Shown: positions 1 to 64,000 of the stretch, in pieces | Numbering within the stretch: position 1 is the stretch's first letter | How the letters are laid out: every line of letters starts with the position of its first letter | Assembly (NCBI GenBank): GCA_016787565.1 | Contig: JAEUUG010000015.1 | Location: 310,001-374,000 of the forward strand | Length of the DNA stretch: 64,000 nt | Source of the DNA: Cyclobacteriaceae bacterium | GTDB taxonomy: Bacteria; Bacteroidota; Bacteroidia; Cytophagales; Cyclobacteriaceae | Reading direction: 5' to 3' | Made by a program: the position numbers and the translations under genes | The notes under the pieces: model-generated | The model's input: only the letters and a program-made list of their open reading frames with translations | Told to the model about the DNA's origin: nothing | The model's database searches: none

Positions 1-64
1 TACTCAGCAGTCAACATCAGGTGTCATCGTGTTGAACTATGAAGCTGTAGCGGCAAAGCATTAA
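1..64 (+). CDS. 3' end of an unidentified gene (partial)
   Basis: Frame 2 is open from the left edge to a TAA at 62-64 and encodes about 20 residues ending in ...VLNYEAVAAKH. The next gene starts about 40 bases downstream on the same strand, so this is probably the tail of a co-oriented neighbour. The piece is too short to assign a family, and that it is coding at all is inferred only from the open frame and its position. Confidence 0.4.
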   Translation, partial: TQQSTSGVIVLNYEAVAAKH

Positions 65-106
65 CTCTTTTTGAAACATGAAACGCAGTACTGCAAAAGA
101 TCGACA

Positions 107-547
107 ATGACAACAGATGATTCCTCGTTATACCTTGAAGTAACGTTCGAGAGCGCTGTAGAAAAAGTATGGGATGCATGGACAAACCCAATGGTAATAA
201 TCAATTGGTTTGGATCTGATCCAAATGGAAAAGTTCTGAAAGCAATACTTGATGTACGGCCAGGAGGATATTTTGAAATAACATTTCAAGACGCAGACCT
301 GACCCGGCATAGGTGCAGTGGAATTTATGAAGAAGTACAACCGTTACGTAACTTGACGTTTAGCTGGGAGTGGAAAAGTGAACCTGGTGTAAAATCCTCT
401 ATTCGTATCGCGTTAACTCCAGAAGGCAAATCAACCATCATGCAGTTCGAACATAAAAATCTTGGTCTTGGCTCAAAACATGATTATGCTAAGGGGTGGC
501 AAAATACTTTTTTAAAACTTGAACGCCTGTTAGCTGCTTCAAGCTAA
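107..547 (+). CDS. SRPBCC / AHSA1-like domain protein
   Basis: A protein of about 146 residues that looks like an activator-of-Hsp90-homology (AHSA1) type SRPBCC fold. It has an N-terminal strand followed by the typical VWDAWTNPMVIINWFG segment, a DVRPGGYFEI strand, and a C-terminal helix with KGWQNTFLKLERLL. Members form a helix-grip pocket for hydrophobic ligands and most bacterial ones have no known substrate. I prefer ATG 107 over the in-frame TTG at 71, because the extra 12 residues are not family-like. DUF1330-like and VOC genes follow, a common companionship for this family. It is probably cytoplasmic; no signal peptide or membrane segment is visible. Confidence 0.75.
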   Translation: MTTDDSSLYLEVTFESAVEKVWDAWTNPMVIINWFGSDPNGKVLKAILDVRPGGYFEITFQDADLTRHRCSGIYEEVQPLRNLTFSWEWKSEPGVKSSIRIALTPEGKSTIMQFEHKNLGLGSKHDYAKGWQNTFLKLERLLAASS

Positions 548-613
548 TCCTGTAAGTAGAAATAAACCAAACAGCCGACACCAAAAATTGAACTCGACCA
601 AAGCAATTAACCT

Positions 614-916
614 ATGATACTCATTACGCAACTGATTTACATAATTAAAGGGCAGGAAAAGGTCTTTGATGAATTTGAATCCATAGCCATCCCCACAATT
701 TTAAACTATAACGGACGACTTCTATTGCGGATCAGACCAACACACGAAAACTTCATCGAAAGCAACATAGACAAACCATATGAAATTCATCTGGTAGAAT
801 TTCGAACCCAACAAGATTTTGAGAACTTTATGAAAGACGAAGAGCGAAAGAAGTTTTTGCATTTAAAAAACCAATCTATAAAAGAGGCCATTTTAATTCA
901 GGGAACAAAGCTTTAA
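614..916 (+). CDS. DUF1330-like small protein
   Basis: A 100-residue protein that resembles the DUF1330 / dimeric alpha-beta barrel group. It opens with a hydrophobic strand (ILITQLIYIIKG), continues with a helix carrying FDEFESIAIPTILNYNGRLLLR, and has a second strand HLVEFRTQQDFENFM that corresponds to the usual substrate-facing half. No catalytic residue can be named. The stop codon is 3 bases before the start of the VOC gene at 920, so the two are very probably co-transcribed. The function is unknown and the family call is moderate. Confidence 0.6.
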   Translation: MILITQLIYIIKGQEKVFDEFESIAIPTILNYNGRLLLRIRPTHENFIESNIDKPYEIHLVEFRTQQDFENFMKDEERKKFLHLKNQSIKEAILIQGTKL

Positions 917-919
917 CGT

Positions 920-1309
920 ATGTCAACAACAGATTCTGCCACACATTTTGCCCCAGAACTACACATTCCAAACGGAACGTATACTATTGATTTCTACATA
1001 AAATTCGGAGCAACTGAACGTTTCTGTTTCAGAAACAATGATGAAAGTATTCATGTTGCCGAGTTGGAAATCAACGGTGCGATTTTTCATGTGCATGAAA
1101 CCATGCGTGGAGCACTTGAACCCATACATGCAAAAGGGGTGACATCCATCATCGGTTTGTTTGTGCCGAATGTTGACGAAGTAATGCATCAAGCAATTCA
1201 GGCTGGTGCCATTGAGATTAATCCTGTGACAGATTACGATTATGGATACCGCCAAGGAATGTTCAAAGACCCATTTGGCCATATTTGGCAAATACAAAAA
1301 CGAATCTAA
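920..1309 (+). CDS. VOC (glyoxalase/PhnB-like) family protein
   Basis: A 129-residue protein of the vicinal oxygen chelate superfamily, closest in look to the PhnB-like subgroup. It has two beta-alpha-beta-beta-beta halves: the first contains FYIKFGATERFCFRN and FHVHETMRGA, the second VDEVMHQAIQAGA followed by the diagnostic YRQGMFKDPFGHIWQIQ ending. Metal ligands cannot be assigned with certainty. The substrate is unknown; relatives act in metal-dependent isomerisation, dioxygenation or antibiotic binding. It starts 3 bases after the DUF1330-like gene and is probably in the same transcript. About 260 bases with no gene follow. Confidence 0.75.
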   Translation: MSTTDSATHFAPELHIPNGTYTIDFYIKFGATERFCFRNNDESIHVAELEINGAIFHVHETMRGALEPIHAKGVTSIIGLFVPNVDEVMHQAIQAGAIEINPVTDYDYGYRQGMFKDPFGHIWQIQKRI

Positions 1310-1571
1310 ATGAGAATAAAGATATACTCGGTTATCAATTAATACTAAACACTTGCTGTCAGAATGAGTGTGGTTACCCAACCATTAGTCTTCAAATAAA
1401 TTTTTCATACTAACCCTACTCTGTATTCTGGACTAAAACCACTCTGCACGCCATGCGCCAATCATAAATCACTGTGAGTTTTTTCTACAGTGGCATTCTT
1501 CACACACATTCGTCTCGAACGAAATTGGTCCATTAATAGCATTTGCATGCTTATGTTCTTAGCTTTATCAA

Positions 1572-2060
1572 ATGATTGCAAAAACCATCACGATACTTCT
1601 TGCCGATGACGATAATGCCGATTGCCTCCTGTTCAAAGATGCCCTGGAAGAGCTGCCGCTAGTCGCACATCTTACCACCGTGCATAATGGTGAACAGGTG
1701 ATGGAAGAACTTACCAAAAAAGGAAACAAACTGCCCGATGTTCTGTTCCTTGACCTTAACATGCCGTTGAAAAACGGCTTTGCTACGTTAGGTGAAATAA
1801 AACGAAGCACTGAACTGCAGAATCTCCCGGTTATCATATTCTCCACCGCTTCATCCCAGGAAACGGTTAAAAATGCTTTCAGAGATGCAGCGCACTATTA
1901 CATCTGCAAGCCCGGTGATTTTTCACAACTGAAAAAAGTTATCTATGAGGGGCTTACACGGGTAACACAAAAAAGTAACCCCATGCCGCTCAAAGAAGAT
2001 TTTATAATTACGGGCAATTCGATAATAATTCCGGGTGACAACGGAAGTAAGACCGTGTAG
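1572..2060 (+). CDS. Single-domain response regulator (CheY/Rcp-like)
   Basis: A 162-residue stand-alone receiver domain. The acidic pocket is ADDD at residues 11-14, the phospho-acceptor is D61 in FLDLNMP, the switch Thr/Ser lies in FSTAS near 90-94, and the conserved lysine is K113 in CKP. There is no output domain, so it probably passes the signal on by protein contact as Rcp-type regulators do. About 50 bases separate it from the CheB-CheR-kinase gene, and a paralogue with the same layout follows that kinase. I infer that this is a phosphorylation partner of the hybrid kinase. The C-terminal tail of about 25 residues is not family-typical. Confidence 0.9.
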   Translation: MIAKTITILLADDDNADCLLFKDALEELPLVAHLTTVHNGEQVMEELTKKGNKLPDVLFLDLNMPLKNGFATLGEIKRSTELQNLPVIIFSTASSQETVKNAFRDAAHYYICKPGDFSQLKKVIYEGLTRVTQKSNPMPLKEDFIITGNSIIIPGDNGSKTV

Positions 2061-2109
2061 GCTATAACCGCTGGAGGCAATGCGATTTCTAAACAATGAC
2101 ATTGACTGA

Positions 2110-5100
2110 ATGACTATAAAAAAGAGCAAATCAAAAGTCGTCATAACCAGACCACGCCCAACGTCTCGTAGCCATTTTCCTGTGGTTGCCATTGGCGCCT
2201 CGGCAGGCGGGTTGGAAGCCATGATGGAGTTATTAAAATACCTTCCTCACAACACCGGTATGGCTTTCATTTATGTTCAGCACCTCAGCCCCGACCATAA
2301 AAGCATGTTGACTGAAATTTTGTCGAAGAAGACAAAAATGAAAGTGCAGGAGATTGATGACATGGATAAAATAAAACCCGATAACATCTTTGTCATTCCG
2401 TACAATAAAGGAATTGAAGTAACAGACGGGCACATTAAATTAATTCCCCGGTCTGAAAGCAGCACAGCAATTTCTATTGATATTCTTTTCTCTTCACTTG
2501 CCCATGCACAAAAAGAAAGAGTTATTGGCATTGTCCTTTCCGGGAGTGCCAGCGATGGCACCGTTGGCATAAAAGACATCAAGCACGAAGGTGGATTAAC
2601 CTTTGCACAAGATGATACCGCAAAATTTACGAGCATGCCGCACGCTGCTATTGCCGCAGGTGTAGTTGACTTCATTCTATCACCTAAAGAAATTGCGCTC
2701 GAACTGGCACGACTAAGCAAACATCCGTTTGTAAAATCTGCTCAGGTAGGAGTAAAAAACGTTAGTGAAGATTTGATTGACAACAATAATCCCGACTTAA
2801 AAATCATTCTCAACCTATTGCATAAAACCACTGGCGTTGATTTTGGTGTCTATAAAATGAACACCATCAAGAGGCGTATTATTCGCAGAATGTTGTTGTA
2901 TAAATTAACCACACTCAAACAATATGCGAAACTCCTTACCCAAAAAAACGAAGAGACCGATATCCTTTACCAGGATCTGTTGATTAATGTAACCAGTTTT
3001 TTTCGAGACACTGACACCCACAAATATTTAAAAGAAAATATTTTTCCAAAATTACTGAAACGAAAAAAAGAGGGCGAGTCGCTGCGGATATGGGTGCCAG
3101 CCTGCGCAACAGGCGAAGAAGCCTACTCCATTGCCATGATCTTGCTGGAAATTCAGGGAAGTCAGACCACCAACACGCCCGTTCAGATTTTCGCAACCGA
3201 CCTTAGTGGATTTGCCATCAGCAAAGCCCGCCTTGGTGTGTATACCAAGCAGGAGTTAGAAACGGTTTCACCCAAGCGCATCCAGCGTTTCTTTACAAAA
3301 GCTGACGGTAGTTTTCGTGTGAACAAAGCCGTACGCGATATGTGCGTGTTCGCACAGCATAACATTTTAAGTGACCCGCCCTTTTCGCGTCTTGATTTCA
3401 TCAGTTGCTGCAACCTCTTTATTTATCTGGATACCGCAGCACAAAACAAAGTTATCAACACGTTTCACTACGCGTTAAACAAGGATGGATTTTTGATGCT
3501 GGGCAAATCGGAAAACATCAGCAAGTCAGCGCGTCTTTTCACCAGCTCCAATAAAAAATTTAAAGTATTTTCACGCAAAATAAATTCAGGATCACAGCAG
3601 CTACCTGTGCTTTCGCCCCGTCTGGTTCAGCACGCTGTTTCCGGAAAACATACTACAGCTGCAAAGCGAAATAAAAACCAAACTCCAATGGTCATCGGAG
3701 CGGCCCATCAGTCCGGGCTTGACCATGCCATTGATGCCGTGCTGGTTTCAGAATTTATGCCTGCCAGTGTGGTTATCAATCACCAAATGGAAATCGTTCA
3801 GTTTCGCGGTACAACCGATCTGTTTCTTACACACCCAAAAGGCAAAGCCACTTTTAACATCTTAAAAATGGCCCGACCTGAAATGGCGTTCGAATTGCGC
3901 AATGCAATTTCAAAAGTCATTAAAACAAAACACCGCATTCGTAAAACAGGAATTGAACTAAAGCTTAATGGGGTTGCAAAACACATAGGTTTAGAGATTG
4001 TTCCGCTCAGCATCGAATGGAACGAGCCGTTGCTCCTTATTCTGTTCACCGAACAGGAGCCAGTAGAAATTTACCCACAGCGGGGGAATAGCGGAAAAAA
4101 TAATTCACCTGCAAAAGACCGCAGGATAAAGCGGCTGGAACAGGAATTAGCAGAAGCCCATGCGGATGCACTTTCTGTAGCGCAGGAGCATGAAGCATTT
4201 GCCGAAGAGTTACAGAGCGCAAGTGAAGAAGTGGTGTCGAGCAACGAAGAGCTGCAAACTGTAAATGAAGAATTGGAAACTTCAAAAGAAGAAATAGAAT
4301 CGGCTAACGAGGAACTCACCACCACCAATCAGGAATTACAAACACGCAACGACCTGCTCACGGAATCGTATGAATATTCAGATGCCATCGTTTCCACCAT
4401 GCACGAACCCATGCTTGTTTTAGGAAAAGACCTCCGGGTAAAATCAGCTAACAAAGCATTCTACAAAAAATTTAGTGTTACCGAAGAACAGACAGAAGGC
4501 GTGTTGCTCTATGATTTGGGTAATAAACAATGGAACATTCCCGCATTGCGCGAATTGCTGGAAGACATCATTCCCAAAAATTCTAAGTTCTTTAACTACG
4601 AAGTTAAACACACCTTTTTGAACTTAGGCGAAAAAATAATGTCACTCAATGCCAGGCGTGTTATTCAAAATGCGCACCGTGAACAATTAATTCTTCTGGT
4701 TATTGCTGACATTACAGAAGTAAGGCGCCTGATCGTGGAGAAAGAACTGCGGGAAAAAGAGGTGCTGAAAAAAGAACTCCGGGAGCGAAAAGCAGAAAAA
4801 TCCAAACTGGAAAAGGCTGTTACCGAAAGAACACATGAATTAAAAGAAGCCAATCAATTACTCGAAGCTAAGAACACCGAACTTCAAAATATGAATAAAG
4901 AACTTGAAGCCTTCGCGTATGTTTCAAGCCACGATTTACAAGAACCGCTACGCAAAATACAAACACTTGCCAGCCGCATCCTGGAAAAGGAAAATCAAGC
5001 CTTATCGGATAGCGGAAAAAATTATTTCAGGCTTATGCAGCAGGCCGCAGAAAGAATGCGGCAACTCATTCAGGATCTACTCACCTTCTCCCGCATCAAT

Positions 5101-5607
5101 GCTGCCGAACGTAAATTTGAAAATATTGACCTTAACCTCATTATAGAAGAAGTAAAATTGGACTTTAAAGAACTCATTACTGAAAAAAATGCTGTGGTGG
5201 AAGTGAAAGAAATCTGCAATGTCTACGTTATTCCGTTTCAGTTTCGTCAGCTCATGCACAACCTTTTAAGTAATGCACTCAAATATTCAAATCCAACAAT
5301 ACCGCCACACATCACTATAGAGAGCCGCAACATAAAACGTAGTGAACAAAATAGTATAAACCTTCCTGATCAAAAAGAATATTGCCGTATCAGCATTACC
5401 GATAATGGCATTGGCTTTAAAAAAGAATACAGTGAAAAAATATTCGAAGTATTCCAAAAGCTTCACGGAAAAGAAGAATATGCCGGCACAGGCATTGGTC
5501 TTGCTATTGTTAAGAAAATAGTTGAGAACCATAATGGCATCATTACGGCAACAAGCATAGTGGATGCCGGAACAACCTTTGATATTTACATTCCCGTTAC
5601 ACCATAA
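2110..5607 (+). CDS. CheB-CheR-PAS-histidine kinase hybrid
   Basis: An 1165-residue cytoplasmic fusion. Residues about 22-210 are a CheB methylesterase domain, with the nucleophile motif GASAGG (Ser31), His58 in YVQHLSPDH, and an Asp in GSASDGTVG. Residues about 225-490 are CheR, an S-adenosylmethionine-dependent methyltransferase, with VPACATGEEAYS near 328-339. A Glu-rich coiled coil (about 670-755) joins it to a PAS domain (about 755-870). The C-terminus is a HisKA domain with SHDLQEPLR (His about 941), then an ATPase with NLLSNALKYS, DNGIGF and GTGIGLAIVKK. The usual CheB N-terminal receiver is missing. It lies between two stand-alone receivers (11 bases before the second). No chemoreceptor gene is present, so its substrate is open. 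Confidence 0.92.
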   Translation: MTIKKSKSKVVITRPRPTSRSHFPVVAIGASAGGLEAMMELLKYLPHNTGMAFIYVQHLSPDHKSMLTEILSKKTKMKVQEIDDMDKIKPDNIFVIPYNKGIEVTDGHIKLIPRSESSTAISIDILFSSLAHAQKERVIGIVLSGSASDGTVGIKDIKHEGGLTFAQDDTAKFTSMPHAAIAAGVVDFILSPKEIALELARLSKHPFVKSAQVGVKNVSEDLIDNNNPDLKIILNLLHKTTGVDFGVYKMNTIKRRIIRRMLLYKLTTLKQYAKLLTQKNEETDILYQDLLINVTSFFRDTDTHKYLKENIFPKLLKRKKEGESLRIWVPACATGEEAYSIAMILLEIQGSQTTNTPVQIFATDLSGFAISKARLGVYTKQELETVSPKRIQRFFTKADGSFRVNKAVRDMCVFAQHNILSDPPFSRLDFISCCNLFIYLDTAAQNKVINTFHYALNKDGFLMLGKSENISKSARLFTSSNKKFKVFSRKINSGSQQLPVLSPRLVQHAVSGKHTTAAKRNKNQTPMVIGAAHQSGLDHAIDAVLVSEFMPASVVINHQMEIVQFRGTTDLFLTHPKGKATFNILKMARPEMAFELRNAISKVIKTKHRIRKTGIELKLNGVAKHIGLEIVPLSIEWNEPLLLILFTEQEPVEIYPQRGNSGKNNSPAKDRRIKRLEQELAEAHADALSVAQEHEAFAEELQSASEEVVSSNEELQTVNEELETSKEEIESANEELTTTNQELQTRNDLLTESYEYSDAIVSTMHEPMLVLGKDLRVKSANKAFYKKFSVTEEQTEGVLLYDLGNKQWNIPALRELLEDIIPKNSKFFNYEVKHTFLNLGEKIMSLNARRVIQNAHREQLILLVIADITEVRRLIVEKELREKEVLKKELRERKAEKSKLEKAVTERTHELKEANQLLEAKNTELQNMNKELEAFAYVSSHDLQEPLRKIQTLASRILEKENQALSDSGKNYFRLMQQAAERMRQLIQDLLTFSRINAAERKFENIDLNLIIEEVKLDFKELITEKNAVVEVKEICNVYVIPFQFRQLMHNLLSNALKYSNPTIPPHITIESRNIKRSEQNSINLPDQKEYCRISITDNGIGFKKEYSEKIFEVFQKLHGKEEYAGTGIGLAIVKKIVENHNGIITATSIVDAGTTFDIYIPVTP

Positions 5608-5618
5608 AAAAAACCACG

Positions 5619-6065
5619 ATGGACAACGAACCGTTCCTTATTCTCCTGGCTGATGATGATGAAAGCGACAGGCTGCTTTTTATAGAAGCATTTTCAGAAA
5701 TAAAAATCAAAACCGTTGTCGAAACGGTAAATGATGGAGTTCAGCTAATGGAACGGCTCAATGGAAGTGAAAATCCCATACCTTATTTTCTTTTCCTTGA
5801 TCTGAACATGCCCCGCAAAAATGGATTAGAATGCCTGAAAGAAATCAGAAGTAATGCAAAACTAAAGGATATTTTCATTGCTATTTTTTCGACATCCGAA
5901 AATGAAAAGGATATGGAAGAAACATTTCTCCAGGGAGCCAATGTGTACATCATCAAACCCAATGATTTTAATGCCCTCCAACAATTACTATACAAAGCCG
6001 TTGCCTCTACGCTTATCTATGAAGGAAATACATTTAACAGAGATAATTTTTTGCTTCGGATTTAA
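5619..6065 (+). CDS. Single-domain response regulator (CheY/Rcp-like)
   Basis: A 148-residue receiver protein paralogous to the one at 1572-2060. It has the acidic cluster ADDD at 11-14, phospho-acceptor D61 in FLDLNMP, switch residues in IFSTSE, and a conserved lysine in YIIKPNDF. No output domain is present. It starts 11 bases after the stop of the CheB-CheR-PAS-kinase gene, so it is almost certainly translated from the same message and is the best candidate for the receiver of that kinase. The two receivers may compete for one kinase or form a relay; this is inference. Confidence 0.9.
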   Translation: MDNEPFLILLADDDESDRLLFIEAFSEIKIKTVVETVNDGVQLMERLNGSENPIPYFLFLDLNMPRKNGLECLKEIRSNAKLKDIFIAIFSTSENEKDMEETFLQGANVYIIKPNDFNALQQLLYKAVASTLIYEGNTFNRDNFLLRI

Positions 6066-6280
6066 CGATATTTTTGTCTACCCTTCTCCCTGAAGGATGC
6101 TTATTTCAGGCCGTGATACCAAACCCGTAGCAAAAGTCCAGTTCAAAAAAAAATAAAAAGCACCCACGCGGTAATCCAAAATTTGGAGCGTTATCAACTT
6201 TTTTTAACTTTTGTGGAGATGCCTTGATTGAATTTAAAATAAATCGATGATCCGTAAACATACCCATACCTGCGTTTAGC

Positions 6281-6352
6281 GTCTTCGCGGGCATTGACCC
6301 GCGATCCCAACCTATTCAAGGAGGTGCCGGTTCACTGGCCGGCATGACATTC
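6281..6352. repeat. Dispersed two-hairpin palindromic repeat, copy 1
   Basis: Hairpin A is CGCGGG-cattga-CCCGCG (6286-6303). Hairpin B is TGCCGG-ttcactgg-CCGGCA (6325-6344) and is followed by TGACATTC. The same two-part arrangement occurs at 11480-11614, and hairpin A occurs alone in inverted orientation at 32100-32129. It fills the gap between the second receiver gene and the DUF1801 gene. The remainder of the 6066-6432 gap shows nothing else that I can support. Confidence 0.75.
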
Positions 6353-6432
6353 AGGTATGTATGCGGATCATCAGACTAAAAAATAATCAAACAGGCCATC
6401 ACCTGACGTATCCACACTATTTTCAAACAACA

Positions 6433-6822
6433 GTGAACAAAGACATTCAACGCTATAACGACACGCAAACTACGGCTGATAAAGAAATTTGCGATTTGCT
6501 TAGTGAGTCTATCGACAGCGAACTGACCGAAGCAGAGAACAAAATCTGGCACGCCCACCCTGTTTGGTTTCTCGAGGGCAATCCGGTTGTTGGCTACAGC
6601 AAACAGAAAAAAGGAATACGGCTAATGTTTTGGAGCGGTGCAGACTTTGATGAAAAAGACTTGAGTGTAAGGGGGAAGAAATTTAAAGATGCTTCAATAT
6701 TCTACAACACGGTAGCGGAAATTAAAACTTATGATTTGAATCGGTGGTTGAAAAAATCCAGAAAAATTCAATGGGACTATAAAAACATAGTGAAAAGAAA
6801 AGGCCTGTTAGAAAGACTGTAA
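6433..6822 (+). CDS. DUF1801 domain protein
   Basis: About 130 residues with the signature of the DUF1801 (YdhG-like) family: ENKIWHAHPVWFLEGNP, then a strand containing IRLMFWSGADFDE, and a basic C-terminal helix. The fold is an alpha-beta sandwich of unknown biochemical role. The frame is open from ATG 6361, but the family usually begins close to the DIQRYND helix, so I prefer GTG 6433; the start is uncertain. The stop lies 4 bases before the DUF2200 gene, indicating co-transcription. No signal peptide is visible. Confidence 0.7.
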   Translation: MNKDIQRYNDTQTTADKEICDLLSESIDSELTEAENKIWHAHPVWFLEGNPVVGYSKQKKGIRLMFWSGADFDEKDLSVRGKKFKDASIFYNTVAEIKTYDLNRWLKKSRKIQWDYKNIVKRKGLLERL

Positions 6823-6826
6823 TAAA

Positions 6827-7192
6827 ATGAAAACAACTCCTGAACATGATGAACGAATGGCTAACATGACATTTTCATCGGTGTATCCTCACTATGTAAC
6901 CAAGGTTGAGCGCAAAGGCAGAACAAAAGAAGAATTGCACCAGGTTATAACATGGCTTACAGGCTTTGACAACAAGAAACTAAAAGAGCTGATTACTGAG
7001 AACGTTACATTTGAAACATTTTTCAAGCAAGCCAATTTAAACGCAAACGCCCATCTGATAACCGGGGTAATTTGTGGCTATCGAATAGAAGAAATAGAAA
7101 ATCCCACAACCAAACACGTGCGGTATCTTGACAAGTTGGTTGACGAATTGGCTACCGGCAAAAAGATGGAAAAGATTTTAAGAACCGGATAA
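6827..7192 (+). CDS. DUF2200 family protein
   Basis: A 121-residue protein that I recognise as DUF2200. Its N-terminus MANMTFSSVYPHYVTKVERK leads to a GRTKEELHQVITWLTGF segment and a tail with RYLDKLVDELATGKKMEKIL. The length is normal for the family. No catalytic function is known. It follows the DUF1801 gene by 4 bases. There are two possible starts, ATG 6827 and the ATG ten codons later, and the first gives the better spacing. Confidence 0.8.
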   Translation: MKTTPEHDERMANMTFSSVYPHYVTKVERKGRTKEELHQVITWLTGFDNKKLKELITENVTFETFFKQANLNANAHLITGVICGYRIEEIENPTTKHVRYLDKLVDELATGKKMEKILRTG

Positions 7193-7275
7193 ACTACGAA
7201 ACCTCAGCAAAAATTGTAACCGATGTAAGTAATTAAAAGTGCAGAGTCACCACCTTTATCAGTCACGACATACAC

Positions 7276-7917
7276 ATGAGAAAAATAATTGTTCTATCGT
7301 TCGTTACACTAGATGGAGTCATGCAGGCACCCGGTAGACCCGATGAAGATACAGCTGGCGGCTTCAGGTATGGCGGCTGGGTTGCACCCTATTTTGACGA
7401 AGTGGGTAGTGCGATTATGAAAAAACAGATGGAGGCTGCCGATCTTCTTTTGGGTAGAAAAACATATGAAATTTTCGCATCTTACTGGCCTGAACGTGAA
7501 AGTGGATGGCCGGGTATTAATGATGTCACCAAATACGTCATATCCAGGACGATGAAAAAGGCAGACCTGCCTGCCGGGGAGGCAGGATGGAAAAACTCAA
7601 TTATCCTTGAAAGCCTGGCTGATATCGAAAAGCTCAAAAACTCCGAAGGCTCCGACATAAAAGTATGGGGTAGCGGTAACCTTGTTCAGCTATTACTGCA
7701 GAACAATTTAGTGGACGAACTCTGGCTCAAAATTTATCCATTGATTCTTGGTACGGGAAAGAAATTATTTGATAGCGGCACAATTCCGACTGCCTTTACA
7801 CTAACCGAAAGTACAGTTACACCAAGCGGAGTGATTATTGCCAATTATAAGCTGGCTGGAAAAATCAAGACAGGCACGATTGGCGCTGAAGGAGAAAAAA
7901 AATCAGAAGCCAACTAA
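7276..7917 (+). CDS. RibD-C / dihydrofolate-reductase-like protein (YyaP type) with an inserted palindrome
   Basis: A 213-residue protein of the RibD C-terminal / DHFR-like superfamily. It has an N-terminal strand with FVTLDGVMQAPG, LLGRKTYEIFASYWP, a VWGSGNLVQLLL nucleotide-binding loop, and the LILGTGKKLF segment near the C-terminus. Relatives bind NADPH, but the substrate is unknown. Residues 98-104 (LPAGEAG, bases 7567-7587) are an insertion between the KKAD and WKNS segments that relatives normally join directly. The DNA there is a CTGCCT...AGGCAG palindrome. The frame is intact, so the protein is probably made. A paralogue without the insert lies at 12194. Confidence 0.8.
   Translation: MRKIIVLSFVTLDGVMQAPGRPDEDTAGGFRYGGWVAPYFDEVGSAIMKKQMEAADLLLGRKTYEIFASYWPERESGWPGINDVTKYVISRTMKKADLPAGEAGWKNSIILESLADIEKLKNSEGSDIKVWGSGNLVQLLLQNNLVDELWLKIYPLILGTGKKLFDSGTIPTAFTLTESTVTPSGVIIANYKLAGKIKTGTIGAEGEKKSEAN
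7567..7587. repeat. 21-bp palindromic insertion inside a coding region
   Basis: The DNA reads CTGCCT-GCCGGGG-AGGCAG-GA, a 6-bp inverted repeat around a GC-rich centre. It is exactly seven codons long, so the reading frame of the host gene is kept. Small GC-rich palindromes of this kind are dispersed in many Bacteroidota genomes. A single half-site CCTGCCTGCC is also seen at about 30050. Confidence 0.6.
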
Positions 7918-7956
7918 AAAAATCATAGTAATTTTAAACTCATAACACGTGATCGT

Positions 7957-8286
7957 ATGTGGCAAACAGATTCACTATGGTTCGAGATAGCCATTGTAAG
8001 TGTAGTCTATGCGTTGGGAAACATCCTCATGGGACACTTTGAGGAACAAACACCCAAAATTCGCAGAGTTGGGAAGTATCTCCTTACACTTATAATCGTA
8101 TGTGGAGTTTCCGTTTTTGCTGGAAGAGAAATAGCAATGATGCTGCTTTCTCTATTCAGTATACCATTACTCTACATTCATGCCTACTATTTACCCCGCA
8201 AAAAAGGAATACATGGTTGGACAGGAGAGCCTAAACGTAAATATTATGATTTTCGTAAGTGGGACAAAAATATTTTTTCTAAATGA
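7957..8286 (+). CDS. Small membrane protein of unknown function
   Basis: A 109-residue protein with three predicted membrane segments (about residues 8-25, 42-58 and 60-80) and a basic C-terminal tail with KKGIHGWTGEPKRKYYDFRKW. I do not recognise the family. It sits between the RibD-like gene and a DoxX-like gene, on the same strand with short gaps. The end of its reading frame lies about 55 bases before the DoxX-like ATG. Confidence 0.6.
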   Translation: MWQTDSLWFEIAIVSVVYALGNILMGHFEEQTPKIRRVGKYLLTLIIVCGVSVFAGREIAMMLLSLFSIPLLYIHAYYLPRKKGIHGWTGEPKRKYYDFRKWDKNIFSK

Positions 8287-8340
8287 CCAACAGCCAAGAA
8301 TTAATTGTTAACCCCAAAAAGAATAAATTACCAAGCGATT

Positions 8341-8724
8341 ATGAAAACGAGAGACAAAATCATTTATTGGGTTGCTACCATTTGGTTAAGTTTAGGGATG
8401 GCAACAAGTGGCATTGTTCAACTCATTCCAATGAATGAAGAAATAGAGAGAATGAATGCATTAGGCTATCCCAACTACTTTCTGACCATCATTGGCGTTT
8501 GGAAAATGCTGGGAATAGTAGCTATTCTGATTCCAAAATACCCGCTGGTTAAAGAATGGGCGTATGCAGGATTTTTCTTTTTACTATCAGGAGCAATCTT
8601 CACCCATCTTGCCGCTGGTGATGCGGCCACGGAATATTTTGGTCCTACCCTATTGCTGGTCTTGACAATTGTTTCCTGGTTTTACAGACCGGCTGATCGT
8701 AAACTTTCAACTCGTAAAGTATGA
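8341..8724 (+). CDS. DoxX-like membrane protein
   Basis: A protein of about 127 residues with four hydrophobic helices in the DoxX arrangement. Recognisable features are the first helix with WLSLGMATSGIVQL, a helix with VWKMLGIVAILIPKYP, and a helix with GFFFLLSGAIFTHLAAGD. DoxX-like proteins are small inner-membrane proteins often found beside redox or stress genes. I prefer ATG 8341 over the upstream in-frame TTG at 8305. The stop codon overlaps the next start (ATGA at 8721-8724), so translation is probably coupled to the downstream YdeI/DUF1801 gene. Confidence 0.7.
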   Translation: MKTRDKIIYWVATIWLSLGMATSGIVQLIPMNEEIERMNALGYPNYFLTIIGVWKMLGIVAILIPKYPLVKEWAYAGFFFLLSGAIFTHLAAGDAATEYFGPTLLLVLTIVSWFYRPADRKLSTRKV

Positions 8725-9359
8725 AAATAGAACTCAATCCGCAGGTCGATACGTATTTGATGGATGGCTGCATGCGGTGCAAATATGGTGCAACGCCACA
8801 GTGCAAAGTCAATACGTGGAGAAAGGAATTAGAAGCCCTCAGGCAAATCGTTTTAGAAACAGGCTTGAAAGAAGAAATAAAATGGGGCGCTCCTGTTTAT
8901 ACGCTCAACGGAAAAAATATAGTTTCAGTAGGGGCGTTAAAAGAATCCGCCAATCTTGGCTTTTTCAAAGGCGTGCTATTGACCGACAAGCAAAAAATTC
9001 TACAGCAACAAGGTACTATACAATCAGGCAGAATAGTGAAATTCACCGATGCTGACAAAATCAAAAAACTAAAGTCTGTTTTGAAGTCCTACATTCTGGA
9101 AGCAATAGCCATTGAAGAAAGTGGAAAGAAAGTAGAACTTAAAAAGAACCCTGAACCTATCCCTGCCGAGTTGACACAGGTATTTGAAAATGACCCGGCT
9201 TTTAAAAAAGCGTTCTATGCCTTGACTCCCGGCCGCCAAAGAGGCTACATTATTCATTTCTCTCAACCCAAGCCGCCACAAACACGAATAGGCAGAATTG
9301 AAAAATATAAAGCGCAGATTTTTACTGGAGTAGGGTTACACGACAAGTATAGTAGCTAA
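8721..9359 (+). CDS. DUF1801 / YdeI (OmdA) family protein
   Basis: A 212-residue two-part protein. The N-terminal half is a DUF1801-like domain with an extra cysteine cluster (DGCMRCKYGATPQCKV, residues about 15-30), then EEIKWGAPVYTLNGKNIVSV and LGFFKGVLL. The C-terminal half (about 145-205) is the YdeI/OmdA helical region with FKKAFYALTPGRQRGYIIHF and RIGRIEKYKAQIF. Distant relatives have been linked to bacteriocin protection, but the biochemical role is not established. The start overlaps the DoxX-like stop (ATGA), which suggests translational coupling. Confidence 0.8.
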   Translation: MKIELNPQVDTYLMDGCMRCKYGATPQCKVNTWRKELEALRQIVLETGLKEEIKWGAPVYTLNGKNIVSVGALKESANLGFFKGVLLTDKQKILQQQGTIQSGRIVKFTDADKIKKLKSVLKSYILEAIAIEESGKKVELKKNPEPIPAELTQVFENDPAFKKAFYALTPGRQRGYIIHFSQPKPPQTRIGRIEKYKAQIFTGVGLHDKYSS

Positions 9360-9426
9360 CCACAAAAAAGGAACGATTGCGCGGAACACAATTTCGCGTA
9401 AAGCAAACATCAATGACACTGCTTAC

Positions 9427-9996
9427 ATGATAGAGATATTACGCAATCATATAACCAAAAGGCTTGGAAACGACCTTGACAACCTGGACAAAGTTCTCTC
9501 GACTTTTACACACATCAAAACCAAGCGTAACGAACAACTCCTACAACAGGGCGAGACCTGCAACTATGTTTATTTTATTGTCCAAGGCTGCTTGCAGGTT
9601 TATGTTCACGACAAAGATTTCAACGAAACTACGCGAGATATTGTCATAGAAGATAATTGGTGCTCGGAACTGCAGAGTTTTGGCAGTGGTAATCCAGCAA
9701 CAGAAAACATACGCACCGTTGAACCTTGTGAACTTTTTGCAATAGACAGGCAAAATTTCCAACACATGATGGAAACTGTTCCGCAGTTTGACAACGTGTA
9801 CAAACAAATTCTGGAAGCATCGTATGCAAATTCTGTTTATCGTATCAACACATTCGTTTCGTTAACTGCGTTGGAAAGAATAAAATGGCTTATGGAATAC
9901 CGCCCCACCCTGATGACAAGACTCTCAAGCAAACTCATTGCATCGTATTTGGGCATCAACAAAGATGTTTTCAGCCGATTGAAAGCCCAGTTGTAA
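9427..9996 (+). CDS. Crp/Fnr family regulator
   Basis: A 189-residue protein with an N-terminal cyclic-nucleotide-binding-like beta roll (about 15-125), including QQGETCNYVYFIVQGCLQVY, and a C-terminal helix-turn-helix (LSSKLIASYLGINKDVFSRLKAQL). This is the short form common in Bacteroidota, in which the effector is usually unknown. There is no cysteine cluster for an Fe-S centre as in FNR. It ends 3 bases before the YdeI-like gene at 10000, so it probably regulates or is co-expressed with that gene. Direct targets cannot be read from the sequence. Confidence 0.85.
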   Translation: MIEILRNHITKRLGNDLDNLDKVLSTFTHIKTKRNEQLLQQGETCNYVYFIVQGCLQVYVHDKDFNETTRDIVIEDNWCSELQSFGSGNPATENIRTVEPCELFAIDRQNFQHMMETVPQFDNVYKQILEASYANSVYRINTFVSLTALERIKWLMEYRPTLMTRLSSKLIASYLGINKDVFSRLKAQL

Positions 9997-9999
9997 AAC

Positions 10000-10593
10000 A
10001 TGAAACCTGTTGAAAATAAAAATACATTTTACGCTACGAGTAGCACTGCCTGGAGGAATTGGCTAAAGAAAAACCATTTGAGAAAGGAAAATATCTGGCT
10101 AATTATCTACAAGAAAGAAAGTGGTATATCCTCCGTGTACTACCCGCAAGCTGTAGACGAAGCTCTTTGCTTTGGTTGGATTGACAGCGTGCCTAACAAG
10201 AGAGATGCCAACAGTTATTACTTGTTTTTTTCTAAAAGAAAGCCACAAAGTTACTGGAGCAAGGTCAATAAATTAAAAGTAGCGCAATTGATCAAGTTAG
10301 ACAAAATGATGCCGCAAGGTATGAAGATGGTAGAACTTGCTAAACAAAGTGGAACATGGGAGGCGCTGAACAAGGTAGATGAATTGGTGATTCCGGATGA
10401 AATGGCCAACCTGTTTAGAAAATACAAAAAAGCAAAAATTAATTTCGACAACTTCCCTCCCTCAACAAAGCGAGGCATTCTGCAGTGGATATACAATGCC
10501 AAACAAGATGTGACAAGGTTAAAAAGGATTACCGAAACAGTTGCCCTGGCCACGCAAAACATACGGGCAAATCAATACCAACCGAAAAAATAG
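10000..10593 (+). CDS. YdeI/OmpD-associated family protein
   Basis: A 197-residue protein of the YdeI (bacteriocin-resistance/OmdA) family. The N-terminus has FYATSSTAWRNWLKKNH and the diagnostic YPQAVDEALCFGWIDSVPNK. The middle has FSKRKPQSYWSKVNK, and the C-terminal helical region has FDNFPPSTKRGILQWI and an arginine/lysine-rich tail. The length is normal. It begins 3 bases after the Crp/Fnr-type regulator and is probably in its transcript. No catalytic function is known for the family. Confidence 0.85.
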   Translation: MKPVENKNTFYATSSTAWRNWLKKNHLRKENIWLIIYKKESGISSVYYPQAVDEALCFGWIDSVPNKRDANSYYLFFSKRKPQSYWSKVNKLKVAQLIKLDKMMPQGMKMVELAKQSGTWEALNKVDELVIPDEMANLFRKYKKAKINFDNFPPSTKRGILQWIYNAKQDVTRLKRITETVALATQNIRANQYQPKK

Positions 10594-10680
10594 AATTTTA
10601 AAACATCGACTTTTGTCATTGTTCACAGAAGGTTTGATTGTTGAATTTTGAATCATTATTCACAATCAACTTTCAAAGCA

Positions 10681-11034
10681 ATGACAGAATTTTTATTATT
10701 ATTTCGCAACGCCAGTGCCGAAGATGGTTACCTGGCAACTTCACAGGACATGACTGAAGATATGCCGAAATGGCAATCGTGGATTGGCCATATAGCGATG
10801 CAAGGTAAACTGAAGCATACCGCTCCCGTTCGCTATGACGCTACTAAAGTAGATAACGCGGGTGTTTCAGTCGGACCGCACAAAGAAATAGACAGCGTTC
10901 TGGTTTCTGGATTTTTAATCTGCCAATCCGATAATGTGGAAGAAGTACAGGAATGGAGCAAAACCTGTCCCATTCTCAAGTATCCAAACAGCTCGGTAGA
11001 AATCCGGCCACTCATCCCATTTCCAACCACGTAA
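10681..11034 (+). CDS. YCII-related protein
   Basis: About 117 residues resembling the YCII-related (dimeric alpha-beta barrel) family. It starts MTEFLLLFRNASAED, contains MPKWQSWIGHIAMQGKL, then a strand with VSGFLICQSDNVEEVQEWSKTCP and the typical ending VEIRPL. These proteins often sit beside ECF sigma factors or VOC genes. I prefer ATG 10681 because it begins right at the first strand; the frame is open from 10648. The downstream DoxX-like gene starts 11 bases after the stop. Confidence 0.75.
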   Translation: MTEFLLLFRNASAEDGYLATSQDMTEDMPKWQSWIGHIAMQGKLKHTAPVRYDATKVDNAGVSVGPHKEIDSVLVSGFLICQSDNVEEVQEWSKTCPILKYPNSSVEIRPLIPFPTT

Positions 11035-11045
11035 ACCGTACAACA

Positions 11046-11465
11046 ATGGATAAAATTCTTACTTCAGGAAGATACATTTTTCCGCTTTCGTTTTTATTGT
11101 ATGTTGGCTTGCATCTTGGTAAACCAGATGTCGGTGCTTCGTTCGTACCCGACTACATTCCCTATCCATACTTTTGGAATTATTTTACGCTGGTCTGCAT
11201 CCTTCTCTTTATTACAAGTGCAGTACTTGGCAAGTACGATACGTTGGCGTATTCGTTAATGGCCTTGTATGTAATGCTGATGGCTGTGCTGGTTCACTTG
11301 CCACGCGCATTGGGGTACGAAGTAGGGACAGAGAATATGATGTCAACTATAACCAGAGAAAAAGAACTTGAGATGATCAACTTTTTCAGAAACATAATGG
11401 TAACCGGTGCATTACTCGCGTTTGCTAAATTTGTAGCAAAAGACAAGCGCGCAGTCCGAAAATAA
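11046..11465 (+). CDS. DoxX-like small membrane protein
   Basis: About 139 residues with four hydrophobic segments: YIFPLSFLLYVGLHLG, FWNYFTLVCILLFITSAVLG, LAYSLMALYVMLMAVLVHL, and a last helix with MVTGALLAFAKFVAKD. The layout resembles DoxX/DoxD-type membrane proteins, but the family match is weaker than for the genes at 8341 and 15034. The start at ATG 11046 is chosen because the upstream extension overlaps the YCII gene in another frame. It is followed by the dispersed repeat at 11480. Confidence 0.6.
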   Translation: MDKILTSGRYIFPLSFLLYVGLHLGKPDVGASFVPDYIPYPYFWNYFTLVCILLFITSAVLGKYDTLAYSLMALYVMLMAVLVHLPRALGYEVGTENMMSTITREKELEMINFFRNIMVTGALLAFAKFVAKDKRAVRK

Positions 11466-11479
11466 TAATTTATACTGTA

Positions 11480-11614
11480 AAGAGGCTGTCTCCAAAATTG
11501 TTCGATCACCTCGGGCATTGACCCCGCAATCCCAAATTTGATAAGTAGAATGTCATTCCGGCTGAAAGGCCGGCATGACATTTCAATTTTAATTGCATTT
11601 TGAAACAACCTCTT
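11480..11614. repeat. Dispersed two-hairpin repeat, copy 2, with imperfect terminal inverted repeats
   Basis: The element has outer inverted repeats AAGAGGCTGTCTCCAAAATT (11480-11499) against the end at 11591-11614, an imperfect match of about 20 positions. Inside are hairpin A (CGGG-cattga-cCCCG, 11512-11526) and hairpin B (TGTCATTCCGGC-tgaaag-GCCGGCATGACA, 11551-11580, one mismatch). Its first about 70 bases align with the reverse complement of the copy at 32080-32150. It is about 135 bp and contains no gene, so it is MITE-like in form. Confidence 0.7.
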
Positions 11615-11702
11615 TTTTGTACTTTAGTACAGTGAAAAAAGCATACACCTGGCGGTGGATTCTGCAAAAAGACACTTGCACAGAACTCAAAAGCAATCAG
11701 AC

Positions 11703-12167
11703 GTGATACCCAACACGGATACATATCCCAAGCAATATCTGTATCGACAAATGGTACGCGCGAAGCTATTTATCGATGAAAATTATGCGAATAAAATCGA
11801 GGTGAGCCAGATTGCTGATAAAGCGTATTTTTCGAAATTTCATTTCACCCGACTTTTCAAAACCCTTTACGGTTTAACTCCAAATCAATACCTGATACAG
11901 GTAAGAGTTGAGGAAGCGAAACGACTGCTACAAATAGGTATTCCTGTAAAAGAAGTTTGTATGTCTGTTGGGTTTGACAGCATTAGCACCTTCAAAGGTT
12001 TGTTTAAAAAAGTGACGGGAAAAACACTGACATCTTACCAAAACCAAGAAAGAACTGTGCTGCTAGCAATGAAAACCAAACCGTTTGCACACATTCCAAC
12101 TTGTTTGATAGCATTCAAGGAACGTAAGAAAAAGCAATTTTCAAGACCCTTGCCCGTCTTAAAATAA
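11703..12167 (+). CDS. AraC family transcriptional regulator
   Basis: A short AraC-type regulator of about 155 residues made almost entirely of the two helix-turn-helix motifs. The first is IEVSQIADKAYFSKFHFTRLFK, the second is VKEVCMSVGFDSISTFKGLFKK followed by VTGKTLTSYQ. There is no N-terminal ligand domain. The short tail with PFAHIPTCLIAF resembles that of a Bacteroidota subgroup usually paired with VOC genes. The start is uncertain: GTG 11703 gives a family-like TYPKQYLYRQ opening, while the frame extends to GTG 11655. The RibD-like and VOC genes follow within 30 bases and are plausible targets. Confidence 0.85.
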   Translation: MIPNTDTYPKQYLYRQMVRAKLFIDENYANKIEVSQIADKAYFSKFHFTRLFKTLYGLTPNQYLIQVRVEEAKRLLQIGIPVKEVCMSVGFDSISTFKGLFKKVTGKTLTSYQNQERTVLLAMKTKPFAHIPTCLIAFKERKKKQFSRPLPVLK

Positions 12168-12193
12168 CGAACTTTACCCGAAACAACTTAAAA

Positions 12194-12730
12194 ATGCGAA
12201 AGGTAATTTTATCCATGATGGTATCGGTAGATGGATTCATCGAGGCCAAAGATCCCAACTACAACTGGCACAATTGGAATGAGGAAATGTCGGCCTACAT
12301 GATGAATTTTTTTAAGCGCGTTGACACATTTATCTATGGGCGCAAGTCGTACGAGGATATGATTACGTATTGGCCAACCCTACAGGATGAGTTTGCACAA
12401 ATAATGAACAATACACCAAAACTTGTTTTATCCAATACACTCACAACTACAACCTGGAACGCTAAACTGCTTACGGATCCAGCAACAGAAATCAAGAATG
12501 CTAAAAGTCAACCTGGAAAGGATATGGTACTTTTTGCCGGTGCTGAAGCAGCCAATTTTCTGATAAACAACAATCTCATTGACGAGTATCGCCTTATCAT
12601 AAACCCAATACTACTAGGAGGTGGCAAACAATTGTTTAAAGAAAGAGAAGCATTGAAAGCCTTACAACTGAAAGAAACGGTTTCGTTCCATTGCGGAAAT
12701 ATACTTGTAGTGTACGAGCCAAAGAAGTAG
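12194..12730 (+). CDS. RibD-C / dihydrofolate-reductase-like protein
   Basis: A 178-residue member of the same RibD C-terminal / DHFR-like group as the gene at 7276. Visible features are MVSVDGFIEAKDPNYNW, IYGRKSYEDMITYWP, the nucleotide-loop region VLFAGAEAANFLI, and NPILLGGGKQLF. There is no insertion where the 7276 paralogue has one. It is a probable NADPH-binding reductase of unknown substrate. It starts 26 bases after the AraC regulator and ends 2 bases before a VOC gene, so the three probably form one operon. Confidence 0.82.
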   Translation: MRKVILSMMVSVDGFIEAKDPNYNWHNWNEEMSAYMMNFFKRVDTFIYGRKSYEDMITYWPTLQDEFAQIMNNTPKLVLSNTLTTTTWNAKLLTDPATEIKNAKSQPGKDMVLFAGAEAANFLINNNLIDEYRLIINPILLGGGKQLFKEREALKALQLKETVSFHCGNILVVYEPKK

Positions 12731-12732
12731 AA

Positions 12733-13158
12733 ATGATTACACGAATGACGCATTGCTTTATCTATGTCCTGAACCTTGATAGCGCAATAAATTTTTATAC
12801 CACGAAGCTTGGCTTGAAAATTAAACAGGACATCACTGTAAACGGTGAACGCTGGGTGACCCTCACGGCCACTCAACAATCAGAACTTGAAATTTTGCTG
12901 GTAGTTGTGGGGGAAGGAATGATTTTTAAAAGCAATCAGGTTAAGCAAATGCAAAACCTGATTGCAGAACAGACCCTAAGTTTTGGTGTTTTTGAATGTG
13001 ACAATCTATTGACAACCTATGAGGAGTGGCTGGCTAAGGGTGTTGAATTTTGTATTGACCCCTACAAAAATCCGGAGTTGGATAAATATGAGGCTGCCTT
13101 TTTTGACGATAGTGGTAATTGGTTCAGAATAACAGAAAAAGAAACAATAAACAGCTAA
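12733..13158 (+). CDS. VOC family protein
   Basis: About 141 residues with the vicinal oxygen chelate layout. It opens MTHCFIYVLNLDSAINFYTT and LGLKIKQDI, with VNGERWVTLTA in the first module. The second module has FGVFECDNLLTTYEEWLAKG and ends AAFFDDSGNWFRITE. The likely metal ligands are the first-strand His and the Glu in the last strand, by analogy only. ATG 12733 is chosen because it opens directly on the first strand and lies 2 bases after the RibD-like stop; the frame extends upstream into that gene. The substrate is unknown. Confidence 0.78.
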   Translation: MITRMTHCFIYVLNLDSAINFYTTKLGLKIKQDITVNGERWVTLTATQQSELEILLVVVGEGMIFKSNQVKQMQNLIAEQTLSFGVFECDNLLTTYEEWLAKGVEFCIDPYKNPELDKYEAAFFDDSGNWFRITEKETINS

Positions 13159-13246
13159 CAGATACCAACGTGACAGTTCGGTGATATCTATTTTCTCTTG
13201 TGAGATGTTTATTGCAGAGTAAGGAAGTAGCACTTAATCATAATAT

Positions 13247-14233
13247 ATGCATACAGGAAGTCATTACAAAATCAAAGAATTTCTACAATGGACAAGGCGT
13301 GATATTTACGTCTTGCTACTGTTAGCAACCATTCCAACCATTCTGTTTCAGGTAGCAGACTTAAAATGGATCGCGATTCCCTGGGTACCCGTAGCATTGG
13401 TGGGTACAGCAGCGGCTTTTATCGTTGGGTTCAAAAATACGCAAACTTACAACCGGCTTTGGGAAGCCCGCCAAATATGGGGAGCCATCGTAAACACAAG
13501 CCGCACATGGGGAATCATGAGCAAAGACTTTGTCGATGCCGATAAATCAGAAATACAAATACTCATGTACAGACATTGCGCCTGGTTAACTGCCCTGCGC
13601 TACCAATTGAGAAAACCCCAATCCTGGGAAAACTCATTCAAGCCGTACAATGTTGAATATCGAAATTATTTTAAAGTACCTGAATGGGAAGGAACGTTAG
13701 AAGAAGAATTAAAAAAATACCTTTCGGAAGAAGAACACCAGTATGTGCTCGGTAAGAAAAATAAGGCAACGCAATTGATTTCTTTACAATCTGCCCACAT
13801 CAAAGCGTTACGGAAAAACCAACAAATAAACACGTATGAATATGTGGAAATGGAAAGGCGTTTAGCTGACCTGTACGACCATCAGGGAAAATGCGAACGC
13901 ATCAAAAACTTTCCCTACCCCAGGCAATTTGCCAGCATCAATATGTTTTTTATCTGGCTCTTTGTTTTGATGCTACCGTTTGGAATGCTTAATGAATTCC
14001 AGAAATTAGGCGGCAATTTGGTCTGGTTAACGATACCCTTTTCTGTCATTGTCGCCTGGGTATTTACATCAATGGAAAAAGTGGGAGAAGCTACCGAAAA
14101 TCCATTTGAAGGCGGAGCAAATGACATTCCCATGGCAGCACTCAGCCGAACCATAGAAATAGATTTGAGAGATATGCTGGACGAAAGTAATCTGCCGGAA
14201 CCAATTGCACCATCAAACAATATCTTACTGTAA
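13247..14233 (+). CDS. Bestrophin family membrane channel protein
   Basis: A 328-residue protein of the bestrophin (RFP-TM, UPF0187) family. Two N-terminal membrane helices (about residues 20-60) are followed by the family signature FKNTQTYNRLWEARQIWGAI. Two more helices (about 220-265) include INMFFIWLFVLMLPFG, then a VGEATENPFEGGANDIP segment typical of bestrophins. Family members are pentameric chloride or cation channels. The downstream uncharacterised protein begins 18 bases after the stop, suggesting that they are co-expressed. Confidence 0.88.
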   Translation: MHTGSHYKIKEFLQWTRRDIYVLLLLATIPTILFQVADLKWIAIPWVPVALVGTAAAFIVGFKNTQTYNRLWEARQIWGAIVNTSRTWGIMSKDFVDADKSEIQILMYRHCAWLTALRYQLRKPQSWENSFKPYNVEYRNYFKVPEWEGTLEEELKKYLSEEEHQYVLGKKNKATQLISLQSAHIKALRKNQQINTYEYVEMERRLADLYDHQGKCERIKNFPYPRQFASINMFFIWLFVLMLPFGMLNEFQKLGGNLVWLTIPFSVIVAWVFTSMEKVGEATENPFEGGANDIPMAALSRTIEIDLRDMLDESNLPEPIAPSNNILL

Positions 14234-14251
14234 ATTCAATACCTTTTTACT

Positions 14252-15004
14252 ATGAAGAAAAGAGAAAAATTAGCCATCATTCATTCGTGGTACCCCAACG
14301 CCATAACCACCATTGACAGCGTTAATAAAATCATTGACTTTGTGGAATACGACCTGGACTTAGAACCCAAACAGGTCATGCTTGCCGATAGTGTTTGCAG
14401 TGATGATGTGAACAGTATTCAATACCCCGCAAGAACACAGGAATTTCTAGGGCCTTTTAAGATGGGCGGCTTAGACGGCTTCCCATTTACAGGCTTGACA
14501 GGCATGGGAGCTTTTGCCAGTCATGTTCCGGATAACGGTGCGGTTTTCATTTACTATGGCCCGCACGTTGGAATAACGAAAGATGGTACCCTTGGCGAGA
14601 TTCACCGGTTTGGCCAAAGTAAGAATAGCGGTTGTTGTGGTGCTGCCAAGGGAGCGTTAGCCAAGCTGGTAAACAATCAAATTAAAGCCGGAAATGTAAG
14701 TGAGTTGGATTACCAAATGAACACCATTGAACAAATTCTATTCAACGAAAAGGAAAGAGTGCTTAACGCACCAGCTCCCTTATTTACTGCTACAGAAGTT
14801 ATATATGAAGCCATTGACAAACGTATTAATGAATTAGTAGACAAAACAAATTACACCTGCAAGTATGTAATTCTTGTTGGCGCCATTCTCGTTAATAGCG
14901 ACAGTGACATGGGTTCGTTTACCGAGATCAGACGCTTTGACGTGATTGACCTTACAACCAAAAAAAGACAAAATAATATTGAGCGCTTTAATCAACACAG
15001 TTAG
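14252..15004 (+). CDS. Uncharacterised protein with a GPHVGI and GCCGAA motif
   Basis: A 250-residue soluble protein that I cannot assign to a named domain. Striking segments are LTGMGAFASHVPDNGAVF, YYGPHVGITKDGTLGEIHRF and SKNSGCCGAAKGAL (two adjacent cysteines, residues about 130-135). These look conserved because of their density of Gly, His and Cys. The C-terminal part has VILVGAILVNSDSD. Homologues may carry a doubtful limonene hydroxylase label in databases; I recall this only vaguely and do not endorse it. It lies between the bestrophin (18-base gap) and a DoxX-like gene (29-base gap). Confidence 0.6.
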   Translation: MKKREKLAIIHSWYPNAITTIDSVNKIIDFVEYDLDLEPKQVMLADSVCSDDVNSIQYPARTQEFLGPFKMGGLDGFPFTGLTGMGAFASHVPDNGAVFIYYGPHVGITKDGTLGEIHRFGQSKNSGCCGAAKGALAKLVNNQIKAGNVSELDYQMNTIEQILFNEKERVLNAPAPLFTATEVIYEAIDKRINELVDKTNYTCKYVILVGAILVNSDSDMGSFTEIRRFDVIDLTTKKRQNNIERFNQHS

Positions 15005-15033
15005 CCTAAATATTTGCTTCAAAATAAAATATC

Positions 15034-15411
15034 ATGAAAAATAAATTATTCAACGGAATCTCTATCGCATTTGGAGTATTACTCCTTAATGGAGGCGCAA
15101 ATAAGTTTCTGAATTACATGCCCGTTCCTGATAACCTACCCGAAGCCCTGGTAAAGGACAGCCTGGCATTAGTAGAAATTGAATGGTTAATGCCATTAAT
15201 CGCTATTGCAGAAATTACAGGTGGTTTACTAATCCTATTCCCTAAGACAAGGGCACTTGGTGCATTGGTTGTATTTCCGGTTATGATAGGCGTATTACTC
15301 ACACATATTACGGTTGCTCCAAGTGGCCTTCCGATTGCAATAACCATCTGGGGAATTCTGCTTTGGATTTTGGTTGAATACAGAACTAAATACATTGCGT
15401 TGATCAAGTGA
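15034..15411 (+). CDS. DoxX family membrane protein
   Basis: A 125-residue four-helix membrane protein. Family features are the first helix with GISIAFGVLLLNGGANKFLNYMP, EIEWLMPLIAIAEITGGLLILFP, and the third and fourth helices LGALVVFPVMIGVLLTHI and IAITIWGILLWILVEY. This is a good match to DoxX. The function is unknown and probably redox- or envelope-linked. It follows the uncharacterised gene at 14252 by 29 bases. Confidence 0.78.
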   Translation: MKNKLFNGISIAFGVLLLNGGANKFLNYMPVPDNLPEALVKDSLALVEIEWLMPLIAIAEITGGLLILFPKTRALGALVVFPVMIGVLLTHITVAPSGLPIAITIWGILLWILVEYRTKYIALIK

Positions 15412-15486
15412 CTATAAAATGGAATGGCAGTCTCCATAAATAATTTATACCTTCACCAAACCTAATCAAGTACAGACTTAAAAAAT

Positions 15487-15843
15487 ATGCTTACAGCCAT
15501 CCATCCGAAGTTGCCCATGCGCAACAAATCAGCAACAAGGAACTTTTACATGAACGATTTGGGGTTTCAGGAATTTGGACGTACTGACGTTGCTGGTTAC
15601 CTGATGGTACAAAAAGACAATATCCAACTTCATTTTTTTGAGTTTAAAGCCCTTGACCCAAAAGAAAACTATGGTCAAGTGTACATCCGAACAGATGCTA
15701 TTGATACGTTGTATCAATCATTGTTAGACAAGAAAATAAGGATACATCCAAATGGACCGCTGGAAACAAAACCATGGGGTCAAAAAGAATTTTCGTTGCT
15801 GGACCCAGACAACAACTTGCTGACATTCGGTCAAGGTTTGTAG
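15487..15843 (+). CDS. VOC family, bleomycin-resistance-like protein
   Basis: A 118-residue protein of the bleomycin resistance protein subgroup of VOC. It has the opening IHPKLPMRNKSATRNFY, LGFQEFGRTD, the central LMVQKDNIQLHFFEF, and the ending GQKEFSLLDPDNNLLTFGQ. Family members bind glycopeptide-like drugs or act as isomerases; whether this one gives drug tolerance is unknown. It is the third VOC gene in the first 16 kb. The gene at 15868 begins 24 bases after its stop. Confidence 0.82.
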   Translation: MLTAIHPKLPMRNKSATRNFYMNDLGFQEFGRTDVAGYLMVQKDNIQLHFFEFKALDPKENYGQVYIRTDAIDTLYQSLLDKKIRIHPNGPLETKPWGQKEFSLLDPDNNLLTFGQGL

Positions 15844-15867
15844 TAGAATATTTTAATAAAGAACGGA

Positions 15868-16155
15868 ATGATAGTGACTAAAGAATTGATTCAAACCCTT
15901 CATCCGCAAGCGGGTAAAACCAATAAAAAAATAGCATTAGACAAGTATACCTTCATCAGCAAAAATATTATTGCGATTTTAACTTCCAATGAACTGACCC
16001 ATACTGAGCTTATGGAGGAATTACACTCACGCGTAAAAGATAGTTTCGAAGGTGGGGTTCAGTGGTATGGTGAAACTGTTAAGCTTGACCTGGAAGCAAG
16101 AATGATCATTGAACGTACTAAAACTAAACCTGAAAAGTACAGATTGAAAAGATGA
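15868..16155 (+). CDS. Small DUF6958-like protein
   Basis: A 95-residue protein opening with a helix (ELIQTLHPQAGKTNKKIALDKY), then a helix-turn-helix-like central part (ISKNIIAILTSNELTHTELMEEL) and a strand pair ending in RTKTKPEKYRLK. It resembles the small DUF6958 family with a winged-helix look. That assignment is tentative, and DNA binding is not established. It is the last gene of the plus-strand run, convergent with the glycosidase at 16249. Confidence 0.55.
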   Translation: MIVTKELIQTLHPQAGKTNKKIALDKYTFISKNIIAILTSNELTHTELMEELHSRVKDSFEGGVQWYGETVKLDLEARMIIERTKTKPEKYRLKR

Positions 16156-16248
16156 AGGTACACTCTATCCCAATCACAATGCGGGTAATTAAAGGATTCT
16201 TTCCCCCGACCAATAATTCTTTATGAATAATGGGATACCAGAAATCTG

Positions 16249-18669
16249 TCATGGTATTCCATAAATAGCAACTTCCATTTTGTTACCACTTAGTTTTAAG
16301 GGTTGGTCAGCAATGGACATTACATCTATTTCGTTACCATTTACGATTAGCTTTTCGGCCGTCCTGTTAACATGGAACAGTACTTGCCAGTCGGCTTGGG
16401 TTTGAGCTATGTGGTATTCAAGATGGTCATTCTTTTGCATGATTGTTAAGCTTAAGGCATTATCACCGATCCTCACATTTTTAATAGACACCTCTTTCCA
16501 ATGGCTGGGTAAGTTGGGTGAAATGGAAACACTTTTTGTGTAGGCGCTTGGCTGTATGCCAAAAAAATAGTTAATGATTGGAACAGCCACACCATAGATA
16601 TTCCAGGCCTGTGTCATCATACCAAAGTCGGGTGAAACTTCATACATGGAACCTGGCAACGCATAGCTGAATGATTGATGAAGCTTTGAAATATATTCCA
16701 GTGCATCATCAGCCGTTCCGTATTTTGCTGCTGCTACAGCCTGCACACCTGTGGGTAATGTCATCACTGCACCCGTGTATGAAAAAGTTTTCTTCCGTGA
16801 TTTTAACACCACACTGTCGGGTTCAGTGGTTCGGTCTATGCCGGTAACAAAAACGCCATATGGATTTTCGTAGGTCTTAGCAGTTTTAAGTGCTGCTTTA
16901 GCTTTGTCCGGGTCAGCAATACCAGTTTCAAGGGGGGTATTCACCACCCAGTTGTGGTAGATAACATGCGGAGTACTCCGATGACTACCAATCTTCTGTA
17001 GTTGCTTTTCCGTTGCTTTCAATTGAGCTACCGCCCATGATTTACCAAGGGTATCGCTACGAACCAACGCAGCCTTAAGTATCGGAATTGCTTCTTCCAT
17101 TGTTCCTCTGAAATCGCCAAAAGAGTTTTCCTTTGGATTCCACCATTCTGTATTGATGCTTGCTTTCAGCTCATCCGCCAATGTTTGATATTCCGCTGCA
17201 GTATCTGGATCATCAAGTGCGCTGGCTAATGCGGCAGCACTGGCAAGTGCTTGCTGCGTGTAGGCTGCTACATCAATCATTTCCAATTCCGATTCTAAGC
17301 CCGGTATTTCCATCATGCCACTACCATTTGGGTAATGGTTACCATCGGGATCACGTTCTTCCAACAACCACTTTAAGCTCTTCTTTATGTCGGGAAATAG
17401 TTTTACTACCAACTCTTTATCGCCAGTCCATTGATAGTAGTGGTACACAAGGGTAACAAACTGAGCTGTTTCATTTACGTTGCCCGGATTATACACAGCG
17501 CCATTGGTGGATACTTCATGAATAATGCGGCCATTATTGTTTGTATTCTGCGAGATCGTGTGCAATAACAGAATAGTTTTCTTAGCGATTTCGTGACTGC
17601 CTGTCGCAAGTACACCTTGAAGTGTATACACGGCATCACCACCAAACCACCACGGGTAATCGGGCAAACCTGCACTAATACCCGTGCCAATTTCAGGTAC
17701 CTCACGAATGAGCCAGTCGGTGTTATACTTGAGCCAATCATACATTTGTTCAATGTCTTTATCCGGTATCGTGAGCTGTGCTGTGCGTGTAATGTTTTTA
17801 TAGCGAGCTATCTTTTGCAATAACTTTTCCCTTCCCTGACTTTTTAAGGTTTCGTATGTTAAGCGAAGCTTTTCTTCAGAGGCGTAAGAGCCGGCCATAA
17901 ACACCGGAATAGTTACTTCGCTGTTTGCTTCTATGGCAAGTGAATACGATAAGGTCCCATTCTTGCCCAACCCTTTTCGTTGCGTGTTAACACAACTATT
18001 TTCTGATGTTGAGAAATCTCCGATGAACGTAGAACCAAACATGGTGTACCAGGGATTGTTTCTATCTTTTGCTATAATGGCCGAAGATTTTTTATCAAAA
18101 GCGATTTCATCTTCGGCATCAAGCATATTAGTGCGTTCGCCCAACCAGGTGGGTCGAAGATCAATCATGCCAGTAAATGCGAAGGAAACGGTTTTACTTT
18201 CCTCAGCTTTATTCATGATTCTGAATTCCACTATTGCGCCTTCAAGACCATCGGGTATAAATTGAATCCGCTCCACTTCAATATTCTCCTGTGCCCAGGA
18301 AAAATGGTGACAATTAGCCAGTGGATAATTCGTGAACGCATCTGCCTCATTTAAGCAAAGCGTGCTTTCACCAACACGCAGTTGAGCAGCGAAACCATCC
18401 ATCAGTTTAATGGGGTGATCCCATACACCACCCATCTCGCCCTCGATATGCCAACCCAACTCAGGAAAACTTCCATCCTGGTGGCCAATAATGTAAACCC
18501 GATCGCCTGCAGTTACGAAAGGTGAAGCTAAGTATTGGGGTTTCCCTGCAATGGAAGTAAGGGTATTGATATCCTGATAGTAGTTACCATTGGGTTGCTG
18601 CTCTGATGTTGAACATCCTGAAAGCATGAGAAGAATGTATGCTGCTAGTATGGTTGTCAGTTTCATCAT
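16249..18669 (-). CDS. Secreted lipoprotein, six-hairpin glycosidase-like
   Basis: About 806 residues. The N-terminus is a lipoprotein signal with lipobox LSGC (Cys19 from ATG 18669), so the protein is exported and probably anchored in the outer membrane. An N-terminal beta-sandwich region (about 40-290) is followed by an alpha/alpha barrel (about 300-690) with GLPDYPWWFGGDAVYTLQG, NVNETAQFVTLVYHYYQW and YPNGSGMMEIPG, as in amylo-alpha-1,6-glucosidase and related six-hairpin glycosidases. A C-terminal beta domain follows. The catalytic acids are probably the Asp in FGGDAVY and a Glu farther on, but I cannot assign them firmly. It is monocistronic, with no transporter or SusCD pair beside it. 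The frame extends to TTG 18681. Confidence 0.78.
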   Translation of the reverse strand: MMKLTTILAAYILLMLSGCSTSEQQPNGNYYQDINTLTSIAGKPQYLASPFVTAGDRVYIIGHQDGSFPELGWHIEGEMGGVWDHPIKLMDGFAAQLRVGESTLCLNEADAFTNYPLANCHHFSWAQENIEVERIQFIPDGLEGAIVEFRIMNKAEESKTVSFAFTGMIDLRPTWLGERTNMLDAEDEIAFDKKSSAIIAKDRNNPWYTMFGSTFIGDFSTSENSCVNTQRKGLGKNGTLSYSLAIEANSEVTIPVFMAGSYASEEKLRLTYETLKSQGREKLLQKIARYKNITRTAQLTIPDKDIEQMYDWLKYNTDWLIREVPEIGTGISAGLPDYPWWFGGDAVYTLQGVLATGSHEIAKKTILLLHTISQNTNNNGRIIHEVSTNGAVYNPGNVNETAQFVTLVYHYYQWTGDKELVVKLFPDIKKSLKWLLEERDPDGNHYPNGSGMMEIPGLESELEMIDVAAYTQQALASAAALASALDDPDTAAEYQTLADELKASINTEWWNPKENSFGDFRGTMEEAIPILKAALVRSDTLGKSWAVAQLKATEKQLQKIGSHRSTPHVIYHNWVVNTPLETGIADPDKAKAALKTAKTYENPYGVFVTGIDRTTEPDSVVLKSRKKTFSYTGAVMTLPTGVQAVAAAKYGTADDALEYISKLHQSFSYALPGSMYEVSPDFGMMTQAWNIYGVAVPIINYFFGIQPSAYTKSVSISPNLPSHWKEVSIKNVRIGDNALSLTIMQKNDHLEYHIAQTQADWQVLFHVNRTAEKLIVNGNEIDVMSIADQPLKLSGNKMEVAIYGIP

Positions 18670-18774
18670 GCTAAGGTGCAAAACCTATAGTGGTATTTGT
18701 CAAACTTTTCTTAAAGATTTCATAAATTTATTGAAAATCGCCTGAAAAAAGTGGACACTAAAAAATCTACAAAA

Positions 18775-19476
18775 ATGAAAACCAAGGAGTACTTGAAAGA
18801 ATTGAGTCTAACCATTTTAGGTGTATTGATAGCGTTGTTGATTGATAACTACCGAGAGGATGTACGGGATGAGAAAATCGTTAGATCATATCTTGATATT
18901 GTTGCTGAAGATCTGAACTTTGATATAATCAATTTAAATAAACAATTAAAGCAAGATACTACATATGCAAAAGACCTTAGTTATCTAAGTGATGTGTTAA
19001 CAAGCAATCAGGATCTGCCCTATCTGAAATATAGTTTAGCGAGTTGGACGAAACAGAATGCCGTGCCACAGCGGAAATTGAGCACCTGGGATAGTCTTGA
19101 CTATTACACCCGTAGTCTGTATTCAAACCATGAATATACGATTAGAAAAATTGGCTTTTCAACCATTGTGAATTCCGGGCTTAGTCATCAAATTGAACAG
19201 GATTTGCTAAAAAAAATAACCATCTACTATACTACCGATTCTGACAATTTAGATTTTGTGACGGCCATTGATGAAAGATGTCATTGGCTTGGAATTGAGT
19301 TTCTAAACAAATATCAAGGATCATTTAAAGACATTATACTAACCGATAATTTTAATGTTACTCATCTTAGAAATGAAGCCAGTGGCCGGTACAGCACAAC
19401 ACTCACTGAAATGAGGGTCAAGAAAATGACCATTGAAAAGGCTAAGGAATTGTTAACAAGTATTGAAAATTATTAA
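18775..19476 (+). CDS. Membrane-anchored hypothetical protein
   Basis: About 233 residues. A single hydrophobic helix near the N-terminus (LSLTILGVLIALLIDNY) is followed by a helical soluble domain with many Asp, Leu and Tyr residues, probably periplasmic. It resembles the DUF6090-type proteins common in Bacteroidota, whose function is unknown. I prefer ATG 18775 over GTG 18751. It is divergent from the glycosidase gene, with about 100 bases between them. Confidence 0.55.
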   Translation: MKTKEYLKELSLTILGVLIALLIDNYREDVRDEKIVRSYLDIVAEDLNFDIINLNKQLKQDTTYAKDLSYLSDVLTSNQDLPYLKYSLASWTKQNAVPQRKLSTWDSLDYYTRSLYSNHEYTIRKIGFSTIVNSGLSHQIEQDLLKKITIYYTTDSDNLDFVTAIDERCHWLGIEFLNKYQGSFKDIILTDNFNVTHLRNEASGRYSTTLTEMRVKKMTIEKAKELLTSIENY

Positions 19477-19661
19477 CCAGAAAAAACTAAGGACAAAATT
19501 TACAGCAACAGAATAAATGATAGAGCGCAAGTGTCAACAAACGGCAATGTTTCTCTTTATAGCATTGGTCTTGAACAGTAAAGGCGCCCCACTACTACAC
19601 TAACTCCCGTTAGCTACTTATCATCCTTCTCCGTATTTTTACAGCTCGTCACTATTTTTTT

Positions 19662-22600
19662 ATGCAGTCAGAAACAGCAAGCACGGAGAAGAAAAAAGAA
19701 ACCAATTTGGCAGGGCATCAGGCACCAGAACCGTATAAACCAAAAAATAAAGTCCGGATTGTTACCGCTGCCAGCCTGTTTGACGGGCACGATGCCGCCA
19801 TCAACATCATGCGCAGGATCATTCAGGCAACCGGATGCGAAGTCATTCACCTGGGACACGACCGCAGCGTTGAAGAAGTTGTAAACACTGCCATCCAGGA
19901 AGATGCGCAGGCCATCGCCATGACCAGCTATCAGGGTGGGCACACTGAATATTTCAAATATATGCATAACCTGCTGCATGAAAAAGGTGCAGGACACATT
20001 AAGATTTTTGGTGGTGGTGGTGGTGTAATTCTTCCGGAAGAAATAAAAGAACTCACCGACTACGGGATCACGCGAATCTATTCGCCCGATGATGGAAGAG
20101 CAATGGGTTTGCAAGGCATGATCAATGACCTGGTGGAAAAAAGTGATTACGCGGTAGGTGATATACTTCAGGATGAACTGAAAGAACTTCCCTCGAGAAA
20201 TCCGGTGGCCATTGCGCGACTGATTACTGCGGCAGAAAACTATTACGATCGGCATGCGCATGTGTTTGCAGAAATCAATGCACTGGCTTCTGCATCACAG
20301 GCTCCCGTATTGGGCATAACCGGAACAGGTGGCGCGGGTAAGTCATCCATGGTAGATGAAATCGTTAGACGATTCCTGATCGACTTTAAGGATAAAACCA
20401 TCGGACTAGTTTCCGTTGATCCATCCAAACGAAAAACTGGCGGAGCATTATTAGGCGATCGCATTCGCATGAATGCCATTAACAATCCGCGCGTCTTCAT
20501 GCGTTCACTGGCAACACGGCAATCCAACCTGGCCCTGTCAGCTTATGTGAAAGAGGCTATCCAGGTTTTAAAAGCTGCCCGCTACGATCTGATTATTTTA
20601 GAAACATCCGGCATCGGACAAAGTGATACAGAGATTCTTGATCACAGTGATGTTTCACTTTACGTGATGACACCCGAATATGGTGCCGCCACGCAACTCG
20701 AGAAAATTGATATGCTCGATTTTGCGGATGTCATTGCACTGAACAAATTTGATAAGCGTGGTGCGCTTGATGCCTTACGCGATGTCAAGAAACAATACCA
20801 ACGCAACCATCAACTGTGGGATAAAAAAGCAGAAGACATGCCGGTGTTCGGCACTATTGCTTCTCAGTTTAATGACCCAGGCACCAACCAGCTTTATCAG
20901 CTGTTGATGGCCTACATAGTAGAGAAAACCGGTAGCGATCTGCATTCCAATTTCCAGATCACCCGCGAAATGTCTGAGAAAGTTTTTGTGATACCACCAA
21001 ACCGCACTCGGTACCTGAGTGAGATTGCTGAAAACAACCGGAAGTATGATGCGTGGGTGAACGAGCAGGCCGAGACTGCACAAAAACTGTATGCGTTCAG
21101 CAAGACAATAGCACACCTGAAAGGATCATCACTGGAAACAGTACTGCAAGAAGAAGCTGATAAACTGAAGCTAAACCTTGATCCTAAAAATTGGAAACTG
21201 ATTGAAGAATGGTTGGCAAAAGCTCAAGCTTACAAAGAGCCTGTTTATACATTTAAAGTCCGCGGTAAAGAAATTGGTATTCAAACCCATTCGGAATCAT
21301 TGTCGCACACACAGGTTCCAAAAATTGCACTACCAAAATATCAAGCCTGGGGCGATCAGTTAAAATGGATGCTACAGGAAAATGTGCCGGGCGAATTTCC
21401 GTTTACCTCAGGAATCTATCCGTTCAAGCGGGAAGGCGAAGACCCAACACGCATGTTTGCCGGAGAAGGCGGACCCGAACGCACCAACCGAAGATTTCAC
21501 TATGTGAGCCTGGGCATGCCAGCGAAACGTCTCTCCACTGCTTTTGATTCCGTAACGCTTTATGGAAACGATCCGGATTACCGTCCGGATATTTATGGCA
21601 AAATCGGCAACTCGGGTGTAAGCATTTGCTGCCTTGATGATGCAAAAAAATTGTACAGCGGTTTTAATCTTGCCGATTCGAAAACATCGGTATCGATGAC
21701 CATCAACGGACCGGCACCCATGCTGTTGGGATATTTCATGAACGCAGCGATTGATCAACAGTGTGAACTGTACATTCGAAAAAATGGACTCGAACAGGAA
21801 GTCAGCAAAAAAATTGCAACCCTTTATAGCGGAAGAGAAAGCGAACGTCCTGCCTACCAGGGATCTTTGCCAAAGGGCAACGATGGATTAGGTTTGATGC
21901 TTCTCGGAGTTACGGGAGATCAGGTTCTTCCAAAAGATGTGTATGAAAAAATAAAAGCAGAAACACTTTCGCAGGTGCGCGGAACAGTACAAGCCGATAT
22001 CCTGAAAGAAGACCAGGCACAAAATACCTGCATCTTCTCCACCGAATTTGCCTTGCGCCTCATGGGCGATGTGCAGCAGTACTTCATCACCAACAACGTC
22101 CGCAATTTTTACTCTGTATCCATTTCGGGCTACCACATAGCCGAAGCGGGAGCCAATCCGATAACGCAATTAGCGTTTACCCTCGCCAATGGTTTCACGT
22201 ACGTGGAATATTATTTGAGCCGGGGCATGGATATCAATGAATTTGCACCCAACCTATCATTCTTTTTTAGCAATGGCATCGATCCTGAATATGCTGTGAT
22301 TGGAAGAGTGGCGCGCAGACTCTGGGCAAAAGCCATGAAGCAAAAATATGGCGCCAATGACCGCAGCCAGATGCTGAAGTATCATATCCAAACCTCTGGT
22401 CGTTCGTTGCATGCCCAGGAAATTGACTTCAATGATATTCGCACAACCTTACAAGCATTGTACGCGATATATGACAACTGCAATTCGTTGCACACCAATG
22501 CCTATGATGAAGCCATCACAACACCAACAGAAGAAAGCGTACGCAGGGCAATGGCCATTCAACTCATCATCAACCGGGAATTAGGACTGGCGAAAAATGA

Positions 22601-23078
22601 AAATCCGTTGCAGGGATCTTTCATCATTGAAGAACTGACTGACCTGGTGGAAGAAGCGGTGCTAACCGAGTTCGACCGGATTACGGAACGTGGCGGTGTT
22701 CTGGGAGCGATGGAAACCATGTATCAGCGTGGAAAAATTCAGGAAGAAAGCCTGTATTACGAAACCCTGAAACATACGGGTGAGTACCCCATTATTGGCG
22801 TCAATACGTTTCTGAGTTCAAAAGGATCACCCACCATTCTTCCACAGGAAGTTATCCGCGCTACAACAGAAGAAAAGGAATACCAGATCACCATGCTGCA
22901 CCGCTTGCATGCTTTTCAGGGAAGCAAGGCTGCTGAAAACCTCGAAGAAGTGCAACAGGCTGCCATTCAGAATAAAAACATTTTTGCAGCCCTGATGGAG
23001 GCAGCCAAGGTTTGTTCGCTGGGGCAAATCACCAAATCGCTGTTTGAAGTGGGCGGACAATACCGCAGAAACATGTAG
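19662..23078 (+). CDS. icmF: Fused isobutyryl-CoA mutase
   Basis: A 1138-residue fusion. Residues about 28-165 are a B12-binding domain with [10 protein letters not shown] (His43 is the lower cobalt ligand) and GGGGG. Residues about 205-500 are a MeaB-type G-protein chaperone with P-loop GTGGAGKSS (about 218-226) and NKFDKRG. Residues about 560-1138 are the acyl-CoA mutase barrel, with [39 protein letters not shown] and [12 protein letters not shown]. This order and these signatures fit IcmF, which interconverts isobutyryl-CoA and n-butyryl-CoA with adenosylcobalamin and uses its own GTPase for cofactor handling. Methylmalonyl-CoA mutase, the main alternative, normally has separate subunits and a separate MeaB. 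It appears to be monocistronic. Confidence 0.92.
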
Positions 23079-23095
23079 GGCCAATTATCATCTCT

Positions 23096-23117
23096 CTTCC
23101 TGATGATTGTCAGGAAG
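23096..23117. other. Hairpin between icmF and mlaE
   Basis: A perfect 8-bp stem CTTCCTGA / TCAGGAAG around the loop TGATTG, 17 bases after the icmF stop. There is no T-run behind it, so it is at best a weak terminator or an mRNA-stabilising hairpin. Confidence 0.45.
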
Positions 23118-23131
23118 TTGTAACGGGGTAA

Positions 23132-23153
23132 CTTTTATATTGATATATAAAAG
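23132..23153. promoter_or_regulatory. 9-bp inverted repeat just upstream of mlaE
   Basis: CTTTTATAT-tgat-ATATAAAAG is a perfect inverted repeat ending 7 bases before the mlaE ATG. It could be an operator or an initiation-region hairpin. The AT-rich composition makes chance occurrence possible. Confidence 0.35.
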
Positions 23154-23160
23154 ATCACTC

Positions 23161-23925
23161 ATGGTAAAAGCACTACGAGATTTCTTTTTGATCACCGGCA
23201 AAATCAGTCAGTTTGCAGGACGGTACTTTCGGGAAGTTCTATTTCCACCGTACGAATTCCAGGAGTTTCTGAAACAGTGTTACTATATCGGTAACAAATC
23301 GCTAGGTCTGGTTGGTACCACCGGATTTATAATGGGCGTTGTGTTGACGTTGCAGTCACGGCCTACACTAATCGAATTCGGAGCCGAATCATGGATGCCC
23401 TCCATGGTTGGGATTTCCATTGTTCGTGAAATTGGCCCAGTGATCACAGCATTGATCTGTGCCGGTAAAATAGGATCCGGTATTGGCGCTGAGTTGGCCT
23501 CCATGAAAGTAACCGAACAGATCGATGCCATGGAAGTTTCTGGAACAAACCCTTTTAAGTATCTCGTCATTACACGGGTTACGGCAACCACCATCATGAT
23601 TCCTATACTGACTATACTCGCTGATGTAATTTCCCTTCTCGGTTCAGCTGCTGTGGAGTCTCTGAAAGGTGGTGTAACATTCCAGTTATACTTCAGACAA
23701 GTGTTCGAGTACCTCCAGTTTGGAGATTTCAATCCTTCCTTTATCAAATCATTTTTCTTCGGCTTCACCATTGGTATCATTGGCTGCTACAAAGGGTATA
23801 CATCAACAAAAGGAACCGAGGGTGTTGGCCGAACAGCCAATCAGGCTGTGGTAATCAGTTCCATGCTGGTTTTTATCCTTGACTTCTTGGCTGTGCTGGT
23901 AACTGACATCTTTTATGACTTGTAA
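23161..23925 (+). CDS. mlaE: MlaE-type ABC permease (lipid transport)
   Basis: About 254 residues of the MlaE/YrbE permease family. Family-defining segments are GFIMGVVLTLQSRPTLIEFG, SIVREIGPVITALICAGKIGSG, and AELASMKVTEQIDAMEVSG, followed by several membrane helices and the ending QAVVISSMLVFILDFLAVLV. It acts in the inner membrane in phospholipid transport between the membranes, with MlaF and MlaD. I start at ATG 23161, because the upstream extension is not family-like. The stop is 2 bases before mlaF, so the genes form one operon. Confidence 0.9.
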   Translation: MVKALRDFFLITGKISQFAGRYFREVLFPPYEFQEFLKQCYYIGNKSLGLVGTTGFIMGVVLTLQSRPTLIEFGAESWMPSMVGISIVREIGPVITALICAGKIGSGIGAELASMKVTEQIDAMEVSGTNPFKYLVITRVTATTIMIPILTILADVISLLGSAAVESLKGGVTFQLYFRQVFEYLQFGDFNPSFIKSFFFGFTIGIIGCYKGYTSTKGTEGVGRTANQAVVISSMLVFILDFLAVLVTDIFYDL

Positions 23926-23927
23926 AT

Positions 23928-24683
23928 ATGGCAACTGTTGTTAATCATAATGAATCAACGGTTATTGAAATTGAAAATCTGCATAAAGCTTTTGGCGGCA
24001 ATAAAGTATTAAAGGGATTTAACCTTACACTACAGGCAGGTGAAACTCTTGCCGTGATGGGCAAGTCGGGCTCGGGTAAATCGGTATTGATTAAGTGCAT
24101 CATTGGGCTGGAGAATATAGACCGGGGCAAATTGATGGTCCTAAACCATGAGGTTCCCCAATTGAATCGTAAACAACTCGATGAACTGCGGACCGATATA
24201 GGCTTTCAATTTCAGGGAAGTGCTCTGTATGATTCCATGACAGTTCGCGAAAACCTGGAGTTCCCGCTGCGCAGACATCCGGATAAACTTGGCACTGACT
24301 ATCATCCGGATAAACTGGTGAACGAAGCGTTGGACGATGTTGGATTGCTTCACGCTATTGATATGATGCCGTCTGAATTATCAGGTGGAATGAAAAAGCG
24401 TATCGCACTCGCCCGTACACTCATCATGCGTCCGAAAATTATTTTATACGATGAGCCCACCAGTGGACTGGATCCGATAACGGGAAAAGAAATTAGCGCG
24501 CTGATCAATGCAATTCAGGAGCGCTATCATACAGCGGCTATTGTGATTACGCATGATCTTGCATGCGCACGCATGACCAGCAACCGGATGATCATTCTGC
24601 ACGATGGGAAAAATTATGCAGAAGCAACATACCACGAATTAGCTCAGGTTGATGATCCGAATGTAAAAGCCTTTTTCACGTGA
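23928..24683 (+). CDS. mlaF: MlaF-type ABC transporter ATPase
   Basis: A 251-residue ABC ATPase. Walker A is GKSGSGKS (45-52), the signature is LSGGMKKR, and Walker B is IILYDEPTSGLDP, with the H-loop in VITHDL. The LSGGMKKR variant and the neighbouring MlaE and MlaD genes identify it as the ATPase of a Mla-type lipid transporter. The start at 23928 is 2 bases after the mlaE stop. The C-terminus ends in PNVKAFFT, the usual dimer-contact region. No MlaB-type STAS gene is in the operon. Confidence 0.9.
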   Translation: MATVVNHNESTVIEIENLHKAFGGNKVLKGFNLTLQAGETLAVMGKSGSGKSVLIKCIIGLENIDRGKLMVLNHEVPQLNRKQLDELRTDIGFQFQGSALYDSMTVRENLEFPLRRHPDKLGTDYHPDKLVNEALDDVGLLHAIDMMPSELSGGMKKRIALARTLIMRPKIILYDEPTSGLDPITGKEISALINAIQERYHTAAIVITHDLACARMTSNRMIILHDGKNYAEATYHELAQVDDPNVKAFFT

Positions 24684-24712
24684 CCGCAGCTTGAAGTTTT
24701 AAATTGACGAAT

Positions 24713-25690
24713 ATGGAAAAGTCAGCAGGGAGAACAATTCGATTAGGAATCATGGTGATTGTAAGTGCCGTGTTCTTTACAATTACTGTTTATCTTATCG
24801 GTCAGAAGCAGGATATGTTCAGCAACACCTTTAAACTTCGCGTTCAGTTCAGCAACGTGAATGGGTTGCAACCCGGAAACAATGTTCGCTTTTCTGGAAT
24901 CAACGTTGGCTCGGTCATGTCGGTCATGATTCAAAATGATTCCACCATTGAAGTGGTGATGCGGGTGCGCGAAGATGTGCGACCCTTTATAAAAAAAGAT
25001 GCACTCGTCACCATTGGCACCGATGGCTTAATGGGCAACATGCTGGTGAACATCAGTCCGGGTTCTGGAAAAGCTCCGGTTGTTGAAAATAATGATGAAT
25101 TGAACGCCTTTAGCAGGATCAAAACCGATGACATTCTCAAAACATTAAACATGACAAACGAAAATGCTGCCATGCTCACCCGTAACTTACTGGAGATTAC
25201 ACAAGATATTCAGCATGGAAAAGGAACAGTTTCCTACCTGGTTTATGATACAACTCTTCGCCAACAACTTTATCTGGCAGTATCCAACCTGAGGGTTGCA
25301 ACAGAACTTACCAACCGGATGTTAAGCGGAGTTAACCAAATGATGAAAGATGTTGATCAAGGAAAAGGTCTTGCAGGCTATTTGATCAGAGACACGACCA
25401 CCGCGCAACAAATTAAAAAAACCATGGGCGAGCTGCAACGCGCTTCCTCGGATATTCATTCCAGTACCGACAGCCTGAAAACTTTTATTGGCAACCTGAA
25501 TTCAGGAAATGGCCCCATGCCAGCCATGATGTATGACACCGCCATGGCTGAAGACTTACGACAAACTTTAAAAAATCTGAATACCGGAACGGCCAAGTTC
25601 GATGAAAATATGGAAGCGTTGAAACACAGTTTCCTCACCCGGAAATATTTTAAGGAACAGGAGAAGGAAAAGAAAAAAGAAAAGGAATAA
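24713..25690 (+). CDS. mlaD: MlaD family (MCE) substrate-binding protein
   Basis: About 325 residues. One N-terminal membrane helix (RLGIMVIVSAVFFTITVYLIG) leads to an MCE domain with VQFSNVNGLQPGNNVRFSGINVGSV, as in MlaD, which binds lipid in the periplasm. The C-terminal part is a long helical region with repeated GKG(T/L)...YL(V/I)RDTT segments, characteristic of Bacteroidota MlaD proteins, which are longer than the E. coli protein. It ends in a Lys/Glu-rich tail. ATG 24713 is preferred to the in-frame TTG at 24704. The gene follows mlaF by 29 bases. Confidence 0.87.
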   Translation: MEKSAGRTIRLGIMVIVSAVFFTITVYLIGQKQDMFSNTFKLRVQFSNVNGLQPGNNVRFSGINVGSVMSVMIQNDSTIEVVMRVREDVRPFIKKDALVTIGTDGLMGNMLVNISPGSGKAPVVENNDELNAFSRIKTDDILKTLNMTNENAAMLTRNLLEITQDIQHGKGTVSYLVYDTTLRQQLYLAVSNLRVATELTNRMLSGVNQMMKDVDQGKGLAGYLIRDTTTAQQIKKTMGELQRASSDIHSSTDSLKTFIGNLNSGNGPMPAMMYDTAMAEDLRQTLKNLNTGTAKFDENMEALKHSFLTRKYFKEQEKEKKKEKE

Positions 25691-25700
25691 CTTTTCAGGC

Positions 25701-25731
25701 GCAAAAAAAGAAACGGCCATCCAAAGATGGC
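25701..25731 (-). terminator. Intrinsic terminator behind typA
   Basis: The minus-strand RNA forms a GGCCATC-tttg-GATGGCC stem (25714-25731) followed by GTTTC and a T-run (25701-25707). It lies 28 bases after the typA stop and also separates typA from the convergent mlaD. Confidence 0.85.
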
Positions 25732-25758
25732 CGCCATGAGGAATGATTCAAAATTACA

Positions 25759-27564
25759 TTATCCTTTACCCGCACGTTTGCGCTCATTCTCATTAAGAAA
25801 AATTTTACGCAAGCGAATTGATTTCGGTGTTACTTCTACATATTCATCTGCCTGAATGTATTCCAGTGCCTCTTCCAATGTATGTTTCAACGGAGGAGCG
25901 ATCTTCATTTTCTCATCCGATCCGGAAGCACGCATGTTGGTTAGTTTTTTTGTCTTGGTCACGTTAATAACCAAGTCACCACTGCGACTATGTTCACCAA
26001 TTACCTGGCCTTCATAAACTGCTTCACCTGGGTTGATGAAAAACTTACCGCGATCCTGCAGGTTGTGCAAACTATAGGCAATGGCTTCACCTTGTTCCAT
26101 CACAATCAATGAACCATTGATACGTCCAGGAATTTCACCTTTATACGGCTGATATTCCTTGAACCGGTGTGTTACCACCGCTTCACCTGCAGTAACGTTC
26201 AATAAGTAATTTCGTAAGCCCATGATTCCTCTTGACGGAATGAGGAATTTCAAAATCATACGATCTGCTTTCGGTTCCATGTTTAACATTTCACCTTTGC
26301 GCATCGATACGGTTTCAATGGCTTTACCCGCAACTGTTTCGGGTAAGTCGATTGTTAATTCTTCAACGGGTTCACATTTCACACCATCGATTTCGCGGAA
26401 GATTACCTGCGGCTGACCGATCTGTAATTCATAGCCTTCTCTGCGCATGGTTTCAATCAACACCGACAAGTGAAGTACACCACGTCCAAATACCATAAAG
26501 CTATCAGCCGACCCTGTTTCGCCTAATCGCAACGCCAGGTTCTTTTCTAATTCTTTTTCCAACCGCTCGCGAATGTGACGGGACGTTACAAACTTTCCTT
26601 CCTTCGCATAGAATGGTGAGTTATTAATCGTGAAGAGCATACTCATAGTAGGCTCATCGATAGAAATCGCCTTCAATCCTTCTGGTTTTTCCAAATCAGA
26701 AACCGTATCGCCAATTTCAAAACCCTCGAGTCCTACCAACGCACAGATTTCTCCGGCATTAACCTGCTCAACTTTCTTTTTATCAAAACCTTCGAAGATA
26801 TAAACCTCTTTGATACGAGTCTTTACAATGGAAGAATCGCGCTTCACAAGCGCAACCTGCTGTCCCGCTTTTACCGATCCGCGGTGAACTCTTCCAATAG
26901 CAACGCGGCCAATGTAGGCTGAGTACTCCAGGGAAGTAATCATTAATTGCGTTGGTCCTACTTCAACATGAGGCTGCGGAATATGTTCTATAACACCTTC
27001 AATCAATGCTGTGATATCCTCTGTTGGAGTCTTCCAGTCGGTGCTCATCCAACCTTGTTTGGCGGAACCGTAGAATGTAGGGAAGTTTAATTGCTCTTCC
27101 GTGGCATCGAGCGAGAACATAAGTTCGAAAACCTGCTCATGCACTTCATCGGGTGTACAGTTTTTCTTATCTACTTTATTAATAACCAGAATTGGTTTCA
27201 ATCCTAACTGCAAAGCCTTTTGTAACACGAAACGTGTTTGTGGCATAGGGCCTTCAAAGGCATCCACTAACAACAGGCAACCATCAGCCATGTTCAACAC
27301 ACGCTCAACCTCCCCGCCAAAGTCGCTGTGGCCCGGAGTATCAATAATGTTGATTTTGTAATCTTTATAGCGAACCGATACGTTTTTGGCCAAAATGGTA
27401 ATACCCCGCTCGCGCTCCAGATCATTGCTATCCATAATCAACTCTCCAGGGTTCTCGTGATCCTTAAAAAGATGACCTGCATGTAATAGTTTGTCAACCA
27501 GCGTTGTTTTTCCGTGGTCAACGTGCGCAATAATGGCGATGTTTCTAATCTTGTTAACTTCCAT
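25759..27564 (-). CDS. typA: Translational GTPase TypA/BipA
   Basis: A 601-residue EF-G-like GTPase. It has the P-loop AHVDHGKTTL (13-22), the switch motif ERERGITILAKN, DTPGH, and NKVDKK. The C-terminal TypA-specific region has RGIMGLRNYLLNVT and LHNLQDRGKFFINPG. TypA binds the 70S ribosome and supports assembly and stress growth, especially at low temperature. The gene is probably monocistronic, with a strong terminator behind it and a promoter-like TATCTTTG upstream (27603-27610). The length is normal. Confidence 0.95.
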   Translation of the reverse strand: MEVNKIRNIAIIAHVDHGKTTLVDKLLHAGHLFKDHENPGELIMDSNDLERERGITILAKNVSVRYKDYKINIIDTPGHSDFGGEVERVLNMADGCLLLVDAFEGPMPQTRFVLQKALQLGLKPILVINKVDKKNCTPDEVHEQVFELMFSLDATEEQLNFPTFYGSAKQGWMSTDWKTPTEDITALIEGVIEHIPQPHVEVGPTQLMITSLEYSAYIGRVAIGRVHRGSVKAGQQVALVKRDSSIVKTRIKEVYIFEGFDKKKVEQVNAGEICALVGLEGFEIGDTVSDLEKPEGLKAISIDEPTMSMLFTINNSPFYAKEGKFVTSRHIRERLEKELEKNLALRLGETGSADSFMVFGRGVLHLSVLIETMRREGYELQIGQPQVIFREIDGVKCEPVEELTIDLPETVAGKAIETVSMRKGEMLNMEPKADRMILKFLIPSRGIMGLRNYLLNVTAGEAVVTHRFKEYQPYKGEIPGRINGSLIVMEQGEAIAYSLHNLQDRGKFFINPGEAVYEGQVIGEHSRSGDLVINVTKTKKLTNMRASGSDEKMKIAPPLKHTLEEALEYIQADEYVEVTPKSIRLRKIFLNENERKRAGKG

Positions 27565-27602
27565 AAAACCTTAAAATCCTCGTAATTTCAATAATTGAGG
27601 CG

Positions 27603-27610
27603 CAAAGATA
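27603..27610 (-). promoter_or_regulatory. Bacteroidota -7 element upstream of typA
   Basis: The minus strand reads TATCTTTG, matching the TAnnTTTG consensus, about 40 bases before the typA start. A convincing -33 TTTG at the right spacing is not seen, so support is partial. Confidence 0.45.
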
Positions 27611-27670
27611 AGATTTTTAGCCGCTAAATGGCAGTGCAGAACAAACTTGAAGATAAATTATTGTACGCGC

Positions 27671-28210
27671 TCAGAAGACAAATTCTTGTTGCTGGAACAA
27701 AACGGAACGGATCATACCCATCAGCCTTCCAGACTCCTCATATTTACCGTTATTCAAGGTAAACCCTATTGTTTCTTTGGTGTCCGGATTAACTATCCAA
27801 TATTCGGGTACCCCGAATTTTTCATACAATTCGCGCTTTCGAATAAGTTCGTGATCGGCATTTCCGGGTGAGAGGATTTCAATAAGCAAATCAGGAATGC
27901 CATGAATGCCGGAGTTTTCATGGACGATACTGCTTTTCTCCTTTGAAATAAAAATAATATCGGGCTGCACGGCACTGGAATGTTCATCCAGAAATACATC
28001 ACAGGGTGAAAAAAAGACTTCACCGAGACCTCTTACTTCAACGTAATTTGAAATGGCAAATGCCAATTTACGGACTATCCGCTGGTGTTTGGGTGTTGGG
28101 GATGGTGACATATAAATGGTTCCGTTGATAATTTCCGCTAACGTTCCCTCCGGAAGAGATTTAAAAACTTCCATGATCGTACGGGGAGGTGTGGTAATCG
28201 ATTGCATCAC
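27671..28210 (-). CDS. Uma2 family nuclease-like protein (DUF820)
   Basis: A 179-residue protein of the Uma2/DUF820 family in the PD-(D/E)xK nuclease fold. It has [21 protein letters not shown] near the N-terminus, the Asp in [11 protein letters not shown], then [18 protein letters not shown] and [19 protein letters not shown]. The conserved Asp and Glu positions are present. Uma2 proteins are very abundant in cyanobacteria and Bacteroidota and their role is unknown. It stands alone between typA and a methyltransferase gene. Confidence 0.85.
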
Positions 28211-28239
28211 TAAAGATAAAGATTTTTGATTTTATGAAA

Positions 28240-29133
28240 TCACTGTTTAAAGCGTAAAAACGTTCCCATCGGGAGGTCGCGTTCATGCCTGGATTTCAAA
28301 TAGAATTCTCCATATTCGGGCCGTGCCTTCGGAAAATGAGTCTTCACCACATTCAACCCTACGATTGCTGAAAGGCCTACTGCGTACATGCTGAGAATAA
28401 AAAAAGATTGCTGCTTTTCCAGTATCTCACTACTCATCTGTACAAGTTCGTTGAGTTGCTCCTGCAACGTCCACTTCTCTCCCTCCGGACCGCGACCATA
28501 CGGAGGCGGATCCATAATGATACCGTTGTATCTTTTTCCCCGCTTTACTTCTCTGCGCACAAACTTAAAAGCATCTTCATACACCCAGCGGATATCAGTC
28601 AAACCATTCAGCTGCATATTTTGGTTGGCCCAGTTTAATCCGGGGCGGGAGGCATCACAATGAACCACCTCAGCACCTGCTGACCGGGCCACTACGGATG
28701 CACCACCTGTGTAGGCAAATAAATTCAGCACTTTCGTTTTTTTTCCTTTCCATTCCTGAATGGTATCATAAATAAAATTCCAATTGTTGCCCTGTTCCGG
28801 AAAAATACCCACGTGCCCGAAACTGGTAAGTGCCAACCGAAGTGTAAGCGAAAGATCACCATGCTGATACTGCACATTCCAGCTATCCGGCATTTCCGGA
28901 TTCTTTGACCACCCGCCCTTCACCTCATCGGAGAAGCGAAAATTATCTTTTTGTTCACGAACAAATTTAGCGTGTGCCATTTTTTTCCAATCCTGTTCCG
29001 AAAGCACTTTTGTCCAAATGGCCTGCGGTTCAGGGCGGATGAGTATGAATTTTCCAAACCGTTCTAGTTTCTCAAATCCACCTGAGTCAATCAGTTCGTA
29101 GTCTTTCCAGGAAGATGGACAATATAGTTCCAT
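28240..29133 (-). CDS. Class I SAM-dependent methyltransferase (RlmI-like)
   Basis: A 297-residue protein with an N-terminal beta region (FILIRPEPQAIWT), the SAM-binding motif VLNLFAYTGGAS, CDASRPGLNWANQN, and the catalytic loop IIMDPPPYGRGP. This fits the RlmI/RlmK C-terminal class of rRNA methyltransferases, but the PUA-type N-terminal domain of RlmI is not seen, so the substrate is uncertain. It ends 30 bases before the Uma2 gene on the same strand. Its start is divergent from the SpoU gene at 29222. Confidence 0.78.
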   Translation of the reverse strand: MELYCPSSWKDYELIDSGGFEKLERFGKFILIRPEPQAIWTKVLSEQDWKKMAHAKFVREQKDNFRFSDEVKGGWSKNPEMPDSWNVQYQHGDLSLTLRLALTSFGHVGIFPEQGNNWNFIYDTIQEWKGKKTKVLNLFAYTGGASVVARSAGAEVVHCDASRPGLNWANQNMQLNGLTDIRWVYEDAFKFVRREVKRGKRYNGIIMDPPPYGRGPEGEKWTLQEQLNELVQMSSEILEKQQSFFILSMYAVGLSAIVGLNVVKTHFPKARPEYGEFYLKSRHERDLPMGTFLRFKQ

Positions 29134-29221
29134 GATGTTCTTTTTTTACGGATGTGCGAATGTGCAAAATTTTGATGTAATTAAGCTTCTCGATTCAACA
29201 ATGAATATTGATTAATCTTTC

Positions 29222-30013
29222 ATGCATTTTCTGATCACCAGCACCCAAAATCCTAAAATTAAAAGTCTGCTCTCGCTTGAGAAGCCACGTGAGCGTAGAA
29301 AACAATGCTTGTTTGTAATTGAAGGAAGAAAGGAAATGGCCATGGCAATAGAAGCCGGATATAAAATTGGTAACATTTTTTTTTGTGAAGAGCTGATTCA
29401 ACCGGAGGAACTTAAAACATGGATTACCTCCGATAAACTCCTAATACCCGTTTCCAAAGAAGTGTTTGATAAAATCGCAGTACGCGAAAATTCCGGGGGA
29501 GTCATCGCAGTAGCGGAACAAAAAGCTCATGCACTGAGTCATTTGAAAGTAAGTGCCAATCCATTGGTTCTGATTCTGGAAGGTGTAGAAAAACCCGGTA
29601 ACCTGGGGGCCATTCTTCGAACTGCCGATGCTGCCAATGTAGATGCTGTAATCATTTGCGATCCACAAACTGATTTTTATAATCCCAATGTTATTCGCTC
29701 AAGCCTGGGATGCGTTTTTACCAACCAGATAGCCGCTGCTTCATCCGATGAAACCATTCAATGGCTCCGGCAACACCACATCAAAATCTATTGCACGTAT
29801 TTGCAGGCCTCTAAACCGTACCACGAAACAGATTTCACGGCCCCGTCTGCTATTGTAATGGGAACGGAATCTACCGGGCTCTCCGACACCTGGGTTCGGC
29901 AATCCGATGCCAATATTATCATTCCCATGCTTGGTAAAATTGACTCCATGAATGTATCAACGGCTGCTGCTGTTGTCGTTTTTGAAGCCAAAAGACAACG
30001 GAATTTCCGCTAA
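29222..30013 (+). CDS. TrmH/SpoU family RNA 2'-O-methyltransferase
   Basis: A 263-residue SPOUT methyltransferase. The N-terminal substrate-binding part (about 1-100) contains NPKIKSLLSLEKPRERRKQ. The SpoU motifs follow: LEGVEKPGNLGAILRTADA (motif 1), VMGTESTGLSDTW (motif 2), and IPMLGKIDSMNVSTAAAVVV (motif 3). The knot fold binds SAM and methylates a ribose in rRNA or tRNA. The length and N-terminal domain fit the RlmB/TsnR-like group. The precise target cannot be set from the sequence. Confidence 0.88.
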   Translation: MHFLITSTQNPKIKSLLSLEKPRERRKQCLFVIEGRKEMAMAIEAGYKIGNIFFCEELIQPEELKTWITSDKLLIPVSKEVFDKIAVRENSGGVIAVAEQKAHALSHLKVSANPLVLILEGVEKPGNLGAILRTADAANVDAVIICDPQTDFYNPNVIRSSLGCVFTNQIAAASSDETIQWLRQHHIKIYCTYLQASKPYHETDFTAPSAIVMGTESTGLSDTWVRQSDANIIIPMLGKIDSMNVSTAAAVVVFEAKRQRNFR

Positions 30014-30098
30014 CGTTGACAAAATTATGTCAGTTGGGTAAAATGATTTTCCTGCCTGCCATTTAATTTCTACCTTAGAAGTTGAAGCCCAATTGTGA

Positions 30099-32045
30099 AT
30101 GGAACGTTTTCCATTATCTGATAAATTTGCCCAAGAAGACAAGTTCTTAAATGCACTTGCAGAAGCCTATCGCCTGCAGGAAGCCATTATCAGCGCCACC
30201 GAACTTGCCGTAATTTCTACGAATGCGGAGGGGATCATCACCAGCTTTAACAATGCCGCAGAATTTTTGCTGGGGTATTCATCAGAAGAAGTTATCGGAA
30301 AGGAAACTCCGTTACTTTTTCATGATGGCGAAGAAATTAATCTGCGTAAGCACGAACTGGAGAAGGAACTTGGCGTAACCATTCAATCGCTGTTCGATAC
30401 ATTTATTATCAAATCGCTGGTAACCAAAACAGCCGATCGCCAGGAGTGGACGTATATCAAAAAAAATGGGACTCGGTTTCCGGTATCACTCTCCATTACT
30501 TCGTTGTACGATGACAAAGAAAACCTGATCGGGTATGCCGGCATTGCAACCGATATTACAGAACAAAAAAGGAGTGAACAAAAACTAAAATCCTCTGAAG
30601 CCCACCTTCAGGCACTGCTGAATTCGGTTGATGATATTGTGATTGAAGCAAACCGGCATGGTGTATACACCAATGTATGGACCAAAAAAGATCATATGCT
30701 CTTTGTTCAGCCACGGCAAGAATACATTGGCGCCAGCATTTACGAGGTACTGAAAGAACCCTTGCTTTCACAATATCTTGAAGCCATCGATCGGGTTTAT
30801 AAAACAGAACAATCGCAACACATCGAATACCCGGTTGGTGATGATCAGTGGCGATCATCAAAAATTTCTTTCATCGATCAAGACAAGGTTATAATTCTGA
30901 TCCGGGATATTACCGAAAAGAAAAAAGCGGAGGTTGCCCTTCAGCAAAGTGAACAAAAATTCAGACTGCTGGCCGAGAATCTTCCCGGAACAATTTACCT
31001 CTGCAACAACGATCAGGATTTTTCGATGATCTACCTGAACGAAAAAGTAGAGGATCTGTGCGGATATTCGGCATCGGATTTTCTTTCGCATGAAATAAAC
31101 TTTGTGAAGCTCTATCATCCGGATGATGCCGAAAGGATTTTTGAGGTAGTGGAGAATGCGCTGCAGGAAAAGAAAAACTTTGAACTGGAATATCGCATCC
31201 GACATCGTTCAGGCGAATGGCGGTGGGTAAAAGAAGATGGTATTGGTGTTTACGAAGATGATAAGCTAACGATGATTGAAGGTTTTCTCATCGACATCAC
31301 CGAACGAAGAAAAGCGGAAGCAGAACTGCTTCGGTCTAAACAAAACCTCGAATCTGTTGCGCTGAAACTTCAGGAGCAAAACCGACAGTTAGATGAATTT
31401 GCACACATCATTTCGCATAACCTCCGATCACCCGTGGGGAATATTAAGGCCCTTATCAATCTTTTAGATGCTACCAGTACCCTTGCGGATTATCAACTCA
31501 TTTTTGAAAAGCTGAAGAATGTCGCCAGTAACCTGGGCGAGACCATGAATGAACTCATGGACACCCTGAAGGCGAAAAAGACCACTGAAATTGAGCGTGT
31601 GGAAATCCGCTTTGAAGAAATTCTGCAAAAGGTTAAGCAGTCGCTGGAAGGAGAATTAATCCGCAAATCCGGAACTGTACACTACAACTTTGACCTTGCG
31701 CCCTCCCTGCTGTATTCACGAACCTACATTGAAAGTATTTTCCAGAACCTGTTGAGCAACGCCATCAAGTACAGTTCACAAGACCGAAATCCGGAAGTCT
31801 TTTTTGAGACGGAACAACTAGATTCGTATATCGAACTTCGGGTGCGCGACAATGGCCTCGGCATTGATCTGGATAAGTTTGGCGATAAACTATTCGGTTT
31901 GCATAAAACCTTTCACGACCATAGTGACGCCCGAGGAGTTGGATTGTTTCTCATCAAAACACAAATCGAAGCCTTAGGTGGCTCCATCGTTGCCGAAAGC
32001 AAAGTCAATGAAGGAACCACCTTCATCATCCGGTTTGCATGCTGA
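30099..32045 (+). CDS. PAS-domain sensor histidine kinase
   Basis: A 648-residue kinase without membrane segments. Three PAS/PAC modules are visible: about 25-155 (with GIITSFNNAAEFLLGYSSEEV and TDITEQKRSEQ), about 160-275 (ending in RDITEKKKAE), and about 285-400 (with GYSASDFLSHEI and IDITERRKAEAE). The HisKA domain has the H-box IISHNLRSPVGN, and the ATPase has LLSNAIKYSS, DNGLGIDL and GVGLFLIK. No response regulator gene is next to it, so it is an orphan that must signal to a partner elsewhere. The H-box SHNLRSPVGN is the type common in soluble Bacteroidota PAS kinases. Confidence 0.9.
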   Translation: MERFPLSDKFAQEDKFLNALAEAYRLQEAIISATELAVISTNAEGIITSFNNAAEFLLGYSSEEVIGKETPLLFHDGEEINLRKHELEKELGVTIQSLFDTFIIKSLVTKTADRQEWTYIKKNGTRFPVSLSITSLYDDKENLIGYAGIATDITEQKRSEQKLKSSEAHLQALLNSVDDIVIEANRHGVYTNVWTKKDHMLFVQPRQEYIGASIYEVLKEPLLSQYLEAIDRVYKTEQSQHIEYPVGDDQWRSSKISFIDQDKVIILIRDITEKKKAEVALQQSEQKFRLLAENLPGTIYLCNNDQDFSMIYLNEKVEDLCGYSASDFLSHEINFVKLYHPDDAERIFEVVENALQEKKNFELEYRIRHRSGEWRWVKEDGIGVYEDDKLTMIEGFLIDITERRKAEAELLRSKQNLESVALKLQEQNRQLDEFAHIISHNLRSPVGNIKALINLLDATSTLADYQLIFEKLKNVASNLGETMNELMDTLKAKKTTEIERVEIRFEEILQKVKQSLEGELIRKSGTVHYNFDLAPSLLYSRTYIESIFQNLLSNAIKYSSQDRNPEVFFETEQLDSYIELRVRDNGLGIDLDKFGDKLFGLHKTFHDHSDARGVGLFLIKTQIEALGGSIVAESKVNEGTTFIIRFAC

Positions 32046-32099
32046 TACGCCAATACCCTTCCTGTCATTGAGCAGAGGTCTCATGCTCCCTATCAAATC

Positions 32100-32129
32100 G
32101 GTCATCGCGGGTCAATGCCCGCGATGACC
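32100..32129. repeat. Dispersed palindromic repeat, copy 3
   Basis: A perfect 12-bp stem GGTCATCGCGGG-tcaatg-CCCGCGATGACC in the 115-bp gap between two convergent genes. Its reverse complement contains the CGCGGGCATTGACCCGCG core of copy 1 at 6286-6303. The flanking TTTGAGACAGTCTT (32138-32151) matches the terminal repeat of copy 2 at 11480. It could also act as a two-way terminator or mRNA end. Confidence 0.75.
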
Positions 32130-32160
32130 GGACGACTTTGAGACAGTCTTCCTTTCCAAG

Positions 32161-33567
32161 CTAGATTTTAACTGCTTTCCATTTTCCCTGCCGAAAAATA
32201 ATAATTCCGGCTATAGCCATGAGCGATTCTGCAATAGCAATGGCAGCATAAACACCTACGGGACCTGTATGAAAATAATTGGCTAACGTATATGCTAAGG
32301 GTATTTGAAAAATCCAGAAGCCAAAAAAACTGATAACTGTAGGTGTACGCGTATCGCCAGCTCCATTAAACGATTGGTTTATCACCATACCGTAAGCATA
32401 GAAAATATAGCCCAGCGAAACCACCTGCAGGCAGAGGATACCGTGTCGCAGCACCTCCAAATCCTTCGTAAAGAAATTCAGGATTGGTGAAGCCATACTA
32501 AAAAAAATGACCGTCACAATTCCCAGAAAAATCATGTTGAAAAACGCTGCTTTCCAAACAGATTTCTCTGCACGCTCCGGATGCCCCGCTCCAAGATTTT
32601 GTCCAACCAGCGTGGCGGCTGCGTTGGCCATACCCCATGCCGGAAGAATTGCAAAGATGATCACACGGATACCAATGGTATACCCTGCCAGTGCTGCACT
32701 GCCAAAATCTGACATGATGCGTACCAGAAAAACCCAACTGGCAGAACCAATCAGGAATTGTGCCGTACCTCCTGCAGAAACCTTGATCAGGTTACTGATA
32801 ATATTCCAGGCTATCAGAAAATTCTCAGCGTGAATCTTAATAAGACCCTTGCCACGGAAAAGATGATACAACTGATAGGATACCCCTATACCACGCCCAA
32901 TGTTGGTGGCGATTGCAGCGCCTTCAATTCCGAAAGCGGGAACCGGTCCAAATCCGAATATAAAAATCGGATCGAGTAACATGTTCAACCCGTTGGAGAT
33001 TATCAAGGCGCGCATGGCAAGGGAGGCGTCTCCAGCTCCGCGAAAGATTGCATTGATCAGGAACAACAACATTATGGTGATGTTTCCGCCCAGCATCCAC
33101 TTGGTATAGCTGGCACAAGTTTCGATGATATTTTGATTGGCGCCCATGAGCCGAAGAATATCTTTCGAGAAAAAGAAACCTGCCAGCATAATAACGATCG
33201 ATAAAAATACACCAAGGTACAATGCCTGAACGGCCGCTACACTTGCTGCCTTTTCATCCTTCTCTCCGATCCTACGGGCTACCATAGCAGTAGCCCCCAT
33301 GCTTAAACCGATGGCAATAGAATAAATGAGTGTGAGTACAGATTCCGTTAGTCCGATGGTGGCAACGGCATCATTATCGCCTAATTGACTCACAAAGAAA
33401 ACATCCACCACTGCAAATAATGCCTCCATGGACATTTCTAATATCATGGGAACCGAAAGCAAAAAGATGGCGCGGTTGATACTGCCTTCAGTAAAATTTT
33501 GTTCGTCACCCCGCAGGGATTCTTTTAGTAATGAAAATATAGTACTTGCTTTTGTAAAGAATTTCAT
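32161..33567 (-). CDS. MATE family efflux transporter
   Basis: A 468-residue protein with about 12 membrane helices in the MATE (NorM/DinF-like) pattern. The first half begins INRAIFLLSVPMILEMSMEALFAVVDVFFVSQLG and contains MGATAMVARRIGE. The second half starts after a short linker with GTAQFLIGSASWVFLVRIM and has MANAAATLVGQNLGAGHPERA. Members export cationic drugs or metabolites using a sodium or proton gradient. The substrate cannot be predicted. It is monocistronic and convergent with the PAS kinase gene. Confidence 0.9.
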   Translation of the reverse strand: MKFFTKASTIFSLLKESLRGDEQNFTEGSINRAIFLLSVPMILEMSMEALFAVVDVFFVSQLGDNDAVATIGLTESVLTLIYSIAIGLSMGATAMVARRIGEKDEKAASVAAVQALYLGVFLSIVIMLAGFFFSKDILRLMGANQNIIETCASYTKWMLGGNITIMLLFLINAIFRGAGDASLAMRALIISNGLNMLLDPIFIFGFGPVPAFGIEGAAIATNIGRGIGVSYQLYHLFRGKGLIKIHAENFLIAWNIISNLIKVSAGGTAQFLIGSASWVFLVRIMSDFGSAALAGYTIGIRVIIFAILPAWGMANAAATLVGQNLGAGHPERAEKSVWKAAFFNMIFLGIVTVIFFSMASPILNFFTKDLEVLRHGILCLQVVSLGYIFYAYGMVINQSFNGAGDTRTPTVISFFGFWIFQIPLAYTLANYFHTGPVGVYAAIAIAESLMAIAGIIIFRQGKWKAVKI

Positions 33568-33828
33568 GGTCAGATGATTAAAATTAAAAACGGAACACCT
33601 CTTGAAGAGGCGACTTGCAATTATAGTGGTGCTTAACCAACAGATTCAACCTGAGCGTAACGCGAGCAGTTGAATTAAATGACCAGAATCATAGGCGTGA
33701 TAATTACTTGCGTAGAACAAGCTTACGGTAAAGATGAAGAAAAAGTTTTGAAATTAATTTAAGCCAATCGGTTTTTTTCTGGTTTGCAGAGGGTGATTCT
33801 CTACTCACTTGCAAAAATGTTTACAATA
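33568..33828. other. Gene-free gap with a cruciform-like repeat
   Basis: This 261-base stretch lies between the MATE start and the tsf terminator. It holds a compound inverted repeat, ATTCAAC...GTTGAAT (33644-33650 with 33669-33675) enclosing GCG-taaC-CGC, and a 27-codon open frame from ATG 33679 to TAA 33760 that lacks a ribosome-binding site. I see no RNA gene or larger reading frame. Promoter elements for the MATE gene (reading to the left) are expected here but none is clear. Confidence 0.4.
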
Positions 33829-33858
33829 AAAAAGGCTGACGGGTAGGTCAGCCTTTCA
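33829..33858 (-). terminator. Intrinsic terminator behind tsf
   Basis: On the minus strand AAAGGCTGAC-ctaccc-GTCAGCCTTT forms a stem of about 10 bp followed by a T-rich tail. It ends the rplM-rpsI-rpsB-tsf transcript. Confidence 0.85.
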
Positions 33859-33876
33859 GATTCTTTCGAAACTATT

Positions 33877-34710
33877 CTATCCGATGCTAACACGCTTAAA
33901 TTCTGCAACGGTTAAGCCCTTTGTCACACTGTCCAGATACTGCGCAACCGTCTTCGTATTATCTTTTACGAAAGTCTGATGAACCAATGTGCTCTCCTTA
34001 AAGAACTTCTGAAGCTTGCCCTGTGCAATTTTTTCCACCATGTTTTCAGGTTTTCCTTCTGCAAGGATTTGGGCTTTTGCAATTTCAAGCTCTTTCTCAA
34101 TAACCGTTTTATCAACAGATTTCTCATCCACCGCTACAGGGCTCATGGCTGCGATTTGCATTCCTACATCTTTACCAGCATCGGTAACGTCTTTTCCATT
34201 TACACCTTTCAACGACACCAATACTCCGAGTTTAGAACCAGCGTGGATGTACGGAACTACCACTTCTCCCTGCATATGCACGTATTCACTCACTTCAATT
34301 TTTTCTCCAATCTTTCCTACCAGTTCAACGATTCTGTCATTCAACGAAAGTCCACTCACCGCTAAGGCCAGTAAAGCCTCTTTCGTTGCGGGTTTATTGG
34401 ACGAAGCAGTCTCAACAATCAATTTGCCTAGTGTCTGAAATTCCTCATTCTTTGCTACGAAATCTGTTTCGCAGTTCAACGCCACGAGAAAAGCTTCCTT
34501 TTTATCTTCGCTAACTTTCACAAAAACAGAACCCTCTTTTGCATCACGATCTGAACGGGAAGCTGATACTTTCTGACCTTTCTTACGAAGTATCTCCACG
34601 GCCTTTTCAAAATCACCTTCAGCCTCAGAAAGGGCTTTTTTACAATCCATCATTCCGGCACCCGTCATTTGACGGAGCTTGTTTACATCTTGTGCTGTAA
34701 TTGCTGACAT
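33877..34710 (-). CDS. tsf: Elongation factor Ts
   Basis: A 277-residue protein with the EF-Ts N-terminal signature MTGAGMMDCKKALSEAEGDFEKAVEIL (UBA-like domain). It is followed by the core with LNCETDFVAKNEEF, which contacts EF-Tu, and the second subdomain with VHMQGEVVVPYIHAG. It is the GDP/GTP exchange factor for EF-Tu in translation. The length is normal. It follows rpsB, from which it is separated by 164 bases containing a hairpin terminator, so part of its expression may depend on readthrough. Confidence 0.96.
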   Translation of the reverse strand: MSAITAQDVNKLRQMTGAGMMDCKKALSEAEGDFEKAVEILRKKGQKVSASRSDRDAKEGSVFVKVSEDKKEAFLVALNCETDFVAKNEEFQTLGKLIVETASSNKPATKEALLALAVSGLSLNDRIVELVGKIGEKIEVSEYVHMQGEVVVPYIHAGSKLGVLVSLKGVNGKDVTDAGKDVGMQIAAMSPVAVDEKSVDKTVIEKELEIAKAQILAEGKPENMVEKIAQGKLQKFFKESTLVHQTFVKDNTKTVAQYLDSVTKGLTVAEFKRVSIG

Positions 34711-34789
34711 ATTTTTACGTGTTAAATTTTGAGTTTAGAACCCAACTTTCGTTGGGGCTTTTTCCTGATTGGGCACCCTATAAAAACCA

Positions 34790-34815
34790 AACATCGGCTA
34801 TTGACCGATGTTTGA
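34790..34815 (-). terminator. Hairpin between rpsB and tsf
   Basis: AAACATCGG...CCGATGTTT makes a 9-bp stem with a 7-base loop, and T-rich sequence follows in both directions. It is probably a partial (intercistronic) terminator that lowers tsf relative to rpsB. Confidence 0.6.
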
Positions 34816-34874
34816 TTGTTTTATTCACAACCGAGTTGTTCTGATGCGATCAGAACCATCGGTGATTTGGCTGG

Positions 34875-35642
34875 TTAAGCTTCTTCTACGGCTGCGTCAA
34901 CTTTTCTTTTTTCGTCTTCATCCTTTTTGTGGGCAGCATCTTCTTTATCCTTTTTGCGCTCATTCAAAGCCTCTTCAATCACCTGTCCAATATGATTGGT
35001 TAAAATAGAAATTGACTTGAAGGCATCATCGTTCGATGGAATAGGGAAATCGACACCACTAGGATCAGAGTTCGTATCCACCAAAGCAAAAACCGGAATG
35101 TTTAATTTTTGAGCTTCTGTTACTGCGATATGCTCACGCTTTACATCGATTACAAACAACGCTGCAGGAAGACGGTTCAAATCAGCAATACCACCGAGCA
35201 ATTTCTCGAGTTTTGCTTTTTCACGGGTAACCATCAAACGTTCACGTTTTGCAAGGTTGTTGAACGCTTCGTCTTTCATCAACTTTTCAATTTGAGAAAG
35301 TTTCTTCAGCGACTTGCGGATCGTAGCAAAGTTCGTCAGCATACCACCCAACCAACGCTCGGTAACGAATGGCATGTTGAGGCGCTTTGCCTCTTCTGCT
35401 ACCACATCTTTAGCCTGCTTCTTGGTTGCTACGAACATAATCTTCCGGCCTGAACGAACAATGTTCTTCAACGCGAACGTTGCCTCTTCCAGGCACGCCA
35501 TTGTTTTGTTCAAATCAATGATATGGATGCCGTTGTTTTCCATGAAGATGTACTCTGCCATCTTCGGGTTCCACTTTCGGGTAAGGTGACCAAAATGTAC
35601 ACCTGCATCCAACAGATTCTGATATGTTAATTTTTCAGCCAT
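34875..35642 (-). CDS. rpsB: 30S ribosomal protein S2
   Basis: A 255-residue S2 protein. Signature segments are LLDAGVHFGHLTRKWNPKMAEYIF, GIHIIDLNKTM, TERWLGGMLTNFATIRKSL and IPVFALVDTNSDPSGVDFPIPSNDDA. S2 binds the 30S subunit late in assembly and contacts S1. The C-terminus carries an extra Lys/Glu/Asp-rich tail of about 25 residues (KKDKEDAAHKKDEDEKRK), often seen in Bacteroidota S2. It lies 13 bases after rpsI in the ribosomal operon. Confidence 0.97.
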   Translation of the reverse strand: MAEKLTYQNLLDAGVHFGHLTRKWNPKMAEYIFMENNGIHIIDLNKTMACLEEATFALKNIVRSGRKIMFVATKKQAKDVVAEEAKRLNMPFVTERWLGGMLTNFATIRKSLKKLSQIEKLMKDEAFNNLAKRERLMVTREKAKLEKLLGGIADLNRLPAALFVIDVKREHIAVTEAQKLNIPVFALVDTNSDPSGVDFPIPSNDDAFKSISILTNHIGQVIEEALNERKKDKEDAAHKKDEDEKRKVDAAVEEA

Positions 35643-35655
35643 GCTCTTGATACGA

Positions 35656-36042
35656 TTAACGCTTGCTAAACTGGAATTTCCTTCTTGCTTTTCTTCTACC
35701 CGGCTTTTTACGCTCTACCATACGGGAGTCACGTGTAACTAATCCTTCTTTTCTGAGAGAAGGCTTGTTTTCCGGATTGATCTGCACCAACGCACGGGCA
35801 ATTCCTAAACGAACTGCCTCAGCTTGGCCACGGATACCGCCTCCTTCAACATTTACCGTAACATCGTAACTGCCTTCCGTTTTGGAAATCTGGAAAGCCT
35901 GTTTTACCAATGTCTGGTGAATTTCTGAAAGAAAGTATTCCTTAATATCGCGGTCGTTAACCTTAATATCACCCTTGCCAGGCATAACATATACTCTGGC
36001 GATGGAGGTTTTTCTTCTACCGATTGTATTGATGATCTGCAT
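35656..36042 (-). CDS. rpsI: 30S ribosomal protein S9
   Basis: A 128-residue S9 protein with the N-terminal IGRRKTSIARVYVMPGKG, the central GGGIRGQAEAVRLGIARALV, and the C-terminal tail with DSRMVERKKPGRRKARRKFQFSKR. That basic end reaches the P-site tRNA in the ribosome. It follows rplM by 3 bases and precedes rpsB by 13 bases, the usual order in this group. Confidence 0.97.
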   Translation of the reverse strand: MQIINTIGRRKTSIARVYVMPGKGDIKVNDRDIKEYFLSEIHQTLVKQAFQISKTEGSYDVTVNVEGGGIRGQAEAVRLGIARALVQINPENKPSLRKEGLVTRDSRMVERKKPGRRKARRKFQFSKR

Positions 36043-36045
36043 TTA

Positions 36046-36489
36046 TCAGAACTTTAATTCTTTGGGTTGTTGTGCTGCGTGAGGATGTTCAGTTCCGGCA
36101 TAAACATGCAGGCTTCTGAAAAGTTCACGTCCTAAGCGGTTCTTGGGAAGCATTCCGCGAACGGCATGTTCTACCAGGCGTTCAGGATGTTTCTCACGAA
36201 TCGTAGTAGGTGTATGCTCACGCTGTCCTCCTGGATAACCAGAGTGAGTAAAGATTACGCGATCAGACCACTTCTTTCCTGTCATTCTCACCTTTTCGGC
36301 ATTGATAACGATAACGTTATCACCGCAATCAACATTGGGAGTATAACTAGGCTTGTGTTTACCACGAATAATCATGGCGATCTGGCTTGCCACTCGGCCC
36401 AGAACCTGAGCGTTGGCATCGACAATAACCCAGCCTTTTTCTACTGTAGCCTTATTGGCGTAGGTTGTTTTATAGCTATTATGATCCAT
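36046..36489 (-). CDS. rplM: 50S ribosomal protein L13
   Basis: A 147-residue L13 protein with WVIVDANAQVLGRVASQIA, RGKHKPSYTPNVDCGD, HSGYPGGQR, and the C-terminal LPKNRLGRELFRSLHVYAGTEHPHAAQQP. It is an early 50S assembly protein. It is the first gene of the rplM-rpsI-rpsB-tsf unit, with a good Bacteroidota promoter upstream (36540-36570) and a leader of about 45 bases. Its family length and context are normal. Confidence 0.97.
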   Translation of the reverse strand: MDHNSYKTTYANKATVEKGWVIVDANAQVLGRVASQIAMIIRGKHKPSYTPNVDCGDNVIVINAEKVRMTGKKWSDRVIFTHSGYPGGQREHTPTTIREKHPERLVEHAVRGMLPKNRLGRELFRSLHVYAGTEHPHAAQQPKELKF

Positions 36490-36539
36490 TTTTTTTGTTA
36501 AAAATCAATAAAATGCACCCTTCCTTTTAAAAAGGGACA

Positions 36540-36570
36540 CAAAGGTAAATCGAGAATGCTTGAAATGCAA
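36540..36570 (-). promoter_or_regulatory. Promoter of the rplM ribosomal operon
   Basis: The minus strand shows TTG (36568-36570), a 20-base spacer and TACCTTTG (36540-36547), matching the Bacteroidota -33/-7 pattern. It lies about 50 bases upstream of the rplM start. Confidence 0.7.
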
Positions 36571-36609
36571 GACTTGTAAAGAAATTGCTTAACGATGCTC
36601 GAATAGGGT

Positions 36610-37329
36610 TCATCTGTTTAATTCTAACTGCCTGATTAAGGCCTGAATATCCTTCGGGTAGGGTGCCGTAATTTTTTGCTTTGTTCCCGCCAAAACTTCA
36701 AATTCAAGCGAAAATGCATGCAGTGCCATCCTTTTCATCAGCGGTTGCTCATCGGTAAGTTTCTTAAGATTAAAGCCTCTTTTAAGAGTAGACAGAAACA
36801 ATGACTTCCCTCCATAAGTCTCATCTCCGGTAATGGGTGCCTTCAAAAGCGACAAATGAACGCGAATCTGATGCATTCTGCCTGTAATGGGGCGGCACTC
36901 TATTAAAGTATTGTTGCGATATGACTTCAAAGAAGTGAACCAGGTCTGAGCAGGCTTACCATCCCGTCTGGAAATTTTGGCAATACCGTCATCCTGTTTC
37001 AAAATAGGCTCATCCACAAAAACGTTGTCAAACTGGTGGATACCATCCGCAATGGCGTGATAAACCTTTGAAACCTGCCGATGTTCAAACTGCATGCTCA
37101 GGTGACGATAAGCCTCAGGGTTTTTCGCGATTGCCAGAACACCAGAAGTGTCCTTATCGAGACGATGACATACCTGCGCATCGCCTACCTTCTCCCTGGC
37201 AAGGGCCAGCAGGTTCCCTTTTTCGATCCTATCCTGCAAGGTTGATAAAAAAGGGGGCTTATTGACAACAACATAGTCGTCATCCTGCCACAAGACAAGG
37301 TCTTCAAATTTGATTTTGTTCGATTTCAA
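36610..37329 (-). CDS. RluA-family pseudouridine synthase
   Basis: A 239-residue enzyme of the RluA type. The catalytic motif is CHRLDKDTSGVLAIAKN, in which the Asp of RLDKDTSG is the nucleophile. Other conserved parts are VNKPPFLSTLQDR, the CRPITGRMHQIRVHL segment, and the C-terminal MALHAFSLEF. It isomerises a uridine in rRNA or tRNA; the specific site cannot be told. An S4 domain is not visible in the N-terminus. It starts 3 bases after the downstream end of the kinase gene at 37333, so these genes may be one operon. Confidence 0.88.
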   Translation of the reverse strand: MKSNKIKFEDLVLWQDDDYVVVNKPPFLSTLQDRIEKGNLLALAREKVGDAQVCHRLDKDTSGVLAIAKNPEAYRHLSMQFEHRQVSKVYHAIADGIHQFDNVFVDEPILKQDDGIAKISRRDGKPAQTWFTSLKSYRNNTLIECRPITGRMHQIRVHLSLLKAPITGDETYGGKSLFLSTLKRGFNLKKLTDEQPLMKRMALHAFSLEFEVLAGTKQKITAPYPKDIQALIRQLELNR

Positions 37330-37332
37330 GGG

Positions 37333-38409
37333 TTAATGCTTTATCGACTCGAAACTATCGGGATGATCCGTTTTTTCAGGTTTAACACGCGGCAATTTAA
37401 AACTAAATACCGAACCCTTTCCAGGTGTGCTTTCTACTTCAGCTTTTGTGCCGTGCCCCTCCAGAATATGTTTGACAATAGCAAGGCCAAGACCCGTTCC
37501 GCCTTTTTCTCTGCTTCTACTCTTGTCAACCCGATAAAACCGCTCAAATATCCTTGTAATGTGTTCAGATGGTATGCCTTCGCCAAAGTCCTTTACACTG
37601 GTTATCACGTTTTTCTTGACAATGTCAAAGATTACGATAACCTCCGAGTCTTCATACGAGTGTTTGATAGCGTTTGAGATGAGGTTGGTCATCACCTGAC
37701 TGATGCGTTGCCAATCGGCATAGACCAAAACTTTATGAGGCGGGCCGTCAATTCGAAGTTTGACATCCTTTTTTTCTGCTTCCTCCTCAAACTGCTCGAA
37801 AACCTCTTCCGTTAGCTTGTACAAATCGATTGTCTCAAAGTGCATTTTGATCTGCCCTGTTTCAATATGCGACAGGGTCAACAAGTCCTGCACCAGTACA
37901 TCGAGTCCATCCAGACTCTTGGCTGCTTTCTTCAGAAATTTGGTGCGCACCGTTTTATCATTCACAGCGCCATCGAGCAGCGTATGCACAAAACCCTGAG
38001 CAGCAAAAATAGGAGTCTTTAACTCATGTGATACATCAGCAATAAACTCCTTTCGAAAAGCCTCCAACTTCTTGAGTTCATCGATCTCCTTTTGTTTTAG
38101 ATCCGCAAAGGAATAGATTTCTTCATTGATGGTTTTCAATGGATTCAGTACGCCAGATTTCTGCTTATCAATACTGGAAAGTTCTTTCTTTTTTAGTTTA
38201 CCAATGAGTTTATAAATCTTATTGATCTCTCGAAAAATCAAAAATTCCAACACAATGAAGATGAGTAAATAGGAAACGGAAAATCCGATAAGGAAAGCTA
38301 CCAGCAATGCAGTAGGGCCAACACTCTGAAAGAGTGATAAAAAAAGTGATGTAATCAGCGCAATGCAAAGTGCCAGCAATAATGCAAGCACCCGTGAGCT
38401 ATAAACCAT
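37333..38409 (-). CDS. Two-component sensor histidine kinase (PhoR-like)
   Basis: A 358-residue kinase. Two membrane helices lie at about 6-30 and 33-57 with almost no periplasmic loop, so sensing is probably in the membrane or cytoplasm. A linker (65-120) follows, without a clear HAMP domain. HisKA has the H-box FIADVSHELKTPIFAAQG (His128). The ATPase has LISNAIKHSYEDSE, DFGEGIPSEHITRIFERFYRVDKSRS and GTGLGLAIVKHILEGHG. It lies 3 bases behind the response regulator gene and is its likely partner. The general layout resembles PhoR but the signal is unknown. Confidence 0.9.
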   Translation of the reverse strand: MVYSSRVLALLLALCIALITSLFLSLFQSVGPTALLVAFLIGFSVSYLLIFIVLEFLIFREINKIYKLIGKLKKKELSSIDKQKSGVLNPLKTINEEIYSFADLKQKEIDELKKLEAFRKEFIADVSHELKTPIFAAQGFVHTLLDGAVNDKTVRTKFLKKAAKSLDGLDVLVQDLLTLSHIETGQIKMHFETIDLYKLTEEVFEQFEEEAEKKDVKLRIDGPPHKVLVYADWQRISQVMTNLISNAIKHSYEDSEVIVIFDIVKKNVITSVKDFGEGIPSEHITRIFERFYRVDKSRSREKGGTGLGLAIVKHILEGHGTKAEVESTPGKGSVFSFKLPRVKPEKTDHPDSFESIKH

Positions 38410-38412
38410 GCC

Positions 38413-39102
38413 CTAATTTAAGCTGAATTTATATCCAACCCCTTTAACCGTGGTGATATAATCTTCGCCAATCTTCTCCCGAACTTTACGGATATGCACA
38501 TCTACCGTTCGGGCCAGCACATAAACATCCGATCCCCATATATTTTGCAGGAGGTCTTCGCGGCTGAATACTTTATTGGGATTTTGGGCCAGGAAAAAAA
38601 GAAGTTCAAATTCCTTTTTGGGAAGGTTTATCTCCCTTCCATTTAATTTAATGGTATAACTGGTTCGATCAATCGTCAGATCGCCAACGGTGATCAGGCT
38701 GGTGGGCGAAGCCTTTTTCGAATCTCGTCTGAACATGGCATTAATGCGACTCATTAACGCCCTGGGCTTAATTGGTTTGGTGATATAATCATCAGCGCCA
38801 ACATCAAATGCTGCTACTTCGGAGTACTCTTCTGAGCGAGCCGTAAGAAATACAATGAATGTCTTCTGCAGTTCCGGAATATCTCGTAAAAGCCTACAGG
38901 TTTCCACACCATCCATCTTCGGCATCATAATATCAAGTAATACAAGATCTGGAGTGAACTTCTTGGCGATGTCAACAGCCCGCGCACCGTCTGAGGCAGT
39001 CTTTACATCGTAGCCGCTTTTCTCAAGGTTATACTTGAGTAATTCCAGTATTGGTTCTTCGTCATCCACTACAAGCACTTTGTGCGTTTGCTTGTTTCCC
39101 AT
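38413..39102 (-). CDS. OmpR/PhoB-family response regulator
   Basis: About 229 residues. The receiver has VVDDEEPILELL, the phospho-acceptor Asp in LLDIMMPKMDG (residue 57 from this start), FLTARSEE and DDYITKPIKP. The C-terminus is a winged helix with FELLFFLAQNPNKVFSREDLLQNIWG and RTVDVHIRKVREKIG. It activates or represses promoters on phosphorylation by the kinase at 37333. I prefer ATG 39102 over the in-frame TTG 39120. About 80 bases upstream the aminopeptidase gene ends. Confidence 0.92.
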   Translation of the reverse strand: MGNKQTHKVLVVDDEEPILELLKYNLEKSGYDVKTASDGARAVDIAKKFTPDLVLLDIMMPKMDGVETCRLLRDIPELQKTFIVFLTARSEEYSEVAAFDVGADDYITKPIKPRALMSRINAMFRRDSKKASPTSLITVGDLTIDRTSYTIKLNGREINLPKKEFELLFFLAQNPNKVFSREDLLQNIWGSDVYVLARTVDVHIRKVREKIGEDYITTVKGVGYKFSLN

Positions 39103-39182
39103 AGGTATGTATTTGCTCAAAATTAGGCAGATAAAGAGTGTATTAAAAATGAACGAAGGTTTATTAACAATTCCTTAATGCA

Positions 39183-40235
39183 CTACAAAAACGGATATTT
39201 TTCACTCATGTGCCGAATATAGCCTTTCAGGTCTTCATGAAACACATCCTGGTACTCTGACCAAAAGTCTGTCTGTCTGGATTGGTATCGTCTGAAATTC
39301 ATAAAGTAGGCATTGTTGGGAAGTTTGTCTTTAAACCGTGAAGATGGTTTATACTTCACGGTACTGAGGGAGAGTGTATCCAACGAAGTGACGATATGTT
39401 GAATCCAAATTTTCTTCTTTCTTAGTTTCCCTGCGCGGTCCTCGCTAGCTTGAAAAGACGCATACAAACTATCAAGCGTTTCAGTTCCGCGCAGCATGTG
39501 ATCAACATATTTCAGGTAATCCACATCTTCGTAGATGTAATCCTGATAGGCTGGTGAACCCGGACCATAGAGATGAACGAGGAATTTCTCGGCTCCCCGA
39601 TCGCCAATGAAGGTGGCGAGGTTCTCATTAAAATCAATACTGTCTTTAACAAAAATGGTAGCGTGTACCATCTCATGAATAATCAGGTTGGCAAGATCGC
39701 CAATGCTTCGCTCCAGCATTTTACTGAGAATGGGATCTGTAAACCACCCCAGCGTTGACCAGCCGCCCGGATTACGGATGCTGACATCCCATCCGTCCTT
39801 CTCCAATTCTTCTTTTAAAGCAATGGCCTTTTCTTTTTTAAAAAAACCTTTGTAGGGCACATCGCCAAGGATGGGAAACGTCCATTGTTTTGGTTTTAGC
39901 TTAAATGGCTCGCAGGCGGTAACAACCCACATTATCTCTTGTCCCTGCTGATCATACATCGTTTTATAGTTTCGGGTATCTTTCAACCCAAGGGAGTCGA
40001 TGGCATATTGGCGTACTTGTTCAATTAGCCTCAGCTTGACTTTTAATGAATCCGCGAACGCAGGATCCTCCAGAAATTTTTCTATGGGCTTTGCATTCCA
40101 GATGATCCTAAGCTGGCCCCAACCCTGGCCTAAACCATAACCCAACAGATCGCGGTAAACGATACTCAAAACCACTACCCCACCCAGCAAAACCAACAAA
40201 ACCCGTTTCACATTTTTCCAGATTGATCTACGCAT
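39183..40235 (-). CDS. Putative zinc aminopeptidase (PF10023-like)
   Basis: A 350-residue protein with an N-terminal membrane or signal helix (VLLVLLGGVVVLSIVY). The zinc motif HEMVH is at 187-191 (IIHEMVHATIF), and a downstream NENLATFIGDRGAE segment provides the third ligand (Glu). The GGWSTLGWFTDPILSKML stretch just before the motif is typical of the putative-aminopeptidase family that I recall as PF10023. It is probably periplasmic or membrane-attached. It may be in one transcript with the regulator and kinase, but the 80-base gap leaves this open. Confidence 0.78.
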   Translation of the reverse strand: MRRSIWKNVKRVLLVLLGGVVVLSIVYRDLLGYGLGQGWGQLRIIWNAKPIEKFLEDPAFADSLKVKLRLIEQVRQYAIDSLGLKDTRNYKTMYDQQGQEIMWVVTACEPFKLKPKQWTFPILGDVPYKGFFKKEKAIALKEELEKDGWDVSIRNPGGWSTLGWFTDPILSKMLERSIGDLANLIIHEMVHATIFVKDSIDFNENLATFIGDRGAEKFLVHLYGPGSPAYQDYIYEDVDYLKYVDHMLRGTETLDSLYASFQASEDRAGKLRKKKIWIQHIVTSLDTLSLSTVKYKPSSRFKDKLPNNAYFMNFRRYQSRQTDFWSEYQDVFHEDLKGYIRHMSEKYPFL

Positions 40236-40397
40236 ACCAACGTTTTCCTATAGTATTACGCAGCAAAGTAAAGCAATTTGAAGAGCGAACAACAACTGAC
40301 AATTATTGTCGCAACCCGATTCTTCAATTTGTTTTTGGAGAGTGATGTCGTAATTTCAGCCCGTTAATAATTTGATATAACAAACGAACAAGAAGAT

Positions 40398-41426
40398 ATG
40401 AGTGACGCGAAAGAAAAACTGAAAGCGCTTCAACTGACCATCGATAAGTTGGAAAAGACCTATGGAAAGGGCACCGTGATGAAGTTGAGTGATGAAAAAG
40501 TGATGGATGTGCCGGCCATTTCCACAGGCTCATTGGGATTGGATATAGCACTGGGTATTGGCGGTATTCCGCGCGGCAGGGTAACTGAAATTTACGGACC
40601 TGAGTCTTCCGGAAAAACTACCCTTACGCTTCATTGCATTGCTGAAGCGCAAAAGAAAGGTGGCATGGCAGCCTTTATTGACGCGGAACATGCCTTTGAT
40701 AAATCCTATGCGGAGAAGTTAGGTATTGACACCGAAAATCTATTGATCTCCCAACCCGACAATGGTGAGCAGGCATTGGAAATTGCTGATCACCTGATCC
40801 GCTCCGGAGCTATTGATATTATTGTGATCGACTCTGTAGCAGCGTTAGTTCCCAAGAGCGAACTCGAAGGTGAAATGGGTGACAGTAAAATGGGTTTACA
40901 TGCCCGCCTGATGTCACAGGCGTTGCGTAAACTCACCGGAACAATTAGTAAAACAGGATGTGCCTGTATCTTCATCAACCAATTACGTGAAAAGATCGGG
41001 GTGATGTTTGGTAATCCGGAAACAACAACCGGTGGTAATGCGCTGAAATTCTATGCTTCTGTTCGATTGGACATCCGCAGGATTGGCCAGATTAAAGAAT
41101 CTGCTGATGACATTACCGGGAACCGTGTGAAGGTAAAAGTCGTCAAGAACAAAGTAGCACCACCTTTCAAAGTGGTGGAGTTTGATATCATGTATGGACG
41201 AGGAATTTCAAAGTCAGGTGAAATTGTTGATCTGGGTGTTGAACTTGAAGTAATTCAAAAATCCGGTTCATGGTTCTCGTATAGCGGTAACAAATTAGGG
41301 CAAGGCCGTGATGCTGTAAAACAATTAATTGAAGATAATCCTGAACTGATGGAAGAACTGGAGAAAAAGATCAAGGATAAAATTTCGGGTGGCGATAAAA
41401 AAGTGCTGGAAGAAAAAGAAGCGTAA
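40398..41426 (+). CDS. recA: Recombinase RecA
   Basis: A 342-residue RecA. Walker A is GPESSGKTT (67-75), Walker B lies in [12 protein letters not shown], and other signatures are [37 protein letters not shown] and [14 protein letters not shown]. It catalyses homologous strand exchange and recombinational repair. The length is normal and the acidic C-terminus is present. The gene is single and followed by a strong terminator. No LexA box is recognisable upstream. Confidence 0.98.
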
Positions 41427-41461
41427 GCATTATTTTCACCACTCTCTCTCATACATACATG

Positions 41462-41493
41462 GGCTGTTTCAAAAGAACAGCCTTTTGTTTTTT
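41462..41493 (+). terminator. Intrinsic terminator behind recA
   Basis: GGCTGTT-tcaaaag-AACAGCC (41462-41482) followed by TTTTGTTTTTTT. It lies about 35 bases after the recA stop and also faces the convergent permease gene. Confidence 0.88.
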
Positions 41494-41503
41494 TATCGCT
41501 ATA

Positions 41504-42715
41504 CTATTCATGCCGTATAGCTTCTACCGGGTCAAGCCTAGATGCCCGTATCGCAGGATAGGTACCGAAAATTATCCCCACCAATACGGCAATGAATGAG
41601 ATGATTAAAAAGGTATTGAACGTATACGCAGCCTGAAAGGGAACCTTAGTAATTGCTTTAACAATTGGTATTGCCGCCATGGTAAAAAGTGTTCCCAAAA
41701 TAAGCCCAAGTAAACTTCCAAAAGCCGAAACTGTAATCGATTCTGAAAGGAATAATAAAATAATATCCCGTCTGTTCGCTCCTACTGCCTTTCGAATACC
41801 AATCTCAGCCGTGCGTTCTGTAACTGAAATTAACAATACGTTCATAACACCAACCCCTCCAACAATTACTGAGATGCCAACAATCAAGCCCATAATAATC
41901 CGGAATAGCTTGATACCTTTTGTTGCCTGTTCGATGCGCAGCTCGTTTGTTGTGATTTTAAAATCGTGTTGACCTGAAAATTTTTTATCCAGATAGACCT
42001 TGACTTCCTCTTTTAGCAAGACCACATCTTCTACGTTAGTAGCTTCCACTATTAACTTTGGTGGACTGCTTTTGATAGCCTCTGTCGCTAACAAAGTAAA
42101 AGGAAAAAATAACTCAGGGCCTTGCGCATGTTGAAGCCTGATAACCCCGATGATTGTCAGTTCCCTATCGGCTAACTTTATTTTTTTGCCAACAATATTT
42201 TGCACTCCTGCTGCTCCGGTAAAAATTCTGGCGAGTGATTCTGTCACTACTCCCACTGGATTTGTACTATCCGCTTGATCAAGGGTTCGTCCAGCCAATA
42301 CCGTGTCCGCCTCTAGCCCCACAACCGCAGTTGTATAACCCGCAGCTTTTATTGTATCATCGGCTATTGTTAGTTCACGCGCCTCCCGTACAAACATGTA
42401 GCACGTTGCTGGTCGGCTCAAATTGGATTGAATTTTTTCAAAGTCGCTATGCTGCAAAAACGTTACGGAGTCTTTCCGAATTGTAATCGCATTGACGCGC
42501 TTATATAACTCAGCATCCACCGAGATCATATTCAAGTTTGTAGTCGTTGAAATCTGTTGCTTAGCAAACTCCTCCATTCCATCAATCAGGGAGAGAATAG
42601 ACACCAACGCTGCCACGCCAATCACAATGCCGAGAACAGAAAGAATTGTATGGAAAAAATTAGCACGGATATTCTGCAACGCCAGCAAAAACGATTGGGC
42701 TACTCGAAGGATCAT
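41504..42715 (-). CDS. MacB-type ABC transporter permease
   Basis: A 403-residue protein with the MacB/FtsX topology. It has one N-terminal helix (NFFHTILSVLGIVIGVAALVSILS), a large periplasmic domain (about 45-275), and three C-terminal helices including GLIVGISVIVGGVGVMNVLLISVTERTAEIGIRKAVGA. It ends RASRLDPVEAIRHE, a typical MacB tail. Such permeases work with an ATPase and usually a membrane fusion protein, neither of which is next to this gene. The amidohydrolase gene upstream is 137 bases away on the same strand. A second permease of this type is at 46222. Confidence 0.88.
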   Translation of the reverse strand: MILRVAQSFLLALQNIRANFFHTILSVLGIVIGVAALVSILSLIDGMEEFAKQQISTTTNLNMISVDAELYKRVNAITIRKDSVTFLQHSDFEKIQSNLSRPATCYMFVREARELTIADDTIKAAGYTTAVVGLEADTVLAGRTLDQADSTNPVGVVTESLARIFTGAAGVQNIVGKKIKLADRELTIIGVIRLQHAQGPELFFPFTLLATEAIKSSPPKLIVEATNVEDVVLLKEEVKVYLDKKFSGQHDFKITTNELRIEQATKGIKLFRIIMGLIVGISVIVGGVGVMNVLLISVTERTAEIGIRKAVGANRRDIILLFLSESITVSAFGSLLGLILGTLFTMAAIPIVKAITKVPFQAAYTFNTFLIISFIAVLVGIIFGTYPAIRASRLDPVEAIRHE

Positions 42716-42852
42716 AAGAATCGTTTGAAATATATGGTATAGACTAATTTAACCCTTGTTTTGTTACAAAGGGATTTCTATATCGTTACAAAATGCCCCG
42801 CACAATTTGATGTGCCCTGATAAGAATGTGTCGTAGAACAATCTTCCAATTA

Positions 42853-45800
42853 TTAATCTTGATGAAAACCAAAACAACTGCAATGCATGTGCTGGAAACT
42901 TTGTGATTCTTCATGCCACGGAAAGTTCTGGTTATAGCCATTCTGCTCCCAAAAAAAAGATGACCGCTTTCGATCATAATTACCAATCTCATTCAGTGTA
43001 GCAGCCTCATACATTCTTCCATTCACCATCGTGTATACCACAGAATTTGAGTTTTGGATATTCTCCAACGGATTTTGATCCAATACGACAAGATCGGCCA
43101 GCTTTCCAACTTTCAATGAACCAATCTGTTCATTCATCCCAAGATAATGGGCTCCGTTTATAGTAGCGCTGCGCAGCGCTTCATGATTGCTCATTCCTCC
43201 CTGCGCCAGCATCCAAAGTTCCCAATGTGCACCTAGTCCTTGTAATTGCCCGTGTGCACCAAGGTTTACTTTTACACCGGCATCGCTAAGCGCTTTGCAA
43301 TCCTGAGAAACAAGTATATGTCCGTTCTCATATTCTTTTTCCGGTGCCATGGTGCGGTGACGGCTCCTGCTATCAATGATAGCACGGGGAGTAAATGCCA
43401 ACAACTTTTCATTCTCCCACACATTCGTGTGCTGATACCAATAGTTCTCACCATTCAGTCCACCATAATTTACAATCAGTGTAGGGGTATAACCAGTCTT
43501 GCTGTTACTCCATAATGTGATGACATCTTTATAAACAGACGTCACCGGAATATTATGCTCAATACCGGTATGACCATCCATGATCATCGACATATTATGA
43601 TAAAAGGTTGATCCCCCTTCCGGCACAACCTGAATGCCAAGTTCGCGTGATGCCTGAATAACTTGCTGACGTTGTTCCCGTCTTGGCTGGTTATAACTCT
43701 TCACCGAAAAAGCACCAAACGCTTTGGTTCTTCGAATGGCACTTCGGGCATCGTTCACGTTGTTGATAACGGCCTTGAAATCGCCATCCGCACCATAGAG
43801 AATAATTCCGGTTGAAAAAATGCGAGGACCAACCATCTTACCCGCCTTAATCATTTCACTCTGACTGAAAATCATTTCTGAATTTGACGAAGGATCATGC
43901 GCGGATGTAACCCCATAGGCAAGGTTTGCATAATATTCCCACTGCTTCTGAGGACTTAGGCCATACCGGAAATTGCCCAAGTGAGCATGAACATCAACCA
44001 GTCCGGGTATGATTGTTTTGCCCTTTACATCATATAGTTTTGCTCCCGCTGGTATTGGAACATCGCTGTTCTTGCCAATCGCTTCGATTTTATTTTTAAA
44101 AATGATCAATGTACCATCCTCAATAACTTCCTGGCCTTCCATGGAAATAATGCGTGCACCGCGCAACACAATTCTGCCTTCTGGTACGTCTGCTTTTACA
44201 GCAAGATTAATTTTCACACCAACGGAATCTATGGGCGGAATGGTATCCGGGGCCCTATCCAGAAATTTAAAACGATTCTTCAGATCATTGGAAAAATATT
44301 CATCGCCCAATGTCCAGAAAATGCGCTTGCTATCGGCAGACCAATGAAGGTTGATTCCCGCATCGCGGGAAATCTGACTAACGGGAAAACTGTTTGTTTT
44401 GGAATCAAGATCAATAGTCTGACCGATTTGTGGCATAGTGGCTACAAACGCCTGATGAAGTTGTGTGAAGGCAACCCATTTATCATCGGGGCTAGGTACG
44501 AGGCGATTCGCATATTTCGATGTGAGGATGGTGCGCTCATCACTGCCATCAGTCTTCACACTCTTTAATGTTTTGGTGAGATTACCAAAGAAATATCCAC
44601 CGGTTTGAAAGTAGATGCGTGAACCGTCACGATTGAATTTTGGATACGCCCCATCATTTTTAACCTTGATCATCTCACCACCTTTTGAAGGCATCCAATA
44701 AATTCCGGGTTCTTTCGTGTTCGTGAACCCCTGGTGTGTATTTCCACCCTCGCGCACAAAAACAATTTTTGATCCATCCGGAGAAAAAGATGGCGTCCTG
44801 TATATTGATTGTTGTGACGTGATCTTCACCGGCTTCACATCTTTTGCCTTCATATTCAGCCGAACGATTGCACCTGAACTCACATCATTCCAGGTAGCGA
44901 AAACGATTTCATTTCCATCCGGAGAAAAGCTGGGTTCGAATTCAAAATCGGATGAGTTGGTTACACGAACGGGAGTACCGTTTGGAATACTTTTCTTCCA
45001 CAAATAACCCATGGCGTTGAACACAATCATTTTGCCATCTGGTGAGGTTACTGCATGGCGGATGACTTTACTAGTAAAAGATTCCGTGAAGGCTTCATTT
45101 TTAAAGTGCAATGCGTCTGCAATCTTTATAGTAGTATTTACCTGAATGGGAATATCGGTTACTTGCAATGTATTGACATCAATTTTTTTAATTTTCCCTT
45201 TCGACCATATGACAATTGCAGCGTTATCGGGCATCCAGTTAAATCCGGTATACGCACCGAATATCGCCCAAGCCTCAATCTGATCTTTACTCAGATTATC
45301 ATACAATGGTTTTTCCGCTCCGGTCTGCAGATCGTGTACAAACAAAACTGTTTTCTCACGAACACGTTTTACAAAAGCAAGTTTCTTTCCATCGCGGGAT
45401 ACTTGCGGACGGAATGCACTACCCGGACCGCCTGTAATTTCCTGAATGTCGCCTGTCGTCAGATCGTATCGCTTGATAACATAAATCTGAGAATTGGGAT
45501 CTTTGTTGTACTGAAAGAAACCACCGGGGTAAACATCTTCGCTGTAATACAAATACTTTCCATCAGGCGAGAGACTTGGTTCATTCACATCCTGCTGATC
45601 ATTCTTTCGTTTGGTAAGTTGAATGCCACTTCCTCCGGTTACATGATACATCCACATTTCTCCAGCGCCCAGAGAACGCTGGGAAGTAAAGTGTTTTCGT
45701 GCAATAAGGTAATTGCCATCGGGTGTCCAGATGGCGTTGTTCAACAGGCGAAAATCCTCTTTCGTTACCTGTCGTGGTTCTTTACCGTCCCGCTTCATTA

Positions 45801-46137
45801 CCCAGATATTATCACCACCACCTGCATCACTGGTGAAGGAAATAAATTTTCCGTCAGGACTAAACCGGGGCTGGATTTCAAACGGCAATCCGGTGCGAAG
45901 TGGTTGTGCCTCACCACCGTTGATGGACACTTTGTAGATATCACCCAGCATATCAAAAACAATCTCTTTACCATCCGGACTAACATCGATATTCATCCAG
46001 GTGCCTTCGGTAGTCGAAAGTTTTACTTCTTTAAAGCTCCAGTTTCCGGGAGGATTGGAAACATCCCATTTCTTTTCCTGTGCCTCACTCAAAGCAATCA
46101 GGCCTGCTGCCAATAGCACGGTAAAAAGTATGCGCAT
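42853..46137 (-). CDS. Secreted amidohydrolase with N-terminal TolB-like propeller
   Basis: A 1094-residue protein. A signal peptide (FTVLLAAGLIALSEA) is followed by TolB/WD40-like beta-propeller repeats, several with SPDGK or FSPDGxxI (about 40-650). The C-terminal amidohydrolase barrel begins with VPEGRIVLRGARI, has metal ligands in LVDVHAHLGNF (about 716), a Lys in SVKSYNQP (about 811), GHTGIEHN, and ends GSLKVGKLADLVVLDQNPLENI. Periplasmic relatives hydrolyse cyclic amides or dipeptides; the substrate is unknown. It lies between two MacB-type permeases on the same strand. It has no obvious terminator behind it. Confidence 0.87.
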   Translation of the reverse strand: MRILFTVLLAAGLIALSEAQEKKWDVSNPPGNWSFKEVKLSTTEGTWMNIDVSPDGKEIVFDMLGDIYKVSINGGEAQPLRTGLPFEIQPRFSPDGKFISFTSDAGGGDNIWVMKRDGKEPRQVTKEDFRLLNNAIWTPDGNYLIARKHFTSQRSLGAGEMWMYHVTGGSGIQLTKRKNDQQDVNEPSLSPDGKYLYYSEDVYPGGFFQYNKDPNSQIYVIKRYDLTTGDIQEITGGPGSAFRPQVSRDGKKLAFVKRVREKTVLFVHDLQTGAEKPLYDNLSKDQIEAWAIFGAYTGFNWMPDNAAIVIWSKGKIKKIDVNTLQVTDIPIQVNTTIKIADALHFKNEAFTESFTSKVIRHAVTSPDGKMIVFNAMGYLWKKSIPNGTPVRVTNSSDFEFEPSFSPDGNEIVFATWNDVSSGAIVRLNMKAKDVKPVKITSQQSIYRTPSFSPDGSKIVFVREGGNTHQGFTNTKEPGIYWMPSKGGEMIKVKNDGAYPKFNRDGSRIYFQTGGYFFGNLTKTLKSVKTDGSDERTILTSKYANRLVPSPDDKWVAFTQLHQAFVATMPQIGQTIDLDSKTNSFPVSQISRDAGINLHWSADSKRIFWTLGDEYFSNDLKNRFKFLDRAPDTIPPIDSVGVKINLAVKADVPEGRIVLRGARIISMEGQEVIEDGTLIIFKNKIEAIGKNSDVPIPAGAKLYDVKGKTIIPGLVDVHAHLGNFRYGLSPQKQWEYYANLAYGVTSAHDPSSNSEMIFSQSEMIKAGKMVGPRIFSTGIILYGADGDFKAVINNVNDARSAIRRTKAFGAFSVKSYNQPRREQRQQVIQASRELGIQVVPEGGSTFYHNMSMIMDGHTGIEHNIPVTSVYKDVITLWSNSKTGYTPTLIVNYGGLNGENYWYQHTNVWENEKLLAFTPRAIIDSRSRHRTMAPEKEYENGHILVSQDCKALSDAGVKVNLGAHGQLQGLGAHWELWMLAQGGMSNHEALRSATINGAHYLGMNEQIGSLKVGKLADLVVLDQNPLENIQNSNSVVYTMVNGRMYEAATLNEIGNYDRKRSSFFWEQNGYNQNFPWHEESQSFQHMHCSCFGFHQD

Positions 46138-46171
46138 ATCAAATTCGTTAGGTTAACAATTCGAAAGTAAA

Positions 46172-46199
46172 AAAGGTCACAGAATAATCCGTGACCTTT
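46172..46199 (-). terminator. Terminator behind the permease gene at 46222
   Basis: AAAGGTCAC-ggattattct-GTGACCTTT on the minus strand, a 9-bp stem followed by TTTTTT. It lies between the stop of the permease gene and the start of the amidohydrolase gene, so these two are probably not one simple transcript. Confidence 0.82.
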
Positions 46200-46221
46200 C
46201 ATCAAATCATCGTAGCCACAC

Positions 46222-47484
46222 CTATGTAGCGCGAATGGCAATAACGGGATCTAATCGAGCCGCCATGGCAGCAGGTACAATACCGGAAACTAGTCCGATA
46301 GCTGAGGAGACACCCAGACCCAATGCAATATTCTTTACGGTTAGGGTAACCACGAGACTTCCCATGGGAATAAACGTGATCAAGTACACCAGGAATAAAC
46401 CAGCCATTCCACCAATCAGGCTGAGGAAAATTGCTTCAAACAAAAATTGAAACAGAACAAAGTAATTCTTGGCACCGAGTGATTTCTGTAACCCGATCAC
46501 ACTCGTTCGTTCTTTCACGGAAACAAACATGATGTTGGCAATTCCGAAACCGCCAACCAAAATAGAAAACCCGCCAATGATCCATCCTGCAAAACTGAGT
46601 ATATCGAAGACACCACTGACCAAACTCATAAAGGCTTCAGGACGATTCAGAGCAAAATTATCCTTTTCGTTAGGCTTTAATCCCCTGCGCACGCGCAGCA
46701 GTCCGCGGATTTCATTTTCAAGTTCAACCAAACCAATATCAGATTCTACACCTTTTACACCAATATCTGATCCTAGTTCATTCCACCGGCCAGAGCCGGT
46801 TTGAAATAACTTGCGAAAAGACTGATACGGTATGATGACATTGAAATCATTCGTGGTTTTACCCAAAAAACTCTGGCCTTCTCGCTTGATCACACCCACC
46901 ACAACATAGCGAAGATTACGAATCTTTACATGTTTCCCGATGGCTTCTTCTCCATTCGGAAAGAGCGCCTGTGCCACTTCAAAACCCAATACGGCTACAT
47001 TTCTTCCGCCTTCAATTTCATCAAGCGTCATGTAACGACCCAGCTCTACGTTGATCTCAAATAGCTGATCATAATTTTGCGATCCTCCAATCAATTGCAC
47101 TTGCCCGATACTATTGCTTTCACGTTTGATAACCTGTCCACCCCGATCGGCAAATACCGCTATGTTAGAGCTGTTTTTAAGGGTGGACTGCAGGAATTTA
47201 AACTCATTATAGGATGGATTCGGTCGATTCCAATATTCCCACCATTTGAACTCTTCACCTTGGCCAGGGAAAGGCCACTTGCCCACATAAATCACACCCG
47301 ACCCTAAAAAACTTAGACTATCCTTGATGTTTTTCTCTAATGAATCGACAATCGTTAAGACCGCAACAATGGCGAAAATACCCACCGTAACTCCTAATAA
47401 GGAAAGGATAGTTCGCAACAAATTTGATTTGAGCGCCCTCCAGGCAAATCGGAAACTCTCGTAAATCTGACGTAATGTATACAT
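46222..47484 (-). CDS. MacB-type ABC transporter permease
   Basis: A 420-residue relative of the permease at 41504. It has an N-terminal helix with LLRTILSLLGVTVGIFAIVAVLT, a periplasmic domain (about 45-285), then WIIGGFSILVGGFGIANIMFVSVKERTSVIGLQKSLGA and two further helices, and ends in AARLDPVIAIRAT. It is a FtsX/MacB permease probably in the inner membrane. No ATPase or fusion protein is adjacent. The upstream region (47485-47683) holds the queA promoter on the other strand. Confidence 0.87.
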   Translation of the reverse strand: MYTLRQIYESFRFAWRALKSNLLRTILSLLGVTVGIFAIVAVLTIVDSLEKNIKDSLSFLGSGVIYVGKWPFPGQGEEFKWWEYWNRPNPSYNEFKFLQSTLKNSSNIAVFADRGGQVIKRESNSIGQVQLIGGSQNYDQLFEINVELGRYMTLDEIEGGRNVAVLGFEVAQALFPNGEEAIGKHVKIRNLRYVVVGVIKREGQSFLGKTTNDFNVIIPYQSFRKLFQTGSGRWNELGSDIGVKGVESDIGLVELENEIRGLLRVRRGLKPNEKDNFALNRPEAFMSLVSGVFDILSFAGWIIGGFSILVGGFGIANIMFVSVKERTSVIGLQKSLGAKNYFVLFQFLFEAIFLSLIGGMAGLFLVYLITFIPMGSLVVTLTVKNIALGLGVSSAIGLVSGIVPAAMAARLDPVIAIRAT

Positions 47485-47600
47485 CGCTAGGGTTTAAAAC
47501 TGTGAATCCGAAGGTTAGTCGGTAACTCCAAACGTAAATTACTCTCTTACAGACTTAAAAAAACGATTTTTTGTTACACTTTTTAAAAAAAACGGGGTCA

Positions 47601-47634
47601 TTTGTCGCAAACGCCATTTGTCACCTTATTTTTG
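47601..47634 (+). promoter_or_regulatory. Promoter of queA
   Basis: TTTG (47601-47604), a 22-base spacer and TATTTTTG (47627-47634) fit the Bacteroidota -33/-7 consensus. The queA ATG is 50 bases downstream at 47684. Confidence 0.65.
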
Positions 47635-47683
47635 CAACCGCTTAAAAATTTACCCTTTCATGGGAATACTTTGTCCATAAAAT

Positions 47684-48730
47684 ATGAAGCTATCTGAATT
47701 CAAATTCGAACTCCCCCAAAACCTTATTGCCAACCGACCTTCCGAAAACCGCGATGAATCCCGTTTGATGGTTCTTCACCGCGACTCAGGCAAAATTGAG
47801 CATAAGATTTTTAAGGATATTGTGGAGTATTTCGGAAATGGCGACATCCTGGTAGGAAATGACACAATGGTTTTTCCAGCCCGGCTGTATGGACGCAAAG
47901 AAAAAACAGGTGCAAAAATTGAAGTTTTCCTGTTGCGCGAACTCAATGCTGAAATGCACCTGTGGGATGTTCTCGTTGATCCTGCACGTAAAATACGAGT
48001 AGGTAATAAACTGTATTTTGGCAATGGCGATCTGGTTGCCGAAGTGATTGATAATACAACTTCGCGCGGCAGAACAATTCGTTTTCTTTTTGATGGCGAC
48101 TCGGAAGCATTTGATAAAGTGATTGAAACATTAGGCGAAACACCACTTCCCAAGTACATTAAAAGAAAAGTAGAAGCTGACGATAAAGAACGCTTTCAAA
48201 CTATTTTCGCCAAGAATAAAGGCGCAGTCTCTGCACCTACTGCCGGACTTCACTTTACCAAGCAATTGGTAAAGAGATTACAGCTGAAAGGAGTTGATAT
48301 GTCCTTCATCACGTTACACATCGGTTTGGGAACCTTCCGCGCAGTAGACGTAGAAGATCTGACAAAGCACAAAATGGATTCTGAGAATTTTATTGTCGGG
48401 CCGGAAGTGGTTAATGTGGTCAATAAAGCACTTGATGATAAGAAAAAAGTCTGCGCTATTGGCACCACCACCATGCGCGCGCTTGAATCAGCTGTTTCGG
48501 CCAACAACAGGTTGAAACCTAAAGAAGGCTGGACCGACAAATTTATATTCCCTCCCTATGACTTCAAGATCTGTAACTCCATGATCACCAATTTCCATAT
48601 GCCGGAATCAACGTTGCTGATGATGACAGCTGCTTTCGGAGGATTTGATCTGGTGATGGAGGCCTACAAGGTTGCTCGGAAAGAAAAATATAAGTTCCTG
48701 ACGTATGGTGACGCCATGCTGATTGTTTAA
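47684..48730 (+). CDS. queA: tRNA S-adenosylmethionine ribosyltransferase-isomerase
   Basis: A 348-residue QueA. It starts with [29 protein letters not shown] and has the conserved [25 protein letters not shown], the AGLHFTKQL segment, and the C-terminal [28 protein letters not shown]. QueA transfers and isomerises the ribosyl group of SAM to 7-aminomethyl-7-deazaguanine in tRNA, making epoxyqueuosine. The length is normal. No other queuosine gene is in the window. Confidence 0.95.
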
Positions 48731-48745
48731 CAATCACATTACACG

Positions 48746-48994
48746 TTACAACTGCTTGGTGAGGTAGAGGAAGAGCGAGATGGCCACCGGGTAAAGTAAA
48801 AAATACTGCGGTGTTGCTCCGAAAAAATTAAAGAACATTCCGAAAGGAGCCAACAGCAACATGATTCCCCCAATCATGATGGTTGCTTTCTTTGATCGCG
48901 CCATCGGCTCTTTCGCCACATGGAGGAGTTTGTAGATTAAGAAGGTTACCACCACAACATTAAAAAGCAAAAGAAGAAACCTGAAGAAAACCAT
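48746..48994 (-). CDS. Small hydrophobic protein
   Basis: An 82-residue protein with two to three hydrophobic helices (FFRFLLLLFNVVVVTFLIYKL, IMIGGIMLLLAPFGMFFNFFG and a final one) and a short basic loop (RSKKAT). I do not recognise the family. I choose ATG 48994 over GTG 49021. It is convergent with queA (16 bases from its stop) and divergent from ispD, so coding status rests only on the good membrane pattern. Confidence 0.5.
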   Translation of the reverse strand: MVFFRFLLLLFNVVVVTFLIYKLLHVAKEPMARSKKATIMIGGIMLLLAPFGMFFNFFGATPQYFLLYPVAISLFLYLTKQL

Positions 48995-49002
48995 GCTCCT
49001 CG

Positions 49003-49010
49003 TATTTTTG
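49003..49010 (+). promoter_or_regulatory. -7 element upstream of ispD
   Basis: TATTTTTG matches TAnnTTTG and lies 32 bases before the ispD GTG. A matching -33 element is not clear. Confidence 0.4.
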
Positions 49011-49041
49011 CGAACGCTCACTTAAATGTAACCCTAAGCAC

Positions 49042-49719
49042 GTGAATTTAAAAGAATATGCATTGATCGTTGCCGGTGGTAAAGGAACCCGCATCAAAAG
49101 CAAGGTACCTAAACAGTTTTTAGAACTGCAGGGACTTCCTATATTAATGCATACCATCGAAGCTTTCTTCCGGTATTCTGAAAACATACGTATCGTTTTG
49201 GTATTGCCTGAAGATGATTTCGAAACCTGGGAAGTGCTTTGCCGAAAACATCATTTCACCCGACCTCTTGTACTTCAAAAAGGTGGTGACTCCCGCTTTC
49301 AATCGGTTAAAAACGGATTGGATAAAATTGAAGGAGAAGGATTAGTTGCCATCCATGACGGTGTTCGCCCACTGGCTAGTGAAGACATTATTGGCGCCTC
49401 CTTCAGACTGGCAGCCGTTCATCAGTCGGCTGTTGCAGCCGTACGGTTAAAAGAGTCTATTCGGATGACCGACCAGGACAATACAAAAGCCGTTGACCGA
49501 TCACGGTTCAGGCTCATTCAAACTCCACAAACATTTACTGTGCAACTGATAAAGAATGCATATCAGATGAAAGAGGATTCTAGCCTGACGGATGACGCCA
49601 GTGTTGCCGAACGTGCAGGGCACACCATTTGTTTATTTGAAGGAAGCTACGAGAATATTAAAATCACCACACCCGAAGATCTTATCATTGCCGAGGCCCT
49701 GATGAAACAAAAAAGCTGA
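49042..49719 (+). CDS. ispD: 2-C-methyl-D-erythritol 4-phosphate cytidylyltransferase
   Basis: A 225-residue IspD. The nucleotide motif is VAGGKGTRIKSKVPKQFLEL, followed by LPILMHTIEAF, GGDSRFQSVKNGLDKI, AIHDGVRPL, and the C-terminal TDDASVAERAGHTICLFEGSYENIKITTPEDL. It couples MEP to CTP to give CDP-ME in the non-mevalonate isoprenoid pathway. It starts at GTG 49042, supported by family alignment of the first strand. No other MEP-pathway gene is adjacent. Confidence 0.95.
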   Translation: MNLKEYALIVAGGKGTRIKSKVPKQFLELQGLPILMHTIEAFFRYSENIRIVLVLPEDDFETWEVLCRKHHFTRPLVLQKGGDSRFQSVKNGLDKIEGEGLVAIHDGVRPLASEDIIGASFRLAAVHQSAVAAVRLKESIRMTDQDNTKAVDRSRFRLIQTPQTFTVQLIKNAYQMKEDSSLTDDASVAERAGHTICLFEGSYENIKITTPEDLIIAEALMKQKS

Positions 49720-49763
49720 CTATACGGCCAGCTCTTTCAGTTGTATTTCAAATTCTTGATTCC

Positions 49764-49985
49764 CTAATATTCATCTTCATTAAAGAAGAAGTCTTCTTTG
49801 GTGGGATAATCCGGCCAAATCTCTTCAATGCTTTCGTAGGGCTGCCCGTCATCTTCAAGTTCCTGAAGATTCTCGACAACTTCTAAGGGAGCACCCGAAC
49901 GAATAGAGTAGTCAATCAACTCATCTTTGGTTGCCGGCCATGGCGCATCTTCCAGGTAAGAGGCAAGTTCAAGGGTCCAATACAT
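49764..49985 (-). CDS. DUF2795 domain protein
   Basis: A 73-residue acidic protein with MYWTLELASYLEDAPWPATKDELIDYSIRS and LEVVENLQELEDDGQPY, followed by EEIWPDYPTKEDFFFNEDEY. This is the small DUF2795 form common in Bacteroidota. The role is unknown. The start is preceded by a good Shine-Dalgarno-like AGGAGG on the minus strand (cctcct at 49996-50001). It is convergent with ispD. Confidence 0.78.
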   Translation of the reverse strand: MYWTLELASYLEDAPWPATKDELIDYSIRSGAPLEVVENLQELEDDGQPYESIEEIWPDYPTKEDFFFNEDEY

Positions 49986-50164
49986 AATTTTAGTCCTCCT
50001 TTAATTTTCCGCAAAAATAGAATTAATTAGCCCATAGTCAATAGACAGTCGTCCATAGTTTCAAAATCAAAAAAGTAACCCTTTTTCAAAAAGGCAATCC
50101 CTACCCCATACTATGCACTATGGACTAAAAACGCCATATTTGCGCCTTCATTATAAAAAAAACC

Positions 50165-51847
50165 ATGGCTGACGAAAAGATTATTTTCTCGATGGCTGGG
50201 GTAAATAAAATTTACCCGCCCAGTAAACAGGTTCTTAAGAATATCTACTTGTCTTTTTTCTATGGCGCCAAAATTGGCGTGCTAGGCTTAAACGGATCGG
50301 GTAAATCATCTCTCCTTCGCATTATTGCCGGTATCGACAAAGAGTTTCAGGGTGAGGTGGTATCCGATCTCAGCTTTTCTGTAGGATTACTCGAACAGGA
50401 ACCTCAGCTCGATAAAACCAAAACAGTAAAAGAAATAGTTGAAGAAGGAGCAAGTGAAGTGGTTGCCCTGCTTAAAGAGTTTGAAGCCATCAATGAAAAG
50501 TTTGCTGACCCGGCTCTCATGGACGACCCGGATGCGATGGATAAACTGATAGCCAAGCAAGGTCAGGTTCAGGAAAAACTGGATGCTGCCAATGCCTGGG
50601 AATTAGATAACAAACTCGAGCGCGCCATGGATGCTTTACGCTGTCCGCCATCGGATGCAAAAATTGAATACTTGTCGGGTGGTGAAAAACGAAGAGTGGC
50701 ATTGTGTCGGCTTCTGTTGCAAGAGCCTGATGTTTTGTTACTGGATGAACCTACCAACCACTTGGATGCTGAATCCGTTGATTGGCTGGAGCAACATTTA
50801 AAACAATATAAAGGAACGGTTATCGCGGTAACCCACGATCGTTACTTTTTAGATAACGTAGCCGGATGGATTCTTGAACTGGATCGTGGTGAAGGTATTC
50901 CCTGGAAAGGAAATTATTCATCCTGGCTGGATCAGAAGCAAAAGCGCTTAGCTCAGGAAGAAAAAACCGAATCAAAACGACAGAAAGCACTGGGGCGTGA
51001 GTTGGAGTGGGTGCGCATGAATCCGAAAGGAAGACAGGCGAAAGGAAAAGCCCGTTTGAATTCGTATGAAAAACTATTGAGTGAGGAAACAAAAGAGAAG
51101 GAAGAAAAACTGGAGCTCTTTATTCCTCCCGGACCCCGCCTGGGAAATAAAGTTATCGAAGCAAGTGGTGTAGCAAAAGCGTATGGCGACAAACTTCTAT
51201 ACGAGAACCTCAACTTCAGTTTACCACCGGCCGGTATTGTTGGCATTATCGGACCAAACGGTGCCGGTAAAACAACACTCTTCAAAATGATTACCGGCAA
51301 AGAAAAACCTGATGCCGGAACATTTTCAGTCGGTGAAACGGTGCAGATTGCCTATGTGGATCAGGAGCATGATGATTTAAACCCGGAGGATACCGTTTGG
51401 CAAGCCATCACCGGAGGTAATGAACTGATTTCCATCGGAGGAAAAGAAATGAACTCCCGTGCCTATGTCGGTAAGTTCAACTTCGGTGGCAACGATCAAC
51501 AAAAGAAAGTAAAGGAACTTTCTGGTGGTATGCGAAACCGCGCACACCTGGCCATAGCATTAAAGCAAGGCGGAAATTTGTTGTTACTGGATGAGCCTAC
51601 CAACGACCTGGACGTAAACACGCTGCGTGCATTGGAAGAAGGTTTGGAAAACTTTGCCGGTTGTGCCGTGATTATCTCTCACGACCGCTGGTTCCTCGAC
51701 AGAGTGTGTACGCATATTTTAGCTTTTGAAGGCGACTCACAAGTATTCTGGTATGAAGGTACCTTCAGTGAATATGAGGAAAACAAAAAGAAACGGTTGG
51801 GTGATGATCAGCCACACCGGATCCGTTATAAAAAACTGGTGAAGTAA
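50165..51847 (+). CDS. ettA: Energy-dependent translational throttle protein EttA
   Basis: A 560-residue ABC-F protein. It has two ATPase domains: Walker A at GLNGSGKSS (41-49) and GPNGAGKTT (about 364), signatures LSGGEKRRVAL and LSGGMRNRAHLA, Walker B LLLDEPTNHLD and LLLDEPTNDLD. The inter-domain linker with WVRMNPKGRQAKGKARLNSYEKL and the short arm match EttA (YjjK). It binds the ribosomal E-site and gates entry into elongation according to the ADP/ATP ratio. It is a single gene with a strong terminator. Confidence 0.95.
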   Translation: MADEKIIFSMAGVNKIYPPSKQVLKNIYLSFFYGAKIGVLGLNGSGKSSLLRIIAGIDKEFQGEVVSDLSFSVGLLEQEPQLDKTKTVKEIVEEGASEVVALLKEFEAINEKFADPALMDDPDAMDKLIAKQGQVQEKLDAANAWELDNKLERAMDALRCPPSDAKIEYLSGGEKRRVALCRLLLQEPDVLLLDEPTNHLDAESVDWLEQHLKQYKGTVIAVTHDRYFLDNVAGWILELDRGEGIPWKGNYSSWLDQKQKRLAQEEKTESKRQKALGRELEWVRMNPKGRQAKGKARLNSYEKLLSEETKEKEEKLELFIPPGPRLGNKVIEASGVAKAYGDKLLYENLNFSLPPAGIVGIIGPNGAGKTTLFKMITGKEKPDAGTFSVGETVQIAYVDQEHDDLNPEDTVWQAITGGNELISIGGKEMNSRAYVGKFNFGGNDQQKKVKELSGGMRNRAHLAIALKQGGNLLLLDEPTNDLDVNTLRALEEGLENFAGCAVIISHDRWFLDRVCTHILAFEGDSQVFWYEGTFSEYEENKKKRLGDDQPHRIRYKKLVK

Positions 51848-51866
51848 TTTATTAGAATAAAATATT

Positions 51867-51903
51867 AAGAGGGTACTTTTTGTGGAAGTACCCTCTTTTG
51901 TTT
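51867..51903. terminator. Two-way terminator between ettA and the tricorn-like gene
   Basis: AAGAGGGTACT-ttttgtgga-AGTACCCTCTT is an 11-bp perfect stem with a T-run on the plus strand (TTTTG TTT). It terminates ettA and, because the stem begins after A-rich sequence, probably also the convergent gene. Confidence 0.85.
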
Positions 51904-54900
51904 CTACCGTTTCGTACTGATTTGTTTCAGCAACTCTTCCACCGCGACTTTTAGTTGTTCATCCGTTCCGTTGGCAATCCAATCAGGTGGGTTGTTCACC
52001 AGAATATCCGGAACAGCCGGACCAAGTTCCTGGTTTTTATCGGTAGCCTTTGTGTACCAGCCACGGAAAGGCAGCCGCACAAAAGATCCATCCACCAACG
52101 GCCTGCCTCCGGTTGAAATAACAGAACCATTTGTTGGTACACCAACCAGTTTTCCGATGCCCAATGTTTTGTATGCATGCGAAAATATTTCTGCATTGGA
52201 ATAACTTCCCTCATTACACAATGCAATAGAAGGTTTCATCCACGGAGAATAGATCAGTCGTTCACCGGTAGGATAGTAATCCCTAAATTTTGTCTTCTCT
52301 CGCTCCGGATTATCGCTCGCACCGCGTGGGATGGTGTACGCATGCTGTTTGTAATTGAGCACGGCCATGAGGTAATCTGTTGTTGATCCTCCGCCATTGT
52401 AGCGAACATCCACCACTAAACCCTCCTTTCCATAACCTGCTGCCTGAAGTTCACGCTCAAACACTTCAAAACTCGGCATGCTCATCGCCTGGATGTGGAT
52501 GTAACCCAGCTTTCCATTTGAAAATTTATCGACTAGTTTTTTGCGGTCCTTCACCCATTCTTCATACATGAGCTGTCGCACGGAACTCACCGGACGAACA
52601 GCCACTTCTCTGCTTTTTCCATCAGCACCTGAGACAGTTAACAGCAGACGATCATCGACTTTCATGTTTAGCGTATTGTAAAAATTTTCTGAAAGACTAA
52701 CGGGCTGACTGTCAATGGCCGTAATCACATCATTGACAACCAGTTTTGAAGCGACCTTATCAACCGGTGAATTTGGAATAACACGAATCACTTTCATACC
52801 CTCTTTCACCGGTACTAATTCGGCACCCAGCATACCGGTTGCATCTTTTTGCGTTTCAGCCTGCACGGGTGTGGTCAGAGCCATGTGACTTGAGTTTAAT
52901 TCGCCCAGCAAATAGTTAAACATGTCACGGAAATCTTCGTTGGTACTGGCCATCACACAAAGCTCCTTATATTTTGTACGGAGTGCATTCCAGTCCTTGC
53001 CATGAAACTGCGGATCATAAAATCCATCGCGGATAGTACGCCAGGCTTCCTCAAAAATCTGGTTGCGCTCAGCTGTGTAGTCGATTTGCTGTTTGACAAC
53101 GTAGGGAAGTGTTTCGGTTTTTTCTCCTTTGATATCGATTCGGCTAAGCGACCCTCCTGTTTTCAGGTAATACAGGTACTTGCCTTCACGATCCATCAAA
53201 ACACTGGAAGGATTAGAACCACTTTTGGTTAATTCTTTTAAATCCTTTCCATTCCATTTTATACTATACAAGTCGCGGCCTTTTGCCGTACTGCTTTCGG
53301 CTGTATAAAAAAATGTTTCGCCATCTTTTGCAATGATGAGATTACCTTCATTACCAGAGAAACTGGTAACCTGAACAACACGCTCATGAATATTTTCAAA
53401 ATCAATTTTTAGAGGTTTCTTCTTCTCATCCTTCTTATCCTTATCAGCGGGTTTATCCGGTTTATCATCCGCAGCATCTTCCCAATCCTGTCGCGATTTT
53501 TCCCAATCTTCCTTCTTTAACCATATAAACCAGGCATCGTTGTTCCGATTGTTGCGGGCAGAAATAAACCCAAGCTTTGAGCCATCGGCACTCCAACACG
53601 GCTGACCGTCATAACGCGGATGCATACTCACATTAACGGGTTTACTGGAGTTGTCTGCAGCGTGAATAAATACCTCTTCATTAAAGTATAAATCTTCCAG
53701 GGTGTAAGCCAGCCACGAATTATCCGGACTCCATTTTATTCCTTCGGGAGAAGCCCAGCCATCCAGTAATATTTTTTCATTGGTGATTTTTCCGTCTGGA
53801 GAAATATCACAAACCACCAGCGTGCCCCGGCCGCGAACGTACGCCAGTTTCTTTCCATCACCGGAAACAACCAATGAGGATTCGTCCTGGCTGGATTTTG
53901 TCACCCGAATGACCTGATGCTTCAGCGACTTAAAAATGTTGGATTGTTGTGAGTCTGCTGATTTCACCATGTAAATCTCAAAATTATTGTCCTCGCGATC
54001 GGATGTGAACAAGGCAATGGAATCATTCATCCAGGTTACATTCATTTCGCGGAAAGGATTATTTGAAATATTCTCGGTACTGCTTTTTTCCTTATTTGCT
54101 TCTTTCACATACGCTTCACCACGCAACCCTAGCGCCAGCAATTTGCCGTTTGGAGATACATCATATTCGTTCACTTCGCTAGTCGCTGTTTTATTCACAA
54201 CAGGATCGAAGCGTGCATCGGCACCCATTTGAATGGCTACTTTTTGAATCGATTTTGAATTGGTGTTCATCAAATAAATAGCTTTATCTCGTTCCAGTAC
54301 GATGGTCTTACCATCCAATGAGATAGAGAAGTACCGAATAGAGTGGTCATTGTAGTTTGTCAGTTGCTCGGGTGCACCTACAGGTTTACCATTTTCGTCA
54401 AGCGTAAGCTTGTAAAGATTATTTCTACCGGAGTTGGTACTCAAAAAATAAAGCGTTCGGTTATCACCCCATCGCGGTAAGATGTCGTTGGCATCAAATG
54501 CTGTGATTTTTGTAAACGATTTGATTTTGGTATCAAACAACCAGATGTCGCGGTTAGAAGATCCGCGATAATCTTCCCGAAAGATCGGATTAATATCACC
54601 CCGTGTAAAGGCCAAAAATCTACCATCAGGGGAATACATTGGATCAAACCCAACGGCATCCAATATCCGTGATTCAGTCCCTCCTGTTGGTGCGATGGCA
54701 TATACTTCCAGCGGTCGTTCAATTTGTTGAAACTCACGTGATGTTGAAAACAAAATGTTCCCCGCGTTGCTCCAACTGGAAATATTGTCGGCACTGGAAT
54801 GATACGTTAAACGCTTTGCGATTCCCCCTTCTGTGGGGATAACAAAAATATCGTTGTTGCCGTACCGCGCTCCTGAAAACGCAATGCTTTTTCCGTCCGG

Positions 54901-55110
54901 ACTAAATACCGGCATCATTTCATATGCCTCATGTATGGTAAGCCGGGAGGCTCTGCCTCCGCTTGCCGGAACTGTCCATATATCGCCTTGAAAAGAAAAT
55001 GCGATAAGCGAACCCGTTGGATTGATGGCCGGAAAGCGAACCAGATTCTCCTGCTGCGCTAAAGCGGATATGCTCCAAAGCGATAAAACAATAACTAAAG
55101 TTTTTTTCAT
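51904..55110 (-). CDS. Tricorn-like S41 peptidase with TolB propeller
   Basis: A 1068-residue secreted protein. A signal peptide (VIVLSLWSISALAQ) is followed by TolB/WD40 beta-propeller repeats (about 30-590), an Asp/Lys-rich linker with DDKPDKPADKDKKDEKKK near 555, and a PDZ domain (about 745-830). The S41 core has DVRYNGGGSTTDYLMAVLN (about 905) and ALCNEGSYSNAEIFSHA, where the catalytic Ser is expected (about 965-970), and GRPLVDGSFVRLPFRGW. Related tricorn proteases cleave unfolded peptides. It is probably periplasmic. No inhibitor or partner gene is adjacent. Confidence 0.9.
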   Translation of the reverse strand: MKKTLVIVLSLWSISALAQQENLVRFPAINPTGSLIAFSFQGDIWTVPASGGRASRLTIHEAYEMMPVFSPDGKSIAFSGARYGNNDIFVIPTEGGIAKRLTYHSSADNISSWSNAGNILFSTSREFQQIERPLEVYAIAPTGGTESRILDAVGFDPMYSPDGRFLAFTRGDINPIFREDYRGSSNRDIWLFDTKIKSFTKITAFDANDILPRWGDNRTLYFLSTNSGRNNLYKLTLDENGKPVGAPEQLTNYNDHSIRYFSISLDGKTIVLERDKAIYLMNTNSKSIQKVAIQMGADARFDPVVNKTATSEVNEYDVSPNGKLLALGLRGEAYVKEANKEKSSTENISNNPFREMNVTWMNDSIALFTSDREDNNFEIYMVKSADSQQSNIFKSLKHQVIRVTKSSQDESSLVVSGDGKKLAYVRGRGTLVVCDISPDGKITNEKILLDGWASPEGIKWSPDNSWLAYTLEDLYFNEEVFIHAADNSSKPVNVSMHPRYDGQPCWSADGSKLGFISARNNRNNDAWFIWLKKEDWEKSRQDWEDAADDKPDKPADKDKKDEKKKPLKIDFENIHERVVQVTSFSGNEGNLIIAKDGETFFYTAESSTAKGRDLYSIKWNGKDLKELTKSGSNPSSVLMDREGKYLYYLKTGGSLSRIDIKGEKTETLPYVVKQQIDYTAERNQIFEEAWRTIRDGFYDPQFHGKDWNALRTKYKELCVMASTNEDFRDMFNYLLGELNSSHMALTTPVQAETQKDATGMLGAELVPVKEGMKVIRVIPNSPVDKVASKLVVNDVITAIDSQPVSLSENFYNTLNMKVDDRLLLTVSGADGKSREVAVRPVSSVRQLMYEEWVKDRKKLVDKFSNGKLGYIHIQAMSMPSFEVFERELQAAGYGKEGLVVDVRYNGGGSTTDYLMAVLNYKQHAYTIPRGASDNPEREKTKFRDYYPTGERLIYSPWMKPSIALCNEGSYSNAEIFSHAYKTLGIGKLVGVPTNGSVISTGGRPLVDGSFVRLPFRGWYTKATDKNQELGPAVPDILVNNPPDWIANGTDEQLKVAVEELLKQISTKR

Positions 55111-55227
55111 ATGGCTGAATAGGCTTGAAAATTTAATTTATCAAACTCGTGTACAGAAAGCATTACTTCCGACTTCTTCCTACCTTGAGTTTCGGGCAAA
55201 AGCTAGTGAACTTTCAGTGAAACCAAA

Positions 55228-56658
55228 ATGAGATTATCCACCATCGGTTATAGTGTTATCGTGATAACGGCAATGGCTAACTTTTCCTGCAAGCGAGTGA
55301 AGCCAATGGCACCAGAGGCAACTACACTTGATTCTGTTCTTGTTGCACCTGTTTCAACCATTAATGTTCCTATTCACTATGAAATTGCCAAACTGGAAGA
55401 AATCGTCAATTCTAAGGTTAAGGGTACGTTTATTCGCGATCAGTTTAAGCTGAATGATAAAGGTGATAGTCTGTATCTCGAAGTTGAAAAGAAAGGGCCA
55501 ATACTTTTATCGTGGAATGATCACACACTATATTATTCAGTTCCCTTAAAAGTATCTGCCAAAATTCTCAAACACATTGCCGGCATTAAAGTAAGAAATG
55601 CCAATCCTGTAGAAATGGAAATGGTATTACACCTGGCAACCCGTTTGGCATTGGATGACCAATGGAACCTTCGGCCGCAATCATCGCTTGACGACATCAA
55701 ATGGGTAAAAGAACCAACATTAAAAGTTACTGTCATCAAATTCAACCTGAAAAAAGTAGTTGAAGAGGCCTTAGAAAAGAATAAAGATAAACTCATTCCA
55801 AAAATGGATGAAGCCCTAAGTTCGCTCATCGATACACGGAAAATTGTATCTAAACTGTGGAATGATATTCAGAAGCCCATCCGGGTCAATAAAAAGGAAA
55901 AGCAACTCTGGCTGAAAGCCTACGCCACCAATATTACAGCACGACTCGCCAATGCTGGTTCGGATAAAATTGTGTTACATGTTCAATTGAAAGCCCGGGT
56001 TGAGCTAATTATTGAAGGTCAATCTATTCCTGAATCCAATACGGAATTGCCTCGTTTTAAGAAAATTGAACACACAGCGGATAGTCTGCTGATTTTTGTT
56101 TTGACTAGAATTCCATACCACATTGTGAATGAGGTGCTGAATGAGGAACTCAGCGGCAAGAAAATTTCAGCAGAGGGATACGCTACTACTATCCGCAACG
56201 TGGAGGTGTATGGAACCCCGGGAGGCCTGGCTTTAAAACTTAACGTTCGTGGTGATGTCAATGGCCGCGTGTACGCAACAGCCATCCCGGGATATGATTC
56301 CGCACAATCACGGCTTTATGCAGAAAATTTTTCCTTCGACCTGGATACAGAAAGTGCGCTGCTCAATTCTGCCGACTGGCTATTACATGAGCATGCTTTG
56401 GATTTTATCAGCAACCAGCTCACACTAGACGCTCAACCGCTCATAGATTTATTGCCAGACCTTATCATGCAAGCCATTGAAAAGGGCAAGGTGGGCGATA
56501 AAATTGATTTAGGTATGAGCTCGCTTTCCATCTGGCCTGCAACCATACTGGTAACAAAAAAAGAACTTCAAATCCTCTTCCAGGTTGAGGGAAAAGCGGA
56601 TATCGGACTGAAAAGAAAGGTATTTGCTGGCAAAAAGAAGACTAGTGCCAAGAAATGA
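55228..56658 (+). CDS. DUF4403 family lipoprotein
   Basis: A 476-residue protein. The N-terminus has a short hydrophobic stretch ending in FSCKRV that may be a lipoprotein signal, though it is not a canonical lipobox. The body matches DUF4403, with STINVPIHYEIAKLEEIVNSKVKG near the start and a long array of beta strands and helices. It ends with a basic tail (KRKVFAGKKKTSAKK). The function is unknown. It is single and divergent from the tricorn-like gene, 117 bases away. Confidence 0.75.
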   Translation: MRLSTIGYSVIVITAMANFSCKRVKPMAPEATTLDSVLVAPVSTINVPIHYEIAKLEEIVNSKVKGTFIRDQFKLNDKGDSLYLEVEKKGPILLSWNDHTLYYSVPLKVSAKILKHIAGIKVRNANPVEMEMVLHLATRLALDDQWNLRPQSSLDDIKWVKEPTLKVTVIKFNLKKVVEEALEKNKDKLIPKMDEALSSLIDTRKIVSKLWNDIQKPIRVNKKEKQLWLKAYATNITARLANAGSDKIVLHVQLKARVELIIEGQSIPESNTELPRFKKIEHTADSLLIFVLTRIPYHIVNEVLNEELSGKKISAEGYATTIRNVEVYGTPGGLALKLNVRGDVNGRVYATAIPGYDSAQSRLYAENFSFDLDTESALLNSADWLLHEHALDFISNQLTLDAQPLIDLLPDLIMQAIEKGKVGDKIDLGMSSLSIWPATILVTKKELQILFQVEGKADIGLKRKVFAGKKKTSAKK

Positions 56659-56822
56659 TACTTACGGGAGTTTGCTCCATTCCGCAGAATAAATCTCATC
56701 TCAATTAATTCCAATCCTAATAAGGTTCTGCAGGAGCCTGTTTTTTAAAAATATTATAATGAAATCACGTTTTCGGTTAAAATTACACCCTACCTACAAC
56801 GATTTCGTTAATTTATTTCGAA

Positions 56823-56846
56823 AATAGGGTCATTTTTAACCCTATT
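56823..56846. promoter_or_regulatory. 8-bp inverted repeat upstream of amt
   Basis: AATAGGGT-catttttA-ACCCTATT is a perfect 8-bp inverted repeat ending 49 bases before the amt start. It may be a regulator binding site or a leader hairpin. No T-run follows. Confidence 0.4.
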
Positions 56847-56895
56847 GTTTAAAGATTTGTGATGAAAATCATATTTAATCTTTAAACCGACACCT

Positions 56896-58230
56896 ATGAC
56901 TGAAATGATTACCGATTCACTAGCTGTTAGCCCATCACCAGTAGCCCTGGCAGATTCGCTGCAAGTGGTGATGACAAAACTTGCCGAAACAAATGCAGCC
57001 GTTGACAATGCATTATTCACGACTAACAACCTATGGATGATGATAGCCGCAGCCCTGGTTTTCATTATGCACTTAGGTTTTGCATCCGTGGAAACAGGCT
57101 TCACGCAGGCAAAAAACACAGTTAACATCCTGTTTAAGAATAGTGTTACAGTGGCCATTGGCATACTTTCCTATGCTTTTGTTGGCTTTAACCTGATGTA
57201 CCCGGGCTTTGAAGCAGGAAGTTACAGCTGGTTTGGCTTTGCCGGATTTGGATTAACTGTACCCGATGGAGGCTTAACCTCTGCTTACAATCCGGGCTAC
57301 ACCTATTGGACAGATTTCCTTTTTCAGGGAATGTTTGCCGCTACCTGCGCTACAATAGTTTCAGGAGCTGTTGCCGAACGTATCAAAATCTCAGCATACA
57401 TCATTTTCACCGCTATTTATGTAAGCCTGGTGTACCCGATCATCGGTTCCTGGAAGTGGGGATATGGTTTCCTCAATGACATGGGCTTTTATGATTTTGC
57501 AGGCTCAACCCTAGTACACTCCGTTGGAGGATGGGGAGCGCTGGCTGGTATTATCGTTCTGGGTTCACGCCTCGGAAAATTTGTTGACGGAAAATCACAG
57601 GATTTCCCTGGCTCATCAGTTCCCCTGGCTACGATTGGTGTTTTCTTACTGTGGTTAGGCTGGTTCGGATTTAACGGAGGTTCTGTTTTATCTGCTGATC
57701 CTGGTTTGGTTTCGCTGGTATTAGTAACCACTACCATTGCCGGTGCCGCAGGTGCTATAGGCGGACTGATCGGTGGCATGCTTGTTTTCAAACGCATTGA
57801 CTTTGGTATGGTGCTTAACGGTATCCTGGCAGGCCTTGTAGGCATTACTGCTGGTGCTGATCAAATGGGCCCATTAGATGCCACCATCATTGGAATACTT
57901 GCCGGTGTATTGGTTGTACTCTCCGCAGTATTCATCGATCGCGTGCTGAAACTGGATGACCCGGTTGGAGCTGTATCGGTACACTTAACCTGTGGTATTT
58001 TCGGTACGCTTGCCGTTGGCATATTCGGTGCAAAAGCGGGATTTGATCAGTTCATCACACAACTCATCGGAATTGCTGCTTGTGGTGGTGCAGCCTTTAT
58101 CGTGGCCTTCGCCATATTCAAAATCTCTGATTTGATCTATGGAATTCGCGTGTCAGGCGATCATGAGAAAAAAGGTATGGATAGCCACGAACACGGTATC
58201 CGTGGTTACACAATTACCTATGAAGATTAA
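56896..58230 (+). CDS. amt: Ammonium transporter (Amt/Rh family)
   Basis: A 444-residue membrane protein with about 11 helices. After a short N-terminal lead (about residues 1-45), it has MMIAAALVFIMHLGFASVETGF, then AVAERIKISAYIIF, STLVHSVGGWGALAGIIVLGSRLG (about 207) and LWLGWFGFNGGS. These are the core of the Amt pore with the conserved His and Trp/Phe region. It takes up ammonium for assimilation. No GlnK/P-II gene lies next to it, but a porin gene follows 107 bases downstream and may be co-expressed. Confidence 0.94.
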   Translation: MTEMITDSLAVSPSPVALADSLQVVMTKLAETNAAVDNALFTTNNLWMMIAAALVFIMHLGFASVETGFTQAKNTVNILFKNSVTVAIGILSYAFVGFNLMYPGFEAGSYSWFGFAGFGLTVPDGGLTSAYNPGYTYWTDFLFQGMFAATCATIVSGAVAERIKISAYIIFTAIYVSLVYPIIGSWKWGYGFLNDMGFYDFAGSTLVHSVGGWGALAGIIVLGSRLGKFVDGKSQDFPGSSVPLATIGVFLLWLGWFGFNGGSVLSADPGLVSLVLVTTTIAGAAGAIGGLIGGMLVFKRIDFGMVLNGILAGLVGITAGADQMGPLDATIIGILAGVLVVLSAVFIDRVLKLDDPVGAVSVHLTCGIFGTLAVGIFGAKAGFDQFITQLIGIAACGGAAFIVAFAIFKISDLIYGIRVSGDHEKKGMDSHEHGIRGYTITYED

Positions 58231-58239
58231 TCTATAACG

Positions 58240-58261
58240 AGTCCGGAAGAAATTCCGGACT
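58240..58261 (+). other. Hairpin just behind amt
   Basis: AGTCCGGAA-gaaa-TTCCGGACT, a perfect 9-bp stem starting 10 bases after the amt stop. Only TCATT follows, so it is a weak or regulated terminator that could allow readthrough into the porin leader. Confidence 0.55.
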
Positions 58262-58269
58262 TCATTAAA

Positions 58270-58326
58270 CCCATCAACAGGGTGTGAGAGACCCGATGGG
58301 ATGTTCTGGTTTATTGTTTACTAAAA
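58270..58326 (+). promoter_or_regulatory. GTGAGAG-loop hairpin element, copy 1 (porin leader)
   Basis: Nested stems CCCATC/GATGGG (58270-58275 with 58295-58300) and GGGT/ACCC (58280-58283 with 58291-58294) close a GTGAGAG loop. An 18-base tail GTTTATTGTTTACTAAAA (58309-58326) follows, and the porin ATG is at 58338. A second copy with the same loop, inner stem and tail is at 60495-60549. The outer stems differ but keep pairing, so an RNA structure is likely. Its function is unknown. Confidence 0.6.
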
Positions 58327-58337
58327 CACACAACGAA

Positions 58338-59564
58338 ATGAAAACTAAAAAACTAAGTACTTTAATCATTGCCGCTTTATTTGGCTTAACCGAATATGGT
58401 TTTGCACAAGAATCGATTCTGGCCTCTGCCATCAAAAAAAATAAAGAAAAATCTGCCGAGTCTGCCACAACCCCGGTAACACCAGTCGAGGCCGGTGTTG
58501 AAGAAGTGAAAGAGGAAGAAGAAAAAACATTCACACTATCCGGTTCTGTGGATGCGTACTTTCATACTTCATTTGGTTCCGATACCTATGCTCCTGCCAC
58601 ATCCTTTGCTAACCTGAATGGTTTTGGATTGGGTATGGTAAACCTTATTGGTTCATATTCTGGTGAGAAGGTTGGATTTACTGCTGACCTTGTATTCGGT
58701 CCGCGTGGTAAAGACGCTGTCTTCGCTAATCAATACACATCGCAAAGCATCATTAACCAATTGTTTGTGTACTACAAAGTTTCTGATGTTGTAACCTTTA
58801 ACATCGGACAGTTCAACACCTTTCTGGGCTATGAGGTAATCTCCCCCACTGTCAACTTCCACTACTCAACCTCTTATATGTTCTCTTATGGCCCTTTCAA
58901 CCATACAGGCTTGCGCGCAGACTTTGCCTTTAAGAATGGAATGGTTGCTAAACTGGCGATTATGAACCCAACTGATCTCGTTGAGTTTAATCCCGTAAAT
59001 ACCTATACACTCGGTGGACAAATTGGTTATGCCAATGACGCTGGTGGAATCTGGTTCAACGTGCTGGCCGGTGATCAGGACGGAACGTTGGAAAAGTATG
59101 ACCTTGATGAAGATGGGTATTCAGAAGGAAGTACTTTTCAGGCCGACATTACAACAGGCTGGAACCTATCAGACAAATTCTATCTGGGTGCTAACGCTAC
59201 CTACCGCACCGTAGCAAAAGGAGAACAGTTTGTAGGTGATGTCATTGAATCTGTCGATGAACCAACAAAAGGATTTTTAGGATTCGCGCTCTATCCAAAA
59301 GTATCCATCTCAGAAAGCTTCGCCCTCGGTGTTCGCGCAGAATACTTCGCAGTACAAAAAGGATATATCGAACCAATCGGTTTAGATGATTCGGGTGACG
59401 GAAGTGTAATTGACATTACCCTGTCTGCAAACTATAAGGTTGGTGGATTAACCATCATCCCCGAGTTCCGAATTGATTCATCATCTGAGAATTCTTTCCT
59501 TAAAGATACATCATACTCCAAGTCCTTGTCAACATTCACACTTGCTGCCGTGTACAAGTTCTAA
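58338..59564 (+). CDS. OmpL-like porin (beta-barrel porin-2 type)
   Basis: About 408 residues. The signal peptide is LIIAALFGLTEYGFAQ, followed by a short Glu-rich linker (EEVKEEEEKT) and a beta barrel. The FTLSGSVDAYFHTSFG opening and many strands of alternating hydrophobic and aromatic residues fit the putative OmpL-like porin-2 family. The barrel ends with STFTLAAVYKF, a typical C-terminal Phe. It lies in the outer membrane and may pass small nitrogen compounds to Amt; that is inference. The start at ATG 58338 is set by the signal peptide; the upstream frame is part of the leader. Confidence 0.85.
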   Translation: MKTKKLSTLIIAALFGLTEYGFAQESILASAIKKNKEKSAESATTPVTPVEAGVEEVKEEEEKTFTLSGSVDAYFHTSFGSDTYAPATSFANLNGFGLGMVNLIGSYSGEKVGFTADLVFGPRGKDAVFANQYTSQSIINQLFVYYKVSDVVTFNIGQFNTFLGYEVISPTVNFHYSTSYMFSYGPFNHTGLRADFAFKNGMVAKLAIMNPTDLVEFNPVNTYTLGGQIGYANDAGGIWFNVLAGDQDGTLEKYDLDEDGYSEGSTFQADITTGWNLSDKFYLGANATYRTVAKGEQFVGDVIESVDEPTKGFLGFALYPKVSISESFALGVRAEYFAVQKGYIEPIGLDDSGDGSVIDITLSANYKVGGLTIIPEFRIDSSSENSFLKDTSYSKSLSTFTLAAVYKF

Positions 59565-59593
59565 ATTTCTTTGGCGTCTGGTTGTTTAGTTAA

Positions 59594-59626
59594 GGTCAGG
59601 CTGAAAAGCCTGGCCTTTCTATTTTT
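59594..59626 (+). terminator. Intrinsic terminator behind the porin gene
   Basis: GGTCAGGCT-gaaa-AGCCTGGCC (9 bp with one G-T pair) followed by TTTCTATTTTT, about 30 bases after the porin stop. Confidence 0.82.
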
Positions 59627-59950
59627 ATGCCCTTCAGCACAACCAGAGCGAATTCCAATGTTAAGAAATTGTTAAGTTTTTCGTAATTCATGGGAATTTC
59701 ACTTGCCTTACTTTAGACCCAGGACGTTGAAAATTTTACGCAATCGTTTGTTTAGTGTGGTTTCTAATGATCTCATAATTCTAGAAATCATACCTTCAGA
59801 AATCCAAATAAGGTCATTCAGACCCTTTCTTTTAAAATAAGAAATCACTCAAAAATTGTGTAAAAAACTGCCCGTCAGTACGTTAGTAAATTACAATACT
59901 TCTTTTTCCTAATATCGTCATATCAAAATATCACTTAAACACTTTTTAAT
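59627..59950. other. Gene-free gap before the 71-residue gene
   Basis: This 324-base AT-rich stretch has no open frame that I would support. It contains short motifs such as GCAATCGTTT and AGTGTGGTTT that recur near 60235-60280, in a different order. A promoter for the small gene is expected, but no clear TAnnTTTG with a -33 partner was found. Confidence 0.35.
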
Positions 59951-60166
59951 ATGATGAAGACAGCCATTGATATGAATCGTAGGGAGAATCTGAAAAATGA
60001 ATTAAGAAATGAATTCCCCAACCTTTCGGATGCAGAGTTAAACAGCATCGATGAATCATTCGAAAACTTTATTGAGAGCGTTTCGCTTAAGGTGAATCGC
60101 GATAGACAAGAAGTGGCCCGCGTGGTTGAAGAAAGATTGAATTACATCAATTCAAAAGCCATCTAA
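59951..60166 (+). CDS. Small helical hypothetical protein
   Basis: A 71-residue, highly charged, fully helical protein (RRENLKNELRNEFPNLSDAELNSIDESFENFIESV and a basic second half). It has no signal peptide, cysteine or membrane segment. I do not recognise the family; the LSDAELNSI segment recalls small CsbD-like or stress proteins only loosely. It is supported by a clear terminator 24 bases after its stop. Confidence 0.55.
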   Translation: MMKTAIDMNRRENLKNELRNEFPNLSDAELNSIDESFENFIESVSLKVNRDRQEVARVVEERLNYINSKAI

Positions 60167-60189
60167 TCAGATACTGGATTTTAGAATTC

Positions 60190-60222
60190 AAAGGAGACTT
60201 CATCAAGAGGTCTCCTTTTTAA
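60190..60222 (+). terminator. Intrinsic terminator behind the small gene
   Basis: AAAGGAGAC-ttcatcaagag-GTCTCCTTT (60190-60218, 9-bp stem) followed by TTAATT. It lies 24 bases after the small gene's stop. Confidence 0.82.
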
Positions 60223-60494
60223 TTGATGCCTATTAAGTGTGGTTTTGTTTGAACGATAAAGCAATCGTTTCCAATAAATTTTTATACCGTTAGGCACAAA
60301 TAATACCCAATTCAATGAATTTTTCATAATTTAAATCAGAGAAGGATATGTTTTTTACCCTTCCATTTAATAATAGAATCATTAACCTAACCTATACTTA
60401 ACCTATGCAGAGCACCCTACTTATCAGAAGCGATTGAAATTATCCTTCGCAGAAAGAATCATTTGCAAAGCGAACGATTCCATTCACCAAAGAG
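60223..60494. other. Gene-free gap
   Basis: AT-rich sequence between the terminator at 60190 and the second GTGAGAG element, with no supported gene. It includes TAATTTAAATCAGAGAAGG and a stretch resembling a leader, but no promoter could be named. Confidence 0.3.
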
Positions 60495-60549
60495 TCCCAG
60501 TGGGTGTGAGAGACCCGCTGGGATTTCTTTAGTTTATTGTTTACTAAAA
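60495..60549 (+). ncRNA. GTGAGAG-loop hairpin element, copy 2 (no gene behind it)
   Basis: TCCCAGTGGGT-gtgagag-ACCCGCTGGGA forms an 11-bp stem (60495-60505 with 60513-60523, one T-G pair) with the same loop as copy 1. The identical 18-base tail GTTTATTGTTTACTAAAA follows (60532-60549). The next plus-strand sequence encodes nothing before the convergent helicase gene. It may be a small RNA, a decayed leader or a second site of one RNA motif. The RNA type is inferred only from structure. Confidence 0.45.
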
Positions 60550-60635
60550 AACACAGCTCTAAATAAAATACCCGGGTTCTTTCGTCAAACAGAATTCGGA
60601 TAAGCCGTTGATCTGTGCTGAAAAAGGAATATCGC

Positions 60636-63600
60636 TTATTTGACTGGCAACTGTTCACGAATTCTGGAACCAATAAAAAGGGTCAGGTCTGCTTCGACCT
60701 TTTCACGACTCTGCCAATAATTTCTACTGAAGATCATTTGAAAATCCCAATGCTTTTTTGCGAGGAGGGATGGAGTATAAGCATGGGGATCTTTAATGTT
60801 TTGGCTGATCAAATAACGGGTGTCATCTGTCAGAATGATAGCAGCACTGTTTTGATTGTGCAGTATATGCATATCGGAAAATGGGAGTGAATTAATTTCA
60901 AACTGACTGTCGGGAAACTTATGCTTTGCCCAGTTTACTAATCTGCTGCTCAGATACCAGGCAGCTGACTGATGCACTTCATACTGTACGGCTGGCTTAA
61001 AACTTTTCCTATCCACATCGCGGGCATACGCCAAATACTGCTGTAAAATTTTGGGACCTTCATTTTTCAATTCACTTGTACGCAAATCTTCCGGCCAGAT
61101 ACTACTCACCAGTATAACTTTTTCCCTTGCTCGTGTTACCGCTACGTTTAATCTATTCTCACCGCCTGCCGCATTGAGGCTACCGAACTGCATCACCATC
61201 TTTCCCTTTTTATCGGGGGCATAACCAACCGAAAAAATAATAATGTCTTTTTCATCGCCTTGTACATTCTCAATATTCTTTATAAAAAGAGAACTTGGAA
61301 CTGCGCGACCGGCTTGTTGAAATACCTCCTCCACCAAATCCATCACCAGCAATTGCTGGGCAGCGTTGAAGGTTACAATACCAATTTCCTTGTCGGAATT
61401 TTCCTGAAGAAGCGTAAAAACTTTCTCTGCTACATACAATGCCTCCACACGGTTCGTATTATTTTCCCAAACACCCTCAACTTTACAATAGGCAATTCCA
61501 GGTTCGCGTTGGTTTAGCACGTCACGATCGGGTAACATCTGCAATCTTCCCCTATAAAAAGTACGATTCGAAAAATCGATGAGCTCCAGTGATTTACTCC
61601 TATAGTGACCCTGTAAGTGCACGGTAGTCAGGTACCGCGCTGACAAGTCCAATAAAGACTCTACCTCGAGGTCTGGATGATCGGCCTCTTCTTCCCAACG
61701 CACCTGATAGAGTTCGTTCGGTTTTAACTGCATCGTATCGCCTGCTACTAAAACCTGTTTACCGCGATACATGGCAGGAATACCCCGCTCAGCAAAACAT
61801 TGCGAAGCCTCATCAAAAATAACAAGATCAAAAAGATCTGTCATGGGAAAAATTGCCGAAACCGATTCGGGCGATGCCAACCAGCATGGCAAGAGTTGAA
61901 ATATATCCTGATCGAACGCTGCAATAATTTTTCGCAGTGGCCACACTTTCTTCTTTTTCGTTATCTGATGATGGAGATCGCGGTAGGTTATGCGATTGTT
62001 TAACCGGTTATATTCTATTGCATCACACACGCGCTCACGTGCACGCAATAATAAAATTTCCTCGCTTAGTTTCTGCTTCTCTACAATACGTTGCTGTAAT
62101 TCTGCTTGAAGCTCCGTCATCTTCAACGAAGAGACCGATCGTAAAACCGGGTACTTTACTTCAATGTGATCAATCCAGGCCAACCTAATGCTGTTCTGAA
62201 AAAGTCTCTCGAGTTGCTCGGCATCCCAGGTTGCAGTGGCATCATTTAACTTGAGAATAACATCTTTTTCATACGGCTGGATACTTTCCTTCAGTTTATC
62301 AAACTCACAAAGACTGTCAAAATCACGCGAAAGCGTTTGTAAGAAGTTTTCTTCCAGTGCTGGATTTTGTGTGAGCTGCATCACTTGAAAAGGCGATAAA
62401 TACGTTAACCAACCTGCTTTGTGTTGCGGAATATATCGAACTGCGCGTATGATTGATTCTATTAAACTGACAAAACCATCTTGTGTGTATTGTTGCGCAT
62501 TGATTGCACCGCGCACTTCCCGCAAACTGGCAAAAATTCGCTTGGCCCGTATGGCCAACTTTTGGCGATCAAACCATTCCTGAAAATTTTCTGCCTGATA
62601 ATTCTCAGGAAGATCAATTAACCACTTCTTTTCGTTCAATCCCGTAAGGAGGTGTTCGAGATTAAGTCGGTTGTCAAGGCGCTGCTCAAGGGATTGGAGT
62701 CCGGATTTATTGTACAAGAGTCCATTGTTAACCAGCACCCTTTTAATCCAGAATTTATGTTCAGAGAATAACTCCCACCACAAAAGCCGGAATATATTTC
62801 TTCTGGCTTTCATTCTCTTCTGAAGCGCTTCGAGAAATTTACCCAAATCGTGATGGAGCAAGGAAACTTCCGGGCCCGCATCCTGAAAACAATTCATGGT
62901 AACCCGTTCAACATTGGAAAACCAAAGTGCGCTTGTTTCATCTTCTGTTTCCATTTCCATGGCAAGGAAGTAGCGATACGTTTCTGGATGTTGCAATAAC
63001 GCTATCATACCCAGCATATCATCTTCGCGTGCGCGAAGGGCATCACAATCCTCCAGGGTAAGAGCTGTTCCAATCAATGCTTTAATCTGATCGCTTACCT
63101 CGCGCTGGAAAACAGGAATATCCTTCACCGTCTTTTGAATTTCTTTCAAGTCAGATAACTGATAAGCAGCGAACGATTTCCGGTCGCGCCAGGGGTAATC
63201 TTCCTGTTCTATTGTAACAGCATAGTGTGCATAGCTCTTCAACTTCCGAAGAAAATCATGCAGCATGGAAAACGTAAAGTACTGGTATTCCTGTCGGATG
63301 TTGATAGACGGACTATTTGGATCGGAGGTCAGATAAAGTTCCTTGATGCTTATGCCGCACTCACGCTCATCGAACAGGTAGTTTTTAAAACTTCCCAGCT
63401 CTTCTGCAATCTGATCGATAATGCGGCTACCCTGCAAAAAACTCCGTTCCATTTGAATGGCGTCCACACTTCGGTTACGTGCTTTATAGGCGTCAATACT
63501 TTCAATCTGGCGCGCAACTTTTGAAAAAATATCCTTACGGTCATTTCGAAAATCATGTACCAATCCGAGAAAATCACCAAGATTTATTTTTTTTAATCGC

Positions 63601-64000
63601 TCGTATACAACATCCAATGCTGCACGCTTCTGGCATACCAGAAGTGCCCGCTTACCAGAAGCTATAGCATCTGCAAGAAGGTTGGCAATCAATTGCGACT
63701 TGCCCGTACCCGGTGGACCTTGCACAACAACGGAATGACCATGCTTACTGGCTCTGATGGCATTTTCCTGGTATGCATCCAGCACAAAAGGTGTGTACAT
63801 CTTCTCTTCCTTCACCGATAAGTCCATGAAACTATCCGTAGCTGTCAGTGACTCACTTTCGGGTGCATGTCGGGTTAAAAAAAATTCTTCCAGGTCAGTT
63901 ATGCTTTCATTTTCGATCAACTGAAGATAATCGGGTACAAGTTGTGACGCAGCCTGTGGAAATATACCAAGGACGGCTTCCGGAAATAATTTTAACTCAC
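60636..64000 (-). CDS. DUF4011-type superfamily 1 helicase (partial, 5' end outside window)
   Basis: The frame stays open through the right edge, so at least 1120 residues are visible and the true start is outside. Walker A is QGPPGTGKSQ, and Walker B is FDEASQ in LVIFDEASQCFAERGIP. Helicase motifs include VAGDTMQLKP and NVAVTRAREKVILVS, with QGDEKDIIIFSVGY. Long coiled regions lie between, as in DUF4011/AAA_11-AAA_12 helicases. The C-terminal about 100 residues resemble a degenerate nuclease-like domain. Related proteins are common in defence islands, but no other defence gene is in this window. Confidence 0.82.
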   Translation of the reverse strand, partial: ELKLFPEAVLGIFPQAASQLVPDYLQLIENESITDLEEFFLTRHAPESESLTATDSFMDLSVKEEKMYTPFVLDAYQENAIRASKHGHSVVVQGPPGTGKSQLIANLLADAIASGKRALLVCQKRAALDVVYERLKKINLGDFLGLVHDFRNDRKDIFSKVARQIESIDAYKARNRSVDAIQMERSFLQGSRIIDQIAEELGSFKNYLFDERECGISIKELYLTSDPNSPSINIRQEYQYFTFSMLHDFLRKLKSYAHYAVTIEQEDYPWRDRKSFAAYQLSDLKEIQKTVKDIPVFQREVSDQIKALIGTALTLEDCDALRAREDDMLGMIALLQHPETYRYFLAMEMETEDETSALWFSNVERVTMNCFQDAGPEVSLLHHDLGKFLEALQKRMKARRNIFRLLWWELFSEHKFWIKRVLVNNGLLYNKSGLQSLEQRLDNRLNLEHLLTGLNEKKWLIDLPENYQAENFQEWFDRQKLAIRAKRIFASLREVRGAINAQQYTQDGFVSLIESIIRAVRYIPQHKAGWLTYLSPFQVMQLTQNPALEENFLQTLSRDFDSLCEFDKLKESIQPYEKDVILKLNDATATWDAEQLERLFQNSIRLAWIDHIEVKYPVLRSVSSLKMTELQAELQQRIVEKQKLSEEILLLRARERVCDAIEYNRLNNRITYRDLHHQITKKKKVWPLRKIIAAFDQDIFQLLPCWLASPESVSAIFPMTDLFDLVIFDEASQCFAERGIPAMYRGKQVLVAGDTMQLKPNELYQVRWEEEADHPDLEVESLLDLSARYLTTVHLQGHYRSKSLELIDFSNRTFYRGRLQMLPDRDVLNQREPGIAYCKVEGVWENNTNRVEALYVAEKVFTLLQENSDKEIGIVTFNAAQQLLVMDLVEEVFQQAGRAVPSSLFIKNIENVQGDEKDIIIFSVGYAPDKKGKMVMQFGSLNAAGGENRLNVAVTRAREKVILVSSIWPEDLRTSELKNEGPKILQQYLAYARDVDRKSFKPAVQYEVHQSAAWYLSSRLVNWAKHKFPDSQFEINSLPFSDMHILHNQNSAAIILTDDTRYLISQNIKDPHAYTPSLLAKKHWDFQMIFSRNYWQSREKVEADLTLFIGSRIREQLPVK

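Follow-up and report, generated by a model that had tools for sequence, protein, structure and literature searches.

Hairpins at the 5' end of a message that stabilise it, of the kind known from the ompA leader, and intercistronic hairpins that give the genes of an operon unequal output are known for porin and other mRNAs. The element described here resembles stabilisers of the ompA-leader kind in that a strong stem precedes the region where translation of an outer-membrane protein starts, but it differs from them in that the loop, the 5' flank and the tail are conserved too, and in its place behind an ammonium transporter gene (amt). Intrinsic terminators are likewise GC-rich hairpins between genes; here, however, there is no regular T run and the loop is conserved. 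To our knowledge, few cis-acting RNAs have been described in Bacteroidota outside Bacteroides and the flavobacteria, and many of the motifs of one study of 224 candidate RNAs are reportedly in Rfam.

Nitrogen-gene leaders are represented by the glnA RNAs (RF01739) and the Downstream-peptide RNAs (RF01704), which are listed for Cyanobacteria and marine sequences in excerpts of PMC2864571. According to these excerpts the glnA RNAs include leaders of ammonium transporters and glutamine synthetase; unlike the present element, a single simple covarying hairpin, both are Rfam families, and no Rfam model matched here. The Bacteroid-trp, Flavo-1 and other Bacteroidetes motifs that appear in excerpts of earlier comparative scans come from the same phylum, but none of those that carry an Rfam number was matched in our Rfam scans. 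The excerpts of PMC2864571 and PMC8040213 name no amt-porin motif in Bacteroidetes, and a search of the open literature returned no paper recognisable as describing the element.

Two copies of the hairpin in the window

The window analysed is a stretch of 64,000 nucleotides from a Cyclobacteriaceae genome, in which a first-pass annotation had noted a pair of GTGAGAG hairpins 2.2 kb apart with the same 18-base tail (Table 1). The positions of the pair proved exact, and its occurrence is far above chance. The window contains the exact sequence GGGTGTGAGAGACCC at two places only, 58280-58294 and 60502-60516; for matches with up to two mismatches the expectation was 0.01, and 0 of 100 shuffles gave two. 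The tail also has exactly two occurrences and is weaker when taken alone (three mismatches allowed; shuffle mean, 0.22; two matches in 2 of 100 shuffles). In the whole genome of origin, which is 89% complete, the core GTGTGAGAGAC was found solely at copy 1 and copy 2.

Fold prediction gave a bulged hairpin for copy 1, with the four-base bulge at 58276-58279, and a single 14-bp stem for copy 2. The folding z-scores were -1.6 (66 nt) and -3.0 (36 nt) for copy 1 and -6.1 (63 nt) and -7.1 (36 nt) for copy 2. The outer stems are CCCATC/GATGGG and CCCAG/CTGGG as had been claimed, and the fifth pair, counted from the outside, is indeed T-A in one copy and G-C in the other. The element is longer than originally described: it starts with CATTAAA in copy 1 (58263) and CACCAAA in copy 2 (60485), and in copy 1 it extends through the tail almost up to the porin ATG (58338). 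The covariance model R3 matched copy 1 with 50.7 bits (E, 1e-8) and copy 2 with 82.6 bits (E, 7e-16), a difference to be read with the R3 alignment in mind, which contained copy 2 and not copy 1.

Sequence and Pfam place copy 1 between amt (PF00909) and the start of a porin gene (PF07642). The designation "porin leader" therefore holds for copy 1 and fails for copy 2, behind which its strand showed no open reading frame up to 60636, where a convergent AAA_11/AAA_12 gene ends (frames under 80 residues judged by eye). Copy 2 is preceded by a 70-residue frame (59954-60163) that had no Pfam match. The genome of origin also has a second amt (locus L152, C6:18055-19260) followed by a 118-residue frame that looks PII-like by eye, and there was no sign of the element between the two.

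Table 1. Coordinates of the element copies and surrounding features, in window positions
Feature	Position	Strand	Basis
amt, ammonium transporter (PF00909)	56896..58230	+	Pfam
Separate hairpin AGTCCGGAA-GAAA-TTCCGGACT, directly behind amt and upstream of copy 1; no long T run	58240..58261	+	by eye
Copy 1 (w1), conserved CAYTAAA to AACAC tail	58263..58332	+	R3 match, alignment A7
Copy 1 hairpin: CCCATC/GATGGG, bulge AACA, GGGT/ACCC, loop GTGAGAG (58284-58290)	58270..58300	+	sequence, fold
Copy 1 outer stem arms CCCATC/GATGGG	58270-58275/58295-58300	+	sequence
Copy 1 tail GTTTATTGTTTACTAAAA; most relatives GCTTATTGTT-N4-9-AACAC	58309..58326	+	sequence, alignment
BBP2 porin (PF07642), led by copy 1, ATG 58338	58338..59564	+	Pfam
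Hairpin with T run, terminator-like, after the 70-residue frame and ahead of the copy 2 leader	60192..60220	+	by eye
Short upstream frame MQSTLLIRSD, copy 2 leader	60405..60437	+	by eye
Copy 2 (w2), nearer the family consensus than copy 1; no gene behind	60485..60555	+	R3 match
Copy 2 hairpin stem, loop GTGAGAG (60506-60512)	60495..60523	+	sequence, fold
Copy 2 tail, same as copy 1 tail	60532..60549	+	sequence

A conserved RNA in the amt-porin leader of one family

The GTGAGAG hairpins belong to a genuine, conserved RNA element. Models built from the window copies recovered 38 copies in 37 genomes, all within one family, judged from record titles to be the Cyclobacteriaceae. As the first-pass annotation had expected of a structured RNA, the further copies found by covariance-model search were not scattered; they lie in amt-porin spacers, and their pairs covary. 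A first pattern search over 146 genomes, allowing one mismatch, gave 15 matches in other genomes against 8 for a reversed control, and only those in G017 and G064 were real, each carrying the element with the same flanks, amt before it and a porin after it. Model R1, run over 195 genomes, added G083, G151 and G073; its matches in G018 and G188, the ones inspected among those with E above 0.02, were dropped since they lie inside or beside other genes. Model R2, run over 390 genomes of the family, matched 42 genomes at E of 0.1 or below, of which 36 (35 and the genome of origin) were real, all at E of 0.0016 or below. The six false matches (G255, G053, G156, G202, G211 and G044) start at E of 0.012 and had no amt or porin match in the fetched stretch.

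The real R2 matches span six genera (g1, g16, g18, g65, g74 and g84), with one copy each in 35 of the 36 genomes, and the element is patchy inside its genera: G259 (g18), G015 (g16) and G198 (g65) had no real match. Model R3 was run over samples of the order (291 genomes) and the phylum (395 genomes), with stricter filters that lose weak matches, and gave no real match outside the same family; matches in G551 and G832 were rejected, as they lie beside other genes. An exact pattern search over contigs gave 11 contigs. One of these, L141, was counted as an additional copy; there amt, the element, the porin gene and glutamine synthetase follow one another, and its Amt clusters in a tree with the Amt proteins of the element-bearing family. 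The tail was also considered as a general regulatory signal and rejected, TTATTGTTWAWTAAAACAC with two mismatches being scarcely commoner than the reversed control among the matches listed (by eye).

The pairing was analysed in an alignment of 23 of the 38 copies (A6), made with MAFFT without structure and omitting six near-duplicates (G064, G299, G258, G418, G416 and G447) and nine copies with indels or weaker stems (w1, G236, G212, G253, G232, G419, G412, G289 and G441). RNAalifold predicted one 12-bp stem, columns 10-21 with 30-43, in which 9 of the 12 pairs are doubly changed. Within this stem 93.3% of cells pair, compared with 81.1 in shuffled alignments, and 35 cells are doubly changed, compared with 10.2. 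The covariation score was 0.352 versus 0.156 +/- 0.017 for shuffles, and slid registers reached 0.102 at most; the number of further pair types (13 versus 13.6 shuffled) was not above shuffles. On the Amt tree, which omits G419 because of its short Amt, 22 of the 23 rows were counted (w2 has no Amt). The stem requires at least 17 double changes from one Watson-Crick pair to another, while registers slid by 1 or 2 need 1-3. The inner closing pair flips from U-A to A-U in two rows. With all 38 rows (A7, in which w1 is visibly misaligned), 10 stem pairs were predicted, 9 of them doubly changed, at -11.2 kcal/mol compared with -19.1 for A6. Selection on pairing, previously read from the single compensatory change between the window copies, is supported by the doubly changed pairs, the covariation score and the double changes on the tree, and a consensus stem with compensatory changes is what a cis-acting structured RNA leader should have.

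Three single-stranded parts are conserved as well: CACYAAAGC on the 5' side of the stem; the loop GUGAGA[G/U], whose variants include GUAAGAG, GUACGAG, GUCGAAG and AUGCGAC; and the tail GCUUAUUGUU-N4-9-AACAC-N10-12-AUG. Two further helices were tried and rejected. For an outer helix AAGC/GCUU, 92.4% of cells pair, yet A6 shows no double changes in it and it does not exceed shuffles; by eye, copy 1, which is outside A6, has AAAC/GTTT at this position. A helix CUAAAG/CUUUAG pairs in 79%, no more than shuffles. In two genomes, G151 (L055) and G278 (L134), a stretch within 70 bases upstream complements AAAGCG and the left arm over 12 and 11 bases, respectively. This complementarity is kept through paired changes, the own stem of G278 loses pairs, and the stretch could possibly form a competing hairpin.

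Compared with Rfam 15, the hairpins were unmatched both at the gathering threshold and at a permissive E of 5 or below; the permissive scan of the window gave two chance-level matches inside amt and none at the hairpins. The element looks like an uncatalogued candidate control or stability element for the porin.

Gene context and element-free spacers

The nitrogen gene context of the element is strong. In 37 of the 38 copies tblastn found amt upstream and, on the coding strand, a porin downstream, the exception being copy 2; the downstream gene is a BBP2 porin or a tblastn relative of one, with Pfam checked for four. The orientation relative to the porin is identical in all 37 copies that have one behind them. 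A fixed position and orientation ahead of a single kind of gene is what a cis-acting RNA leader should show. Glutamine synthetase follows the porin in at least 19 of the 38 copies, many flanks being short (one was checked, PF00120/PF03951), and an asnB relative lies upstream of amt in at least 5, a count limited by the flanks. In the genome of origin, 89% complete, a 68-residue query used with no positive control found no glutamine synthetase of the porin-trailing kind.

Of 36 rows with a measured distance, 27 have the element 6-87 bases from the Amt match and the other 9 have it 153-267 bases away. In these nine long-spacer genomes amt is often followed by a terminator-like hairpin and the element preceded by a short frame, so the element may lead its own transcript there. 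Such short frames, judged by eye, precede the element in nine genomes besides that of copy 2, in the long-spacer leaders L131, L104, L136, L118, L121, L056, L140, L125 and L126; examples are MQQHAASRIASP, MKEYQSQFRESS and MTKSTSSHPHDF, and several are Gln- or Ser-rich. They are possible leader peptides. At the other end of the element, the spacing from AACA(C) to ATG is 10-12 bases in 33 of 38 leaders by a regular expression for the tail, which misses w1, w2, G073, G273 and G289. In 31 of 37 leaders at least 25 bases separate the ATG from the end of the strongest hairpin detected automatically (median, 32). A tail lacking the hairpin was seen directly before an ATG at two other loci, L054 (reverse strand, oriented 4592-4644; GCTTATTGTTAATTAAAACACAC) and L033 (1501-1553); the gene is that of the G083 protein Bflower_2 (PF21785) in L054 and its counterpart in G015 in L033. 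A promoter of the form TTTG-N16-21-TANNTTTG was sought and none was found near the element, the window holding 3 against 3.55 expected.

Amt-porin spacers were also examined in 50 genomes that had no real match (46 of the family, 4 of the order). A porin match to the alignment was present in 25, with amt directly upstream in 23 of these, and 22 of the 25 loci were used, omitting L165 (contig end), L179 (no amt in reach) and L186 (amt behind the porin). In 21 of the 22 the spacer folds better than shuffles (z below -2; median, -3.52), compared with 34 of 56 other co-directional spacers (median, -2.72; Fisher P value, 0.002), a control based on a crude frame caller, on 40 shuffles where the spacer test had 100, and on mostly element-bearing genomes. 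Hairpins are therefore common between genes here and commoner still in the amt-porin spacer, where the place of the hairpin seems to be kept while its sequence turns over.

Loop words are shared among the element-free spacers: GCGACUCUC in L166 and L168-L171, GGACACUC in L175 and L178, and GCCACUC in L181 and L184. A regular expression for the loops matched 15 of the 22 spacers, compared with 2.7 for shuffled bases and 7 for the opposite strand; as it was made after the loops had been seen, this is a lead and not a test. A second recurring amt-porin hairpin, with a loop like AAAAAAACGCGACTCTCTTTC and differing stems, was observed in L166, L168, L169, L170 and L171, with similar ones in L167, L172 and L180, and other element-free lineages share GGACACTC or GCCACTC loops. 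The leader of G259 (L162) is a natural deletion, in which the flank pieces CACCAAGCGTTCC and ATTGTTAAAAAACAAC are kept and the hairpin is missing, and G015, whose genus carries the element, has the amt-porin pair and no element.

Possible modes of action and locus history

Structure, position and conservation establish the element as a conserved RNA in the amt-porin intercistronic leader, and the same three features point to an action in cis on the porin message. The reading that we favour, with a probability of roughly 0.47, is that the element acts between the two cistrons as a 5' stabiliser or processing barrier joined to a translation-start context, by which the porin would be made at its own level. 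The strong hairpin would mark or shield the 5' end of the porin portion of the transcript, stopping processing there and hindering decay in the manner of the ompA leader, and the AU-rich tail behind it, GCUUAUUGUU...AACAC-N10-12-AUG, would serve as the translation start region. Porin output could then be independent of, and probably above, that of the upstream ammonium transporter. Conservation of the apical loop GUGAGA[G/U] and of the flank CACYAAAGC suggests that the hairpin may also be a specific target, for instance of a nuclease, an RNA-binding protein or a partner RNA.

This stabiliser or processing role fits the lack of a regular T run, a stem whose sequence varies with pairing kept, and an AU-rich region that reaches the start codon; one copy per genome is as expected of a dedicated leader. 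Excerpts of a study of Formosa, a marine flavobacterium, place a porin at 10% riBAQ in a putative operon with an ammonium transporter (PMC6246565), which suggests, by a comparison of gene arrangement, that unequal output may be needed in amt-porin operons. Several observations count against the favoured mechanism. The conservation of loop, 5' flank and tail is more than a pure stabiliser needs, copy 2 has stayed in good condition although no gene follows it, nine genomes have the long spacers in which the element may lead its own transcript, G259 keeps flank remnants and lacks the hairpin while G015 lacks the element, and spacer hairpins are common anyway, as the control spacers show.

The main rival is a nitrogen-sensing or protein-binding switch, in which the loop and flanks would bind a ligand reporting the nitrogen state or a regulatory protein and so alter translation or transcription of the porin and, where present, glutamine synthetase. 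We consider this possible though less probable, and give it that much weight because the conserved loop argues for something more specific. The strong conservation of loop, CACYAAAGC and tail across six genera speaks for it, as do the neighbouring amt, porin, glutamine synthetase and asnB genes. The AAGC/GCUU outer helix could compete with CUAAAG/CUUUAG, and the upstream stretches of G151 and G278 could compete for the left arm; however, neither of the two helices covaries above shuffles, and a competing stretch was present in 2 of the 37 real rows tested (L141 left out; a third has 7 bases). A single simple covarying hairpin is also small for a ligand pocket, and a dedicated protein is less likely when each genome offers it a single target.

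A broader version, which we regard as doubtful, would make the amt-porin spacer a family-wide recognition site whose loops have been swapped between lineages (GUGAGA[G/U], GCGACUCUC-like, GCCACUC-like and GGACACUC-like), with a trans-acting partner tying porin output to the nitrogen state and copy 2 serving as a decoy or small RNA.

It is improbable that the element is a leaky intrinsic terminator or attenuator between amt and porin, even though its stable, GC-rich stem sits between co-directional genes and up to 7 T occur in the 9 bases after the hairpin in some rows (G151 and G278; hairpin ends set automatically). The median is 3 T in those 9 bases rather than a stem followed by a T run, and G073 and G273 show no T run by eye; with no T run as a rule, this is not a standard terminator. 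Moreover, a terminator has no need of a sequence-specific loop and tail, and an ordinary T-run hairpin exists in the same neighbourhood, ahead of copy 2. A DNA operator, that is, an inverted repeat bound by a transcription factor, is very improbable: the tail does contain the inverted repeat TGTT...AACA, but its spacing varies from 4 to 9 bases, the stem changes in sequence while its pairing stays, which protein-DNA recognition does not demand, and the orientation to the porin never varies. A dispersed repeat of the REP or MITE kind, present here by chance, could explain why two copies sharing the same tail lie 2.2 kb apart but is largely refuted by single copies in nearly all element-bearing R2 genomes, by the same gene pair at 37 of 38 copies rather than many unrelated places, and by the absence of a third hairpin copy from the genome of origin.

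The two window copies differ in their likely history. The setting upstream of copy 2, with its terminator-like hairpin and MQSTLLIRSD frame, resembles by eye the long spacers of other genomes. The window amt beside copy 1 encodes a transporter remote from the Amt proteins that neighbour the element in the other genomes: it has an extremely long branch in the Amt tree and is about 31% identical over 184 residues to the Amt of L141. On the simplest reading of these sequences, copy 2 would be the remnant of a usual amt-porin-glutamine synthetase unit whose genes are gone from there, and copy 1 would belong to a diverged or transferred copy.

With strong covariation and one clear target, the element lends itself to a reporter experiment. 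Its target genes bring nitrogen into the cell, and, as the Formosa excerpts suggest by comparison (PMC6246565), it may show how one cluster splits into a scarce transporter and an abundant porin.
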